Shown here: positions 1 to 64,000 of the stretch, in pieces | How positions within the stretch are numbered: position 1 is the first letter of the stretch | Layout: the number at the start of each line of letters is the position of its first letter | From: Pantoea allii | GTDB lineage: Bacteria; Pseudomonadota; Gammaproteobacteria; Enterobacterales; Enterobacteriaceae | Assembly: GCF_002307475.1 (NCBI RefSeq) | Contig: NZ_NTMH01000037.1 | Span: forward strand, 1 to 64,000 | Reading direction: 5' to 3' | Length of the DNA stretch: 64,000 nt | Position numbers and translations under genes: made by a program | The notes under the pieces: generated by a model | What the model was told of the DNA's origin: nothing | The model's database searches: none | The model's input: the letters and a program-made list of their open reading frames with translations, nothing else

Positions 1-27
1 TGACTAGTCCTGGCATAGGTTGACACT
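1..27. repeat. IS3 left terminal inverted repeat
   Basis: Imperfectly matches the reverse complement of 1289-1315; the shared blocks are GTCCTG, ATAG and TTGACAC. It marks the 3' side of orfB. The exact IR length is estimated by eye. Confidence 0.75.
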
Positions 28-38
28 TTTTTTATCTT

Positions 39-791
39 TTAAAACGCCTGATGTACCTCATCAGGCGTTTTGTATTTTAATGACAGATGAGGACGCTGGC
101 TGTTATAGATCCTGACTGACTCACTGACCATCCTGCCTGCCTGCACCACGTCTGCCGGACGCGTAATCAGTAATTCATTTTTCAGTATGCCGTTAACCCT
201 TTCTGCCAGCGCATTCTGATAGCAGTCGTAGCCGTCCGTCATTGAACAGACAAGACCGTGTTTTTTATGCACTGACTGATACATTGCCGAACAGTACTGA
301 AGTCCGCGATCTGAGTGGTGGATCAGGCGGCCCTTTCCCTGCCGCTCCCTCAGTGCCATTTGCAGCGCCTTAATAACGTGTTCCGTATGCAGACTTTCAT
401 GAACATGATACCCCACGATTTTTCGTGAGAAAGCGTCCGTTACCAGACTGATGTAGGCCATACCTGTTCTTACCGGAAGCCAGGTGATGTCGGCAACCCA
501 TACCTGCTCCGGACCGGAGATTACCGTCTGCTCCGGCCCCGCTTTCAGCAGATTCGGATGTCTGTAAAAATGATGACGGCTGTTCGTTGTTTTATGATAA
601 GCCCTTGCCGGATGAACCAGTAACCGGGCTTCCCGCAGCACAGCGAACAGACTGTCCCGCCCGATATGCAATGCGGCATCTTCCCGCTCGTTAAGAATAT
701 GCTGCAGTTTCCGGGTACCCAGGCGGGGCTGCTGTAACCTGATAAGTCTGACTTCTTCAGTAATGCGGTGTGCCTTTTCAGCCCTGCGCAT
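39..791 (-). CDS. IS3-family transposase OrfB (DDE integrase)
   Basis: This is the catalytic half of the transposase. The 250 visible residues after the first ATG contain an rve integrase core with the DDE residues in WVADITWL, HHSDRGLQ and NALAERVNG. The open frame continues upstream of this ATG without a stop to the end of orfA (about 890), so the functional product is probably an OrfAB fusion made by -1 frameshifting rather than a protein starting here. The last codons form a perfect 13-bp hairpin (41-53 with 59-71), which could end transcription inside the element. No internal stop is seen, so it is potentially active. Confidence 0.92.
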   Translation of the reverse strand: MRRAEKAHRITEEVRLIRLQQPRLGTRKLQHILNEREDAALHIGRDSLFAVLREARLLVHPARAYHKTTNSRHHFYRHPNLLKAGPEQTVISGPEQVWVADITWLPVRTGMAYISLVTDAFSRKIVGYHVHESLHTEHVIKALQMALRERQGKGRLIHHSDRGLQYCSAMYQSVHKKHGLVCSMTDGYDCYQNALAERVNGILKNELLITRPADVVQAGRMVSESVRIYNSQRPHLSLKYKTPDEVHQAF

Positions 792-865
792 TTCACGCCG
801 GCATCCCTGATACCAGGCCTGACGGCTTATCTTTAAATACCGGCAGACCCTGACGACAGTCAGTT

Positions 866-1261
866 TCAGGGATTGTGTCTGTGCTTTCGCGATAAGGACG
901 CTAACTGCTTCTTTGTGAGTGTGGCACCGAATTCGGTGTTCATCACCTTCACGACAGCTTCAAAAAACTGCGCTTTAACTTCGGATTCAGCCAGTTGCTG
1001 CTCAAGCTCTTTGATTCGCTGTTCAGGTGTGAGGGGGAGAGATTTTGTCATGTTTCCTCCACGGGTGGTGCGCTGCCGGGATGACTGCCAGTCCAGATGA
1101 CCGTATTTACGTAACCACATGAGCACGGTGGAACATCCCTGGATGCCGTAGCGTTCCTGAGCCTGGCGGTAAGTCATCTCGCCTTTTTCAACCTGCTCCA
1201 CGACTGCCAGCTTAAAAGACAGAGAGTAATCCCGCTGAGTGCGTTTAACATACTGTTTCAT
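866..1261 (-). CDS. IS3-family OrfA (HTH DNA-binding protein)
   Basis: Encodes 131 residues from ATG 1261; a GTG one codon upstream is also possible, but GGAG sits 6 nt before the ATG. The N-terminal half is a helix-turn-helix (residues about 10-55, LSFKLAVVEQVEKG...YGIQGCSTVLMWLRKYG) that in this family binds the terminal repeats. A leucine-zipper-like stretch follows (KELEQQLAESEVKAQFFEAVV). Near its 3' end the sequence GCGAAAGC (about 883-890) offers an A-AAG slippery codon, placing the ribosome in the orfB frame after a -1 slip. Confidence 0.9.
   Translation of the reverse strand: MKQYVKRTQRDYSLSFKLAVVEQVEKGEMTYRQAQERYGIQGCSTVLMWLRKYGHLDWQSSRQRTTRGGNMTKSLPLTPEQRIKELEQQLAESEVKAQFFEAVVKVMNTEFGATLTKKQLASLSRKHRHNP
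883..890 (-). promoter_or_regulatory. Probable -1 frameshift site of the IS3 transposase
   Basis: Read on the minus strand, orfA codons CGA AAG CAC can be re-read as GCG AAA GCA in the orfB frame, which stays open from here to position 39. A-AAG motifs are the usual slippery sites in IS3-family elements. No stimulatory structure was modelled. Confidence 0.6.
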
Positions 1262-1288
1262 CACATTCTCCTCAAAACCAGTGGAAAA

Positions 1289-1315
1289 TGTGTCAACGCT
1301 ATTCAGGACGGGACA
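1289..1315. repeat. IS3 right terminal inverted repeat
   Basis: Partner of the repeat at 1-27; ends in ...GGACGGGACA. It lies upstream of orfA and normally carries or abuts the transposase promoter in IS3 elements. Confidence 0.75.
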
Positions 1316-1326
1316 TGTGGAACTAA

Positions 1327-1352
1327 AAAGGAGCCAATGGCTCCTTTTTTTT
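1327..1352 (+). terminator. Intrinsic terminator, probably of secA
   Basis: AAAGGAGCC, a 3-nt loop AAT, GGCTCCTTT and a T tract form a compact hairpin just outside the IS right end. In enterobacteria secA precedes mutT, so this is probably the secA terminator, now separated from its gene by the IS. Confidence 0.8.
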
Positions 1353-1448
1353 GCCTTTCAGTTTGCTATTCGGATGCCTGAGCGGTTAACAACCTGCTTA
1401 ACATGTTTTAGAATCAGCCCTCTTTCACTCACTCTCCGGGATATTTTC

Positions 1449-1844
1449 ATGAAGCACCTGCAGGTTGCGGTCGGCATCATTCGCAATGCCAGTAAACAGA
1501 TTTTTCTTGCCCAGCGTGCGGCGTCCTCGTATATGGCCAATAAGTGGGAATTCCCCGGCGGAAAAATTGAAGCAGGTGAGAGCGCCGAGCAAGGATTAGT
1601 GCGCGAACTGTTAGAAGAAACCGGTATTGAAGTGACGCAGGCGCGCGCTATTGGCACGAAAGATCATACCTACGACGATCTGCGCGTAACGCTGCATTTT
1701 TTCCTGGTGGAAGGCTGGAAAGGTGAGCCCTGGGGCAAAGAGGGACAACCGCAACGTTGGGTCGAACAACATGCGCTGGTCGCCGAAGAGTTTCCGGCAG
1801 CGAATCATGAGCTGATAGCTCGTCTGGTGGCGGACGAACTGTAA
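1449..1844 (+). CDS. mutT: 8-oxo-dGTP diphosphatase MutT
   Basis: Hydrolyses 8-oxo-dGTP to the monophosphate, removing a mutagenic nucleotide from the pool. It has 131 residues; E. coli MutT is about the same size. The Nudix box is intact around residues 37-59 (GGKIEAGES...RELLEETGI), with the Mg-binding REllEE core. The start at ATG 1449 (MKHLQVAVGII) matches the family; the frame is open further upstream, but no homology is apparent there. The IS at 1-1315 ends 133 bp upstream. If mutT normally depends on read-through from secA, the IS or its own promoter may now influence expression; this is inference. Confidence 0.95.
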   Translation: MKHLQVAVGIIRNASKQIFLAQRAASSYMANKWEFPGGKIEAGESAEQGLVRELLEETGIEVTQARAIGTKDHTYDDLRVTLHFFLVEGWKGEPWGKEGQPQRWVEQHALVAEEFPAANHELIARLVADEL

Positions 1845-1876
1845 TACGGTGGGGCAATCACGCCCCACGGTTTTAC

Positions 1877-2074
1877 TCAACGGTCTTCTTCGCTCCAGTT
1901 ATCACTGTCATTCAAATCATCGCTGCTGGGAATGCGCTTTTCTTCTGCAGCCCACTCGCCCAGATCGATTAACTGACAGCGTTTACTACAAAATGGCCGC
2001 CATGGGCTGAGTTCATCCCAGATCACTGTTTTACCGCACTGCGGGCATTCCACCGTCATTATCTCTTCCTGCAT
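1877..2074 (-). CDS. yacG: DNA gyrase inhibitor YacG
   Basis: A 65-residue zinc protein; in E. coli YacG binds GyrB and blocks gyrase from binding DNA. The four zinc cysteines are visible as CPQCG and CSKRC, followed by the family signature [15 protein letters not shown] and an acidic tail. ATG 2074 is chosen because AGAGG lies 5 nt upstream and the length then equals E. coli YacG; a TTG five codons earlier is less likely. It follows zapD by 8 bp and is probably cotranscribed with coaE and zapD. It converges on mutT, with 32 bp between the two stops. Confidence 0.93.
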
Positions 2075-2082
2075 TTTCACCT

Positions 2083-2826
2083 CTAACAACAGGCCAGTTG
2101 GAAGTTAAGGCGCGCTGGCACTTCGCCATGCTCGCTGTCCAATGGCATAAAACGTATCGCAAAACGGCTTTTATGGCCCGAAACCTGAGGATACAGTGCA
2201 TCCTCCATTTCCAGCTGCAGTCGCAATAAATCCGCGCCTTCAGCATTATCCTGATAAAACCCATTCAAACTGGTTTGTAAACGGTAGGTTCCCGACTGGC
2301 GAATCAAATCAAGCAGCATCGCCAGGGTACTGTGCAACGGGATAAGGGTTTCCATCCAGCGTGTCACCTGCGCGTCGCGCGTCGCCTGGGGCAAATGCAG
2401 CCAGATATGCAGGCCGGGTAAATCAAAGCTACAGCATCCGCCGGGAATGCTGAGTCGTTGGCGAACCAGGGCGATAAGACGATCTTCTCGCAATGGCTGT
2501 CCCATACGAGGCGCGCTGTTAAGCAGAACAGACTGCGCTTTCAGCTTGTCACGTAATGCATCCACCACGGACATATCTACGCCGGGCACATCGGCCCATG
2601 CACGCAGTTTCGCTTGCTGGCGTTCAAGCTCTTTCAGCAATTCGGTGCGCATATCGCCACGCTCGAAGATATCCAGCAGTTCTCCAATCAGGCGGAAAAA
2701 AGTCAGTGCCGTCGCGGTGTTTTCCAACGGCATAATGTCATGCAACTGGTCGATCAAAAATTCCACGCGCAGCCAGGTACGCATTTTTTCATTCAGTGGA
2801 TGTTCAAACAGAACGACTGTACTCAT
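2083..2826 (-). CDS. zapD: Cell division protein ZapD
   Basis: Cytoplasmic FtsZ-binding protein that crosslinks and bundles FtsZ filaments at the division ring. The 247 residues equal the E. coli protein (formerly YacF), and the start [21 protein letters not shown] is the conserved N-terminus. The first half is helical and rich in Leu/Arg; the second half forms the beta-rich domain. It lies 3 bp after coaE in the same orientation and 8 bp before yacG, an operon arrangement conserved in gammaproteobacteria. Confidence 0.95.
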
Positions 2827-2829
2827 GGG

Positions 2830-3447
2830 TTAATCCTGTTTCGCTGCCGCAAGCTTCAGATAAAGCTGATGGAGTTGGGCAACCTGGGGCAGCGCATTTT
2901 CAGGTGCGCCACTGTTATCAATAATATCGTCCGCACAGGCGAGACGCTGTTGGCGCGTGGCCTGTGCCGCAAGAATACGTTTAGCCTGATCGAGAGAGAC
3001 ATTGTCGCGCTGCAGCGTGCGTTTAAGCTGCGTCTCTTCATCGGTATCGACGACCAGCACGCGATCGGCCTGCCGCTGCAGCTGATTTTCAACCAGCAAA
3101 GGCACCACCCACAAAACATAGGGCGAAACGGCCTGCGCTTTAAGCTGCTGGGTGCGTGCATTGATCAGAGGGTGAAGCAGCGCGTCTAACCAGCGTTTTT
3201 CATCGGGCGTGGCAAAAATGATCTCTCTTAAACGTGAGCGATGTAGTGCGCCCTGTTCGTTCACAATAGCGTCGCCATAGCGAGCGATAATAGCCTGAAG
3301 AGCGGGCGTGCCTGGCTCGACGACTTCACGAGCAATGACATCCGCATCAATGATATCGACACCTGACGCAGCAAAATACTCGGCAATGGTACTTTTGCCG
3401 CTGCCAATTCCGCCAGTCAGCGCCACAGTGTAGGGGGAATCTCTCAC
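2830..3447 (-). CDS. coaE: Dephospho-CoA kinase
   Basis: Catalyses the last step of CoA synthesis, phosphorylating the 3'-hydroxyl of dephospho-CoA with ATP. It has 205 residues. The P-loop GGIGSGKS is at residues 12-19, followed by the family blocks [16 protein letters not shown] and a lid-region arginine-rich segment ([16 protein letters not shown]). It is first gene of the coaE-zapD-yacG group and is divergent from guaC across 225 bp. The panB, panC and panD genes of the same overall pathway lie about 41 kb away in this window. Confidence 0.95.
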
Positions 3448-3672
3448 ACAAACTCTCTTAGTCGCTCAGTATCACGCCGGTCACGCGTCATCACAGGATA
3501 AATATGCGCGCTGGGTCACAACAAAAATACGCAGTTGAATTTAATGGATTGTAGCGTAAATAAAGTGAAATTCGCAGTCTTGTTGCGGCTGGAATGGCGC
3601 GTATCATGAGATCGCGGGAACCGTGATGGCTTCATGCACGACAGTTTATAACCTCTTACCAGGACAGGATGT

Positions 3673-4713
3673 ATGCGCATTGAAGAAGATTTGAAACTGG
3701 GATTTAAAGATGTATTGATTCGCCCCAAGCGCTCAACGCTGAAAAGCCGTTCTCAGGTTGAGCTGGATCGCAGCTTTACCTTTAAGCATTCCGGTCTTAG
3801 CTGGAGCGGTGTGCCGGTTATCGCCGCCAATATGGATACCGTTGGCACCTTTCTGATGGCGGAGGCGCTGGCCGGTTTTAATATTCTGACGGCTGTGCAC
3901 AAGCATTACAGCGTAGAGGAATGGCGGACATTCGTGCAACGCGTACCGAGTGCAGTGCTGAAGTATGTGATGGTTTCTACCGGGACCTCGGATGCCGATC
4001 TCAATAAACTGATCGCGATTATGGCGATCTCCGACGAGTTGCAGTTCATCTGCATCGACGTCGCCAATGGCTATTCTGAACACTTTGTCGATTTCCTGAA
4101 GCGCGCCCGGGAAACCTTCCCTGGTAAAACGATCTGTGCAGGGAACGTCGTGACCGGCGAGATGGTGGAAGAGTTAATCCTGTCTGGTGCAGACATCGTT
4201 AAGGTCGGCATTGGGCCCGGCTCGGTGTGCACCACGCGCGTCAAAACCGGCGTAGGCTATCCACAGCTCTCTGCGGTCATTGAGTGCGCCGATGCGGCCC
4301 ATGGCCTGAGCGGGCAAATTGTCAGCGACGGGGGTTGTAGCGTACCGGGCGATATCGCGAAAGCCTTTGGCGGCGGAGCAGACTTCGTCATGCTGGGTGG
4401 CATGCTGGCCGCGCATGATGAGTGTGAGGGCCGGATCGTCGAAGAAAATGGCGAGCGTTTCATGCTGTTTTACGGCATGAGCTCAGAGTCGGCAATGAAA
4501 CGTCATGCCGGTAGCGTCGCAGAATACCGCGCGGCAGAGGGAAAAACGGTGAAGCTGCCGTTACGCGGGCCGGTGGAGGAAACCCTTCGTGACATTCTCG
4601 GCGGTCTCCGTTCTGCCTGTACGTATGTTGGCGCTGAGCGTCTGAAAGAGTTAACCAAACGCACGACTTTTATCCGGGTAGCCGAGCAGGAAAACCGAAC
4701 CTTTACCCGTTAA
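3673..4713 (+). CDS. guaC: GMP reductase
   Basis: NADPH-dependent conversion of GMP to IMP with release of ammonia, returning guanine nucleotides to the purine pool. The 346 residues form an IMPDH/GMPR TIM barrel. The catalytic cysteine is in GPGSVCTTR at residue 186, the same number as in E. coli, and the phosphate-binding [26 protein letters not shown] segment follows. The start ATG 3673 follows AGGACAGGATGT. It converges on hofC with about 40 bp between the genes; a partial hairpin lies there (4732-4761) but has no clear T tract. Confidence 0.96.
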
Positions 4714-4753
4714 GGCAACCTGTTATGCATGCAGTAAGGGTGAGGCTGCGCCT

Positions 4754-5953
4754 TTACTGCATCGCTTCTCCTAATCCAAACACGGGTAAGTACATGGCAA
4801 TCACCAATGTGCCCACAATGCCGCCAATTACTACCATCATGATGGGTTCCAGCGAGGCTGCAAGATTATCAGCACGCGTCAGCGTCTGTCCTTCATGCCA
4901 TTCAGCCAGACGTACCAGCATCACATCCAGTGCGCCTGCTTCTTCACCTACGCGAATCAACTGACTGCAGAGTGGGCTAAATAAGGGATGATTGTTTAGC
5001 GCCTGGTGCAGAGGATTGCCCTGAGCAATATGATGCTGAAGTGCCTCGATAGCTTCCCGCCACAGCAGCGAGGAGAGCGTGACCTTCGCCGCCTCAAGCC
5101 CTTGCAGCAGCGTCAGTCCTGCCTGCTGCGTCAACTGCAAAACACTGTAGATTTGTGTCAGTTGACTTCCCCGCCATAGCCCGGCGATCACGGGAATGCG
5201 CAGCAAAGCTCGCTGCTCGCGACGCTGCCAGTTTTCAGCGTGCCGACGCCACTGTTGCCCTCCCACGGCCAGCAGAATAATCAACCCGGTCAACGGTAAT
5301 CCCCATGCCTGCAATATCTCAGAGAGCGTAATAACAGCAGCGGTGAAAGCAGGCAAGGGGGCGTCAAAGGAGGCATACACCGAAACAAACTCCGGCAAGA
5401 CAAACAGCAGCATGCCGCAGGTGACAGCCAGCGCGACGGCCAGGATAAACAGCGGATAACGCAGCGCTTTAATCACCTTGTCCCGTAAATGTTGCTGGCG
5501 CGTTTGCTGCTGTGCGAGTTGTTCGCAGCAGATGTCCAACTGGCCGGTCAGCTCACCGACCTCCATCAGGGCGGGATAAAGTGGCGGAAATATTTGCGGC
5601 CACTGACGCAAGGCGTGGGAAAAGGGCTCGCCTGCTAACACGTGATGTTGCAAAGCCAGCATCAGGGCACGCCAGGCTGCCTGAGGATGCCCTTCAGCAA
5701 GGAGGCTCAGGCTCTGTGACAGAGGAAGGCCCGCCTTAAGCAGCGTGGCGAGCTGGCGAATCAAATCGATTTTATGCTGCCACTTCCAGTCACTTCGGCG
5801 TATCACTTTTTCCCGTTTCCAGCTCACGGGCAGTAAATGACGTTGCGCCAGATCAGAAAACAGCCTGTCGCAGTCAGGTGCAAGGTGGTGGCCTGTTTGC
5901 AACCTTCCGCTGCTGTCTACCGCATGCCAGCGATACAAACAGAGGCTAGTCAT
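4754..5953 (-). CDS. hofC: Type IV pilus inner-membrane platform protein HofC (PilC/GspF family)
   Basis: Polytopic platform protein expected to couple the HofB ATPase to pilin assembly in the inner membrane. It has 399 residues with two T2SF domains (about 65-190 and 270-390). Each carries a conserved block (RQLATLLKAGLPLSQSLSLLAEG; LTQQAGLTLLQGLEAAK), and three membrane segments are visible near 170, 215 and 375. Its start overlaps the hofB stop by 8 bp, so translation is probably coupled. It is the third gene of ppdD-hofB-hofC. Confidence 0.92.
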   Translation of the reverse strand: MTSLCLYRWHAVDSSGRLQTGHHLAPDCDRLFSDLAQRHLLPVSWKREKVIRRSDWKWQHKIDLIRQLATLLKAGLPLSQSLSLLAEGHPQAAWRALMLALQHHVLAGEPFSHALRQWPQIFPPLYPALMEVGELTGQLDICCEQLAQQQTRQQHLRDKVIKALRYPLFILAVALAVTCGMLLFVLPEFVSVYASFDAPLPAFTAAVITLSEILQAWGLPLTGLIILLAVGGQQWRRHAENWQRREQRALLRIPVIAGLWRGSQLTQIYSVLQLTQQAGLTLLQGLEAAKVTLSSLLWREAIEALQHHIAQGNPLHQALNNHPLFSPLCSQLIRVGEEAGALDVMLVRLAEWHEGQTLTRADNLAASLEPIMMVVIGGIVGTLVIAMYLPVFGLGEAMQ

Positions 5954-7331
5954 TATCCAGTCCGATCACGCGCTGCATCTCTTCCAGCGAGGTTTCACCG
6001 CGGCTGACGGCTTCCAGACCGGATGTCATCAGGGTGCGCATGCCCTGCTGTTTGGCCAGGTCCAGTAAGCCTTCGACCGGCATTTCGGCGGCGATAGCGT
6101 TTTGTAACTTTGCCGTTACGGGCAGTAATTCAAATAAGGCCAGCCGACCAAAATAACCCGAAAAGCAGTGATCGCAACCCGGTGCTTGCCAGGTTTGTAA
6201 GGTACCAGGCCAGAGTGACGCAGGAAAGTGGGCCACCGCCTGCGCCGGTTCGCGGCAGCGAGGACATAAGCGTCTTACCAGCCGTTGTGCAACGATCAGG
6301 CGGAGTGCCGAACCCAGCAGATAGCCCGGAATGCCCATTTGACGTAAGCGAGTCAACGTTTCCGCCGTCGAGTTGGTGTGCAGGGTCGAGAGAACCAGAT
6401 GACCGGTTTGCGCTGCCTTAACGGCAATTTCCGCCGTCTCACCATCACGTATTTCACCCACCATGATGACGTCAGGATCCTGGCGAAGCAGAGCGCGTAA
6501 CACGCGGTTGAAATCAAGGCCATACTTTGGATTAATCTGGGTCTGGTTGATACCCGGAAGCGGGATCTCAACAGGATCTTCCACGCTGCAAAGGTTCTTA
6601 TCCGGCTGGTTGATGGCGCTCAGCCCGCTATAAAGCGTAAAGGTTTTGCCGCTACCGGTTGGGCCTGTTACCAGAATCAACCCTTGCGGCTGCATCAGTG
6701 ATGAGGTCAGCAGGCGTAGCTGCGCGACAGGCAGTCCCAGCTTATCCAGTGACAATGCTGCGCCTTCACTCTGCAGCAGGCGTACCACGGCTTTTTCGCC
6801 GCCCTGAATGGGCAAGGTTGAGAGCCGAAAAGAGGCCGACCTGCCTTCAATATCACAACTAAATTGCCCATCCTGAGGCAGGCGCCGTTCGGCAATATCC
6901 AGACCGGCCAGAATTTTCAGCCGCGCCAGCAGTGCAGCCGGTTGCGTATCAAACTGCGGGGGCAGGGGATGCAGGACCCCGTCAATGCGCAGGCGAATAC
7001 GCAAGCCGTTCTGGTAAGGTTCGATATGAATATCCGACGCACGACGCAGTGTAGCCTGGCGCAAAAGCTGACTGGCGGCATCAATCGTCGATTCCCCTGG
7101 CGCTTTTTCTTTTGCCATTAGCGGTTTATTCGTCGATTCAAACTGTTCCAGTCGGGCCTGTGGCCAGCATTCCACTTCGGTTTTACACGGGCTGGCAAAC
7201 TGTAAGGCTTCAAGCAGGCCCGCCGGAATGCTTTCGGCAACGGCAAGGCGTAAGTGGGTCGTATTGTGATCGAGGACAATCGCTCGGTAGCGCTGGCAGA
7301 TCAGCCTAATCGCATCATCAGGTTTTTGCAT
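5946..7331 (-). CDS. hofB: Type IV pilus assembly ATPase HofB (PilB/GspE family)
   Basis: Cytoplasmic hexameric ATPase that powers pilus extension or pseudopilus assembly. The 461 residues equal E. coli HofB. Visible motifs are Walker A GPTGSGKT, the Asp box (SSVEDPVEIPLPGI-like region), Walker B VIMVGEIRDGETAEIA and the His box LSTLHTNSTAETLTRL. The zinc-binding pair RRLCPRCREP...CDHCFSGYFGR is intact. ATG 7331 (MQKPDDAIRL) is chosen over earlier in-frame starts because it gives the family length; it overlaps the ppdD stop by 14 bp. Confidence 0.93.
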   Translation of the reverse strand: MQKPDDAIRLICQRYRAIVLDHNTTHLRLAVAESIPAGLLEALQFASPCKTEVECWPQARLEQFESTNKPLMAKEKAPGESTIDAASQLLRQATLRRASDIHIEPYQNGLRIRLRIDGVLHPLPPQFDTQPAALLARLKILAGLDIAERRLPQDGQFSCDIEGRSASFRLSTLPIQGGEKAVVRLLQSEGAALSLDKLGLPVAQLRLLTSSLMQPQGLILVTGPTGSGKTFTLYSGLSAINQPDKNLCSVEDPVEIPLPGINQTQINPKYGLDFNRVLRALLRQDPDVIMVGEIRDGETAEIAVKAAQTGHLVLSTLHTNSTAETLTRLRQMGIPGYLLGSALRLIVAQRLVRRLCPRCREPAQAVAHFPASLWPGTLQTWQAPGCDHCFSGYFGRLALFELLPVTAKLQNAIAAEMPVEGLLDLAKQQGMRTLMTSGLEAVSRGETSLEEMQRVIGLDND

Positions 7332-7773
7332 ATGCGCCTCCCCGATCGGCAAAGCGGAATTGTTCCTGACAGTTATCACGCAGAGTCGTGTTATTGCTGG
7401 TACAGGTGCGCTGCCACACGATGGTGCCCTGGGTGCTGTCCCATACGGGGAGCATCTCAACGCTTAATCCGTTAAGGCTTTCCTGCCCGGTCAGGGTAAT
7501 CATGCCGTTGACCACGGTGATGGCCGACACATAACGCGATGTGGTTCCCTGCGGAATACCGCGTTGCCCGGCCTGGCACTGATCAGGACCGCCGCGCTCA
7601 ATGGCACACAGTTCAACGGCTGTCTTAAAGGGCACCATCGTTTGCAACATGTCGGTTAGCGCGGCGCGCTGCAGATAGTTTTGATAAGCAGGCAGCCCAA
7701 TAGCGCTGAGAATTGCCACGATGCCAACCACAATCATTAATTCAACCAGCGTGAAACCACGTTGATAGATCAT
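7318..7773 (-). CDS. ppdD: Major type IV prepilin PpdD
   Basis: Structural pilin subunit, processed by a prepilin peptidase and methylated on the new N-terminal Phe. The 151 residues begin with a short leader MIYQRG and the classic cleavage site G/FTLVELMIVVGIVAILSAIG, with Glu at mature position 5. The C-terminal domain carries four cysteines (ELCAIERGGPDQC, RTC, NC) that could form disulphides. ATG 7773 has AGGAGG 7 nt upstream. Longer in-frame starts would destroy the leader logic and were rejected. It leads the ppdD-hofB-hofC operon. Confidence 0.94.
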   Translation of the reverse strand: MIYQRGFTLVELMIVVGIVAILSAIGLPAYQNYLQRAALTDMLQTMVPFKTAVELCAIERGGPDQCQAGQRGIPQGTTSRYVSAITVVNGMITLTGQESLNGLSVEMLPVWDSTQGTIVWQRTCTSNNTTLRDNCQEQFRFADRGGAYAKT

Positions 7774-7914
7774 TCCATTGCCTCCTGTGTAAGAAGGCCG
7801 CAGTGTAAAAAGCCTGTGGCGGCGATAACAGCAGCAGATCAGGAGAGTGGAAAAGCGCAGGCAGGAAAGAAAGCGGATTACAGCAATACAGCTTAAACAG
7901 TGGAAGAAACTGCA

Positions 7915-7941
7915 CAAAACAGGCCGTGCCAGCGGCACGGC
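7915..7941 (-). terminator. Probable nadC terminator
   Basis: On the minus strand GCCGTGCC, loop GCT, GGCACGGC is followed by a short T-rich tail (CTGTTTTG), starting 9 bp after the nadC stop. The T tract is weak, so efficiency is uncertain. Confidence 0.6.
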
Positions 7942-7949
7942 GAAAACCA

Positions 7950-8867
<918 letters not shown>

Positions 8868-8925
8868 TCAGATAACAGTGTGATTACCATATCCTGAATA
8901 ATACAGCGGTGCCAGTCCTGAACGG

Positions 8926-8953
8926 TGTTTTGTTTAGTATACTTAACAAAACA
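8926..8953. promoter_or_regulatory. Probable NadR operator in the nadC-ampD intergenic region
   Basis: The core TGTTTAGTATACTTAACA (8931-8948) matches the enterobacterial NadR pattern TGTTTA-N6-TAAACA with one mismatch. It sits inside a 28-bp near-perfect palindrome (8926-8953) with a single mismatched pair. NadR represses NAD biosynthesis genes when NAD is ample; the nearest such gene is nadC. Effect on ampD is possible but not implied. Confidence 0.65.
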
Positions 8954-9043
8954 GTTTCGGTGCGTAGGTCGCGGCGCATTTTGGCGCAATAATCCCTTAG
9001 AATTCATGTTATTCTCAAACCGATTCCGCGATGAGAAACCAGT

Positions 9044-9595
9044 ATGAAATTAGAAAAAGGATGGCTGACCGGTGTGCGACAGGTGCCGTCACCGCACTAT
9101 AATGCGCGGCCGCATAACGAAGCACCTTCTCTTCTGGTTATTCATAATATTAGCCTGCCGCCGGGTGAATATGGCGGCCCGTGGATTGATAAACTGTTCA
9201 CGGGCACACTGCCTTCAGACGCCCATCCTTACTTTGCTGATATCGCCCATTTACGCGTCGCAGCACACTGCTTAATTCGGCGTGATGGCGAGATTGTGCA
9301 GTATGTGCCCTTTGACCAGCGCGCCTGGCACGCGGGGATATCGCAGTTTGAAGGACGGGAAAACTGCAACGATTTTTCCATTGGCATTGAGCTGGAAGGA
9401 ACGGATGTTGAACCCTATACCGAAGCGCAATACCAGGCTCTGCATCAGATCACGCAAATCTTGATGCAGCACTATCCGATAACGCCTGCCCGCATTACCG
9501 GACACAGTGATATCGCACCGGAGCGTAAAACCGATCCCGGCCCGGCGTTTGACTGGACCTATTATCAGCAGCGGTTACAGCAACGAAAATCATGA
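9044..9595 (+). CDS. ampD: 1,6-anhydro-N-acetylmuramyl-L-alanine amidase AmpD
   Basis: Cytoplasmic zinc amidase that removes the peptide from anhydro-muropeptides during cell-wall recycling; its loss induces AmpC beta-lactamase in species that have AmpR. The 183 residues equal E. coli AmpD. Zinc ligands are His34 (VIHNI), His154 and Asp164 ([14 protein letters not shown]). No ampC or ampR is present in this window. It is followed 16 bp later by ampE and shares a 197-bp divergent region with nadC. Confidence 0.96.
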
Positions 9596-9611
9596 TTCAT
9601 CTGGAGTAACT

Positions 9612-10466
9612 ATGACGTTATTTACCTTGTTACTGGTTTTAGGTTGGGAGCGGCTGTTTAAGCTGGGGGAGCACTGGCAACTGGATCATCGGCTTGAGCC
9701 CTTTTTCCGCGGTCGTCGGCACTTTTCTGTTATGCGCACCCTGTTGATGCTGTTTATGGTGATGGTGCTGACCGCGCTGGTGGTATGGAGCCTGAAAGGC
9801 ATTCTGTTTGGTATCCCTCAACTCGTGTTCTGGATTGTCGTGGGATTATTGTGCATCGGTGCCGGTGTGGTGCGTCAGCATTATCATGCCTATCTGCAGG
9901 CCGCGAGCCGTGATGAAGCCGCAGCGCATCAGGCAATGGCAGCAGAATTAACCATGATCCACGGCGTGCCAGTTGAATGCAGTGAACGCGAATTTTTACG
10001 TGAGTTACAAAACGCCCTCATCTGGATTAACTTTCGTTTTTATCTGGCACCGATGTTCTGGTTTGTGGTGGGAGGTGCGTGGGGGCCGGTTTTGCTGGTG
10101 GGTTACGCTTTTTTACGGGCCTGGCAAAGCTGGCTGGCAAAACACTGTACGCCGATGGCGCGTGCGCAATCCGGCGTGGACAGCATTTTGCATCTGGTTG
10201 ACTGGATTCCGGTGCGGCTGGCGGGCGTAGCCTATGCGCTGCTCGGCCACGGAGAGAAAGCATTACCTGCCTGGTTTGCATCATTAACCGACAGGCACCG
10301 CTCTCAGTACCATGTGCTAACCACGCTGGCGCAGTTTTCCCTGGCCCGCGATCCACACAGCGATAAGGTCGCTACGCCACGTGTTGCGGTGGCGCTGGCG
10401 AAGCGTATTTCGCTGGTGTTAGTCGTGGTGGTTGCGCTCCTGACCATCTACGGCACGCTGGTGTGA
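9612..10466 (+). CDS. ampE: Inner-membrane protein AmpE
   Basis: Membrane protein of the ampDE operon, proposed as a signalling or sensory partner in beta-lactamase regulation; its molecular activity is not established. The 284 residues equal the E. coli protein. Start [32 protein letters not shown] is the family N-terminus, and ATG 9612 follows TCTGGAGTAACT. Membrane segments are visible at about 38-60, 64-84, 146-166 and the C-terminus ([17 protein letters not shown]). Its stop overlaps the 3' end of the convergent GH43 gene by 19 bp. Confidence 0.94.
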
Positions 10467-11407
10467 TCGGCAGGTGGCACGCCAAAATCCGGTGTGCCAT
10501 CTTCTCGCCAGTGTATATATTTCAGGCGCGTGTGACGATTACCATCCCACAGAGGGTCCCCTTCAATTTCCGTATAGTTGCGCGCATGGTAAACCAGCAG
10601 ATCGCGTCCGCTTTCATCCTGTGTAAAGCAACTGTGCCCTGGCCCGTACTGGCGATTTTCCCAACTGGTCGAGAATACCGGCCGCGCTGACTTTTGCCAG
10701 GCTAACGCATTCAACGGATCGGCGTCACGCTGAATAGACAGCAGGCCCATACAGTAATTTTCATCCGTTGCGCTGGCCGAATACGTAATGAAAAGCCGAT
10801 CGCCATGCACAATCGCTGCCGCCCCTTCATTAACACTAAAGCCCGCGCACTCCCATTCGTATTCCGGGCGGCTCAGCATCACCGGTTTACCTTTTAGCGT
10901 CCACGGATTGCGCAACTCCGCAAGGTAGAGGTTGGAATTACCCGGAATGCTGGGATCTTTTTGCGCCCATAAATACCAGTTTTTACCCTGATGAACGAAG
11001 TGAGTGGCGTCCAGCGAGAAACTGTCGATGTGGCTTAAAACCTGGCGTGCAGGCTGCCAGCTGCCGCTGAGCGGATCCGCATCGTCGCAGACCAGTGCGT
11101 ACATGCGGTGCTGAAACAGCCCGTCTTTGATGTCGCGTGAAGGGGCTGCGGCAAAATAGATGACCCACTGACCGTCAATATGGTGCAGCTCCGGTGCCCA
11201 AATCAACTCGCTAAAGGGGCCGATATCAGGCTTTTGCCATACCACAACCGGCTCTGCGTTGCGTAAGCCCATCAACGTGCTGGCACGACGGATTTCCAGA
11301 CGATCGTATTCCGGTACGGAAGCAATGAAGTAATAGTGCTCTCCATGGCGCAGGATAAAAGGATCGGCACGTCGTTCGATAAAAGGGTTAGGCCAGTTCT
11401 CGCTCAT
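10448..11407 (-). CDS. GH43-family glycoside hydrolase (arabinofuranosidase/xylosidase-like)
   Basis: Likely exo-acting enzyme on arabinose- or xylose-containing oligosaccharides from plant cell walls. It has 319 residues with no signal peptide, so it is presumably cytoplasmic. The five-bladed GH43 fold is suggested by [18 protein letters not shown] (probable catalytic base Asp), [17 protein letters not shown] and [12 protein letters not shown] (probable acid Glu). ATG 11407 overlaps the transporter stop as ATGA, so the two are coupled. The longer upstream open frame runs inside the transporter gene and was rejected. The 3' end overlaps ampE. Exact substrate is unknown; the E. coli yagH (xynB) product is a larger relative. 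Confidence 0.85.
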
Positions 11408-12807
11408 TTCACTGCTCCCGTCTGGATCTCGCTGGTGTGTTGATCGTGTCCCGTCTGTACCGCTGTACGGCGCAGGGCAAGATCGCGTTGGATGGTTTGC
11501 ATTAAGCTGCGATCCACTTTCATCAGCCGTACTACGCCGGCGGTAATCAAATAACCGATACCCGGAATAACGGTAAACAGCAGCACGATCCCACTGATGG
11601 CATGCGCGGATTGCTGTTTCGCTCCGGCATCGTAGCCGTAAGCCGAGAGCAGAAAACCAACCATGGCACCTGCGACCGCCAGGCCCACCTTGAGGAAGAA
11701 CAGGTTGCCGGAAAAGCTGATGCCGGTAATGCGCTTGCCGGTTTTCCACTCACCGTAGTCATCCACATCGGCCATAAGGGACCAATGCAAAGGCGAAGGA
11801 ATCTGATGCAGGATATTCAGCAGGAAGTAGGCGATGACCACCGTGACGGTGGCATGCGGATCGAGCCAGTAAAAACCACTGGAGAACAATGCGAGGGCAA
11901 TATTGGTCCAGAAAAAGACTTTCAGCTTACACCAACGATCGGTCAGCACTTTTGCCAGCGTACTGCCCAGCATCATGCCCACCACACCAAGGCTGATAAA
12001 CAGCGTAGCAAAGTGGGTGGTTTGGCCCATCACCCAGGTGACGTAGTACATGGTTGCCGCCATACGAATAAACCCAGGGCAGACGTTGCAGAACGTCAGC
12101 AGCAGGATGCGCACCCACTGATCATTCTTCCACACGTCACGCAAATCGTGTTTCAGGTCATCATTTGTCGGCACGGCAGGGTGAATACGTTCACGGACGT
12201 TGGCGAAACAGAACAGGAACATCGCTAATCCCGCCAGCGCCAGTACGCCCATCGCCATTTGATAGCCGCGCGCTTTATTCTCGCCACCAAACCACTCAGC
12301 CATGGGCAGCAGTGACAGCGAGAGGATCAACGTGGCAATGCCCACCATCACAAAGCGATAGGACTGACAGGACACGCGCTCACCGGGATCGTTGGTAATG
12401 ACGCCGCCCAGCGAGCAATAGGGGATATTAATCGCAGTGTAGGTCAGGGACATGAAAAAATAGGTGACAAACGCCCAAATAACCTTGCTGTGGTAGCTCC
12501 AGTCAGGTGTGGTAAACATCAGCACACTGAATATGACATAGGGCACCGATACCCAGAGCAGCCAGGGGCGAAAGCGTCCCCAGCGACTTTTGGTGCGGTC
12601 GGCAATGGCGCCCATTATCGGATCGGTGATGGCATCAAGAATCCGGACAGAGAGTAACAGTACACCGACCAATGCCGGGGCTAAGCCAAATACATCAGTA
12701 TAGAAATAGCTGAGAAACAACATGACGGCACCGCCAATCATATTGCACCCGGCATCACCCATGCCGTAGCCCAGCTTTTCTCTGAACGAGAGCGTTTTAC
12801 CTGTCAT
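11404..12807 (-). CDS. GPH-family sugar:cation symporter (YagG/XynP-like)
   Basis: Predicted 12-TM glycoside-pentoside-hexuronide:cation symporter of 467 residues. Family features include the N-terminal SFREKLGYGMGDAGCNMIGGAVMLF, DAITDPIMGAIADRTKSRWGRFRPW after TM2 and DVDDYGEWKTGKR in the second half, the usual GPH cation/sugar motifs. It precedes and is translationally coupled to the GH43 hydrolase, so it probably imports the oligosaccharide that the hydrolase cleaves, as in the yagG-yagH pair. No dedicated regulator is adjacent. The pair interrupts ampE-aroP, which are neighbours in E. coli. Confidence 0.88.
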   Translation of the reverse strand: MTGKTLSFREKLGYGMGDAGCNMIGGAVMLFLSYFYTDVFGLAPALVGVLLLSVRILDAITDPIMGAIADRTKSRWGRFRPWLLWVSVPYVIFSVLMFTTPDWSYHSKVIWAFVTYFFMSLTYTAINIPYCSLGGVITNDPGERVSCQSYRFVMVGIATLILSLSLLPMAEWFGGENKARGYQMAMGVLALAGLAMFLFCFANVRERIHPAVPTNDDLKHDLRDVWKNDQWVRILLLTFCNVCPGFIRMAATMYYVTWVMGQTTHFATLFISLGVVGMMLGSTLAKVLTDRWCKLKVFFWTNIALALFSSGFYWLDPHATVTVVIAYFLLNILHQIPSPLHWSLMADVDDYGEWKTGKRITGISFSGNLFFLKVGLAVAGAMVGFLLSAYGYDAGAKQQSAHAISGIVLLFTVIPGIGYLITAGVVRLMKVDRSLMQTIQRDLALRRTAVQTGHDQHTSEIQTGAVK

Positions 12808-12825
12808 TATTGTTTCCTGCAGAAG

Positions 12826-12858
12826 GATTAAACAGAAAAGGATTATTAATGTTTAATC
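12826..12858. promoter_or_regulatory. Inverted repeat upstream of the GPH-GH43 operon
   Basis: GATTAAAC (12826-12833) and GTTTAATC (12851-12858) form an inverted repeat with a 17-bp spacer, 18 bp upstream of the symporter start. It could be an operator for an unlinked regulator or a leader hairpin. No known regulator consensus was matched. Confidence 0.35.
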
Positions 12859-12941
12859 AGCAGGATGAGCGGCAATAAATCGTTGCGATGATGGACAAAA
12901 CAGCCATGGAGAGAGAAGTGTGAACAGCGTCGGGTTTAACG

Positions 12942-12977
12942 ACTGCCCACCCGCTTAAACATGCGCGCGGGTGGGCA
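12942..12977 (-). terminator. Hairpin downstream of aroP
   Basis: A perfect 12-bp stem (CTGCCCACCCGC with GCGGGTGGGCAG) and 12-nt loop starts 6 bp after the aroP stop. There is no T tract, so it may act as a mRNA 3' stabiliser or a Rho-associated end rather than an intrinsic terminator. Confidence 0.5.
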
Positions 12978-12983
12978 GCGCTA

Positions 12984-14339
12984 TCAGGCTTTTTGCGTTT
13001 TATTTTTAACTACATAACCAACAGCAAGGATGACCAGCCAGACAGGGATTAACCATACGGAAATGGCCATGCCCGGTGTCATCGCCATCAGGACCAGAAT
13101 TCCGCCCAGGAAAACCAGGCAAATCCAGTTACCCAGTGGATACAGAACGGCCTTAAAGCGGGTCGTCACGCCCTGCTGATTTTTCTTTTTACGGAATTTC
13201 AGGTGCGCCAGGCTAATCATCGCCCAGTTGATAACCAGCGCAGAAACGACCAGCGACATCAACAGACCAAACGCTTCACCCGGCATCAGGAAGTTGAGCA
13301 GCACACACAGGGCAGTCGCAACGGCTGACACAAGAATACTCATTACCGGTACGCCGCGACGGTCAACGTTCAGCAGTGCTTTAGGCGCATTTCCCTGCTG
13401 AGCCAGACCAAACAGCATACGACTGTTACAGTAAACGCAGCTGTTATAGACCGACAGGGCGGCCGTCAGGATGACCACGTTCAGGGCATTCGCGACCATC
13501 GCATCGCCCAGTTCATGGAAAATAAACACGAAAGGGCTGGTGTCTTCGGTTACGCGCGTCCACGGCATCAAAGAAAGCAGTACCGCCAGCGAGCCGATAT
13601 AGAAAATCAGTATACGCCACAGCACCTGATTGGTCGCCTTAGGGATCGTGGTTTCCGGGTTATCCGCTTCCGCCGCCGTAATTCCCACCAGTTCCAGCCC
13701 ACCAAACGAAAACATGATAATCGCCATGACCATCACCAGTCCGCCCAGGCCATTAGGCAGAAAGCCGCCGTGCTCCCAAAGGTTGCGCACGGTTGCCTGT
13801 GGACCGCCGGTACCGCTAAACAGCAGCCAGCCGCCGAACAGGATCATCGCAATAACCGCAATCACCTTGATAATGGCGAACCAAAATTCCATCTCACCAA
13901 ACACTTTTACGTTGGTCAGGTTAACGGCATTGATCAGCACAAAGAAGATCGCGGCTGAGGCCCAGGTAGGAAAATCAGGCCACCAGAACTGAATATATTT
14001 ACCGACGGCACTCAACTCGGCCATCGCCACCAGCACATACAGAACCCAGTAGTTCCAGCCCGATGCAAAACCAGCAAAGTTACCCCAGTATTTATAGGCG
14101 AAATGACTGAAGCTACCGGCTACCGGCTCTTCAACCACCATTTCACCAAGTTGGCGCATAATTAAAAAAGCGATAAATCCGGCAATGGCATAGCCTAAAA
14201 TAACGGCTGGCCCTGCCGATTTGATGACCGACGCGCTGCCCAGAAACAGGCCGGTTCCCACTGCACCACCCAGGGCAATCAACTGAATATGGCGGTTTTT
14301 TAAACCGCGCTTCAGCGATTCGCCGTGCTGTTGTTCCAT
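12984..14339 (-). CDS. aroP: Aromatic amino acid permease AroP
   Basis: Proton-coupled importer of phenylalanine, tyrosine and tryptophan in the inner membrane (amino acid permease APC family, 12 TM). The 451 residues contain the family signature starting GGAVGTGLFLGSASVIKSAGP in TM1 and conserved SFGGLELVGITAAEADNP. ATG 14339 (MEQQHGESLKRGL) has GAGG 5 nt upstream; a GTG two codons earlier would overlap the SD. A TyrR-type box lies about 46 bp upstream. PheP and similar permeases are close relatives, but identity with AroP and position beside pdhR support this name. Confidence 0.94.
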   Translation of the reverse strand: MEQQHGESLKRGLKNRHIQLIALGGAVGTGLFLGSASVIKSAGPAVILGYAIAGFIAFLIMRQLGEMVVEEPVAGSFSHFAYKYWGNFAGFASGWNYWVLYVLVAMAELSAVGKYIQFWWPDFPTWASAAIFFVLINAVNLTNVKVFGEMEFWFAIIKVIAVIAMILFGGWLLFSGTGGPQATVRNLWEHGGFLPNGLGGLVMVMAIIMFSFGGLELVGITAAEADNPETTIPKATNQVLWRILIFYIGSLAVLLSLMPWTRVTEDTSPFVFIFHELGDAMVANALNVVILTAALSVYNSCVYCNSRMLFGLAQQGNAPKALLNVDRRGVPVMSILVSAVATALCVLLNFLMPGEAFGLLMSLVVSALVINWAMISLAHLKFRKKKNQQGVTTRFKAVLYPLGNWICLVFLGGILVLMAMTPGMAISVWLIPVWLVILAVGYVVKNKTQKA

Positions 14340-14384
14340 ACACACCTCGTGATGTTGTTATTCTTCGCTGCAGTGCAAGCTGAC

Positions 14385-14402
14385 TGTAAAGAATTGATTA
14401 CA
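14385..14402. promoter_or_regulatory. TyrR box upstream of aroP
   Basis: TGTAAAGAATTGATTACA matches TGTAAA-N6-TTTACA with one mismatch. TyrR represses aroP in E. coli in response to aromatic amino acids. A second, weaker box often accompanies it; I could not identify one with confidence. Confidence 0.65.
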
Positions 14403-14774
14403 TTAACGACTGATATTTTTAGGGTATCTGACTTGCGTAATGAAGCCAGTTGTAGCCTGGGGACCAGAATAGTGATAAGCGCAGGGCTTTGCACCTGCTT
14501 TCGCTTTAGCGGTCACGAGTTGCCTGAAAAAGAAGCAACCAGGTGGAATCCATAGCGATTGGCGATAAATAAAAAAGGCTCCGGCCCGGTCAAAAACCGC
14601 ACAGCCAGCTAAATCGGTTTAACTGACGACGTTATGTAATTTTTAGTAAAAGTTAAAAAAATTAACATTCCGCTAACGCCCGGCTTTCCACTTTTTAACT
14701 CTACAGTTATGGCAGCCACGCCGCATTCCTTCACTTTAATGTCACAGATGCCGTATAGACACAAGGTGAATACT
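14403..14774. other. Intergenic region between aroP and pdhR without recognised genes
   Basis: About 370 bp between the TyrR box and the pdhR promoter. It becomes AT-rich near 14560-14700. No reading frame with a convincing ribosome site and no RNA gene was recognised. Short hairpins are present but none has a clear terminator tail. Confidence 0.5.
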
Positions 14775-14803
14775 TTGTTACTTTACGGGCACCTTTTTTG
14801 AAT
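14775..14803 (+). promoter_or_regulatory. Candidate promoter of the pdhR-aceEF-lpd operon
   Basis: TTGTTA, a 17-bp spacer and TTGAAT resemble -35 and -10 boxes (4/6 each). The -10 is directly followed and overlapped by the PdhR operator, the arrangement expected for autorepression. Confidence 0.45.
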
Positions 14804-14816
14804 TGGTATTACCAAT
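14802..14816. promoter_or_regulatory. PdhR operator
   Basis: ATTGGTATTACCAAT is a perfect palindrome matching the PdhR consensus (ATTGGTnnnACCAAT). It lies 35 bp upstream of the pdhR start. PdhR binds here without pyruvate and releases when pyruvate accumulates. Confidence 0.9.
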
Positions 14817-14851
14817 TTACTTTGTCAGACAGGCACATTTAAGAAGGGAAG

Positions 14852-15616
14852 ATGGCTTACAGTAAGATTCGTCAACCCAAACTCTGCGATGCAATTGAGC
14901 AGCAACTTGAATCCCTGATCATGGAAGGGACGCTTCAGCCGGGAGAGAAGTTGCTTCCCGAGCGCGAACTCGCCAAACAATTCGATGTTTCACGTCCGTC
15001 TCTCCGCGAGGCAATCCAGCGTTTAGAAGCGAAAGGATTGTTACTTCGCCGTCAGGGCGGCGGAACATTCGTACAGAAGCATCTCTGGCAGAGCATGAGC
15101 GATCCTCTCGTTGAGCTTCTCGCAGAACATCCGGAATCTCAGTTTGACCTGTTGGAAACGCGCCATGCTTTAGAAGGTATCGCGGCTTACTATGCCGCAC
15201 TGCGTGGCACAGAAGAAGATTTACAGCGTATTCGCGACTGTCATCTTCATATACAGCAGGCGCAGGACAGCGGCGATCTCGACGCTGAAGCAGACGCAGT
15301 GATGAAGTATCAGATCGCTGTCACAGAAGCCGCCCATAATGTCGTGCTTTTGCATTTGCTACGATCAATGGGCCCTATGCTGGAACAGAACGTTCGACAG
15401 AATTTTGAATTGCTCTACTCGCGCCGGGAAATGCTGGCGAAAGTGAGCGGTCACCGCGCCAGAATTTTTGAGGCGATTGTGGCTCGTGAGCCGGAACAAG
15501 CACGCGAGGCTTCACACCGTCACCTGGCGTTCATTGAGGAAATCTTGCTGGACAGAAGTCGGGAGCAGAGCCGTCGAGAACGCTCCCTGCGTCGTTTACA
15601 GCAACGTAAGGAATAA
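14852..15616 (+). CDS. pdhR: Pyruvate dehydrogenase complex repressor PdhR
   Basis: GntR/FadR-family repressor that senses pyruvate and controls the pdh operon and respiratory genes. The 254 residues equal E. coli PdhR. The N-terminal winged HTH (residues about 9-77) contains [41 protein letters not shown] sequence, and the C-terminal FCD effector domain follows ([16 protein letters not shown]...[12 protein letters not shown]). SD GAAGGGAAG precedes the ATG. It is the first gene of the operon and lies under its own operator. Confidence 0.96.
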
Positions 15617-15719
15617 CGTGCGGCAAAGATCGTGCGGACATGTGCGACGAGCCTGTCTCCCTGACGTTAACAGGCTCCCGATTTTTCAACGTATTAGACA
15701 CAGATAAGGAATACCCCCC

Positions 15720-18386
15720 ATGTCAGAACGTTTACACAATGACGTGGATCCGATTGAAACTCGTGACTGGCTACAGGCGATCGAATCGGTCATCCGTGAA
15801 GAAGGTGTTGAACGTGCACAGTATCTGATTGATCAGGTACTGAGTGCAGCCCGCAAAGGCGGTGTGAAAGTTGCTGGCGGTGCTGCCGCAATCAGTAACT
15901 ACATCAACTCTATTGCCGTTGAAGATGAACCGGACTATCCGGGCAACACCTCACTTGAACGTCGTATCCGTTCCGCCATCCGCTGGAACGCCATCGTGTC
16001 AGTGCTGCGTGCATCGAAAAAAGATTTGGAACTGGGTGGTCACCTCTCCTCCTTCCAGTCTTCCGCCACCATTTATGAAGTGTGCTTTAACCACTTCTTC
16101 CGGGCGCGCAGCGAAAAAGATGGCGGTGATCTGGTTTACTTCCAGGGCCACATTTCGCCAGGCATTTACTCACGTGCCTTCCTTGAAGGTCGTCTGACTG
16201 AAGAGCAGATGGATAACTTCCGTCAGGAAGTTGACGGTAAAGGTCTGTCTTCTTATCCGCATCCAAAACTGATGCCGGAATTCTGGCAGTTCCCGACCGT
16301 CTCAATGGGCCTGGGTCCACTGAATGCAATTTATCAGGCTAAATTCCTGAAATATCTGGAACACCGTGGCCTGAAAGAGACGTCGGGCCAAACCGTTTAT
16401 GCCTTCCTGGGCGACGGCGAGATGGATGAGCCAGAATCGAAAGGTGCGATTACCATCGCCACCCGTGAAAAACTGGATAACCTGGTCTTCATCATCAACT
16501 GTAACCTGCAGCGCCTGGATGGACCGGTAACCGGTAACGGCAAGATCATCAATGAGCTGGAAGGCATTTTTGCCGGTGCTGGCTGGGAAGTGATCAAGGT
16601 TATCTGGGGCGGTCGTTGGGATGAACTGCTGCGCAATGACACCAGCGGTAAGCTGATCCAGCTGATGAACGAAACCGTTGATGGCGACTACCAGACCTTT
16701 AAATCCCGCGACGGCGCTTATGTGCGTGAGCACTTCTTCGGCAAATATCCGGAAACCGCAGCCCTGGTGAAAGACTGGTCAGACGATGAGATCTGGTCAC
16801 TGAACCGCGGCGGTCACGATCCGAAGAAAATCTATGCGGCCCTGAAAAAAGCGCAAGACACCAAGGGCAAGCCGGTGCTGATTCTGGCACATACCATTAA
16901 AGGTTATGGTATGGGCGACACGGCCGAAGGTAAAAACATCGCGCACCAGGTCAAGAAGATGAACATGGATGGCGTTCGCTATATCCGCGATCGCTTCAAC
17001 GTGCCGGTAGAAGACGACAAGATCGAATCTCTGCCTTACATCACCTTCGATAAAGGCTCTGAAGAGTACAACTACCTGCACGGCCAGCGTGAGAAGTTAG
17101 GCGGTTACCTGCCATCACGTCAGCCGAAGTTCACTGAAAAGCTGGAAATGCCAGCGCTGGAAGAGTTCGGTGCGCTGCTTGAAGAGCAGAATAAAGAGAT
17201 CTCGACCACTATCGCATTTGTGCGTGCCCTGAATGTGATGCTGAAGAACAAGTCGATCAAAGATCGCCTGGTACCGATTCTTGCTGATGAAGCACGTACT
17301 TTCGGTATGGAAGGTCTGTTCCGTCAGATTGGTATCTACAGCCCGAACGGTCAGCAGTACACGCCGCAGGACCGCGAGCAGGTGGCTTACTATAAAGAAG
17401 ACGAGAAAGGTCAGATTTTGCAGGAAGGGATCAACGAGCTGGGCGCAGGTTCATCCTGGCTGGCGGCGGCGACCTCTTACAGCACCAACAACCTGCCGAT
17501 GATTCCGTTCTACATCTATTATTCGATGTTCGGCTTCCAGCGTATTGGCGATCTGATGTGGCTGGCGGGCGACCAACAGGCACGCGGCTTCCTGGTCGGC
17601 GGTACATCAGGCCGTACCACATTGAACGGTGAAGGTTTGCAGCATGAAGATGGTCACAGCCATATTCAGTCTCTGACGATTCCAAACTGTATCTCCTACG
17701 ATCCGTCATATGCCTACGAAGTAGCCGTCATCATGCATGATGGCCTGGTCCGTATGTACGGCGAAGCGCAGGAAAATATCTATTACTACATCACCACGCT
17801 GAACGAAAACTACCACATGCCAGCGATGCCGAAAGGTGCCGAGGAAGGTATCCGTAAAGGTATCTATAAGCTGGAAACCGTGGACGGTAGCAAAGGTAAA
17901 GTTCAGCTGTTGGGCTCAGGCTCTATTCTGCGCCATGTACGTGAAGCCGCCCAGATCCTGGCGAGCGATTACGGCATCGGTTCAGACGTTTACAGCGTTA
18001 CCTCGTTCACCGAACTGGCCCGCGATGGTCAGGATTGTGAGCGCTGGAACATGCTGCATCCAACGGAAGCACCTCGCGTGCCTTACATCGCTCAGGTGAT
18101 GAACGAAGCACCTGCCGTGGCGTCAACCGACTACATGAAGCTGTTTGCTGAGCAGGTTCGCAGCTATGTGCCGTCAAGCGATTACCGCGTGCTGGGTACG
18201 GATGGTTTTGGCCGCTCTGACAGCCGTGAAAATCTGCGTCACCACTTTGAAGTGGATGCATCTTACGTTGTGGTTGCCGCGCTGGGTGAACTGGCTAAAC
18301 GTGGCGAAATCGATAAGAAAGTCGTGGCGGATGCGATCGTGAAGTTCAAGATCGATGCCGATAAAGTTAACCCGCGTCTGGCTTAA
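15720..18386 (+). CDS. aceE: Pyruvate dehydrogenase E1 component
   Basis: Thiamine-diphosphate-dependent homodimeric E1 that decarboxylates pyruvate and acetylates the lipoyl groups of AceF. It has 888 residues, one more than E. coli. The N-terminal segment that docks on E2 ([19 protein letters not shown]), the ThDP motif [13 protein letters not shown]...[17 protein letters not shown] and the transketolase-like central domain are all intact. The start follows AAGGAATACCCCCC. It lies 103 bp after pdhR and 14 bp before aceF, in the same transcript. Confidence 0.97.
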
Positions 18387-18400
18387 GAGGTAACAGAGTA

Positions 18401-20296
18401 ATGGCTATTGAAATCAAGGTACCAGATATCGGGTCAGACGAAGTTGAAGTCACCGAAATTCTGGTCAAGGTTGGCGACAAGGTGGAAGCCGAGCAGTCGC
18501 TGATCACCGTGGAAGGCGATAAAGCCTCGATGGAAGTTCCCTCGCCGCAGGCCGGTGTGGTGAAAGAGATCAAAATCGCGACCGGCGACAAAGTAGAAAC
18601 CGGCTCGCTGATCATGATGTTTGACGCAGACGATGCTGCAGAAGCCGCACCCGCGCCAGCGCAGGAGAAAAAAGCAGACGCAGCGCCAGCCGCTGCACCT
18701 GCCAGCGCCAGCAAAGACGTTAACGTACCGGATATCGGCGGCGACGAAGTTGAAGTCACCGAGATCCTGGTAAAAGTGGGCGACAAGGTAGAAGCTGAGC
18801 AATCGCTGATTGTGGTTGAAGGCGACAAAGCATCGATGGAAGTTCCGGCGCCGTTCGCGGGCGTGGTGAAAGAGATCATTATTACCACCGGCGATAAAGT
18901 GAATACCGGTTCTCACATCATGGTATTTGAAGCAGAAGGCGCTGCGCCTGCTGCTGATGCTAAGCCAGAAGTAAAAGAAGACGCGGCGGCTGCGCCAGCA
19001 GCAGCGGCTGGCGCAAAAGACGTCAATGTACCGGATATCGGTGGCGATGAAGTCGAAGTCACCGACGTGCTGGTGAAGGTGGGCGATAAAGTCGAGGCTG
19101 AGCAGTCACTGATTGTGGTGGAAGGCGATAAAGCATCGATGGAAGTTCCTGCACCTTTCGCCGGTACGGTCAAAGCGCTGAAAGTCGCTACTGGCGATAA
19201 AGTCAGCACCGGCTCGCTGATTATGGTGTTTGAAGTGGAAGGCGCAGCGCCAGCCGCTGCACCGGCTGCCAAAAAAGAGGCAGCACCTGCGCCAGCGGCG
19301 GCGGCGGAATCTAAGCCTGCGGCTCCTGCTGCTGCGAAAGCAGACAGCAAAGGTGAGTTTGCCGAGAACGATGCCTATGTACATGCCACGCCGGTCATTC
19401 GTCGTCTGGCACGTGAATTCGGCGTGAATCTGGCGAAGGTGAAAGGCACGGGCCGTAAGGGCCGTATCCTGAAAGAAGACGTTCAGGCTTACGTGAAAGA
19501 TGCGGTGAAACGTGCAGAAGCCGCGCCAGCTGCTGCCAGCGGTGGTGGCCTGCCCGGCATGCTGCCATGGCCGAAGGTTGACTTCAGCAAGTTTGGTGAA
19601 ATCGAAGAAGTAGAACTGGGCCGTATCCAGAAAATCTCGGGTGCGAACCTGAGCCGTAACTGGGTGATGATCCCGCACGTTACGCACTTCGATAAAACCG
19701 ATATCACCGAGCTGGAAGCCTTCCGTAAACAGCAGAACGCCGAAGCTGAGAAGCGTAAACTGGATGTGAAATACACACCTGTTGTCTTCATCATGAAAGC
19801 GGTCGCTGCGGCGCTTGAGCAGATGCCACGCTTCAACAGTTCACTGTCTGAAGATGCGCAGAAGCTGACGTTGAAAAAGTACATCAACATCGGTGTGGCA
19901 GTTGATACGCCAAATGGCCTGGTTGTTCCGGTGTTTAAAGACGTGAACAAAAAGGGCATCACTGAGCTGTCTCGTGAGCTGATGGCGATCTCTAAAAAGG
20001 CGCGCGATGGCAAACTGACCGCTGGCGATATGCAGGGCGGCTGTTTCACCATCTCCAGCCTTGGCGGCCTGGGAACCACCCACTTTGCGCCGATCGTTAA
20101 CGCGCCAGAAGTGGCCATCCTTGGCGTGTCGAAGTCAGCGATGGAGCCAGTATGGAACGGTAAAGAGTTTGCACCGCGTCTGATGATGCCAATCTCTCTG
20201 TCCTTCGATCACCGGGTTATTGACGGTGCAGATGGGGCACGTTTCATTACCATTGTTGGCAATATGCTGTCAGATATTCGTCGTCTGGTTATGTAA
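18401..20296 (+). CDS. aceF: Dihydrolipoyllysine-residue acetyltransferase (E2)
   Basis: Core of the pyruvate dehydrogenase complex; transfers acetyl groups from lipoyl lysines to CoA. The 631 residues contain three tandem lipoyl domains with lipoylated lysines in EGDKASM at Lys41, Lys143 and Lys244, joined by Ala/Pro-rich linkers. The peripheral-subunit-binding domain follows ([21 protein letters not shown], about 328-365), then the catalytic domain with [10 protein letters not shown] near the C-terminus. The lipoyl repeats are nearly identical to each other at protein and DNA level, so recombination could change their number. Confidence 0.97.
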
Positions 20297-20304
20297 AACG
20301 CGCA

Positions 20305-20330
20305 AAAGGCCGGCAAATGCCGGCCTTTTT
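20305..20330 (+). terminator. Terminator after aceF
   Basis: AAAGGCCGGC, loop AAAT, GCCGGCCTTT and a short T run begin 8 bp after the aceF stop. It should partly separate the pdhR-aceEF transcript from lpd, as in E. coli where lpd also has its own promoter. Confidence 0.85.
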
Positions 20331-20418
20331 GTAACATTCAGGGCACCGCGGTTGGCAGTTTATTAACAATTCTGTAAACTCTTGCGGTGAACATGTCCCG
20401 GTGGAATAAGGACATTAT

Positions 20419-20542
20419 GAGCCTATTCCATTAGGCATAATTGGCGTAGTCAGATTGAGTCACTGCCGCGCAAACCCGATAGCCGTGGGTTTGCAGCAGC
20501 ATACGCAATATGGCCAGTTAACTAGCCTAATGGGATAGGCTC
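20419..20542 (+). ncRNA. Structured 5' leader of lpd (long-range stem with nested hairpin)
   Basis: Arms GAGCCTATTCCATTAGGC (20419-20436) and GCCTAATGGGATAGGCTC (20525-20542) pair over 18 bp, with one G-U pair that is a match only in plus-strand RNA. Inside, GCAAACCC (20470-20477) pairs with GGGTTTGC (20487-20494), with outer CTGC/GCAG support. The structure ends 34 nt before the lpd SD. I recognise no known riboswitch or RNA family. It could control lpd expression or mRNA stability. Confidence 0.55.
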
Positions 20543-20579
20543 AGCGTCTGACCCGCCGGAAATCCAATAAGAGGTCATG

Positions 20580-22004
20580 ATGAGTACAGAGATTAAAACT
20601 CAGGTCGTGGTACTTGGGGCAGGTCCTGCAGGTTACTCTGCAGCCTTTCGTTGCGCTGACTTAGGTCTGGAAACCGTACTGGTTGAGCGCTACAGCACCC
20701 TCGGCGGTGTCTGTCTGAACGTAGGCTGTATCCCGTCTAAAGCGCTGCTGCACGTTGCTAAAGTGATTGAAGAAGCGAAAGCGCTGGAAGAACACGGCAT
20801 TGTGTTTGGTCAGCCGCAAACGGATATCAACAAAATCCGCAGCTGGAAAGAGAAAGTCATTAACCAGCTGACTGGCGGCCTGTCAGGCATGGCCAAAGGT
20901 CGTAAAGTTACTGTGGTTAACGGCCTGGGTAAATTTACCGGTGCGAATACACTGGTCGTCGAAGGTGAAGGTGGGGCAACCACGATTAACTTCGATAACG
21001 CCATCATCGCTGCAGGTTCACGTCCAATCGAACTGCCATTCATTCCTCATGAAGATCCACGCGTGTGGGATTCTACCGATGCGCTGGAGCTGAAAGAAGT
21101 GCCTAAGCGTCTTCTGGTCATGGGCGGCGGCATTATCGGTCTGGAAATGGCCACCGTTTACCATGCGCTGGGTTCAGAGATCGACGTGGTTGAAATGTTT
21201 GACCAGGTTATCCCGGCTGCGGATAAAGACGTGGTTAAAGTCTTCACCAAGCGTATCAGCAAGAAATTTAACCTGATGCTGGAAACCAAGGTCACCGCCG
21301 TTGAAGCTAAAGACGACGGTATCTACGTTTCAATGGAAGGCAAAAAAGCGCCAGGCGAAGCCCAGCGTTATGATGCCGTTCTGGTGGCGATTGGTCGTGT
21401 GCCAAACGGTAAAGGCATGGACGCTGACAAAGCTGGCGTTGAAGTCGACGACCGTGGCTTTATCCGCGTTGACAAGCAAATGCGTACCAACGTGCCGCAC
21501 ATCTACGCGATCGGCGATATCGTCGGTCAGCCGATGCTGGCGCACAAAGGCGTGCATGAAGGCCACGTGGCTGCAGAAGTCATTTCAGGTCTGAAGCACT
21601 ACTTCGATCCGAAAGTGATCCCATCCATTGCCTATACTGAGCCAGAAGTTGCCTGGGTCGGTCTGACCGAGAAAGAAGCGAAAGAGAAAGGCATCAGCTA
21701 TGAAACCGCTACGTTCCCGTGGGCGGCATCAGGCCGTGCGATTGCTTCTGACTGTGCAGACGGCATCACCAAACTGATTTTCGACAAAGAAACCCACCGC
21801 GTTATCGGTGGTGCCATTGTCGGCACCAACGGCGGTGAGCTGCTGGGTGAAATTGGTCTGGCTATTGAAATGGGCTGTGATGCAGAAGATATCGCACTGA
21901 CCATTCATGCCCACCCAACCCTGCATGAGTCAGTAGGACTGGCGGCTGAGATCTTTGAAGGCAGCATCACTGATTTGCCTAACGCGAAAGCGAAAAAGAA
22001 ATAA
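20580..22004 (+). CDS. lpdA: Dihydrolipoyl dehydrogenase (E3)
   Basis: FAD enzyme that reoxidises dihydrolipoyl groups with NAD+, shared by the pyruvate and 2-oxoglutarate dehydrogenase complexes and the glycine cleavage system. The 474 residues equal E. coli. FAD-binding GAGPAGYSAAFRCADLG, the redox disulphide GGVCLNVGCIPSK, the NAD site GGGIIGLEMATVYHALG and the active-site His in HAHPTLHES are present. The second of two adjacent ATGs (20580) is favoured by SD GAGG spacing. It is preceded by a terminator and a structured leader, so it can be expressed apart from aceEF. Confidence 0.97.
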   Translation: MSTEIKTQVVVLGAGPAGYSAAFRCADLGLETVLVERYSTLGGVCLNVGCIPSKALLHVAKVIEEAKALEEHGIVFGQPQTDINKIRSWKEKVINQLTGGLSGMAKGRKVTVVNGLGKFTGANTLVVEGEGGATTINFDNAIIAAGSRPIELPFIPHEDPRVWDSTDALELKEVPKRLLVMGGGIIGLEMATVYHALGSEIDVVEMFDQVIPAADKDVVKVFTKRISKKFNLMLETKVTAVEAKDDGIYVSMEGKKAPGEAQRYDAVLVAIGRVPNGKGMDADKAGVEVDDRGFIRVDKQMRTNVPHIYAIGDIVGQPMLAHKGVHEGHVAAEVISGLKHYFDPKVIPSIAYTEPEVAWVGLTEKEAKEKGISYETATFPWAASGRAIASDCADGITKLIFDKETHRVIGGAIVGTNGGELLGEIGLAIEMGCDAEDIALTIHAHPTLHESVGLAAEIFEGSITDLPNAKAKKK

Positions 22005-22022
22005 GTCTCAGGACAGAAATAG

Positions 22023-22047
22023 CGGCCCCTTATGGGGCCGTTTTTTT
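22023..22047 (+). terminator. Terminator after lpdA
   Basis: CGGCCCC, loop TTAT, GGGGCCG and seven T residues begin about 18 bp after the stop. A strong intrinsic terminator. Confidence 0.9.
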
Positions 22048-22088
22048 ATGGTTTCTTTTAATTCGGATAAGTAAACGAATAAAGGAAA

Positions 22089-22097
22089 GGGCGCCTG
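22089..22097 (-). promoter_or_regulatory. fbi-like 3' element of the hok mRNA
   Basis: On the minus strand this reads CAGGCGCCC, the exact complement of the mRNA 5' end GGGCGCCTG at 22454-22462. In hok mRNAs such 3' fold-back inhibition (fbi) elements lock the full-length transcript in an inactive form until 3' trimming. It lies 59 nt after the hok stop codon. Confidence 0.65.
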
Positions 22098-22117
22098 CGC
22101 TAACACATTCACACTGG

Positions 22118-22145
22118 CAAAAATGGCGGAGTTACCCCCGCCATT
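22118..22145 (-). terminator. Hairpin after the hok stop codon
   Basis: AATGGCGG, 8-nt loop, CCGCCATT and TTT, starting 11 nt after the hok stop. It could be the stable 3' hairpin that protects the trimmed hok mRNA, or a terminator. The fbi-like element lies beyond it. Confidence 0.55.
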
Positions 22146-22155
22146 AACGAAGTTT

Positions 22156-22302
22156 TTACTGCCTGGTTTCGTAATTCAAGACAGCCGAAAGTTCAGCGCT
22201 CATTATTCTGAGGCGAAGTTCACATAATGAACTTCGGTTCGATAAGCTCAAACCTAAAAGAATTAACCCGCTAATAACAAGTAAACCGTATTTCGACTTC
22301 AT
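22156..22302 (-). CDS. Hok/Gef-family type I toxin (small membrane peptide)
   Basis: A 48-residue peptide with the Hok/Gef hallmarks: a charged start (MKSKYG), one hydrophobic helix (about residues 6-20, LLVISGLILLGLSL) and the conserved RSSLCELRLR motif, followed by a helix ending in LNYETRQ where other Hok proteins have AAFLAYE. Family members insert in the inner membrane and collapse the membrane potential when antisense control fails. ATG 22302 follows GAGAGGTGCCACC. Its own promoter, mRNA end pairing and a likely antisense RNA are recorded separately. It may be active or a relic; residues 33-38 (IMSAEL) replace the usual RxGxTEV, so activity is uncertain. Confidence 0.88.
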   Translation of the reverse strand: MKSKYGLLVISGLILLGLSLSNRSSLCELRLRIMSAELSAVLNYETRQ

Positions 22303-22441
22303 GGTGGCACCTCTCTTGATTTTTATCGAGTGAGGGACTACCCTGACAGTGTTGAGGTGTTAGGGTGGTTCCCCCGCTTGCATTCGTTGAATAGTGAATG
22401 TGAGCGGTTCCTTCCTCTTTCCACCTCAGGTTCTCACCCAA
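22271..22441 (-). CDS. Mok-like overlapping leader frame
   Basis: A frame running from TTG 22441 through the leader and over the hok start, stopping inside hok at 22271 (56 codons), with no stop in between. In hok/sok systems translation of hok is coupled to such a mok frame, and Sok RNA blocks mok. The start is a guess: no ATG or GTG was found in this frame, and no strong SD is evident. The encoded sequence is not expected to be conserved. Confidence 0.35.
   Translation of the reverse strand: MGENLRWKEEGTAHIHYSTNASGGTTLTPQHCQGSPSLDKNQERCHHEVEIRFTCY
22351..22425 (+). ncRNA. Probable Sok-type antisense RNA
   Basis: Plus-strand RNA antisense to the hok/mok leader. A stem at 22376-22385 with 22396-22405 pairs completely only as plus-strand RNA (two G-U pairs). 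A possible promoter is TTGATT (22316-22321), 17 bp, TACCCT (22339-22344); the -10 is weak. Ends are approximate. By analogy with R1 Sok it would bind the leader and stop toxin translation. Confidence 0.4.
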
Positions 22442-22453
22442 AGCAAAAAGCCT

Positions 22454-22462
22454 CAGGCGCCC
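22454..22462 (-). promoter_or_regulatory. tac-like 5' end of the hok mRNA
   Basis: Minus-strand GGGCGCCTG followed by AGGCTTT closely resembles the 5' end of plasmid R1 hok mRNA (GGCGCTTGAGGCTTT, from memory). It is exactly complementary to 22089-22097. Confidence 0.65.
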
Positions 22463-22468
22463 AACCGC

Positions 22469-22497
22469 AGTCTACGCATTGATTATTTTATTGTCTC
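22469..22497 (-). promoter_or_regulatory. Promoter of the hok mRNA
   Basis: GAGACA (22492-22497), a 17-bp spacer and TAGACT (22469-22474), four of six matches each. Transcription would begin at about 22462, precisely at the tac-like sequence, which supports the assignment. Confidence 0.6.
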
Positions 22498-22656
22498 TGT
22501 GCTTTTAACTAATTTATGGTTATTATTTTCTACTTTAATGATTAATGAAAGTCGCTATGTTTAATTGATTATGCCTGACGTGATTCTTAACATTAATTTC
22601 CTGGTGAGTGGTTTAAAATAATCTCGTCACTGTTATCACCTTGTCATGAAATTGGG
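22498..22656. other. AT-rich spacer between the hok promoter and the lysR 3' end
   Basis: No gene, hairpin terminator or known motif was recognised. Confidence 0.4.
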
Positions 22657-23568
22657 TTAATTACTCACTTCGTTATTATTAAAACGTAGCCAGTCAATAA
22701 AATGACGTAAAGGTGCTGAGACATAGCGCCTGCCGGGATAGTAAAGCCAGAATCCTTCCGCATTGCCTGTAAAGTCACTTAATAGCTCAACGAGTTCGCC
22801 ACGTTGCAGGCTGGGATTCACGGCTGCCTGTTGCAGAAATGCGATGCCTGCGCCCGCGACAGTGGCCTGCAAAATCCGCGTGTTGTTGTCCAGTACCAAT
22901 GGGCCACGCACGGCGATCTCCTGTTTTTTTCCTGCATTCCAGAATTCCCAGCGATAGCGTCGGCCACTGGGAAAACGCCGTTCGATACAGGGAAACTGAA
23001 GCAGTTCATCCGGTGTTTGCGGTGTACCATGACGTTCGATAAACGCCGGGCTTGCGACCACCAGGGTGCGCATTGCCGGACCAAAGGGCAGGGCGATCAT
23101 GTCCTGTGCCAGCACATCGCCGTAGCGAATACCTGCATCAAAACCCGCTTCCAGGATATCGACCAGCGCATCGTTACTGTCAATTTCCAGTGTGATGTCC
23201 GGGTACTGCTGGATAAACGGCAGAATCAAGCTATCAAAAAACAGCGCTTCTGCAGAACGCGGCATATTGAGCTTTAGCGTGCCATGCGGACGGGCACGCC
23301 AGTCATTAAGTTCATCTACCGCCTGCGACAGATCGACCAGCGCGGGCTGAATACGCTGCAGAAAATATTCGCCCGCTTCGGTCAGTGAGACACTGCGTGT
23401 GGTGCGGTTAAGCAGCCTTACGCCGAGTCGTTGCTCAAAATGGCGCATGGCGTGGCTCAGCGCCGACGGCGTAACGTTACGCGCCTGTGCAGCCTTACGA
23501 AAGCTACGGTGGTGCGCGATGGCGCTGAACATTTCCAGTTCCTGCAGGGTTGCCCGCGAGAGTGTCAT
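22657..23568 (-). CDS. LysR-family transcriptional regulator
   Basis: A 303-residue LTTR. The N-terminal HTH (about residues 4-63) reads LQELEMFSAIAHHRSFRKAAQARNVT... with RLGVRLLNRTTRSVSLTEAG; a two-lobed substrate-binding domain follows. ATG 23568 (MTLSRATLQELEMF) is the family start; the upstream in-frame extension lies in the operator region and was rejected. It is divergent from an aldo/keto reductase with 100 bp between starts that contain a LysR-type dyad, so it probably regulates that gene and itself. The inducer is unknown. It resembles the large YafC/DmlR-like group, which gives no specific function. Confidence 0.88.
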   Translation of the reverse strand: MTLSRATLQELEMFSAIAHHRSFRKAAQARNVTPSALSHAMRHFEQRLGVRLLNRTTRSVSLTEAGEYFLQRIQPALVDLSQAVDELNDWRARPHGTLKLNMPRSAEALFFDSLILPFIQQYPDITLEIDSNDALVDILEAGFDAGIRYGDVLAQDMIALPFGPAMRTLVVASPAFIERHGTPQTPDELLQFPCIERRFPSGRRYRWEFWNAGKKQEIAVRGPLVLDNNTRILQATVAGAGIAFLQQAAVNPSLQRGELVELLSDFTGNAEGFWLYYPGRRYVSAPLRHFIDWLRFNNNEVSN

Positions 23569-23618
23569 TGATGAGTTTTCCTCACTGAATCGGCAAAAAT
23601 AGCGCAATTGTTGTTGTG

Positions 23619-23639
23619 ATTGTTGAGGATTATAACAAT
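23619..23639. promoter_or_regulatory. LysR-type operator between the regulator and the reductase
   Basis: ATTGTT-N9-AACAAT is a dyad containing the T-N11-A pattern typical of LysR sites. Further ATTGTTG/CAACAAT copies flank it. It is centred 40 bp upstream of the reductase start. Confidence 0.55.
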
Positions 23640-23641
23640 AA

Positions 23642-24667
<1,026 letters not shown>

Positions 24668-24694
24668 TCCGGGCGCGGCATTCCATTGTTAACA

Positions 24695-24720
24695 GGCAGG
24701 GCTTTACGCCCTGCTTTTTT
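24695..24720 (+). terminator. Terminator after the aldo/keto reductase
   Basis: GCAGGGC, loop TTTAC, GCCCTGC and seven T residues, 27 bp after the stop. Confidence 0.9.
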
Positions 24721-24788
24721 TCGTTTACACCGCATTAGGCAGCTCATTCTGCTGAAGAAAACACTAATGTTGCTTTTTTGTAAACAGA

Positions 24789-24817
24789 TTAACAAGGCGG
24801 CTAAATCCTGCTATGCT
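24789..24817 (+). promoter_or_regulatory. acnB promoter
   Basis: TTAACA (5/6), a 17-bp spacer and TATGCT (4/6) preceded by TGC, making an extended -10. It lies 95 bp upstream of the acnB start codon. Confidence 0.65.
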
Positions 24818-24911
24818 GCCCCACGCGGAACCGGGCACCTTACCCTACTCATGGAATGCGTTGTCATCAGGGTGCACCGGAAACCCATACAATGAGAGCG
24901 AGGAGAACGTC

Positions 24912-27509
24912 GTGCTAGAAGAATACCGTAAGCACGTTGCCGAGCGTGCTGCCCTGGGGATTGTACCTAAGCCATTAGATGCTTCCCAGATGGCCGCGCT
25001 GGTTGAACTGCTAAAAAATCCACCTGCGGGTGAAGAAGAATTTTTGACCGATTTGTTGGTCAACCGCGTACCACCCGGCGTCGATGAAGCGGCGTATGTT
25101 AAAGCAGGTTTCCTGGCTGCTGTCGCCAAAGGCGAAACAACCTCTCCTCTGGTATCTCCTGAAAAAGCCATCGAACTGCTCGGTACCATGCAGGGCGGCT
25201 ATAACATCCATCCTCTGATTGAAGCACTGGATGATGCCAGACTGGCACCGATTGCAGCAAAAGCGCTTTCTCATACGTTACTGATGTTTGACAGCTTTTA
25301 CGACGTTGAAGAAAAAGCGAAAGCGGGCAATGCCCATGCGAAGCAGGTGATGCAGTCCTGGGCTAATGCCGAATGGTATCTGTCACGTCCTGAGCTGGCA
25401 GAAAAAATCACCGTTACGGTTTTCAAAGTCACTGGCGAAACCAATACCGACGACCTGTCTCCGGCACCTGATGCCTGGTCACGTCCGGATATCCCTCTTC
25501 ATGCCCTGGCGATGCTAAAAAATGCCCGTGAAGGTATTGAGCCGGATGAAGCGGGTAATATCGGACCGATTAAACAGATCGAAGCGCTGCAGGCCAAAGG
25601 TTTTCCTCTGGCTTATGTAGGTGACGTTGTGGGTACGGGTTCATCACGTAAATCTGCCACCAACTCGGTGCTGTGGTTTATGGGTGATGACATCCCTAAC
25701 GTGCCTAACAAAAAAGGCGGTGGTGTTGTCTTAGGCGGCAAAATTGCCCCTATCTTCTTCAACACGATGGAAGACGCCGGCGCGCTGCCAATTGAAGTGG
25801 ACGTTAACGACCTGAATATGGGTGATGTCATTGATATCTATCCGTTTAAAGGCGAAGTCCGTCATCATGAAACCGGCGATCTGCTGGCAAGCTTTGAACT
25901 GAAAACAGACGTTCTGATTGATGAAGTGCGTGCCGGCGGCCGTATTCCACTGATCATCGGTCGTGGCCTGACCAGCAAAGCGCGTGAATCGCTTGGCCTG
26001 CCTGTCAGCGATGTGTTCCGTGTAGCGAAAGACGTCGCGGAAAGCTCACGTGGCTACTCACTGGCGCAGAAAATGGTTGGCCGTGCCTGTGGCGTGGATG
26101 GCGTGCGTCCGGGTGCCTATTGCGAACCTAAAATGACGTCGGTGGGTTCTCAGGATACCACCGGACCAATGACGCGCGATGAGCTGAAAGACCTGGCGTG
26201 CCTGGGCTTCTCTGCTGACCTGGTGATGCAGTCCTTCTGTCACACAGCGGCTTATCCTAAGCCTGTGGATGTAAGCACTCACCATACGCTGCCAGACTTC
26301 ATCATGAACCGTGGCGGTGTTTCACTGCGTCCGGGTGATGGCGTTATTCACTCCTGGTTAAACCGCATGCTGCTGCCAGATACCGTGGGCACCGGTGGGG
26401 ATTCCCACACGCGCTTCCCTATCGGTATTTCGTTCCCGGCAGGTTCTGGCCTGGTTGCCTTCGCGGCGGCTACCGGCGTTATGCCACTGGATATGCCTGA
26501 ATCTGTGCTGGTCCGCTTCAAAGGTAAAATGGAGCCAGGCATTACGCTGCGCGATTTGGTTCATGCCATTCCGCTGTATGCCATCAAGCAGGGCCTGTTG
26601 ACCGTTGAGAAGAAAGGTAAGAAAAACATCTTCTCCGGCCGCATCCTTGAAATCGAAGGTCTGCCGGATCTCAAAGTCGAGCAGGCATTTGAACTGACGG
26701 ATGCCTCTGCTGAGCGCTCCGCTGCAGGCTGTACTATCAAGCTGGATCAGGCGCCGATCAAAGAGTATCTGACGTCCAACATTGTTCTGCTGAAATGGAT
26801 GATCTCAGAAGGCTACGGCGATCGTCGTACGCTTGAGCGTCGTATTGACGGCATGGAAAAATGGCTGGCCGATCCACAGCTGCTCGAAGCCGACGCCGAT
26901 GCAGAATATGCTGCGGTGATTGACATCGATCTGGCTGAGATCAAAGAGCCGATTCTGTGTGCGCCAAACGATCCTGATGACGCGCGTCTGCTGTCTGAAG
27001 TTCAGGGCGAAAAGATTGATGAAGTCTTTATCGGTTCGTGCATGACCAACATTGGTCACTTCCGTGCGGCAGGTAAGTTGCTGGACAGCCATAAAGGCCA
27101 GCTGCCAACCCGTCTGTGGGTCGCTCCACCGACCAAAATGGATGCGGCACAGCTGACGGAAGAAGGCTACTACAGCGTATTCGGTAAGAGTGGCGCGCGT
27201 ATCGAGATCCCCGGCTGTTCACTGTGCATGGGTAACCAGGCACGCGTCGCCGATGGCGCAACGGTGGTATCGACCTCAACCCGTAACTTCCCGAACCGTC
27301 TGGGAACAGGAGCAAACGTCTACCTGGCGTCTGCCGAGCTGGCTGCGGTCTCATCGCTGTTAGGTAAGCTACCCACGCCGGACGAGTATCAGCAGTTTAT
27401 GGCGCAGGTGGATAAAACAGCCAGTGATACCTATCGCTATCTCAACTTTGACCAGTTGAGCCAGTACACTGACAAAGCAGATGGCGTGATTTTCCAGACT
27501 GCCGTCTGA
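24912..27509 (+). CDS. acnB: Aconitate hydratase B
   Basis: Main TCA-cycle aconitase (citrate to isocitrate via cis-aconitate), and in E. coli also 2-methylaconitate hydratase and an mRNA-binding apo-protein under iron lack. The 865 residues equal E. coli AcnB. The [4Fe-4S] ligands are in GSCMTNIGH and CSLCMGN. The start is GTG 24912 ([15 protein letters not shown]), with GGAG 6-9 nt upstream; the open frame extends 33 codons further, but that part is the leader. The N-terminal HEAT-like domain (about 1-160) is complete. Confidence 0.97.
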
Positions 27510-27534
27510 TAGCTGACATTTATTGATCCATCGA

Positions 27535-27567
27535 AGAGGGACGCCCTGGCGTTCCTCTTTTTTTTAT
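27535..27567 (+). terminator. Terminator after acnB
   Basis: AGAGGGACGCC and GGCGTTCCTCT form an 11-bp stem with one G-T pair and a 2-nt gap, followed by T residues. Confidence 0.85.
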
Positions 27568-27672
27568 GTCTCACAAGACGATTATCAGGAATCAGGATGT
27601 GTGCGCTAAGCAGGTGCACAGCAATCAAAATAGCGGTATAACAGCGCGAGTTACTGACAAAGAGATAAGATC

Positions 27673-28035
27673 ATGGAGTATGAATTTCTACGGGACGTTA
27701 CGGGCAAGGTAAAAGTCCGGATGTCGATGGGGCATGAAGCACTGGGCCACTGGTTCAATGAAGAAGTTGAGCATGACGCCAGCGTGCTTGATGAGGTGGA
27801 AGCAGAAGCCCTGAAGCTTAAAGGCAGCCAGCGCCAGTGGCAGCGTACCGGGCGTGAATATACGCTCTGGATGGACGACGAAGAGGTCATCGTCCGTGCG
27901 AATACGTTGAATTTTGAAGGTGATGAAATGGAAGAGGGCATGAATTACTACGACGAGGAAAGCCTGTGCTTTTGCGGTATGGAAGATTTTCTGGCGGTCA
28001 TTGCCGCCTGGCGACGGTTTATGCAAAACACATGA
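27673..28035 (+). CDS. yacL: UPF0231 family protein YacL
   Basis: A 120-residue protein of the conserved, uncharacterised UPF0231 family; length and sequence follow E. coli YacL ([32 protein letters not shown]). It is acidic, with no membrane segment or signal peptide, so it is presumably cytoplasmic. The C-terminal [15 protein letters not shown] segment is conserved. It follows acnB, as in related genomes, but has its own upstream gap after a terminator. No function is claimed. Confidence 0.93.
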
Positions 28036-28133
28036 TCGCTGAGTCCATCTTGTTACCCGCGCTCCTCCTGCTATATTGATTGATTATGCTCAAATAACTG
28101 CATTTTATTCTGCGACTCACGCCACATCTTTTC

Positions 28134-28148
28134 ATTAAATGATTTAAT
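28134..28148. repeat. 15-bp palindrome upstream of the permease gene
   Basis: ATTAAATGATTTAAT is a perfect odd palindrome in an AT-rich stretch 40 bp before the kdgT-like start. It could be an operator; no known consensus was matched. Confidence 0.35.
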
Positions 28149-28187
28149 ATCATCATTATGATTATAATTAATCATTCTGGTGATGAT

Positions 28188-29147
28188 ATGGATATTAAAG
28201 CAACCATTGAGAAAATCCCCGGCGGTATGATGGTTGTGCCCCTGGTCCTGGGGGCGATGGTTAACACACTGGCCCCAGAAGCCTTACAGGTGGGGGGGTT
28301 TACCAGTGCCCTTTTTAAAGACGGTGCGCCCGCCCTGATCGGCGCATTTTTGTTTTGCATGGGCGCAGGAATCTCTCTCAACGCTGCGCCAAAAGCCCTG
28401 CTGACAGGTGTCGGTGTCACGGCAAGTAAGTTTCTTGTCGCTGTGGCGATGGGCTTTGCTGTCGATAAGTGTTTTGGTGCTGATGGGTTGTGGGGACTGA
28501 CCTCGGTCGCTGTTATTGCGGCGATGAGCAACAGCAATGGCGGCCTTTATGCCGCGCTGGCGGGTGAGTTTGGTCGCGACAATGAAGTCGGGGCGACGCC
28601 CGTGATCGCCCTTAATGACGGTCCGATATTAACCATGATTGCCCTGGGCGCGGCAGGCATGGCAAACATACCGGTGATGTCGGTGGTGGTGGTGATCATC
28701 CCTATGCTGCTGGGCATGTTGCTCGGTAATCTCGACCCGCAAATGCGTGATTTCCTGTCTAAGGGCGGCCCGCTGTTAATTCCTTTCTTTGCCTTTGCTT
28801 TAGGTGCCAGTATTGATTTTGCCATGTTGCTCAAAGGTGGCCTGGCAGGCATTTTACTGGGTGGGTTAACCACGCTCGTCGGCGGTTTCTTTAATATTAA
28901 GATTGATCGTTTGTTAGGTGGCAGCGGCATTGCCGGCGCAGCGGCGTCGAGCACGGCTGGCAATGCTGTTGCCACGCCCATCGCCATCGCCCAGGCCGAT
29001 CCCGCTTTGGCACATGTGGTCGCCACAGCGACGCCGCTGGTCGCCACCTCTGTCATTGTTACCGCAATTTTAACGCCCATGCTGACCTCATGGGTGGCCA
29101 AGGGTAATCAGCAACGATCACTGTCTTCCACGGAGAAACCATTATGA
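28188..29147 (+). CDS. 2-keto-3-deoxygluconate permease family transporter (KdgT-like)
   Basis: A 319-residue inner-membrane permease of about 10 TM segments. The start MDIKATIEKIPGGMMVVPLVLGAMVNTLAP and the segment GASSTAGNAVATP-like AASSTAGNAVATPIAIAQADP are KdgT-family signatures. ATG 28188 gives the family N-terminus; an ATG 10 codons earlier has no SD. The stop overlaps the next start (ATGA), tying it to the acid-sugar kinase gene. By analogy with the Salmonella cluster near acnB, its substrate may be D-threonate or a similar four-carbon acid rather than KDG; that is inference. Confidence 0.85.
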   Translation: MDIKATIEKIPGGMMVVPLVLGAMVNTLAPEALQVGGFTSALFKDGAPALIGAFLFCMGAGISLNAAPKALLTGVGVTASKFLVAVAMGFAVDKCFGADGLWGLTSVAVIAAMSNSNGGLYAALAGEFGRDNEVGATPVIALNDGPILTMIALGAAGMANIPVMSVVVVIIPMLLGMLLGNLDPQMRDFLSKGGPLLIPFFAFALGASIDFAMLLKGGLAGILLGGLTTLVGGFFNIKIDRLLGGSGIAGAAASSTAGNAVATPIAIAQADPALAHVVATATPLVATSVIVTAILTPMLTSWVAKGNQQRSLSSTEKPL

Positions 29148-30412
29148 AAATGATCGTCATCGCCGACGATTTTACTGGCGCAAACGACACGGGCGTCCAA
29201 CTGGCAAAAAAAGGGGCGCGCACGGAAGTGATGCTGACGCCACAACAGAAACCGTCGCGCCGGACTGACGTACTCGTCATCAATACAGATAGTCGTGCGC
29301 TCAGCGCTGAGCAGGCGACGATGGCCGTTACCCAGGCGCTTTCTGCCAGGCAGGATGAGGCGCAAAATGACGTGCTGATCTATAAAAAAATCGACTCAAC
29401 CTTTCGGGGGAATCCGGGGGCAGAGATTGCAGCGGTCATGGCGGCAAGTGGTGCTACGCTGGCGATAGTTGCCGCTGCGATACCTTCGGCAGGCCGGACA
29501 ACGCGCAATGGCGAATGTCTGGTGCACCAGCGTCCGTTACTGGAGACGGAGTTTGCCAGCGATCCGCGCACGCCGATTATCTCATCGCGCATTCGTACGC
29601 TTATCAGCTTACAGACCTGCCTGCCGGTGAATGAAATATCGCTGGATGAGGTACGAAGCGGCAACCTGAACGTTCTGCTTGAACGTGTGGCCCGGCAGGA
29701 ATACAGCATAGTGGTCATGGATGCCGAAAGTGATAACGATCTGAATCTGATTGCCCAGGCGGCCTTAGCGCTGAAAAAACGTCCCCTGTTAGTGGGGGCG
29801 GCGGGACTGGCAAATGCGCTTCCGGCGGAAAGTTACATGAATATGCATCAAAGCTTGCCGGTGCTGGTGGTGGCGGGGTCGATGAGTGAAATGACCCGAC
29901 GTCAGGTGGAGCAGGCACAGCGTCAGGGACGTGTTGAGGTTGTCAGGATTGATGTAAAAACGCTTCTGGCACCTGAAGACGAGAGTCATGACATTGTGAC
30001 GCAGGCCTGCCAGATACTGATGCAGAACAGGCATTGTGTTTTGCAGACCAGCAGTAACGTTGACGATCGCAACCAGATAGACGCGCTGACCGCGCAATAC
30101 GATATGAGCCGGGAAGTGTTAGGTGAAACGCTGAGCCGACGTATCGGCGAAATCACCTTAGCTATCCTTGACCGTGCCCGCACAGGCGGCCTTTTCCTCA
30201 CCGGCGGCGATATCGCTATTGCCGTGGCTAACGCCCTGGGTGCAGAAGGTTATCGTATTCAGAGCGAGGTTGCCCCCTGTATTCCTTGCGGCACCTTTGT
30301 TAACAGTGACATTGATGATTTGCCGGTCATTACCAAGGCGGGCGGATTTGGCACCGACAACACCCTTTGCGAAGCACTCCACTATATTGAGGAGTTGTAT
30401 CGCAGACAGTGA
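29144..30412 (+). CDS. Four-carbon acid sugar kinase (DtnK/OtnK/YgbK family)
   Basis: ATP-dependent 4-kinase of tetronic acids, e.g. D-threonate or D-erythronate. The 422 residues show the N-terminal domain start MKMIVIADDFTGANDTGVQLA and YKKIDSTFRGNPGAEIAA (substrate side), and the C-terminal ATP-binding domain with LTGGDIAIAVANALG and TKAGGFGTDNTL. It overlaps the permease stop by 4 bp. In the DtnK pathway the product is oxidised by a PdxA2-type dehydrogenase, but none lies downstream: the following 600 bp hold no gene. The partner may be elsewhere, or the cluster may be decayed or of different specificity. Confidence 0.87.
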   Translation: MKMIVIADDFTGANDTGVQLAKKGARTEVMLTPQQKPSRRTDVLVINTDSRALSAEQATMAVTQALSARQDEAQNDVLIYKKIDSTFRGNPGAEIAAVMAASGATLAIVAAAIPSAGRTTRNGECLVHQRPLLETEFASDPRTPIISSRIRTLISLQTCLPVNEISLDEVRSGNLNVLLERVARQEYSIVVMDAESDNDLNLIAQAALALKKRPLLVGAAGLANALPAESYMNMHQSLPVLVVAGSMSEMTRRQVEQAQRQGRVEVVRIDVKTLLAPEDESHDIVTQACQILMQNRHCVLQTSSNVDDRNQIDALTAQYDMSREVLGETLSRRIGEITLAILDRARTGGLFLTGGDIAIAVANALGAEGYRIQSEVAPCIPCGTFVNSDIDDLPVITKAGGFGTDNTLCEALHYIEELYRRQ

Positions 30413-31019
30413 GTATCAACCTGCACCTCGGCGACTTTACAGTCGATGTGCAGGCTAAAATCGGTTTTAGAGAGCAGAAGGTAGGGCTTATTTGTATTAA
30501 CGTCAGGGTGACAGACAATATTAAATGCCTTACACAATGCTGTGTTTTATTAAAAATAACGGTTTATAAAAATATGTCTGGTGTGCTGATGCGCCACTGT
30601 CAGGTTGTAACAAAAAATTGATTAATAATGCGCTTCCTTTAAGCCAAATTAAATTCGACGATTCCCGGCAAGACCTGATCCGAAAAGATTTTCATTATCG
30701 TTTCGATTTTATCTTTTTGATTGTATGGTTTTTTTATTTTGTTTGCCTGCTTATTTATTTACTGCCCTACAGCCCGAATAGATAAGTTTTCTTGTGATTT
30801 TTACTGTTGTTGAAAATTAAATTTGTAACGCAGTGGCAATTTCCGAAACAGCGTTAATAATCAACTGAACATTAATGCGCGTCTGTTAGCGTCACTCTGC
30901 CTCCGGTTGAGTGGGCAGGCTTTTCATTAAATTTATACGTCTGCTTTATTAATGTGTTTTGCCATTAGTCTCAGTTAATTAATGGAATTTAATTGTTTTT
31001 TTCCACTCGCGGAGAAATT
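30413..31019. other. AT-rich 607-bp intergenic region
   Basis: Just after the kinase stop is a hairpin based on CCTGCAC/GTGCAGG (about 30420-30454), followed by the palindrome CTAAAATCGGTTTTAG. Neither has a T tract. The rest is AT-rich with scattered short frames lacking ribosome sites. I see no pdxA2 remnant and no recognisable sigma-28 promoter for the chemoreceptor. Confidence 0.5.
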
Positions 31020-32567
31020 ATGCTCAGCAATACATCTATCAGAACACGACTCTATATTGCGTTTGGCACCATTACGCTCGTCATGATTGTTGTTTGCAGC
31101 CTGTTTTATGCCGGTTTTGGTCGGGTGACGCAGGCCAGTAAGCTCAATATTCATACTTATCAAGTCGTTGAGGGATTGAACAAAACGACCGAAAATCTGC
31201 TTAATATGGAAACCGGTGTGCGCGGTTTTTCGCTCAGTGGGAAAACACCGATGCTGGCGCCGTTTAATGAAGGGAAACAGGCCTTCAGCCAATATATCGA
31301 GAGTATTCATCAACTGGTTCAGGATAATCCTGAACAGCAGAAGCGCTTAGCGGATTTGGAAAGCAGGCAACGAAACTGGCTGGAGACGTATGCGCAAAAG
31401 GTGATTGATGCGCGTGAACGCCTTAATCAAGGCAGCATGAGTCAGCAGAGCTTTTTCGACATCTTTGCCAGCGGTGAAGGAAAAATCCAAATGGATGCGA
31501 TGCGCACGGTGATTGCGTCAATGATTGTCACCGAAAAATCCCTGCTGCAATCACGTGAAGATGAATTGATGAATGAGCGCACAAAGACAAGAATGACCTT
31601 GATTGGCGGGTTAATTCTTTCGGCGGGCATTTCATTGATTCTGGGCTTGCTTATTTCACGCAGCATTTCCCGCCCTCTGACGCTGGCGGTGAATACAGCC
31701 GATACGATTGCCCGAGGTGACCTGACCTCCGTTATCACCGTTGATCGCAACGATGAAACCGGCAAGCTGCTGGCGGCGCTGGCAAATATGCAAAATCACC
31801 TGCGTACGCTGGTTTCCCAGATCAAAGACTCCGCCGCGTCGGTTGAGCTTGCGGCCAGCGAAATCGCCCAGGGAAATACCGAGCTGTCTTCCCGCACCGA
31901 AGAGCAGGCGGCGGCATTACAACAGACAGCAGCAAGTATGGAGCAAATCACCGCCACCGTTCGTAATAACACCTCTGTGGCTGAATCCACGGCCTCTTCG
32001 GCTCGTGAGACAGAATCGCTGACCCGCGCCAGTGAGAAAGCGGTCAATGAAATGAGTCAGACAATGCACAGCATTTCGGTCAGCGCCGCGAAAGTCAAAG
32101 AGATTACCGCGGTGATTCAGAGCATTGCGTTTCAGACCAATATTCTGGCGCTGAATGCGGCCGTTGAAGCAGCAAGGGCAGGCGAGCATGGTCGCGGTTT
32201 TGCCGTCGTGGCTACCGAAGTGCGCACGCTGGCACAACGCAGCGCGTCATCCTCACGTGAAATCGGTAACCTGATTGAAGAAGCGGTCAATGGTGTAGAG
32301 AAAGGCGTTAAGGCTGCGGATAATACCGCACACAGTATTCTGAAAGCCGCAAGTGAGGTCGCGTCGCTGGCGCAATATATGGATGGCCTGGCGCTGGCAT
32401 CGGTAGAGCAGATGCAAGGCGTTTCCCAGGTCAGCGTAGCGGTCACCCAGATGGACAGCGTCACGCAAAGTAATGCTGCACTGGTCGAGCAGTCGGCTTC
32501 TGCCTCACAGTCTTTGACAGAACAGGCCAGAAGCCTGCGGGTGTTAACGGCGGCCTTTCAGGTCTGA
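31020..32567 (+). CDS. Methyl-accepting chemotaxis protein
   Basis: Membrane chemoreceptor of 515 residues. TM1 is at about 11-33; the periplasmic part contains [11 protein letters not shown], typical of CHASE3-like helical sensor domains rather than the Tar/Tsr four-helix type. TM2 is at about 194-215, followed by HAMP ([20 protein letters not shown]). The signalling tip is intact ([38 protein letters not shown]). The protein ends in [10 protein letters not shown] without an NWETF-type pentapeptide, so it would need other receptors to recruit CheR/CheB. ATG 31020 has GGAG 6 nt upstream. The ligand is unknown. Confidence 0.93.
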
Positions 32568-32574
32568 TTCCCGC

Positions 32575-32604
32575 TTGCCAGACATCGTAGCGGATGTCTG
32601 GCAA
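32575..32604. terminator. Perfect 12-bp hairpin between the chemoreceptor and rhlB-like genes
   Basis: TTGCCAGACATC, 6-nt loop, GATGTCTGGCAA lies between two convergent stops (32567 and 32628). There are no T tracts, so it may act as a shared mRNA end or a repeated palindromic element. Confidence 0.55.
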
Positions 32605-32627
32605 GTTGGCGGCATTAGCCAGATAGT

Positions 32628-33800
32628 TTAACGGGTCAGAAAGCGTTCCAGTTCCTGGCCTTTATTGTTTTGTTGATCAAGTTGCGCGGCATAAAAGTCG
32701 CAATTGTGTTTCTTTTGACGTGAAAGCGCCGCCATTTTTCTGATCTCCCCGATCCCTTTTCCTTTCAGTCCACAGGCCAACCGCTCCAGGGCACGGGCAT
32801 TTTCAAACTGATCGAACGCGCGAGGATAGATGAGTTGGGGCACGCCATTTTTGAGTAACTGCGCGGTCGTACCAATACCGCCATGATGAATGGCAAATAA
32901 GCACGTTTCTGCCAGCGCAATATTCAACTGAGGCACGGTCATAACGTCATCTTTTACCGATAACGCTTTTGCCGTTGGCGTAACAAGAACGCACTTCAGT
33001 CCCTCATCCTTTAAATCCTGCAATATCGGGGCAACCGATTTTTTCTCCGCCAGCGCCCAACTGGTAAAAAAGACCACCGTGCGCGAGTCGATAAAAGCAG
33101 TAATGCGATCGTCATCCGAGGATGCGCGACTTTTGTTAAGCAGAAAGCCCGCATAAAATCCGTCGCGCGCCTTTTTTTGATAGAACCAGGATTCATATAA
33201 CACGATTGTATGCTGTTCGCTGCTTACCCAATCGGCATAAATATTACGACAAGCGGGCAGGTTATTGTCGCGGCGTAATTTATCTATCGTGTCCTGAAGC
33301 GTGGGTGAAACCAGCGCTCGTTGAAATAAGGCCAGCTTCCAGTTCAAATTTACCTTAAAGCTTTTTTCCAGCGAGTTGATGAGTCGTCCGGGCTGCAATT
33401 TTAAATTTGAATTGGTCAGGCTGATTGCGTATTTCTTTATCTGATATTTATCGCTTACGGCTTTCGCCGCAAAGCACCATAAAGAATGAATGATGATGCA
33501 GTCATCGTCGACAAGGGCGCTCATGGCATCGAACATGGCTTCCTGCTGTTCCGCCATATAGTACGAAATCCGTTTTAGAGAATGCTTTTTTTCCCATAAG
33601 GATCGATCCTGTACTGCGTTCACGTAGGTTTCTTTATCGCCGACGGCAACAAAGGAAAGTCCGCGAGACACCGCTTCTGACCTGAAATAGTCGTTAGCGA
33701 GCAGGTAAACATCGTGATGTTTCTCTTTCAGGATCGAACCCACTTCAATACAGGGAAAAACATCACCTGCCGAGCCCAGAGCGCCAATAATCACTTTCAT
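32628..33800 (-). CDS. rhlB: RhlB-like glycosyltransferase (GT1, GT-B fold)
   Basis: Predicted to transfer a sugar from a nucleotide donor to the hydroxyalkanoyloxy-alkanoate lipid made by the RhlA homolog. The 390 residues begin with the GT-B nucleotide-independent motif MKVIIGALGSAGDVFPCIEVG. The donor-binding half contains CLFAIHHGGIGTTAQLLKNGVPQLIYPRAFDQFENARAL, typical of the GT1/UGT signature. ATG 33800 is 1 bp beyond the rhlA-like stop (33802), so they are coupled. In Pseudomonas RhlB uses dTDP-rhamnose; in Pantoea ananatis an rhlAB pair was reported to make glucose lipids (ananatosides). The sugar here cannot be decided from sequence. Confidence 0.82.
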   Translation of the reverse strand: MKVIIGALGSAGDVFPCIEVGSILKEKHHDVYLLANDYFRSEAVSRGLSFVAVGDKETYVNAVQDRSLWEKKHSLKRISYYMAEQQEAMFDAMSALVDDDCIIIHSLWCFAAKAVSDKYQIKKYAISLTNSNLKLQPGRLINSLEKSFKVNLNWKLALFQRALVSPTLQDTIDKLRRDNNLPACRNIYADWVSSEQHTIVLYESWFYQKKARDGFYAGFLLNKSRASSDDDRITAFIDSRTVVFFTSWALAEKKSVAPILQDLKDEGLKCVLVTPTAKALSVKDDVMTVPQLNIALAETCLFAIHHGGIGTTAQLLKNGVPQLIYPRAFDQFENARALERLACGLKGKGIGEIRKMAALSRQKKHNCDFYAAQLDQQNNKGQELERFLTR

Positions 33801-33801
33801 T

Positions 33802-34638
33802 TCAGACACCAATTTGACTAAAAATGGTATTAAAGGCGGCGGCGGTTCGCTCCCGGCTGACCTTTCCTTCCAGGTCTAAAAAGTGTCCCGCATCTCTGAT
33901 TTGATAAAAGCGTGTTTTATCTGATTCCCCGCATATCTCTTCAATGTTTTTCTGTGGAGTATGAATATCCAGATCGCCATTGATGAAGTGAAACTGACAT
34001 GCCGAATTATCGATAATGCGCTTGTAGTCATGATTGCGAATGTTAGAGATTTGCTCCAGGTGGAAACGCCCCTGCCGGTACTCAATCTCATCCAGCGTGG
34101 TCAGGTGCCTGAAGTTGCAGAATTTCATTTTATTCGGCAAATACGCACCCACTTCCTCATTCATCAAATGGGCAAGATCGACAAACTTTTTCTCTTTCGA
34201 GTACAGGTTTGCCTGCTTAACGTAGGTGCGCATACGATCGTTAAATTCGAAAGAGTAAGACGCAATAATGGCGTGTTCCAGGCCCTCTTCGCCGTTATGT
34301 AACAGCTTCAGCGTGGATGCGCCGCCCCATGAGGCGGAAGCGATAATGTTCGGCTTATAGATTGAAATAATTTCCCGGATGATGGCCACTTCATCATCCA
34401 GCGTGACGATATTACAGTCCTGCTCGTTGAAAGGCTTCGATTTGCCGGAAAACGGTAAATCGAAGGTAATCACATCGGATTTGTCTGCCAGGAACCGTTT
34501 CCAGTTGCGAAATGAAGAAGACGTTGCCAGCGCACCATTGATCAGGATGGTCCTGTTACGCGTAGGAACGCTGCATTTTGTTAACTCCACATAAACGTTA
34601 AGTTCATTTATGTTTAGGACGGAACATTCGTGACTCAT
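33802..34638 (-). CDS. rhlA: RhlA-like 3-(3-hydroxyalkanoyloxy)alkanoate synthase
   Basis: An alpha/beta-hydrolase-fold acyltransferase of 278 residues that in RhlA joins two 3-hydroxyacyl chains into the lipid part of glycolipid surfactants. Family blocks are TILINGALATSSSFRNWKRFL, VITFDLPFSGKS, the nucleophile in SASWGGAST, Asp in FINGDLDIHTP and His in DAGHFLDLEGKV, matching the Ser-Asp-His triad of RhlA. ATG 34638 (MSHECSVLNI) follows AGGAGAGTGAT; the 19-codon upstream extension overlaps the promoter and was rejected. It leads a two-gene unit with the rhlB-like gene; no rhlC or rhlR/rhlI is adjacent. Confidence 0.88.
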   Translation of the reverse strand: MSHECSVLNINELNVYVELTKCSVPTRNRTILINGALATSSSFRNWKRFLADKSDVITFDLPFSGKSKPFNEQDCNIVTLDDEVAIIREIISIYKPNIIASASWGGASTLKLLHNGEEGLEHAIIASYSFEFNDRMRTYVKQANLYSKEKKFVDLAHLMNEEVGAYLPNKMKFCNFRHLTTLDEIEYRQGRFHLEQISNIRNHDYKRIIDNSACQFHFINGDLDIHTPQKNIEEICGESDKTRFYQIRDAGHFLDLEGKVSRERTAAAFNTIFSQIGV

Positions 34639-34685
34639 ATCACTCTCCTCACCAACAAGTACCTGCAAATCGTAAAATTTTCTAA

Positions 34686-34714
34686 TGTATAGCACAGGGT
34701 GTTGTGATCATTAA
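34686..34714 (-). promoter_or_regulatory. Candidate promoter of the rhlAB-like operon
   Basis: TTAATG, a 17-bp spacer and TATACA with an extended TGC -10. The 5' leader would be about 40 nt. The -35 is weak (3/6). Confidence 0.45.
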
Positions 34715-35264
34715 GCGATTTTTATGTTTTATTTTAGTTTTTAAAAGGATTTTTTTTATCTTAATGATAGTTAAGGTTTTTTATCATAATTTTTGCAATC
34801 CTACTGATGTTGCTTAGTTTTAATGACAAATTAAGCTTATGTTTTTCGCGTCCTTACTGTGACGAGGTTCAAGGAATTTCAGGCGGGGCTGGGATCGAAG
34901 CACATGCGTAAGGCTTCAGTTTAACGATTGGCATGATAGTTTTTAAGGTTAAATAAATTAATGTTTCCTGGCGGAGATAACGATGAGATTTGGTGTTTAG
35001 TCCTGTCTGTTTGTATTAATTCATTCGTTATCGCTGGAAAAGGTAAGCGATGCCGGAGAGTGGCAGGGTTCACCGCGATAAAACAGAGGAAAAGATAAGA
35101 CAGGTTCTGCGAACAGGAAGCGGTACACACCGCAGCAGATAGCCCGATGAAGGCAGTGAAATGACGAAAAATCCGTCACAACAGCGCTAACCTGGTTTTC
35201 GGCGAGAAATAAGTCGTGTTTGAGTCGAATGGCAGGAGGCGTTACGGTCAGGCAAGAGGGGAGA
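34715..35264. other. 550-bp intergenic region between the rhlA-like gene and speD
   Basis: The first 150 bp are very AT-rich with runs of T and A, a composition unlike the surrounding core genes and often seen in horizontally acquired, H-NS-bound DNA. From about 34900 the composition returns to average. Several short frames exist but none has a convincing ribosome site or recognisable product. Confidence 0.5.
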
Positions 35265-35287
35265 AAATGGCCCCCAATCACGGGGCC
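35264..35287 (-). terminator. Terminator after speD
   Basis: On the minus strand GGCCCC, 7-nt loop, GGGGCC followed by ATTTTCT, about 18 bp after the speD stop. Confidence 0.65.
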
Positions 35288-35305
35288 GTTGCAGCGGTAT
35301 GTTGA

Positions 35306-36115
35306 TTAGTACGTTTTTAATCCCACTGACGGAATATTTCTTCCGTAGTAAATCTCGCGCATTTCTTTCCACAGCAGGTCGGTAATACGCTTGTGTTCCT
35401 GAGGCGTAAGATCTTCAGGACGGGTATTGAAAAGATAGTGTTTTAAATCGAACTCTTTTAATAACATCTTGGTGTGAAAGATATTTTCCTGGTAAACGTT
35501 AACATCAACCATGTCGTACATGCCCTTCATGTCCTCAGACATAAAGTTCTGAATAGAATTAATCTCATGGTCGATAAAATGTTTCACGCCGTTCACGTCA
35601 CGTGTAAAACCCCGTACGCGATAATCCACAGTGACGATATCTGACTCCAACTGGTGAATCAGATAATTGAGTGCCTTAAGGGGGGAAATCACGCCACAGG
35701 TCGACACTTCAATGTCAGCACGGAAGGTGCAAAGGCCGCCTTCAGGGTGGCTCTCTGGGTAGGTATGGACACAAATATGGCTTTTATCCAGATGCGCGAC
35801 CACAGAATTTGGCAGCGGCCCCGGATGCTCAGAGGTATCAATATCTTTGGGATCGATGGGCTCTTCACTCACGAGAATGGTTACGCTGGCACCCTGTGGC
35901 TCATAATCCTGACGCGCGATATTGAGAACATTCGCGCCAATGATCGAACAGGTTTCGGTCAGAATTTCTGTCAGGCGATTGGCATTGTATTGCTCGTCAA
36001 TGTAAGCAATATAACCATCACGTTCAGCTTCAGTATTTGCATAGCAAATATCGTAGATACAAAAACTCAGGCTTTTGGTCAGGTTATTGAAGCCATGTAG
36101 TTTTAGCTTTTGCAA
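35306..36115 (-). CDS. speD: S-adenosylmethionine decarboxylase proenzyme
   Basis: Makes decarboxylated SAM, the aminopropyl donor for spermidine. The proenzyme self-cleaves at Lys111-Ser112 ([19 protein letters not shown]) to form the pyruvoyl cofactor. It has 269 residues, slightly longer than E. coli SpeD (264) because of a different C-terminus ([10 protein letters not shown]). The start is TTG 36115 (reads [15 protein letters not shown]), with GGGGTGAG 5 nt upstream; no ATG gives the conserved N-terminus. It follows speE by 28 bp in the same transcript. Confidence 0.96.
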
Positions 36116-36143
36116 TTTTACTCACCCCCTTATAAATGCCCAG

Positions 36144-37007
36144 TCAGCGCGGGTCTTCCAGTGCATTCAACAGATATTGTGGCAGGGCAAAGCTGCCAGT
36201 GTGGATTGCCGGTGTATAGTAACGGCAGTTCAGGCCAGAGGCCTCAAAACGCGCTTGCAGTATGGCAGGATCGGGCTGGCGTAACGCCGGATTGTCGCTT
36301 GCCCAGGCAAAGGTCATGATGCCGCCGTAGTAAGTCGGGATAGCGGCCTGATAAAAGCTGACGTCCTGAAAATAGTGACTGAGTTTGCGATGGCTGTTAA
36401 CCGCCTCATCCTGCTGCAGGAAGCACACGCCGTTTTGGGCAACGAAAATACCGTTTTCATTCAGGGCGTTTTTACAGCCCGCATAAAATTCAGAGGTAAA
36501 CAGACTTTCGCCAGGACCAATAGGATCGGTGCAGTCAGAGATAATAACGTCGAACTTTTCAGTCGTGTGATTAACGAAATTAACACCGTCATCAATCACC
36601 AGATTCAGCCGCGGGTCGTCATAAGCCCCGGCACTGTGGTTGGGCAAATACTGGCGGCAAAAGGTGACCACGCCAGCATCAATCTCGACCATGGTGATTT
36701 TTTGGATAGCAGAGTGGCGGGACACTTCGCGCAGCATGGCACCGTCGCCGCCGCCAATGATCAGCACGCTTTTCGCCGAACCGTGAGCCAGCAACGGCAC
36801 GTGCGTCATCATTTCGTGATAGATAAACTCATCACGTTCAGTGGTTTGCACCACGCCATCCAGCGCCATGACGCGACCCATTGCCGCGTTTTCAAAGATG
36901 ATTAAATCCTGGTGGGCCGTTTTATCACGATAAAGCTGCTTATCGACGGTAAAATACTGGCCAAAGCCGGTATGAAGTGTTTCATACCACATCTCATTTT
37001 GGGCCAT
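36144..37007 (-). CDS. speE: Spermidine synthase
   Basis: Transfers an aminopropyl group from decarboxylated SAM to putrescine. The 287 residues show the PAPT family blocks [40 protein letters not shown], the catalytic Asp region [20 protein letters not shown] and [15 protein letters not shown] 37007 follows GGAGAGCCCCATC; upstream in-frame ATGs ([10 protein letters not shown]) lack conservation. speE-speD is the standard polyamine operon, so both substrates of the reaction are supplied together. Confidence 0.97.
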
Positions 37008-37115
37008 GATGGGGCTCTCCTTTCGTGACATCACCCTGAAAATCGGCGGGACATCATAGCTAACTATGATAGTCGTTGCACGGGCAAATGTCTGGCGGGA
37101 GAGCGGGCTGGCGCG

Positions 37116-37463
37116 CTATTTTACATAGGCAAGCAGGCTGAGAGAGTCTCGGGCCAACGACTTACATTTTTTGTCGTTAGCAATAGCGATACCGCTTAAA
37201 TCACGATAGCTGGCTTCGCCGAGTGCCTTCATGTTGTAGTTGTTGTAATTGCTTAAATCCCAGCGGTTCTGCTGGGCAAAAAACACCAACGCCTTACGAA
37301 TCTGCGCATCGGGCAAATCCTGGTAGCCACAATCATTTTTTAAATAAACGAATACGGCAGTGAGATCGGCAAGATCTTCTGCTTCGGATTCGCTCAGGGC
37401 AAAGCTGGTGGAGGAGAAGCCGAAGAGTCCCGCCAGCAGCAGGATCTTGATGCTTTTCTTCAT
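37116..37463 (-). CDS. yacC: YacC family secreted protein (T2SS pilotin-like)
   Basis: A 115-residue exported protein with a Sec signal peptide (MKKSIKILLLAGLFGFSSTSFA) and the conserved body ALSESEAEDLADLTAVFVYLKNDCGYQ...DLSGIAIANDKKCKSLARDSLSLLAYVK; two cysteines may pair. E. coli YacC is in the type II secretion pilotin-like family, although its role is not established. ATG 37463 is chosen for the signal peptide. It lies 108 bp before speE in the same orientation; cotranscription is possible. Confidence 0.93.
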   Translation of the reverse strand: MKKSIKILLLAGLFGFSSTSFALSESEAEDLADLTAVFVYLKNDCGYQDLPDAQIRKALVFFAQQNRWDLSNYNNYNMKALGEASYRDLSGIAIANDKKCKSLARDSLSLLAYVK

Positions 37464-37561
37464 AGTTATTCTCATCTGATAGGAGTCTTAGAGACGTTAG
37501 CACAGTTATGTAAAGATTTTCGATCAATTTACGTTTTTCGGGGCATTCTGTGTGGCAGGGC

Positions 37562-37592
37562 TTGACCTTGCCATAAGGGCAGGGTTTAGGCT
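37562..37592 (+). promoter_or_regulatory. CueR-type cueO promoter
   Basis: TTGACC and TAGGCT are separated by 19 bp, the over-long spacer of MerR-family promoters. Inside it ACCTTGCC-N5-GGCAGGGT (37565-37585) is a dyad close to the CueR consensus. Copper-activated transcription of cueO is expected. Confidence 0.8.
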
Positions 37593-37622
37593 TCAGGTCA
37601 TTTCGTTACAAGGATGCTGATT

Positions 37623-39224
37623 ATGCAACGTCGCCACTTTTTGAAACTCAGCGCGGCACTGGGCGCTGCGGGTGCGCTACCGCTCTGGAGCCGCTCGCTC
37701 ATGGCAGCCAGCCGACCGCCGCTTCCCATCCCCGCGTTGCTGGAGGCGGATGCCAAAGGCCAGTACAGCCTGACGGCGATGGAGGGCACCACGCAATGGC
37801 AGGGGAAAGCGGTGCCCACCTGGGGCTACAACGGCAGCCTGCTGGGGCCGGCTATTCGCCTGAAAAGGGGGACGACGGCCACCATTAACATCCATAACCG
37901 GCTCAGGGAGGCGACGACGCTGCACTGGCACGGCCTGGAAATCCCCGGCGAGGTCGACGGCGGCCCACAGGGCATTATTGCGCCGGGCGCGATGCGTCAG
38001 GTTACGTTCACCCCGGATCAGCCAGCGGCAACCTGCTGGTATCATCCCCATCTGCATGGCAAAACCGGTCATCAGGTCGCACAAGGGCTGGCGGGGTTAA
38101 TCGTGCTGGACGATCAGGCGTCAGGCACGCTCCGTCTGCCCAGCCAGTGGGGCACGGACGATTTGCCGCTTATTTTTCAGGACAAGCAGCTGACGCCGTC
38201 GGGCGAGCGTATTGATTACCAACTGGATGTCATGCGCGCGGCGGTAGGCTGGTTTGGCGACATGATGCTCACCAATGGCGTGCAGTATCCCCAGCATGCC
38301 GTCCCGCGTGGCTGGCTCCGTCTGAGGCTGCTTAACGGCTGTAATGCCCGTTCTCTGCATATTGCTGCCAGCGACAAGCGCCCTTTGTATGTTATCGCCA
38401 GCGACGGCGGACTGCTGTCTGAGCCGGTCAAACTAGACTCGCTCCCGCTGCTGCCGGGTGAACGCTTTGAGATCATGATCGATACCTCAGACGGCAACGC
38501 CTTTGATATCGTTACGCTGCCCGTCACGCAAATGGGCATGACGCTGGCACCTTTCGATCACCCCTTACCATTGGTGAATATCTTGCCGCTGCGGATCATG
38601 GCCAGCGCAACCTTACCTGACCAGTTAGCGACGCTGCCGGCCGTGCCGAAAACAGAAAACCTGACAACGCGCTGGCTGCAGCTCAGTATGGATCCGCAGT
38701 TGGATCAACAGGGGATGCAGGCGCTGATGGCGCGCTATGGTGAGAAAGCCATGGGGAAAGGGGCGCACCATGATATGGCGATGGGCAACGATGCGAGTGG
38801 GATGAAACATGATGGCGATGTGCAGACGATGGATCACCAGAATATGGACCAGGGTGAGAAGGCTGCGGCGACCTATGATTTTCACAACGGAAATAAAATC
38901 AACGGCCTGCCGTTTGATATGACCCGGCCAGCCTTTGACGTGAAGCAGGGCACCCTCGAAAAATGGACCATTTCTGGCGAAGGCGACAGCATGCTGCATC
39001 CTTTCCATATTCACGGTACACAGTTCCGCATTCTTTCAGAAAACGGTAAACCGCCTGCCGCTCATCGTCAGGGTTGGAAAGACATGGTGAATGTCGACGG
39101 CTGGCGCAGCGAAGTGCTGGTCCGTTTCAACCACCTTGCCGCCGCCGATCATGCGTATATGGCCCATTGTCATTTGCTGGAGCATGAAGATACCGGAATG
39201 ATGCTGGGTTTTACCGTGACCTGA
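37623..39224 (+). CDS. cueO: Multicopper oxidase CueO
   Basis: Periplasmic cuprous oxidase that protects against copper. The 533 residues begin with a Tat signal ([12 protein letters not shown]). Copper ligand motifs HWHG, HPHLHG, HPFHIHG and [13 protein letters not shown] are complete, giving type 1, 2 and 3 sites. A Met/His-rich insert (about 375-415, [20 protein letters not shown]) corresponds to the substrate Cu(I)-binding loop of E. coli CueO and is rather long here. It has a CueR-type promoter and converges on a PLP enzyme gene with only 2 bp between the stops. Confidence 0.95.
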
Positions 39225-39226
39225 TC

Positions 39227-40510
39227 TCAGGCACGTTCAAGGGCCAGCCGGATATCCTCTACCAGGTCGCCGGCGTTTTCGATGCCGATAGATAATCGTA
39301 TCGTCGCGTCGGTGATGCCAATCCGCTGACGCACTGCATCAGGCACGCCAGAATGGGTGGTGGTGCCGGGATGGCTGGCAAGCGATTCGGTGCCGCCCAG
39401 GCTGACGGCCTGTTTAAACAGTGAAAGCGCATTGAGAAAGCGAAACGCCGCGGGCTGTCCGCCAACAATGTCAAAAGAGAACGTTGATCCGGCGCCGCTG
39501 CACTGTTCACGATACGTTCTGCCTGCAGGGCTTTCTGCATCCAGGTAGGGTAACCAGTGCAGCCCTGCGACTTTGGGATGAGGGCGCAAAAAGGCGGCGA
39601 CGGCTTCGGCATTGTGAAACGCTTTCTCCATGCGCAACGACAGCGTTTCCAGCGAACGGCCAATCATCCAGCTTGAGTGCGGGTCCAACTGTGTGCCAAT
39701 CGCGCTACGCAGGGCACGAATTTGCGTCATCAGTGTTTTGTTACCCATCACCGCACCAGCGATGAGATCGGAGTGCCCGCCCACGTATTTGGTCAGAGAA
39801 TAAAGCGAGAGATCTGCACCCAGCGTCAAAGGCTGCTGAAAAATCGGGCCCAGCAGCGTGTTATCACAGGCGACCACCGGACGTGAACCCTGTTGCCGCG
39901 CAATGTCGTCGGCGATGCGTGCCATCAGGGCAATATTGACCAGGCTGTTAGTCGGGTTAGCCGGTGTTTCCACCAGAATCAGCGCAACACGTCCCAGCGC
40001 CATCGCGCTATGTGCCGCATCGCGCACTTTGGCCTCATCGTGCCCGTCACTAAAGCCAACCGCGTTGATGTTCAGATTATGCAGTGTCTTACTCAGCAGC
40101 GTTTCCGTACCACCATACAGCGGCTGAGAATGCAAAATGACGTCACCGGGCCTTGCAAAGGTTAACAGCGTTGTCGAAATGGCTGCCATACCGGAGGCGA
40201 ACAAGGCACAGCTTTCTGCCTGTTCATAGATTGCCAGCCTGTCTTCAACGATCTCACTGTTAGGATGATTAAAGCGGGAATAGACCAGTCCGCCGCTTTT
40301 GCCTTCTGGCGGCTGACGGCGGCCTGAAACGTAATCGAAAAAGTCGCGGCCTTCTTCTGCGCTGTCAAAAACAAAGGTTGAGGTAAGAAACACCGGCGGC
40401 TTAACCGCCCCCTCAGACAGGCGAGGATCGTAGCCATAATTCAGCATCTGCGTTTCAGGATGCAGTTGACGATCGCCAACGTGCGTTTTCTTACTTGAGG
40501 GTGAGGCCAT
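39227..40510 (-). CDS. Cys/Met metabolism PLP-dependent enzyme (cystathionine gamma-synthase family)
   Basis: Fold-type I PLP enzyme of 427 residues. The internal-aldimine lysine is in [17 protein letters not shown], and [10 protein letters not shown] and [20 protein letters not shown] are family blocks. It resembles the longer methionine gamma-lyase/cystathionine gamma-synthase-like subgroup with an insert near residue 65 ([13 protein letters not shown]). Substrate (methionine, cystathionine or O-acetylhomoserine) is not decided by sequence. It occupies the slot where E. coli has gcd, between cueO and hpt. No MetJ box was found in its 234-bp upstream region. Confidence 0.85.
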
Positions 40511-40744
40511 TGAGATCTCCCAATAAGGTCGTTAACCGCATAACGATATGTTGTTAAAATCGTATCATGCAGTAATTAATGCTGCTAAATGCCGTATTGT
40601 TCTAAGGTAATGCTGATGATGCAACTGCCTGAACGCAGGTGAAGAATTTTACCGCACGTAAACGTTTGCTATTTCCGTGCGGCGTCAGTACTCAGTTCTA
40701 CTATGATAAACTGCGTGGCTTTGTGAGCTACCAGGCAGAAGGCA

Positions 40745-41281
40745 ATGAAACATACTGTTGACGTAATGATCCCTGAAGAGGCAATCGCCGCGCGCATTGC
40801 TGAACTGGGCAAAGAGATTACCGCCCATTACCGCGACAGCGGCAGTGATATGGTGCTGGTGGGGCTACTTCGTGGCTCGTTCATGTTTATGGCTGATTTA
40901 TGCCGCGTCATTGACGTGCCACACGAAGTCGATTTTATGACCGCATCCAGTTACGGCAGCGGTATGTCCACGACCCGGGATGTTAAAATCCTCAAAGATC
41001 TGGATGAAGATATTCGGGGTAAAGACGTATTAATTGTCGAAGACATCATCGACTCCGGTAACACGCTTTCCAAAGTGCGCGAGATCCTGCGTCTGCGTGA
41101 GCCAAAATCACTGGCGATTTGTACCCTGCTGGACAAGCCTGAACGCCGTGAAGTCGACGTCAGGGTTGAATACGTGGGCTTTTCCATTCCTGACGAGTTT
41201 GTCGTGGGCTTTGGCATTGACTATGCGCAGCATTATCGCCATCTGCCTTACATTGGCAAAGTGGTGCCGCTCGAAGACTGA
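40745..41281 (+). CDS. hpt: Hypoxanthine phosphoribosyltransferase
   Basis: Purine salvage enzyme: hypoxanthine (and guanine) plus PRPP gives IMP (GMP). The 178 residues equal E. coli Hpt. The PRPP-binding motif [17 protein letters not shown] and the loop [11 protein letters not shown] are conserved; the base-recognition end has [20 protein letters not shown]. It is divergent from the PLP enzyme and convergent with can (78 bp gap). Confidence 0.96.
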
Positions 41282-41359
41282 ATGCCGTTTACCGCACATT
41301 CTTCCAAGGCCCGCGCCCTTCATTTCGTGTAGGCTTGTCGCGCACAGCGGTTACTGGCG

Positions 41360-42016
41360 CTAAAAATCGCCCTTAACCAACAGATTGGCCATGCCGTGAC
41401 GATAGCGTTGCTCAAGGTTTTCCCGGCTGCTTGCCGTAACATCAAGGTTACGCAGGCAGCCATCCTGGATACCGTAAACCCAGCCATGCAGCGAAACTTT
41501 GCGTCCGCGCTTCCAGGCGGATTGCAGAATAGTGGAATGCCCCAGATTATAAACCTGCTCAACGACGTTGATTTCGCAGAGTTTATCCAGGCGTTTATCC
41601 GGCGGGAGTTCTCCCAGCAACACGCTATGCTTGTACCAGAGATCGCGAATGTGCAGCAGCCAGTTATCAATAAGACCGAGCTCTGGATTATCCATTGCGG
41701 CCTGCACACCGCCGCAACCATAGTGGCCGCACACGATGATGTGTTCAACTTCCAGCACTTCAACGGCGTATTGCACGACAGAAAGGCAGTTAAGGTCGGT
41801 ATGAACCACCAGGTTGGCAACGTTGCGATGAACAAACAGTTCGCCGGGTTCAAGGCCGGTGAGACGTTCGGCGGGTACGCGGCTGTCTGAACAGCCAATC
41901 CAAAGGAAACGCGGTTTTTGCGCCTGAGCCAGTCGCTCAAAAAAGCCGGGATCTTCTTTGACCAGTAATGTGGACCATTCGCGGTTATTACTGATCAGGG
42001 TATCAATATCTGTCAT
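41360..42016 (-). CDS. can: Beta-class carbonic anhydrase
   Basis: Interconverts CO2 and bicarbonate, supplying bicarbonate for carboxylation reactions. It has 218 residues. Zinc ligands are in CSDSRVPAE (Cys, Asp) and CGHYGCGGV (His, Cys). ATG 42016 ([15 protein letters not shown]) is the family start; a 9-codon upstream extension is not conserved. It is divergent from yadG (106 bp). E. coli Can is essential in air; the second E. coli enzyme CynT is not in this window. Confidence 0.96.
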
Positions 42017-42122
42017 GGCGTTAAGCAACCTGTTACTGCGCATTTGCGTGCGCGTACTATAGGCGAAGGCTTCCTAAATTCAAACGGCATTACAATGCCA
42101 CAAAACAGGGTATGTATTCAGA

Positions 42123-43049
42123 ATGACCTATGCACTGGAACTTTCCCGGCTGACCAAGACCTATCCCGGCGGCGTACAGGCGCTCAAGGGCATCGATCTC
42201 AACGTCGAAGCCGGTGATTTTTATGCACTACTGGGACCTAACGGCGCGGGTAAATCAACCACTATCGGCATTATCAGTTCGCTGGTGAATAAGTCTGAGG
42301 GAAGCGTACGCGTCTTCGGCTACGATCTGGAAAAAAACGTGGTCAATGCCAAACGCCAGTTGGGCCTTGTTCCACAGGAGTTTAACTTCAACCCGTTTGA
42401 GACGGTCATGCAGATCGTGGTGAATCAGGCCGGTTACTATGGCGTTGAGCGCCGCGAAGCGCTTCAGCGTGCGGAAAAGCATCTGAAACAGCTCGACCTG
42501 TGGGAAAAACGCAATGAGCGGGCACGGATGCTGTCCGGCGGGATGAAACGTCGCCTGATGATCGCCCGTGCCTTGATGCATTCGCCTAAATTGCTGATTC
42601 TGGATGAACCCACTGCCGGGGTTGATATTGAACTGCGCCGCTCAATGTGGGTATTTCTGAAAGATCTTAATGCCCAGGGCACCACCATTATCCTGACCAC
42701 CCACTATCTTGAAGAGGCCGAAATGCTGTGCCGCAACATCGGCATTATTCAAAATGGTGAACTGGTAGAAAACACCTCAATGAAATCTCTGCTTTCAAAG
42801 CTGAAATCAGAAACGTTCATCCTGGATCTGGCCCCGCGCAGTCCGTTGCCGTCGCTGGAAGGTTTCCAGTACCGGCTGGTTGATACCTCGACGCTGGAAG
42901 TGGAAGTGCTACGCGAGCAGGGGCTGAACAGTGTATTTAGCCAGCTCAGCGCCCAGGGCGTACAGGTACTGAGTATGCGCAACAAAGCGAATCGTCTGGA
43001 AGAGCTGTTCGTCGGCCTGACGCAAGGAAAAACAGGAGCTAAAGCATGA
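42123..43049 (+). CDS. yadG: ABC transporter ATP-binding protein YadG
   Basis: ATPase of an ABC-2-type exporter. The 308 residues contain Walker A GPNGAGKST, signature LSGGMKRRL, Walker B LLILDEPTAGVD and a C-terminal extension common to drug/polysaccharide exporters of the CcmA/NodI type. It overlaps yadH by 4 bp (ATGA). The exported substrate is unknown. Confidence 0.94.
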   Translation: MTYALELSRLTKTYPGGVQALKGIDLNVEAGDFYALLGPNGAGKSTTIGIISSLVNKSEGSVRVFGYDLEKNVVNAKRQLGLVPQEFNFNPFETVMQIVVNQAGYYGVERREALQRAEKHLKQLDLWEKRNERARMLSGGMKRRLMIARALMHSPKLLILDEPTAGVDIELRRSMWVFLKDLNAQGTTIILTTHYLEEAEMLCRNIGIIQNGELVENTSMKSLLSKLKSETFILDLAPRSPLPSLEGFQYRLVDTSTLEVEVLREQGLNSVFSQLSAQGVQVLSMRNKANRLEELFVGLTQGKTGAKA

Positions 43050-43816
43050 CACATTTGTACTGGGTGGCGTTAAAGAGCATCTGGGCCAGGGAGGTGAACC
43101 GTTTCGCCCGTATCTGGATTCAGACGTTGGTGCCGCCCGTCATCACCATGACGCTTTATTTTATTATCTTTGGTAACCTTATCGGTGCGCGCATCGGCGA
43201 TATGAATGGGTTCAGCTACATGCAGTTTATTGTGCCTGGATTGATCATGATGTCGGTGATCACCAACGCCTATGCCAACGTGGCTTCCTCGTTCTTTAGC
43301 GCCAAATTTCAGCGCAATATCGAAGAGCTGCTGGTGGCACCGGTGCCGACGCACATCATTATTGCGGGCTACGTCGGTGGCGGTGTGGCACGCGGGGTTT
43401 GTGTTGGTGTGCTGGTCACGGCCGTCTCGCTGTTTTTCGTGCCGTTCCATGTGCACTCCTGGATGATGGTTGCCATCACGCTGCTGCTCACTGCCGTGCT
43501 GTTTTCGCTGGCGGGCCTGATCAATGCGGTGTTTGCCCGCACCTTTGACGATATCAGCCTGATTCCGACCTTTGTGCTGACGCCATTAACCTACCTGGGC
43601 GGCGTATTTTATTCGCTGACGTTGTTACCGCCAGTGTGGCAGGCGATTTCAAAGCTGAACCCGGTGGTGTACATGATAAGCGGCTTCCGCTTTGGCTTTC
43701 TCGGTATCCACGACGTGCCACTGGCCCTGACCTTATCGGTTCTGATTGCCTTTATCGTGGTGTTCTATATCGCGGTGTACTTCCTGATCCAGCGCGGGCG
43801 TGGATTGCGCACCTGA
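43046..43816 (+). CDS. yadH: ABC-2 type transporter permease YadH
   Basis: Inner-membrane partner of YadG; 256 residues with six predicted membrane segments and the ABC-2 motif region GLINAVFARTFDDISLIPTFVLTPLTYLGGVFYSL. Translation is coupled to yadG. The pair is conserved in enterobacteria beside can and panD; substrate unknown. A strong palindromic terminator follows. Confidence 0.94.
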   Translation: MTHLYWVALKSIWAREVNRFARIWIQTLVPPVITMTLYFIIFGNLIGARIGDMNGFSYMQFIVPGLIMMSVITNAYANVASSFFSAKFQRNIEELLVAPVPTHIIIAGYVGGGVARGVCVGVLVTAVSLFFVPFHVHSWMMVAITLLLTAVLFSLAGLINAVFARTFDDISLIPTFVLTPLTYLGGVFYSLTLLPPVWQAISKLNPVVYMISGFRFGFLGIHDVPLALTLSVLIAFIVVFYIAVYFLIQRGRGLRT

Positions 43817-43830
43817 TGCAGTAACGGGCA

Positions 43831-43860
43831 AAAAAAAGCAGCGATATCGCTGCTTTTTTT
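43831..43860. terminator. Bidirectional terminator between yadH and panD
   Basis: AGCAGCGATATCGCTGCT is a perfect 18-bp palindrome with an A tract on its left and a T tract on its right, so it can end transcription from both sides. Confidence 0.9.
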
Positions 43861-43886
43861 ATGCCAACTGATCTAAGCCAACTGAC

Positions 43887-44267
43887 CTATGCCAGCTGTA
43901 CCGGCAGCGCTTTTGCGAGGCGCTTCATCTGATTATCCCCTTCAAAGTAGGCCACGTTGGGCTGCCACTGGCGGGCTTGTGCATCATCGACCTGCACATA
44001 GGAGCAAATAATCAGGATATCGCCTTCGCAGGCACAGCGAGCCGCTGCACCGTTTACCGAAATGATTTTCGAGCCACGTTCGGCCGCGATGGCATAGGTG
44101 GAGAAACGCTGACCGTTGGTGACGTTATAAATATCAATGGCTTCATATTGCAGGATGCCAGAAGCATCAAGGAAATCCTGATCGATGGCGCAGGAGCCTT
44201 CATAGTTCAGGTCCGCCTGCGTCACTTTCACGCGATGCAATTTGCCTTGTAAAACCGTGCGAATCAT
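43887..44267 (-). CDS. panD: Aspartate 1-decarboxylase proenzyme
   Basis: Makes beta-alanine from aspartate for pantothenate. The 126-residue proenzyme cleaves between Gly24 and Ser25 (NYEG/SCAID) to create the pyruvoyl group; Tyr and Lys residues near the active site ([10 protein letters not shown]) are present. The C-terminus ends VQLA. The 43859-43900 DNA repeats a 15-bp unit with the same bases as the last codons. It is 51 bp downstream of panC and may belong to the panBCD transcript. Confidence 0.95.
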
Positions 44268-44318
44268 AGTCAGAAACCTTGTTAAACAGCCAAAAATACG
44301 ACCTGCAACCCGCAGCCT

Positions 44319-45173
44319 TTACTGCGTGAGGTCGACCTGTTGATTATCGATCAGCCGTGCGTTCCCCAGCCAGGCCGCCATTAAAACCACAGCACGCTGG
44401 CTGTCCACCGTCAGAGGCTGTAGCGTTTCTGCATCACAGATTGCCAGACCGTCCGGGCGAAAGCCTTTTTCCTGCAGCGACAGATTCGCGGCATCAATAA
44501 TATCGTCAATCTGCCGCTCGCCATTAGCCAGTCGGGCTGCCATCTCATTCATCACCTGGCTCAGCGCGGGGGCCAGCTTGCGTTCATCATCAGTGAGATA
44601 ACCATTGCGTGAACTGAGTGCCAGACCGTCTTTGGCGCGCACCGTGGGCACACCAATAATCTCAATGTCGAAACCCATATCCGCCACCATTTTACGAATG
44701 ATGGCTAACTGCTGAAAATCTTTCTCACCGAAGCAGGCAATATCGGGCTGAACCAGATTGAATAATTTACTGACGATGGTCGCGACGCCGCGAAAATGGC
44801 CGGGACGACTCGCGCCTTCAAGCAGCGATGACAACACCGGGACGTCCACAAACGTCTGATTGGCCAATCCCTGAGGATAAACCTCCGCAGGTGAGGGGGC
44901 AAACACCACATCGACCGCATGGCGGTTCAGCTTTTCGCAATCCTCCTGAAGCGTGCGCGGATAGCGGGCCAAATCGTCAGGACGATCAAACTGCATGGGG
45001 TTAACGAATATGGACACGATCACGATATCACCCCGTTCACGTGCCTCGTCGACCAGCGTCAAATGTCCTTCGTGCAGATTGCCCATAGTCGGCACCAACG
45101 CGATGCGTTTACCTTGCTCGCGCCAGCGACGAACGTCGCGGCGTAACATGGGCAGAGTTTCGATGATCAGCAC
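44319..45173 (-). CDS. panC: Pantothenate synthetase
   Basis: ATP-dependent condensation of pantoate with beta-alanine. The 284 residues contain the nucleotide-binding [14 protein letters not shown] (HxGH), the [17 protein letters not shown] region and the [10 protein letters not shown] motif (KMSKS analogue). It lies 15 bp after panB and 51 bp before panD. Product enters CoA synthesis, whose last enzyme CoaE is also in this window. Confidence 0.97.
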
Positions 45174-45188
45174 GGCAATTCTCCTGAA

Positions 45189-45983
45189 TTACTGGAAACT
45201 GTGTTCCACGGCGGGGTAGCGTCCTGCTTCAACTTCGGCAATATATTGGCGAATGGCCGCCCGAATATCGCCCGTCTCCGCCAGGAAATTTTTAGCAAAT
45301 TTGGGAACATGTCCGCCAGTGATGCCCAGGGCGTCATGCATGACCAGTATCTGACCGTCAGTGACATTGCCTGCGCCGATACCAATAACCGGAATCGCCA
45401 GTGCCTGGGTCACGCGCTGTGCCAGCGCAACAGGGACGCACTCCAGCACAAGCAGCTGTGCACCCGCCGCCTCCAGGGCCAGGGCATCAGCCAGAAGCTG
45501 CTCTGCGCTCGCTTCATCGCGGCCCTGCACTTTATAGCCACCAAAAATATTCACGGACTGCGGCGTTAATCCCAGATGCCCGCAAACCGGAACGGCGCGC
45601 TCCGTCAGCATTCGTACGCTGTCCGCCAGCCATGCGCCGCCTTCCAGTTTCACCATATTGGCACCGGCGCGCATCAACTGCGCCGCGTTATCAAAGGTTT
45701 GCTGAGGCGTGGCATAACTCATAAAGGGCAGGTCAGCCAGCAAAAGCGACTGAGGCGCGCCACGGCGCACTGCAGCGGTATGGTAGGCAATGTCATTTAC
45801 CGTAACGGGCAACGTTGAGTCATGGCCTTGCACGGTCATTCCAAGTGAATCGCCCACCAGCAGGACCTGAATGCCTTCATCGGCAAACAGTCGGGCAAAA
45901 CTAAACTCGTAGGCGGTCAGGGTGGCGAATTTTTTGCCGCTTTCTTTCCACTGACGCAGGTGAGAAATGGTGGTGGGTTTCAT
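45189..45983 (-). CDS. panB: 3-methyl-2-oxobutanoate hydroxymethyltransferase
   Basis: Transfers a hydroxymethyl group from methylene-THF to alpha-ketoisovalerate, giving ketopantoate. It has 264 residues with a TIM barrel; conserved are [28 protein letters not shown] and [21 protein letters not shown]. Starts with [13 protein letters not shown] as in E. coli. First gene of the pan cluster; folK lies 83 bp upstream in the same orientation. Confidence 0.97.
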
Positions 45984-46066
45984 GGTGCTCTCAACTCAGA
46001 AATTCAGATTGGCGCATTTTACTGGATAGTGTTGCAGAGCGGAATCCATGAAGTGTGATTAGGTGC

Positions 46067-46552
46067 TTAGCTGTGCCATGGTCGGATGCTGGAACGGTCC
46101 AACTGGGCCAGGATTGGTTTGAGCGACCGACCGTCTGGCAGGCTCAGATCGGGGGCAATCTCCAGCAACGGAACCAGCATAAATGCGCGATTAAGCAAAT
46201 CATAATGCGGCACGGTGAGACGGTCGCTGTTGAGGCTGGCTGTACCAAACAACATGATATCAATATCCAGCGTGCGTGGTCCCCAGCGCTCGGCCTTGCG
46301 AACGCGACCGTGTTCCTGCTCAATGCGCTGCGTCTGGTCCAGCAGCGCCTCGGCAGACAACGCGGTATCGAGAGCGACGGCCGCATTGAGATAATCGGGC
46401 TGGTCCGGTGGGCCATAGGGCGGCGTCCGGTAAAAAGCGGAGGTCGCCACGCGCTGTGTATCAGGGAGTGCATCCAGCGCTGACAGCGCTGCATCAATCT
46501 GATGCAGCGGATCGGCAAGGTTACTGCCTAGTGCCAGATACACACGTGTCAT
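46067..46552 (-). CDS. folK: 6-hydroxymethyl-7,8-dihydropterin pyrophosphokinase
   Basis: Pyrophosphorylates hydroxymethyldihydropterin with ATP for folate synthesis. It has 161 residues. The conserved ALGSNLADP start, [26 protein letters not shown] and [15 protein letters not shown] blocks (metal-binding DxD in LDIDIM) are visible. Its ATG overlaps the pcnB stop (ATGA), so it is translationally coupled to pcnB, as in E. coli. It is separated from panB by 83 bp. Confidence 0.96.
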
Positions 46553-47967
46553 GACGCGCTATTGTTATCACGACGCGGAGCCGTTGAACGGCGACGTGGG
46601 CGACGCGTGCGGCTGCGTGGTGCCGGATCGTCTCCCAGCGTATTCAGCATGGTCTTCTGCTGTGGCGGCGCGGCCACCTGGAATTCGCCCCACCACTTAC
46701 TCAGACGCAGCAGTTCCGGGTTGTTTTCTACCTCAGCCCGCAAAGAGAGCAGGTCGTAAGCGGCGCGGAACTTCGGATGCTCCATCAGCTTCCAGGCTCG
46801 CTTACCATGGCGACGAGACATGCGTAACTGCAACTGCCAGATATCACGAATTAACGATGTGATGCGTTTAGGGATCGCCAGCGCACGGCAGGCTTCATCC
46901 AGCGTATCGTTCATGGCCAGGGCAAAGGCATCGTAATAGGTCAGGCCACTTTCCTGCGCAATGCGTTCGGCGGCTTCAAGCTGGGGATACCAGAACATCG
47001 CGGCAAACAGAAACGCCGGATTAACCCGCATATCATTCTGAATACGGTTATCGGTGTTCTTCAGCACCTGCGCCAGCATGCGTTCCATGTGGCTGTCGCC
47101 GTTCTCGGTAAAGTTACGCGCCAGCGTCGGGAACAGCGGCTGAAATAACTGGTATTCACACAGTTTAAGCCAGGTACTGTAGCCATAGCCGGCCTGCAGC
47201 AGCTTTAGCGACTCTTCAAACAGGCGCGCGGCGGGCACGTCACGTAGCAACGACGCCAGGCGTGGAATCGGCTCGGCCGTTTCAGGCGCAATGCGCATAT
47301 TCAGTTTGGCAGCGAAACGCGCGACACGCAGCATCCGCACAGGATCTTCGCGATAACGGGTTTCCGGGTCGCCAATCAGGCGAATGATGCCTTGTTGCAG
47401 ATCGTTCAGCCCACCAACATAGTCGCGCACCGAAAAATCGGCCACGCTGTAATAGAGGCTGTTGATGGTCAGATCGCGACGCTGGGCATCATCTTCGATG
47501 TTGCCAAAAATGTTGTCGCGCAGCAGCATACCGCTCTGGGCACGCTGAGAGTTGTTCTGATCGTCGGTGGTCTCTTCAATCTGATGATGACCGCGGAACG
47601 TTGCCACTTCGATCACTTCCGGGCCAAACATCACGTGCGCCAGACGGAAACGACGACCAACCAGACGGCAGTTGCGGAACAGTTTACGCATCTGCTCCGG
47701 CGTGGCGTTTGTGGTCACGTCGAAGTCTTTCGGCTTCTGCCCCAGCAGCAAATCGCGTACGCCACCGCCAACAAGATAGGCTTCATAACCGGCTTTATTC
47801 AGGCGATATAGCACCTTGAGGGCATTTTCGCTGATGTCTTTACGTGAGATGGTGTGGCTTTCACGAGGAATGATGGTCATATGACTCTCAGGTTCAACCT
47901 CTGCTGGTGCTTCCTCGTCATCACGCTTCAGGACTTTCCGGCAAAAATTAGCTACTCGGGTAAAAAT
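46549..47967 (-). CDS. pcnB: Poly(A) polymerase I, AUU start codon
   Basis: Adds 3' poly(A) tails that promote RNA decay; also controls ColE1-type plasmid copy number via antisense RNA I. It has 472 residues. Class-II nucleotidyltransferase motifs are [30 protein letters not shown] (catalytic DxD) and [13 protein letters not shown]; a basic C-terminal tail is present ([20 protein letters not shown]). The conserved N-terminus [14 protein letters not shown] begins right after an ATT codon at 47967, with GAGGTG 4 nt upstream. E. coli pcnB is known to start with AUU, so this is the likely start; an in-frame GTG at 47988 is the alternative. Confidence 0.94.
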
Positions 47968-48053
47968 GGGACACCTCGACAGTGACAATTAGGGTGTAGG
48001 TAAAATCAGCGGCTAATCATAGCCTGTTGTGAATCATTTGAGAATGCTGTTGT

Positions 48054-48941
48054 CTATGCATCCGTTATCAGGGCGTTATCATGAGGTATCAAAGCGATAT
48101 TCCACTGCTTCACAGCCTCAGACAGCAGTTTCTCCTGCGTTTTGTCCTTCCAACCTTCGCCAACCGGCTGCCCCAGAAAGCGTAAAGCCTGTACCAGGCA
48201 GGGACGTGTATCCCCATCAGGCAGCGCGGGCGCATGATTTTGTTTAGAAAGTTTGTGACCATCAGCGGTGATCGCCAGGGGCAAATGCAGATAGTCCGGC
48301 GGCATCCAGCCGAATTGCTGATAAAGCGCAATCTGCCGTACCGTTGGCTCAATTAAATCAGCCCCACGCACAATTTCTGTGATGCCCTGATGATGATCGT
48401 CCACGACCACCGCCAGATTGTAAGCAAACAGCCCATCACGACGATGAATAATAAAATCTTCTTCAGCCAGTCGCCTGTCGGCGACGACCTCGCCCCTGAG
48501 CCGATCCTGAAAACGATAGACAGGTGCATGCTGGCGCAGGCGCAGGGCTGCCTTATCGGGGCCATGTTGCCGGTCCCGACAGTGACCATCGTAAAAGCCG
48601 CCAGTTTGCTGAATGCGGCTTCGCGAACAGGTGCAGAAATAACTTTGACGCTGCGTTCTCAACCACTGTAGTGCGTCACGATAGGCGTTATGCCGCTGTG
48701 ACTGCCACATCACCTCACCATCCCAGTTCAGGCCGTAATGCTCCAGCTGTTGCAGAATCCGCGTTGCGGCACCCGCGACTTCACGAGGCGGATCGATATC
48801 TTCAATACGCACCAGCCAGCGACCATGCTGTGCGCGAGCGCTGAGGTAACTGCCTAACGCAGCAATCAGGGAGCCGAAATGGAGTTCACCGGAAGGGGAT
48901 GGCGCAAAGCGCCCAACGCAGGATGAGAATGACATAGGCAT
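48054..48941 (-). CDS. gluQ: Glutamyl-Q tRNA(Asp) synthetase
   Basis: Attaches glutamate to the queuosine base of tRNA(Asp). The 295 residues look like the catalytic half of glutamyl-tRNA synthetase without an anticodon-binding domain: [22 protein letters not shown] (HIGH region), the zinc site [10 protein letters not shown]...YDGHC and HKLSKQN (KMSKS). Start at 48941 or the ATG two codons later cannot be separated. It lies between dksA and pcnB in the usual order and was called yadB in E. coli. Confidence 0.94.
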
Positions 48942-48951
48942 TATGAACCAG

Positions 48952-48982
48952 ACGGCGGAAAAAGATGGCCTTTTCCCGCCGT
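48952..48982 (-). terminator. Hairpin after dksA
   Basis: On the minus strand ACGGCGG-GAAAA, 7-nt loop, TTTTT-CCGCCGT gives a 12-bp stem with one G-T pair between dksA and gluQ. No T tract follows, so partial termination or processing is the safer reading. Confidence 0.5.
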
Positions 48983-49005
48983 GTGGCTGCAGTCAGACGG
49001 CAACA

Positions 49006-49461
49006 TTAGCCCGCCATTTGCTTCTCACGAATTTCTGCCAGTGTCTTACAGTCGATGCACAGATCGGCAGTAGGACGCGCTTCAAGACGGCGGATACCGA
49101 TCTCGACGCCACAGGAATCGCAATAGCCGAAGTCGTCGTCTTCGACTTTCTTCAGCGTTTTTTCGATCTTCTTAATTAACTTACGCTCGCGGTCGCGGTT
49201 ACGCAGTTCCAGGCTGAACTCTTCTTCCTGAGCGGCACGGTCAACCGGGTCCGGGAAGTTTGCAGCTTCATCCTGCATGTGTGTAACGGTGCGATCGACT
49301 TCGTCCCGCAATTGATTGCGCCAGGCTTCCAGAATCTTGCGAAAATGGTCCAGTTGCGCGTCATTCATATACTCTTCGCCTGGCTTCTCCTGATAAGGCT
49401 CCACCCCAGCGATGGCGAGAATACTCAGGGACGATGTTTTACGGTTTTGCCCTTCTTGCAT
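49006..49461 (-). CDS. dksA: RNA polymerase-binding transcription factor DksA
   Basis: Secondary-channel regulator that works with ppGpp to lower rRNA and raise amino-acid promoter activity. The 151 residues equal E. coli. The coiled coil carries the acidic tip ([13 protein letters not shown]), and the zinc finger [25 protein letters not shown] has four cysteines. ATG 49461 follows CAGGAGAGAAACAAC. A TATAGT -10-like sequence lies at 49487-49492. gluQ follows 64 bp later. Confidence 0.97.
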
Positions 49462-49710
49462 GTTGTTTCTCTCCTGGATAACACGCACTATACCCTTTGA
49501 TTGCCATCGGTAAGCGCATACACGCTAACCTTAATGATGACCCTCTCTTGGGTACATCGATCCCCCAACGGGGAAAAAACAGGCCGCTATAAATAACAGA
49601 AGCAGTCAAGGTTGGCAATTATTCCTGATCGCATCTTGACAAGCCTGTGAGGAACAGCGTAGTTAGCCCCTGACAGAAGATAGTCATATCACAGAACGAT
49701 GCCAATGATA

Positions 49711-50415
49711 TTACAATGTTACGTCAATGGCGGTCGTCAGAAACATTCCTGCTGATGACAGTTCTGCCCGGTAAGCCAAAATCTCCACGCCACTCAGCTG
49801 AGCCTGTACCAGTTGTTCTGCGTAAGCAGCATCAATGTGACGCGCCGGGGAAACGTCCTCAATCCCCGAGTGCAGAACGGCAAACAACAAAACGGCCCGA
49901 TGACCTTCTGCGGCAGCCTTACTCAGCTCACGCAGGTGTTTCTGCCCTCGAATCGTCACCGCATCCGGAAAATAGCCTTTACCTTCCTGTAAAAGCGTTA
50001 CGGATTTCACCTCAATATAGCACTCAGGTCGCTCCTCTGCTTTGAGCAGGAAATCAATTCGGCTTTTTTCACTGCCGTATTTAACTTCCGCCTGACATTT
50101 CGCGTAGCCCGCCAGCGGTAAAAGTCGGTTTTCGTCCAGCGCTTCACGTACCAGTTGATTGGCGCGCAGCGTATTGACACAGATCCAGTGGCCTTGCTGC
50201 GTCTCGGTCATTTCCCAACTGTGCGGGTATTTGCGCGTCAGGCTGTCAGACGTGGAGTACCACACGGTATCGCCCGGCGTGGCACAGCCGGTCATTGCGC
50301 CGGTATTCGCGCAATGTATCGTCAGCGTTTCGCCTTCGGGCGTCACAACATCGGCCAGAAAACGCTTATAGCGAGTAATAAGACGCGCGGGTTTAAGAGC
50401 GGGAGAAAAAAGCAT
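49711..50415 (-). CDS. sfsA: Sugar fermentation stimulation protein SfsA
   Basis: DNA-binding or nuclease-like protein first linked to maltose gene expression in E. coli; its biochemical role is unsettled. The 234 residues equal E. coli SfsA. Conserved segments are [82 protein letters not shown], resembling a restriction-nuclease-like core (D...EVK). ATG 50415; earlier in-frame codons run into thpR. It is 11 bp downstream of thpR. Confidence 0.95.
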
Positions 50416-50426
50416 AAGGCTCCTGA

Positions 50427-50954
50427 TTAAGAGAGTAACGGCCAACTGGCCAGCGTGCGGTAGCGTGTCCGGCCTTGCGCGTACTCTGAGGCAAAAAGGG
50501 AAAACTGACTGACCGTAAATTGCCAGTGAAAGCCACGTGGCGGCAGGGCGACAGGCTGGGTCGCCGCACGCAACAGGCTGACGTGGGGATGAAAGGGCTG
50601 AGCCGGTTGTTCGCAGCCATGTCGCGCGGCCTGAGCGCGCAGCAGGCTTGCCAACTGCAACAAGCCGCGCGGGGGGCGCTGGCAACCCAGCCACACGACG
50701 CCGGGGCGCGGCCAGTGACCTGCATCGTCTAACGCAACGTCAAATGCTGGCTGGTTTATACGTGACGCCAGGGCCTGCAACTGCTGTGACGTTCCAGCCG
50801 ACACATCGCCCAGAAAAGCCAGCGTCAGGTGAAGGTTCGCTGCCGCAATCGGGCGGCCCGCCTCCGCATGAAAGGTTTGTGCCCGCCAGTGCACCAGTTG
50901 CTGCTGCAGCGTGTCAGGCGGGGTAATAGCAAAAAATAAGCGTTGTAACGCCAT
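50427..50954 (-). CDS. thpR: RNA 2',3'-cyclic phosphodiesterase ThpR (LigT)
   Basis: 2H-superfamily phosphoesterase of 175 residues; in vitro it hydrolyses 2',3'-cyclic phosphates and can join tRNA halves. Both HxTx motifs are present as HLTL (His42) and HVSL. The [10 protein letters not shown] start and [19 protein letters not shown] segment are conserved. ATG 50954 follows GGAGACCGCC; an in-frame TTG five codons earlier is less likely. Transcribed with sfsA, divergent from hrpB. Confidence 0.94.
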
Positions 50955-51029
50955 GGCGGTCTCCGGCAATCCTCACGGATGAGTGCTACAATGCGCGCCA
51001 TCTTAACATAGCCATTCGCGGAGTTTGCG

Positions 51030-53486
51030 GTGAGTGATTTACCCGTCAGCGCGGTGTTGCCTGACCTTCTGAGTGCGCTTAATGATGCCTCAAACATCCT
51101 GCTGGCCGCGCCCACGGGCGCAGGTAAATCCACCTGGCTGCCACTTCAGCTTTTACAGCACAAGGCCTTGCCGGGACGCATTATTATGCTGGAGCCGCGC
51201 CGTTTAGCCGCGCGCAACGTGGCGCAACGTCTGGCCGAGCAGTTGGGTGAACAACCCGGCGTGACGGTGGGCTACCGTATGCGCGGCGAAAACTGCACAG
51301 GGCCAATGACCCGGCTTGAAGTGGTGACCGAAGGCATTCTGACCCGAATGCTGCAACAGGATGCGATGCTGGAGGGCGTGTCGCTGGTTATCCTGGATGA
51401 ATTTCATGAGCGGAGCCTGCAGGCCGATCTGGCGCTGGCGCTGCTACTGGATGTGCAACAGGGGTTACGTGAAGATCTAAAAATCCTGCTGATGTCGGCG
51501 ACGCTTGATAATGCGCGGCTGGCGGCACTGTTGCCGGACGCTCCTTTGATTACTTCTGAAGGGCGCAGCTATCCGGTTGAACGGCGCTATACGGCGCTGA
51601 GCCAGACCTTGCGTTTTGATGATGCGGTCGCGCGTGAAGTCGCACAGTTACTGCGCGACGAAACGGGCTCGCTGCTCCTGTTCCTGCCCGGCATCGCCGA
51701 AATTGAGCGGGTAAAACGGGAACTGGAGACGCGCGTTGACGACGACGTGGATTTAACGCCGCTGTATGGTGCACTTCCTCTTGCGGCCCAGCAACGGGCC
51801 ATCCTGCCTGCCGCCAGCGGACGCCGCAAAGTGGTGCTGGCGACCAACATTGCCGAAACCAGCTTAACCATTGAAGGCATCCGGCTGGTCGTGGACAGCG
51901 CCCTGGAGCGAAAAGCCCAGTTTGACGCTCGCAGCGGCGTTACGCGCTTGCAGACTCAGCGCATCAGTCAGGCATCCATGACCCAGCGAGCCGGACGAGC
52001 CGGACGTGTCATGCCCGGTATTTGTTTGCATCTGACGCCACAGGAACAGGCCTCACGCGCGCCCGCGCAAAGCGAAGCAGAAATTTTGCACAGCGATCTC
52101 GCGTCGTTGTGGCTGGAGTTGCTGCAGTGGGGCTGTACCCGTATCGAACAATTGCAGTGGATAGATCTGCCGCCGGAAAAGCACCTGCGTGCGGCGCAGC
52201 AGCAGCTGGTGCGGCTTGGGGCTCTGGACGAGCAGGGCCACCTCAATGCCCAGGGACGACGCATGGCGCAGCTGGGCAGCGACGCCCGGCTCAGCGCTAT
52301 TTTATGTGCAGCAGGCAGTGACCCTGACGCCGTTGCCAGCGCGGCCTTGCTGGTGGCGGTTCTGGAAGATCCGCCTCGCAGTGCCGGAGCCGATCTGCGT
52401 GATGCGCTTTATCGTCCATTGCCACAGTGGCAGCGCCGCGCACAGCACTGGCAAAAACGCATCGGCGTAAAGGGCGGTCGGGTAGACGAAGACCATTTTG
52501 CCGCCCTGCTGACCGCCGGCTTCAGCGACCGTCTGGCACGTCGCCGCGATAACAGCGGCCGCTATCAGTTAGCTAACGGCCTGGGCGCGATGCTGGACGA
52601 ACAGCAGGCGCTGACGCGTTATGAATGGTTAATTGCCCCCACCTTGTTACAGGGCAGTAGCGCGCCCGACGCGCGTATCCTGATGGCGATTCCCGTTGAT
52701 ATCGAGGCACTGACGCAGCGCTGTCCGCAGCTGATTGAACAGCGCACCGAGGTGGAATGGGATGAGGAGAAGGGCACGTTACGCACGTTGCGCCGCGAGC
52801 AGATTGGCGAACTGATACTGAAAACCCAGCCGCTAGCCCGTCCCGACGCAAAAGTCTTGCAGGCGGCAATGCTACGCTGGATTGGCAAAAAAGGGCTATC
52901 GGTGTTGGGCTGGACGCCGGAGGCAGAACAGTTGCGTCTGCGCATCCAGTGTGCGGCACAGTGGTTGCCAGAGGAACACTGGCCTGAGGTTGACGACGCC
53001 AGCCTGATCGAGACGCTTGAACACTGGCTTCTGCCCCAGATGACCACGGTGCGTGATCTGAAAAGTTTACAGGCGGTGAATCTGGTCAGCGCGCTCTTAC
53101 ATTTGCTCACATGGTCACAACGTCAGCGGCTGGATACTGTGCTGCCAACTCATTACACTGTGCCCACCGGAAGTCGGCTGCCTGTTCGCTATGATGCAGA
53201 TAAACCGCCTGCGCTGGCGGTGCGCATCCAGGAAATGTTCGGCGAAGCCAGCAACCCAAGCGTGGCAGAAGGGCGCATTCCACTGGTACTGGAGCTGTTA
53301 TCGCCCGCCCAGCGGCCCTTGCAGATTACCCGTGACCTCGCCGCTTTCTGGCGTGGTGCCTATAAGGACGTGCAAAAAGAGATGAAAGGGCGTTATCCCA
53401 AGCATCCCTGGCCTGACGATCCGGCTTCCGCCTTGCCGACAAGACGGACAAAAAAGAAGACGTCACAGGGTGGAACCTCTGATTAA
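51030..53486 (+). CDS. hrpB: ATP-dependent helicase HrpB
   Basis: DExH-box RNA helicase-like protein of unknown substrate, 818 residues. Motifs: APTGAGKST (I), LEPRRLAARN (Ia), DEFHERS (II), SATLD (III), LLFLPGIAEIERV (IV), ATNIAETSLTIEGI (V) and QRAGRAGR (VI), followed by the HrpB-specific C-terminal region ending PTRRTKKKTSQGG. The start is GTG 51030, matching the E. coli N-terminus, with GGAG upstream. It is divergent from thpR and 83 bp before mrcB. Confidence 0.95.
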   Translation: MSDLPVSAVLPDLLSALNDASNILLAAPTGAGKSTWLPLQLLQHKALPGRIIMLEPRRLAARNVAQRLAEQLGEQPGVTVGYRMRGENCTGPMTRLEVVTEGILTRMLQQDAMLEGVSLVILDEFHERSLQADLALALLLDVQQGLREDLKILLMSATLDNARLAALLPDAPLITSEGRSYPVERRYTALSQTLRFDDAVAREVAQLLRDETGSLLLFLPGIAEIERVKRELETRVDDDVDLTPLYGALPLAAQQRAILPAASGRRKVVLATNIAETSLTIEGIRLVVDSALERKAQFDARSGVTRLQTQRISQASMTQRAGRAGRVMPGICLHLTPQEQASRAPAQSEAEILHSDLASLWLELLQWGCTRIEQLQWIDLPPEKHLRAAQQQLVRLGALDEQGHLNAQGRRMAQLGSDARLSAILCAAGSDPDAVASAALLVAVLEDPPRSAGADLRDALYRPLPQWQRRAQHWQKRIGVKGGRVDEDHFAALLTAGFSDRLARRRDNSGRYQLANGLGAMLDEQQALTRYEWLIAPTLLQGSSAPDARILMAIPVDIEALTQRCPQLIEQRTEVEWDEEKGTLRTLRREQIGELILKTQPLARPDAKVLQAAMLRWIGKKGLSVLGWTPEAEQLRLRIQCAAQWLPEEHWPEVDDASLIETLEHWLLPQMTTVRDLKSLQAVNLVSALLHLLTWSQRQRLDTVLPTHYTVPTGSRLPVRYDADKPPALAVRIQEMFGEASNPSVAEGRIPLVLELLSPAQRPLQITRDLAAFWRGAYKDVQKEMKGRYPKHPWPDDPASALPTRRTKKKTSQGGTSD

Positions 53487-53569
53487 TTCAGAGGGTTCTG
53501 CCATGCGACAGTGAAGAAAGCAGTTAGAGTAGCGGCGCAGCCGTAAGCTATGCCTGGAGAATAAAACGA

Positions 53570-56092
53570 ATGTCTGGGAACGATCGCGAACCTATTGGGC
53601 GCAAAGGAAAAGCGCTGCCTCCGCGCAGCAGCGCCCGCCGTGGGCGGCGCAGAGACATCGATGACGATGTTGCTCAGGACGATTTTGATGATGACTACGA
53701 GGAGGAAGCGCCGGTGCCACGTAAAGGTAAAGGTGGAAAACCGCCGCGCGGCAAACGCCGTTGGCTGGGATGGTTAATTAAGCTGTTCCTGGTATTTGTG
53801 GTGGTAATGGCCGCGTGGGGCGTATACCTCGACTCGGAAATTCGCAGCCGCATTGACGGTAAAGTGTGGCAACTGCCCGCAACCGTATATGGTCGTATGG
53901 TCAGCCTTGAACCCGGCATGGCCTACAACAAAAGCGAAATGGTCGCCCTGCTTGAAGGCACGCAATACCGTGAAGTTTCACGTATTACGCGCCCGGGTGA
54001 GTTCTCGGTTAAGGGCAACACTATCGAACTGTTGCGCCGTCCATTTGATTTCCCGGACAGCAAAGAGGGGCAGATTCATGCCCGTATGACCTTTAGCAAA
54101 GATGAACTCAGCGAGATTAAAAACGTTGAAACCGGGCGCGATTTTGGTTTCTTCCGTCTTGATCCGCGTCTGATCACCATGCTGCAGTCGCCTAATGGTG
54201 AACAGCGCCTGTTCGTGCCCCGTGCGGGCTTCCCGGATCTGCTGGTCGATACGTTAATCGCCACCGAGGATCGCCATTTTTACGAGCATGATGGTATCAG
54301 CCCGTACTCCATTGGCCGTGCCTTTGTCGCGAATATCACGGCAGGTAAGGCGGTTCAGGGTGGCAGTACGCTGACTCAGCAGCTGGTAAAAAACCTGTTC
54401 CTGACCAACGAGCGTTCGCTGTGGCGTAAAGCGCGTGAAGCCTATATGGCCGTGATCATGGACGCGCGTTACAGCAAAGATCGCATTCTGGAGCTTTACC
54501 TTAACGAAGTGTATCTCGGTCAGGCAGGTAACGATCAGATTCGTGGTTTCCCTTTGGCCAGCCTTTACTACTTTGGCCGTCCGGTGGATGAGCTGAGTCT
54601 GGATCAGCAGGCAATGCTGGTCGGCATGGTAAAAGGCGCTTCGCTCTATAACCCATGGCGTAACCCGAAACTGGCACTGGAAAGACGCAATCTGGTGCTG
54701 CGCTTGTTGCAGCAGCAGAAAGTCATCGACCAGGAACTGTATGACATGCTGTCGGCGCGTCCGTTAGGCGTGCAGCCGAAAGGCGGTGTGATTACGCCAC
54801 AGCCTGCGTTTATGCAGATGGTGCGTAATGAACTTCAGGCAAAACTGGGCGACAAGGTTAAAGATCTGTCGGGGGTGAAAATTTTCACCACCTTAGATCC
54901 GGTCTCGCAGGATGCCGCTGAAAAAGCGGTTATCGACGGCATTCCAACCCTGAAAAAACAGCGCGGTCTGAAAGATCTGGAAACCGCGATGGTGGTCGTT
55001 GACCGTTTCAGCGGTGAAGTCCGCGCGATGGTCGGCGGGGCCGATCCGCAGTTCGCCGGGTATAACCGTGCGTTACAGGCCCGCCGTTCTATTGGTTCAC
55101 TGGCAAAACCGGCCACCTATCTCACCGCACTGAGCCAGCCAAATACATATCGACTCAATAGCTGGATTGCCGATGAGCCTATTGCGCTGAAACAGCCCAA
55201 TGGCAGCATCTGGAAACCCATGAATGACGACCGCCGCTTCAGTGGCAAAGTCATGCTGGTGGATGCGTTGACCAACTCCATGAACGTGCCGACGGTGAAT
55301 CTTGGCATGACGCTGGGGCTGAATGCGGTGGTGGATACCTGGACCAAACTGGGTGTACCTAAAGATCAGCTCAACCCGGTGCCGGCAATGTTGCTGGGCG
55401 CACTCAACCTGACGCCGATTGAAGTGGCCCAGGCGTTTCAGTCGATTGCCAGCGGAGGGAATCGTGCGGACCTGTCAGCTGTGCGTTCTGTTATTGCCGA
55501 AGACGGAACGGTGCTGTACCAGAGCTTCCCGCAGGCGCAACGGGTAGAGCCTGCGCAGGCTGCCTATTTAACGTTGTACACGATGCAGCAGGTTGCCGAT
55601 CACGGTACGGCACGCGCCCTGGGCGCTCGCTTCCCTAATGCGCATCTGGCAGGCAAAACAGGGACCACTAACGACCTGATAGACAGCTGGTTCGCCGGTG
55701 TCGATGGTAAAGAGGTGGCGATCACCTGGGTTGGGCGTGATAACAACCAGCCGACCAAGCTGTACGGTGCCAGCGGTGCGATGCAGATCTACCGTCGCTA
55801 TCTTGATAACCAGGCACCGATGCCGTTGCAACTGACGCCGCCGGAAGACGTGACGATGATGAATATCGACTCAGCGGGCAACTTTGTTTGTGGCTCAGGC
55901 AGCAGTACCTGGCGCTCATTGCCGGTTTGGGCACTGGACCCGAATGCACTGTGTCAGCAACAGCAGCAACAGGTTCAGCAAATGCAGCAGCAGCAGCAAC
56001 AGCAACAGCAGCAATTGCAACAGCAGCAACAGCAGGAGCAAAAAGACAGCGATGGCGTTGCAGGTTGGATAAAAGACATGTTCGGCAAGTAA
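53570..56092 (+). CDS. mrcB: Bifunctional penicillin-binding protein 1b
   Basis: Class A PBP that polymerises and crosslinks peptidoglycan. It has 840 residues: a basic/acidic cytoplasmic tail, a TM segment at about 65-87, the UB2H domain (about 110-200) that contacts LpoB, GT51 with catalytic Glu233 ([10 protein letters not shown]), and a transpeptidase with Ser510 (GSLAKP) and KTGTTNDL. The C-terminus has a long Gln-rich tract (about residues 795-824) encoded by CAG/CAA repeats, absent in this form from E. coli. It is followed by a strong terminator. Confidence 0.96.
55954..56040 (+). repeat. CAG/CAA trinucleotide-rich tract in mrcB
   Basis: Nearly unbroken CAG and CAA codons give Gln runs of up to about ten residues interrupted by V, M, L and E. 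Such tracts can change length by slippage in frame. Confidence 0.85.
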
Positions 56093-56113
56093 CGGGTCAA
56101 AAGCAGTGAAAAG

Positions 56114-56136
56114 AAGGCACTTCGGTGCCTTTTTTT
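56114..56136 (+). terminator. Terminator after mrcB
   Basis: AAGGCAC, TTCG tetraloop, GTGCCTT and T residues, 21 bp after the stop. Confidence 0.92.
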
Positions 56137-56229
56137 ATGCCTGATAAATACGCTGTAAACAGGCTACAAACAGCGCCACAGTAGGGAATTCTGCTTGCAG
56201 AGATTGTTGCACTTCGCATATTATCGAAC

Positions 56230-56248
56230 CGTTATAATAATCATTATC
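56230..56248. promoter_or_regulatory. Fur box upstream of fhuA
   Basis: CGTTATAATAATCATTATC matches 15 of 19 positions of the Fur consensus GATAATGATAATCATTATC and lies about 42 bp before the fhuA start. Iron-dependent repression of fhuACDB is expected. Confidence 0.85.
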
Positions 56249-56289
56249 GTTTCGATTCGCTTAATCATCCCCATTTGAGAGACACCTTC

Positions 56290-58491
56290 ATGACTGCGCG
56301 CACCACCACTTTTGGTTTCACACCAGGGTCGTTTACCCCTCGTCCTTTGGCACTGATGATTGCGCTGATATCCAGTGGCGCAACTCCCCTGGCCTTCGCC
56401 GAACAAACGGTGGTGGTTTCAGCAAACGGCGGTGCCGCTGTTGCGCAGGAAAGTCCGTGGGGCCCGGCACCGACCGTCGCCGCGAAACGCAGCGCCACCG
56501 GCACCAAAACGGATACGCCGATTGAAAAGAACCCGCAGTCGGTTTCCGTGGTCACGCGTGAAGAAATGGACATGCGCAGCGTCAGCAGCGTCAAGCAGGC
56601 ATTTAACTATACGCCTGGCGTACTGACCGGCAACCGCGGCAGTTCCGCGGTCATTGACGCGCTGTCGATTCGCGGCTTTAGCGAAACCAACACCAATCAG
56701 TATCTCGATGGGCTGAAGCTGCAGGGTGACAACTACTCTGAATTCGCTATCGATCCCTATTTTCTGGAGCGGGCTGAACTGCTGCGCGGTCCGGTTTCCG
56801 TGCTGTACGGTAAAAGCAATCCCGGCGGTGTCGTTGCTTTAGTCAGCAAGCGTCCCACTCAGGAAACGCTGCGTGAAGTCCAGTTCCAGATGGGCAACCA
56901 TAACCTTTACTCCACCGGTTTCGACTTTGGCGGCGCAATAGACGACGCAGGCGTGTACAGCTACCGTCTGACAGGCCTGGCCAGTAGCCAGGATGCCCAG
57001 CAGGCGAATAACAAGCAGAAGCGTTATACCATCGCGCCTTCATTCAGCTGGCGACCAGATGAAAACACCCGTCTTGATCTGCTGACCTATTTCCAGAACG
57101 AGCCGGATACCGGCTACTACGGCTGGCTCCCGCGTGAAGGGACCGTGGTGCCGATCACCCGGCCTGATGGCAGCCAGTATAAACTGCCGACCAACTTTGA
57201 TGAGGGCGAGAAGAGCAACCGCATCTCACGCAATACCAAAATGCTGGGCTACAGCTTTGAGCACCGTTTTGATGAAACCTGGACGGTGCGGCAGAACCTG
57301 CGTTATGCCGAATTAACCACGGATTACCGCAGTATTTATGGTAACGGCTTTGATGCAGCCACTCAGCAAATCACCCGCGGGTCTGCGGCTTCAGACGAGA
57401 AACTGAATCAGTTTGCGGTAGATAATCAGGCTCAGGCTAAATTTGCCACCGGCCAGCTTGATCATACATTGCTGCTGGGCGTTGATTATCAGCGCATGCG
57501 AAATGATATTAATGCGGCTTTTGGCTCAGCATTCCCGTTGAATGCGGTTAATCCGCAATACGGCAATGACGCGCTAATCGGCACACCTTTCCCGTATCGC
57601 TATCTCAACAAACAGGAGCAAACCGGCCTGTATGCACAAGACCAGATGGAATGGGATCGTTGGGTACTGACATTGGGCAGTCGCTATGATTACGCAATGA
57701 CTTCTGCTTTTAATCGGAGTAGCAGTTCCGAAGTTAAAAGTCATGACCAGGCGTTTACCTGGCGTGGCGGCTTAAACTATGTGTTCGATAATGGTATCGC
57801 GCCTTATTTCAGTTATAGCGAATCCTTCATTCCGACATCCGGAACGACTCAAAGTGGTCAACCTTTCGACCCTTCGCGCGCTAAGCAGTATGAAACGGGC
57901 GTAAAGTTTGTGCCAAAAGATCGCCCTGTCGTTGTCACGGCCGCGATTTATGAGCTGACAAAGACCAAAAACTTAACGGCTGATCCTAACAGTCCTAATT
58001 TCAGCATCCAGAGCGGCGAAATCCGTTCTCGCGGTGTTGAACTCGAAGCGAAAGCGGCGCTGAACGCCAACGTTAACCTGACGGCCTCTTATACCTATAC
58101 CGATGCCGAATATACGAAAGATACTCAGCTTCAGGGCAAAACCCCGGTTGAGGTGCCCAAACATATGGCGTCACTGTGGAGCGACTATACCTTCCACGAA
58201 ACCGCACTGTCAGGCGTCACGGTCGGCGCGGGCGTCCGTTACGTGGGCGAAAGTCAGGGGCTGTATAGCACCGGTCCTGATGCCAACCAGAACTTTAGCG
58301 TGGCGGGTTATACCACCGTCGATGCTGCGCTGAAATATGATTTAGGACGTTTTGGTTTGCCTGGATCAACGGTAGGCGTTAACGTTAATAACCTGTTTAA
58401 CCGCGACTACGTTGCCAGTTGTTACCGTGAATATGCGTGCTACTGGGGCGCAGAACGGCAGATTGTAGGCACCGCCACGTTCCGGTTCTGA
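56290..58491 (+). CDS. fhuA: TonB-dependent ferrichrome receptor FhuA
   Basis: Outer-membrane 22-stranded receptor for ferric hydroxamates such as ferrichrome. It has 733 residues (E. coli 747). A signal peptide (cleavage near FAEQT) leads to a TonB box (QTVVVSA), the plug domain (IEKNPQSVSVVTREEMD...YGKSNPGGVV) and a barrel ending in aromatic Phe (TFRF). Two cysteines near the C-terminus (ASCYREYACYW) match the FhuA pattern. ATG 56290 is favoured because it yields a normal signal peptide; it is under a Fur box and first in the fhuACDB operon. Confidence 0.93.
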   Translation: MTARTTTFGFTPGSFTPRPLALMIALISSGATPLAFAEQTVVVSANGGAAVAQESPWGPAPTVAAKRSATGTKTDTPIEKNPQSVSVVTREEMDMRSVSSVKQAFNYTPGVLTGNRGSSAVIDALSIRGFSETNTNQYLDGLKLQGDNYSEFAIDPYFLERAELLRGPVSVLYGKSNPGGVVALVSKRPTQETLREVQFQMGNHNLYSTGFDFGGAIDDAGVYSYRLTGLASSQDAQQANNKQKRYTIAPSFSWRPDENTRLDLLTYFQNEPDTGYYGWLPREGTVVPITRPDGSQYKLPTNFDEGEKSNRISRNTKMLGYSFEHRFDETWTVRQNLRYAELTTDYRSIYGNGFDAATQQITRGSAASDEKLNQFAVDNQAQAKFATGQLDHTLLLGVDYQRMRNDINAAFGSAFPLNAVNPQYGNDALIGTPFPYRYLNKQEQTGLYAQDQMEWDRWVLTLGSRYDYAMTSAFNRSSSSEVKSHDQAFTWRGGLNYVFDNGIAPYFSYSESFIPTSGTTQSGQPFDPSRAKQYETGVKFVPKDRPVVVTAAIYELTKTKNLTADPNSPNFSIQSGEIRSRGVELEAKAALNANVNLTASYTYTDAEYTKDTQLQGKTPVEVPKHMASLWSDYTFHETALSGVTVGAGVRYVGESQGLYSTGPDANQNFSVAGYTTVDAALKYDLGRFGLPGSTVGVNVNNLFNRDYVASCYREYACYWGAERQIVGTATFRF

Positions 58492-58498
58492 TCGATGA

Positions 58499-58514
58499 GG
58501 GCGCTTCGGCGCCC
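58499..58514 (+). terminator. Attenuator-like hairpin between fhuA and fhuC
   Basis: GGGCGC, TTCG tetraloop, GCGCCC, 7 bp after the fhuA stop. No long T tract, so it probably reduces read-through or protects the fhuA mRNA, lowering fhuCDB relative to the receptor. Confidence 0.5.
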
Positions 58515-58530
58515 GTTTACAGGGATTAAC

Positions 58531-59325
58531 ATGCAGCTTCCGCAGCACCAACAGACGACCTTCCAACTGGATAATGCCAGCTTTCGTGTACCCGGTCGCA
58601 CGCTTCTCCAGCCGCTGTCTCTCTCTTTTACACCAGGCAAAGTAACCGCGCTGATTGGTCACAATGGTTCGGGAAAATCCACGCTGTTAAAAATGCTGGG
58701 GCGGCATCACGCGGCCAGCGAAGGCCGGGTGCTCCTGAATGAACGGCCCGTGGAGAGCCTGAACAGCAAAGTATTTGCCCGTGAGGTCGCCTATTTACCT
58801 CAGCAACTGCCGGCTGCAGAAGGCATGACGGTGCGCGAGCTGGTGGCCATTGGGCGCTATCCCTGGCATGGGGCGCTGGGGCGTTTCACTCAGGAGGACC
58901 GCGACCGCGTTGAGCAGGCGATTTCGCGCGTGGGGTTAACGCCTTTTGCCTCACGGCTGGTAGACAGCTTATCGGGCGGCGAACGGCAACGTGCCTGGCT
59001 GGCGATGATGGTGGCGCAAAACAGCCGCTGTCTGCTGCTGGATGAACCCACTTCCGCCCTGGATATCGCCCATCAGGTTGATGTGCTGGCCCTGATTCAG
59101 ACGCTGAGCCGGGAGCATGGCTTAACCGTTATTACGGTATTACACGATATCAATATGGCTGCCCGTTACTGTGACCATCTGGTGGCATTACGCGGTGGCG
59201 CACTTATCGCTGAAGGCGGGCCGGACCACATTATGCAGGCGGACGTTTTGCAGGCGATTTACGGTATTCCAATGGGGATCTTCCCCCATCCCGGCGGCGG
59301 TGCGCCGGTGAGTTTTGTGTGTTAA
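58531..59325 (+). CDS. fhuC: Ferric hydroxamate ABC transporter ATPase FhuC
   Basis: ATP-hydrolysing subunit at the cytoplasmic face of FhuB. The 264 residues contain Walker A GHNGSGKST, Q-loop YLPQQLP, signature LSGGERQR, Walker B CLLLDEPTSALD and the His switch VLHDINMAARYC, all as in E. coli FhuC. ATG 58531 (MQLPQHQQTTFQL) follows AGGGATTAAC. It is 39 bp after fhuA and 10 bp before fhuD. Confidence 0.95.
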   Translation: MQLPQHQQTTFQLDNASFRVPGRTLLQPLSLSFTPGKVTALIGHNGSGKSTLLKMLGRHHAASEGRVLLNERPVESLNSKVFAREVAYLPQQLPAAEGMTVRELVAIGRYPWHGALGRFTQEDRDRVEQAISRVGLTPFASRLVDSLSGGERQRAWLAMMVAQNSRCLLLDEPTSALDIAHQVDVLALIQTLSREHGLTVITVLHDINMAARYCDHLVALRGGALIAEGGPDHIMQADVLQAIYGIPMGIFPHPGGGAPVSFVC

Positions 59326-59335
59326 GGACCCGATA

Positions 59336-60220
59336 ATGCCCGATTTGTTCCGCCGTCGCCTGATGATGGCGATGGCGTTATCGCCACTGATGAGCCCCTT
59401 TTCACTCCAGGCGGCGCAGCCCGATCCCGATCCCGATCGCATCATCGCGCTGGAGTGGTTACCCACCGAGCTGTTGCTGGCGTTAGGCGTTAAGCCCTTT
59501 GGGGTCGCCGATGTGCATAATTATAATATCTGGGTTGGGCAGCCAGCCTTGCCTGCCGGCGTGGTGGATGTTGGGCTGCGTACCGAGCCTAACCTTGAAC
59601 TGATGACCCAGATGCATCCCTCACTGATTCTCTGTTCAAACGGTTATGGACCGCCTAAAGAAAAACTCCAGCGTATTGCGCCCATTATGGGGTTTGACCT
59701 GCACGGCGGCGACGGTAAACCGCTCTCCCGAGCGCGTGTCTCTCTGCAGGCCCTCGGCGCCAGGCTGGGGCGGGAAGCCCAGGCAGCCGCGCACCTGCAA
59801 CGCATGGACGAGGAAATCGCCGCGGCGCGCCAGCGTCTGGCACCGCATGCCGGACGTGCCATCCTGCTGATGTCACTGCTTGACAGTCGCCATGCCATCA
59901 CCTTCGGTAAAAACAGCTTATTCCTTGAGGTCATGGCGTTGCTTGGTCTGCAGAACGCCTGGCAGGGCGAAACCAATTTCTGGGGAAGTTCAGTGATTGG
60001 CCTGGAACGGCTGGCGGCGTTTCACGACGTGGAAGCCATCTGCTTCGATCATGACAATGCGGCTGTTATGCAGCAACTGTCACGCAGCCCGTTGTGGCAG
60101 GCAATGCCTTTTGTCCATAGCGGCCATTTTCAACGCGTACCGGCGGTCTGGTATTACGGGGCAACACTCTCTGCCTTGCACTTTGTACGCGTGCTGGAAC
60201 ATGCGCTGGAGAAAGTCTGA
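59336..60220 (+). CDS. fhuD: Periplasmic ferric hydroxamate-binding protein FhuD
   Basis: Class III binding protein that hands ferrichrome to FhuB. It has 294 residues with an N-terminal signal that contains RRR and a hydrophobic core (LFRRRLMMAMALSPLMSPFSLQAA), so Tat export is likely, as for E. coli FhuD. Conserved are RIIALEWLPTELLLALGVKPFGVAD, LRTEPNLE and NAWQGETNFWGSS. The stop overlaps the fhuB start by one base (TGATG). Confidence 0.94.
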   Translation: MPDLFRRRLMMAMALSPLMSPFSLQAAQPDPDPDRIIALEWLPTELLLALGVKPFGVADVHNYNIWVGQPALPAGVVDVGLRTEPNLELMTQMHPSLILCSNGYGPPKEKLQRIAPIMGFDLHGGDGKPLSRARVSLQALGARLGREAQAAAHLQRMDEEIAAARQRLAPHAGRAILLMSLLDSRHAITFGKNSLFLEVMALLGLQNAWQGETNFWGSSVIGLERLAAFHDVEAICFDHDNAAVMQQLSRSPLWQAMPFVHSGHFQRVPAVWYYGATLSALHFVRVLEHALEKV

Positions 60221-62199
60221 TGCGCTATCGTTTTTTCTCAGTCACCGTGCTGGGCGTACTGTTTTTACTGGCGCTGGCGCTCACCGCAATAAACTTTCAG
60301 CAGGCGTTGCCCCTGGGACAATGGACACAGGCCCTGTGGGCACCGGATACCACGAATGTGCAACAGATGGTGTTTCACTACAGTTTGCTGCCGCGCTGGG
60401 CGCTGGCGCTGTTGGTGGGGGCCGGTCTGGGATTAGCGGGACTGCTGTTTCAGCAGGTTCTGCGTAACCCTCTGGCGGAACCGGGAACATTAGGCGTTTC
60501 ATCCGGCGCACAACTGGGAATTACCGTCGCCACGTTGTGGCACCTGCCGGGCGGAGTCGTTACCCATCAGCTTGCCGCCTCGGGTGGTGCGTTGCTGGTG
60601 GGGGCGCTGGTATTTAGCGTGGCCTGGAGCAAACGCCTGTCACCCGTAACCTTGATCCTGGCCGGGCTGGTCCTCAGTCTTTACAGCGGTGCTGTTAACC
60701 AGATCTTCGCCATCTTCAATCACGACCAACTGCAAAATATGTTTCTGTGGAGCACAGGCGCATTGAACCAGATGAGCTGGGACAGTGTTACCCAGCTCTG
60801 GCCGCGACTGATGCTGGCGCTGTTACTGTCACTGGCGCTGCTGAGGCCGCTGACGCTCATGGGGCTGGACGATGGCGTGGCAAAAAACCTCGGGCTGGCC
60901 CTGTCCGCTACCCGGTTAGCGATTCTGGTGCTGGCGATATTGCTTAGCGCACAGTTGGTGAGCGTCGCCGGTATCATTGGTTTTATCGGCTTGTTCGCGC
61001 CGCTGCTGGCAAGGCTGCTCGGTGGACGCCGCTTGCTGAGCCGCATGCTACTGGCCCCGCTGATTGGCGCATTGCTGCTGTGGCTGGCTGATGCCTGCGT
61101 CCTGTGGCTTACGACGCACTGGCGCGAGGTTTCAACCGGCACGGTGACGGCGCTCCTGGGCGTGCCGATTCTGCTGTGGCTGTTGCCGCGTCTGCGAACC
61201 GGTTCCGTTCCACCCGCACTGGATCAGGGCGACAAGGTTCCGGTCGAACGCCATCACTTTCTGCGCTGGAGCCTGATCGGCTTAGCGCTGTTAGGCATGC
61301 TGGCATGGCTGTGTCTGGCGTTTGGACGGGATGCGCAAGGCTGGATCTGGACCAGCGGTGACCTGCTACAGCAGCTGCTACCCTGGCGCGCACCGCGTGT
61401 GCTGGCGGCCCTGGAGGTAGGCTTAATGCTTGGCGTTGCCGGCAGCCTGATCCAGCGACTCACGGGTAACCCGATGGCCAGCCCTGAAGTCTTGGGCATC
61501 AGTTCCGGCGCGGCCTGCGGCGCAGTCGTAATGTTGTTCTTCGTGCCCGGCAATGCGCTGGCATTCCTGTTACCCGCGGGTGCGCTGGGCGCGGCGGTGA
61601 CGCTGGCGATTATTATGTTGGTGGCCAGTCGCGGCGGTTTTTCCCCTGAACGCATGCTGCTGGCCGGGATGGCGTTAAACAGTGCCTTTGTCACCATCCT
61701 GATGTTGTTGATGGCCAGTGGCGATCCCCGGATGTCGGGGTTACTGACCTGGATCTCCGGCTCCACCTATAACGTCAGTGCCACCCAGGCGCTGCAAAGT
61801 GCTGTCTGTGCGGTGGTGCTGGTGTCATTAGCGCCGCTGGCCAGCCGTTGGCTCACGCTGTTGCCGCTTGGCAGCGCGACGGCGCGCTCGGCCGGAATGG
61901 CGCTCACCGCCTCGCGTCTGGCACTGCTGCTGCTGGCTGCGGCCTTAACAGCCTGCGCCACGCTGACGATTGGGCCTCTGAGCTTTGTGGGACTGATGGC
62001 ACCGCACATGGCGCGCATGCTGGGCTTCCGGCGGGCGCTACCGCAGCTGTTACTGTCTGGGTTGCTCGGGGCAGGTTTAATGGTGGTTGCTGACTGGTGC
62101 GGGCGAATGGTGGCTTTTCCAAACCAGATTCCGGCAGGATTGATGGCAACCTTTTTAGGCGCGCCCTATTTTATCTGGTTGTTGCGGCGTTCACGTTGA
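60220..62199 (+). CDS. fhuB: Ferric hydroxamate ABC transporter permease FhuB
   Basis: Double-length permease of 659 residues, two fused FecCD halves (about 1-330 and 340-659), so a monomer equals a BtuC dimer. Each half has the conserved NPLAEPGTLGVSSGA / NPMASPEVLGISSGA segment and GFIGLFAPLLAR / SFVGLMAPHMAR (coupling to FhuC). It carries no ligand specificity beyond FhuD contacts. It is last in fhuACDB and is followed closely by the hemL terminator on the opposite strand. Confidence 0.96.
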   Translation: MRYRFFSVTVLGVLFLLALALTAINFQQALPLGQWTQALWAPDTTNVQQMVFHYSLLPRWALALLVGAGLGLAGLLFQQVLRNPLAEPGTLGVSSGAQLGITVATLWHLPGGVVTHQLAASGGALLVGALVFSVAWSKRLSPVTLILAGLVLSLYSGAVNQIFAIFNHDQLQNMFLWSTGALNQMSWDSVTQLWPRLMLALLLSLALLRPLTLMGLDDGVAKNLGLALSATRLAILVLAILLSAQLVSVAGIIGFIGLFAPLLARLLGGRRLLSRMLLAPLIGALLLWLADACVLWLTTHWREVSTGTVTALLGVPILLWLLPRLRTGSVPPALDQGDKVPVERHHFLRWSLIGLALLGMLAWLCLAFGRDAQGWIWTSGDLLQQLLPWRAPRVLAALEVGLMLGVAGSLIQRLTGNPMASPEVLGISSGAACGAVVMLFFVPGNALAFLLPAGALGAAVTLAIIMLVASRGGFSPERMLLAGMALNSAFVTILMLLMASGDPRMSGLLTWISGSTYNVSATQALQSAVCAVVLVSLAPLASRWLTLLPLGSATARSAGMALTASRLALLLLAAALTACATLTIGPLSFVGLMAPHMARMLGFRRALPQLLLSGLLGAGLMVVADWCGRMVAFPNQIPAGLMATFLGAPYFIWLLRRSR

Positions 62200-62224
62200 A
62201 AAAAAGACCGGCGTTTGCCGGTCT
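62198..62224 (-). terminator. hemL terminator
   Basis: On the minus strand AGACCGGC, 4-nt loop, GCCGGTCT and a seven-T run, 7 bp after the hemL stop. It touches the fhuB stop codon, so it may also end fhuB transcription weakly. Confidence 0.85.
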
Positions 62225-62230
62225 GTCACC

Positions 62231-63511
62231 TTACAGCTTAGCAAAGCAGCGACGCGCGGCATCGATGGTGTGCTGAATATCCTCTGCACTGTGCGCCAGC
62301 GACATAAAGCCGGCCTCAAAGGCGGAGGGCGCAAAGTAAACGCCTTCTTCGAGCATCAAATGGAAGAAGCGCTTAAAGCGTTCAACATCGCACTGCGTCA
62401 CGTCTTTATAGCAGGTGACGCTCGCGGCATCGGTGAAGAACAGGCCAAACATGCCGCCAACCTGATTCACGACGACAGGAATATTTTCCTGTTTTGCCGC
62501 CTCAACCAGTCCCTGTGCTAACTGTGACGTCAGGCTGTTCAGCTTGTCATGCATGCCCGGCTGGGCAATCTGGGTTAAGCAGGCATAACCGGCAGCCATG
62601 GCGACAGGGTTACCGGACAGCGTCCCTGCCTGATAAACCGGACCGGTCGGTGCCAGTGCATTCATCACCTCCCGACGGCCACCAAAGGCACCGACAGGCA
62701 TGCCACCACCGATGATTTTGCCGAGGCAGGTGAGATCCGGTTTCACATTGTAATGTGCCTGCGCGCCACCCAGCGCAACACGGAAACCTGTCATCACTTC
62801 ATCGATAATCAGCAGCGCGCCAAACTCATCACAGAGCGCGCGCAGGCCCGGTAAAAACGTGGGTTGGGGCGGAATACAGTTCATATTCCCGGCAACGGGT
62901 TCAACGATAATGGCAGCGATAGCCTGCGGATACTGTTCAAACGCCGCGCGAACCGAATCGAGATCGTTGTATGTGCAGGTCAGCGTATGCTTTGCAAAAT
63001 CGGCAGGCACGCCAGGGGAATTAGGTTGCCCCAGCGTCAAGGCACCGGAACCGGCTTTCACCAGCAGGTGATCGGCATGACCGTGGTAGCAACCTTCAAA
63101 TTTAATGATTTTGTCGCGCCCGGTAAAACCCCGCGCCAGACGAATCGCGCTCATGGTGGCTTCGGTACCGGAGTTCACCATCCGCACCATTTCCATGCTG
63201 GGAACCAGCTTACACACCAGCTGCGCCATGGTGACTTCCATCTCAGTTGGCGCACCAAAGCTCAGGCCGCGCTGGGCTGCTTCAATCACGGCATTACGGA
63301 TGCCATCGTTATTATGTCCCAGCACCATGGGGCCCCATGAACCGACATAATCGATGTATTTTTTACCATCGGCGTCATAAAGATATGCACCGTCAGCATG
63401 TTCAATGAACAGCGGAACGCCGCCCACACCGGTAAACGCACGTACCGGCGAGTTCACACCGCCGGGAATCAGGCGTTGTGCTTCAGCGAACAGTTCTTCA
63501 GACTTACTCAT
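62231..63511 (-). CDS. hemL: Glutamate-1-semialdehyde 2,1-aminomutase
   Basis: PLP/PMP enzyme giving 5-aminolevulinate in the C5 haem pathway. The 426 residues equal E. coli HemL. The cofactor lysine is Lys265 ([14 protein letters not shown]), and [20 protein letters not shown] and [11 protein letters not shown] are conserved. In E. coli clcA lies between hemL and erpA; here erpA follows directly across a 189-bp divergent gap. Confidence 0.97.
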
Positions 63512-63579
63512 TTTCGGCTCCAGCAGTTCATAAAATATCGGGCTATTCTACGGAAGAGGGGCGGCAGACGAAAGGCCGC

Positions 63580-63585
63580 TATAAT
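63580..63585 (+). promoter_or_regulatory. -10 element, candidate erpA promoter
   Basis: A consensus TATAAT 115 bp upstream of erpA in the hemL-erpA divergent region. No matching -35 was found at 16-18 bp, so an activator-dependent or iron-sulphur-regulated promoter (IscR in E. coli) is possible. Confidence 0.35.
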
Positions 63586-63700
63586 TAACCAGGTGAATCC
63601 GGCACAGAGTGCGAAGCTGAGAGCTTGATTGCGTCGGGTCGCTGGCAGATAATAGCAACATTGAGGTCGTTTTCTGACCCGGGCGTTTACGGAGTAACAC

Positions 63701-64000
63701 ATGAGTGATGAAGTAGTAGCACTGCCGTTGCAGTTTACCGACGCAGCAGCCAACAAAGTTAAGAATCTGATTGCTGACGAAGATAACCCGGCGCTGAAGC
63801 TGCGTGTGTATATCACTGGTGGTGGTTGCAGCGGCTTTCAGTATGGTTTTACCTTCGACGATCAAATGAATGACGGCGATATGACCATCGAGAAGCAGGG
63901 CGTTTCGCTGGTGGTTGATCCCATGAGCCTGCAATATCTGGTGGGCGGTTCTGTGGATTACACTGAAGGGCTGGAAGGATCGCGCTTTATCGTGACCAAC
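63701..64000 (+). CDS. erpA: Iron-sulphur cluster insertion protein ErpA (3' end beyond the window)
   Basis: A-type carrier that delivers [4Fe-4S] or [2Fe-2S] clusters, e.g. to IspG/IspH and respiratory enzymes. The first 100 codons are present; the remaining residues including the CGCGSSF ligand motif lie outside. The visible part has the family core [17 protein letters not shown] and [17 protein letters not shown] (first cluster Cys). SD GGAG is 7 nt upstream of the ATG. The gene is truncated by the window edge, not by mutation. Confidence 0.95.

Follow-up and report, generated by a model that had tools for sequence, protein, structure and literature searches.

Within the window (the whole 64,000-nucleotide stretch of Pantoea allii DNA that was analyzed), the region 3' of lpd very probably contains a chromosomal hok/sok locus, a type I toxin-antitoxin system that is inherited vertically in Pantoea and lacks the canonical mok. 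Judged from its sequence, the locus is a real, old, and selected member of the hok/sok family, located at a fixed chromosomal site, with a divergent peptide and without a canonical mok. The first-pass annotation had proposed an intact or recently intact, perhaps divergent chromosomal type I hok/sok locus; this proposal held up, as indicated by a match to RF01794, orthologs in 18 of 60 genomes, a low dN/dS, covarying 5' helices, and a conserved Sok promoter and hairpin. Counted against this reading is the absence or breakage of the locus in 42 of the 60 genomes. We take the hok/sok system of plasmid R1 to be a member of the closest known family.

Locus architecture and family identity

The locus is located between lpd, which ends at 22004, and a LysR gene on the minus strand (22657-23670), as originally placed. 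A hairpin predicted from the sequence as the lpd terminator (22021-22042, plus strand) lies between lpd and the hok locus. The four items on which the first-pass annotation was built were all recovered. The toxin frame (22156-22302, minus strand) comprises 48 codons and a stop and encodes a hydrophobic segment followed by RSSLCELRLR; the translation of 22302-22156 is MKSKYGLLVISGLILLGLSLSNRSSLCELRLRIMSAELSAVLNYETRQ. A predicted hok promoter (22469-22497, minus strand) consists of a -35-like GAGACA (22497-22492), a 17-nt spacer, and the -10 element TAGACT (22474-22469), which is identical in all 18 lpd-site orthologs. This promoter places the start on the tac-like 5' end, and the predicted mRNA reads GGGCGCCTGAGG from 22462. 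A consensus promoter scan of the window listed neither the hok promoter nor the Sok promoter described below. The predicted full-length hok mRNA (22089-22462, minus strand), supported by its fold and by the RF01794 match, begins with the 5' element tac (GGGCGCCTG, 22462-22454) and ends with the 3' element fbi (CAGGCGCCC, 22089-22097), which is the exact 9-nt complement of the 5' end. The hairpin 3' of the hok stop was found at 22145-22122 on the minus strand; it corresponds to a helix of the ortholog consensus (columns 332-353) in which both sides have changed.

For the RNA spanning 22462-22089, the predicted folding energy is -142.7 kcal/mol (z -6.48); not one of 100 shuffled sequences reached this stability, and the best fold of the full-length RNA brings the 5' and 3' ends together. 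The four items exceed what is expected by chance, since this z value is accompanied by an RF01794 score above the gathering score and by purifying selection on the orthologs. In some Pantoea genomes the pair formed by the LysR gene and an aldo-keto reductase gene (22657-24667 in the window) is missing or shortened, and acnB is nearer.

An Rfam scan matched RF01794 ('sok') at 22300-22462 on the minus strand with 64.4 bits (gathering cut-off 59), the sole Rfam match above the gathering score in the window. Among 60 genomes searched, 36 of them from the genus, RF01794 matches were found at 12 lpd-site loci; only the window's locus scored above the gathering score, the others reaching 24.8-57.5 bits, and the intact hok beside lpd in one genome (G003) gave no RF01794 match. 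Although it is named 'sok', this model covers the sense strand of the hok leader up to the hok AUG and thus describes the target strand, not Sok.

The window peptide matched the Pfam family HOK_GEF (PF01848) with an E-value of 0.004 and 17.2 bits, below the curated cut-off of 22, and two Hok models of NCBIfam at 27.1 and 21.2 bits, far below their cut-offs. A protein search returned six relatives, each 48 aa long and 63-98% identical to the window peptide; two of these are named Hok/Gef family protein, one of them from Pantoea wallisii, and four carry a precomputed PF01848 annotation. HOK_GEF matched all 15 aligned relatives at E-values up to 1 (best 5.6e-07), and the residues invariant in this 15-sequence alignment include R23, L26-R30 (LCELR), A36, E37, S39, A40, and E45. 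The comparison with Hok/Gef profiles that the first-pass annotation had suggested therefore gave matches for all the relatives at these E-values and a score below the cut-off for the window peptide itself. The window tail RIMSAELSAVLNYETRQ agrees with its suggestion of a divergent subtype.

The position of the frame in an intergenic spacer and its Pfam score under the cut-off would also be expected of a chance frame. However, we consider this scarcely credible and rejected it, since the RF01794 match, the fold z value, the conservation of the helices, and the existence of 18 orthologs, each exactly 48 codons long, at a dN/dS of 0.22 contradict it.

Orthologs beside lpd and their selection

Of the 61 genomes examined from the genus, 60 contain a detected lpd, and we inspected about 1.8 kb 3' of lpd in the 59 other than the source genome. 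An intact 48-codon hok is present beside lpd in 18 of the 60 lpd-bearing genomes (window included), DNA remnants of hok in four (G002, G010, G017, G021), and nothing detectable at this site in the remaining 38. Among the matches listed, the ortholog adjoins lpd in Pantoea stewartii, P. dispersa, P. endophytica, Pantoea sp. SOD02, and a Pantoea MAG. A record labelled Enterobacter ludwigii (L007, CEFQ01000001.1) has Pantoea-like lpd, acnB, and hok, and its label is doubtful.

The lpd phylogeny places the 18 carriers in several clades, and genomes without the locus are nested among them; an ancestral lpd-site locus with repeated loss fits this tree. The median pairwise dN/dS is 0.22 (range 0 to 0.48) for 124 of the 153 ortholog pairs, the other 29 pairs having been dropped because they had no dS above 0.1 or an undefined dS. 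The occurrence of an intact copy at lpd in 18 of the 60 genomes, this dN/dS, and 5' helices maintained through compensatory changes argue for a vertically kept chromosomal hok/sok locus, and the conservation in other Pantoea genomes that the first-pass annotation had proposed to look for was found. One hok/sok copy has remained in place on the chromosome during a large part of the Pantoea radiation, its peptide under purifying selection even as the locus was lost several times, a combination that makes a host benefit testable through the comparison of sister species.

In one close relative (G010), the hok start codon is lost, a stop is present at codon 23, and the Sok -10 element is changed. 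Its RNA folds at -104.4 kcal/mol, compared with -140.7 to -159.5 kcal/mol in the 18 intact orthologs; in this pseudogene, all parts of the locus have decayed together. Decay of the frame in close relatives, which the first-pass annotation had counted, together with a missing transcript, as grounds for abandoning its reading, therefore does occur in this one relative. The broken hok of G010, together with the four remnants and 38 absences among the 60 genomes, also bears on the idea that the window locus is a dying relic whose peptide or switch is no longer functional in the source genome. We regard this as quite improbable: between the window and P. stewartii (G011), the hok frame has accumulated six silent changes and one replacement, and the 5' helices, the tac-fbi pairing, and the Sok promoter are all intact in the window. 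At the lpd site of G017 (locus L079), the hok body is gone, while the leader and a Sok-promoter-like stretch are retained, an orphan antitoxin remnant.

In an order-wide search of 295 genomes, the peptide alignment matched ten (three of the genus, and seven others at 26-32 bits). No lpd was found in the flanking stretches of 2.3-3.1 kb around the seven matches outside the genus. The search for a second hok in the source genome gave a single weak match (E 0.08), located on contig C37, and RF01794 matched nowhere else in that genome. A tblastn search (E up to 0.1) of 72,556 plasmid and 50,697 phage records gave no match with an insensitive query (48 aa, low-complexity filter). A mobile origin of the window copy was considered and set aside; since the search returned no Hok of any kind, its silence means little beyond close relatives having gone unseen in these records.

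Folding of the leader and the antisense RNA

We compared the predicted helices of the mRNA 5' end in an alignment of the 18 orthologs. The first is a 5' hairpin of nine pairs (22436-22458, minus strand; alignment columns 5-13 with 19-27), of the type for which the term 'metastable hairpin' is used in hok. All 162 of its 162 cells are paired, and three pairs are changed on both sides. The second is a competing tac-stem (22416-22451, minus strand), in which 22451-22438 pairs with 22429-22416 (columns 12-25 with 41-54); here 249 of 252 cells are paired, with four pairs changed on both sides. The 5' hairpin and the tac-stem are mutually exclusive. The ten pairs between tac and fbi are formed in 160 of 180 cells with one pair changed on both sides, and the first five pairs do not vary among the 18 orthologs. 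When the same pairs were moved by one to three columns as a control, 25-57% of the cells were paired.

When the full-length RNAs were folded, 16 of the 18 orthologs had 8-10 of their 15 leading bases paired with the final 25 nt; in the best folds of the other two (G001 and G066), this fold-back is weak, with only three of the 5' bases paired to the 3' end. When the last 45 nt were removed in silico, the 5' end mostly refolded locally. The full-length and trimmed folds predicted for the lpd loci follow the hok pattern. For hok, one report describes 3' processing that releases the 5'-3' fold-back (PMC8167048).

Sequence features alone point to an antisense Sok that has a promoter of its own and a terminator hairpin over the leader. 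The predicted Sok promoter (22316-22344, plus strand) has the -35 element TTGATT (22316-22321), a 17-nt spacer, and the -10 element TACCCT (22339-22344). The TTG of the -35 element and the 17-nt spacer are kept in all 18 orthologs, and the -10 element is TACCCT in 17 of them and TACACT in P. stewartii (G011). The predicted Sok RNA has approximate ends at 22351 and 22420 (plus strand) and a hairpin at 22374-22407; a strong Sok hairpin is predicted in all 18 orthologs. The tail following the hairpin in the window contains no clean T run. By eye, a mini-frame (ATG-TCA-GGG-TAG) is seen in the leader of several orthologs, overlapping the Sok -10 element on the opposite strand.

We infer the transcripts, their trimming, the silencing, and the toxicity along the following lines. 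The tac-fbi pairing would lock the full-length hok mRNA. Trimming of the 3' end would remove fbi, and the 5' end would refold. Sok, transcribed from the opposite strand, would bind the leader and silence the trimmed mRNA through cleavage of the duplex; in most orthologs, Sok may also mask the hok ribosome site. Once Sok is exhausted, the peptide would be made and would damage the cell's own inner membrane.

The missing canonical mok and a candidate RNA switch

In the regulation described in the same report, Sok blocks mok, a frame that overlaps hok and is translationally coupled to it (PMC8167048). In E. coli K-12, mokC starts 57 nt and mokB 58 nt 5' of hok, and the annotated sok covers that start. 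We searched for a start at -53 to -60 with a frame reaching hok. Such a canonical mok start is present in both E. coli K-12 loci and in none of the 18 lpd-site orthologs. Among 20 Pantoea loci at other sites, 12 have it; when only the 16 whose hok frame is readable are counted, the number is 10. The 'mok' in the hok/mok/sok title of the first-pass annotation consequently had to be dropped: the lpd loci show no mok that starts some 57 nt 5' of hok, overlaps hok, and is covered by Sok. Three similar control loci (L018-L020) are also without mok, yet score above the RF01794 gathering score. The loss of mok is therefore not confined to the lpd site, and we treat mok as a feature of the canonical circuit and not of the family. 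Among the titles and abstract openings surveyed in the openly licensed literature, we found no account of the lpd-site locus or of a mok-free hok/sok; a description elsewhere is possible.

The lpd loci could instead use a non-canonical mok, either a frame shortened to start between -35 and -19 or one with an unusual start codon, with Sok acting only through mok. In 17 of the 18 orthologs, an ATG, GTG, or TTG occurs at -35 to -19 in a frame ending at or inside hok. In one ortholog (G034), an ATG lies at -79. Outside the window, mok may thus persist in a shortened or shifted form. The +2 frame between -60 and hok is open in ten orthologs, including the window. However, this frame is interrupted in the other eight, a ribosome-site-like GAGG, GGAG, or AGGA is missing between -80 and -50 in 17 of the 18 loci, and the starts at -35 to -19 fall outside the stretch predicted to be covered by Sok (about -50 to -115). 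The window, the one ortholog not among these 17, has no such start anywhere from -80 to -12. Taken together, we consider a non-canonical mok unlikely.

We also tentatively consider, as one possibility and not the leading expectation, that the lpd-site loci form a branch of hok/sok that has no mok and relies on an RNA switch in place of translational coupling. In the folding model, arm A (22371-22380, minus strand), which lies where the ribosome site of a canonical mok would be, pairs with arm B (22327-22338, minus strand), which lies just before the hok ribosome site. Arm B may alternatively pair with a stretch (22304-22316, minus strand) that includes the hok ribosome site AGAGAGG (22316-22310). 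Without Sok, arm A would hold arm B and leave the ribosome site open; Sok would take arm A, and the freed arm B would mask the site, so that Sok would silence hok directly by strand displacement. The lineage of the window would represent a tightened form, masked in both states. If Sok does silence hok without mok, the best-known type I toxin-antitoxin system can be rewired at a central step and still keep its folding switch.

The ten pairs of the A:B helix are formed in 175 of 180 cells over the 18 loci, with four pairs changed on both sides, compared with 34-46% in slid controls; the window forms eight of the ten. For the helix between arm B and the ribosome site (B:SD), 164 of 198 cells are paired and one pair is changed on both sides, which is weak support, since three of six slid controls (35-60% paired) also contain one such pair. 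The window forms only 5 of the 11 B:SD pairs in the same register.

To evaluate the switch, the stretch covered by Sok was forced to be single-stranded, and the predicted openness of the hok site was compared. This lowered the predicted openness by at least 0.1 in 12 of the 18 lpd loci, that of P. endophytica among them, and in 2 of 18 controls (16 from Pantoea, two from K-12); because the 18 genomes are related, the 12 switch-type loci do not represent 12 events. Four of 22 controls (L010, L016, L035, L036) were left out because they have no readable hok frame of 44-60 codons, and two of these four count among the 12 of 20 mok-positive Pantoea loci; L018 and L024 were retained despite damaged-looking frames. 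The six lpd loci without a drop of 0.1 are the window, G011, G033, G005, G069, and G027. In the window, the openness changes from 0.23 to 0.25, and the site is predicted to be masked with and without Sok. This lack of a Sok-responsive ribosome site, along with the missing mok start, is the further point that would be expected of a relic. In 100 shuffles of each leader, a drop of at least 0.1 combined with a B:SD gain of at least 5 was obtained 0 times for G022, once for G063, three times for G001, and twice for G000; the observed drop (minimum 0.1) was reached in 0, 7, 6, and 14 shuffles per 100, respectively.

Compared with known systems, the lpd locus resembles hokC/mokC/sokC and hokB/mokB/sokB of E. 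coli K-12 in its small membrane peptide with an LCE[IL]R-type motif, its RF01794 leader, its tac and fbi ends, and an antisense Sok starting 5' of the hok start. It differs from them in having no mok start at -53 to -60 (-57 and -58 in K-12), in the peptide tail RIMSAELSAVLNYETRQ, in the fixed lpd site, and in a longer arm A/arm B helix. The chromosomal hok-sok described for Erwinia amylovora, in which high hok expression is reported to be lethal, is similar in being chromosomal and in a plant-associated relative (PMC7821729). Other Pantoea hok/sok loci (e.g., L009, L013, and L021) share the leader model, with scores of up to 136 bits, whereas they differ in tails such as RTGHMEVAAVMDYE or RDNQREVAASMAYE, in the mok start present in 12 of 20, and in the rarity of Sok-dependent masking of the hok site among the controls, K-12 included. 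Tandem head-to-tail copies of the hok/sok leader, about 535-545 bp apart, occur in three genomes: three copies in G005 (C3:104938-106156) and two each in G029 (C3:50684-51382) and G033 (C8:117931-118621).
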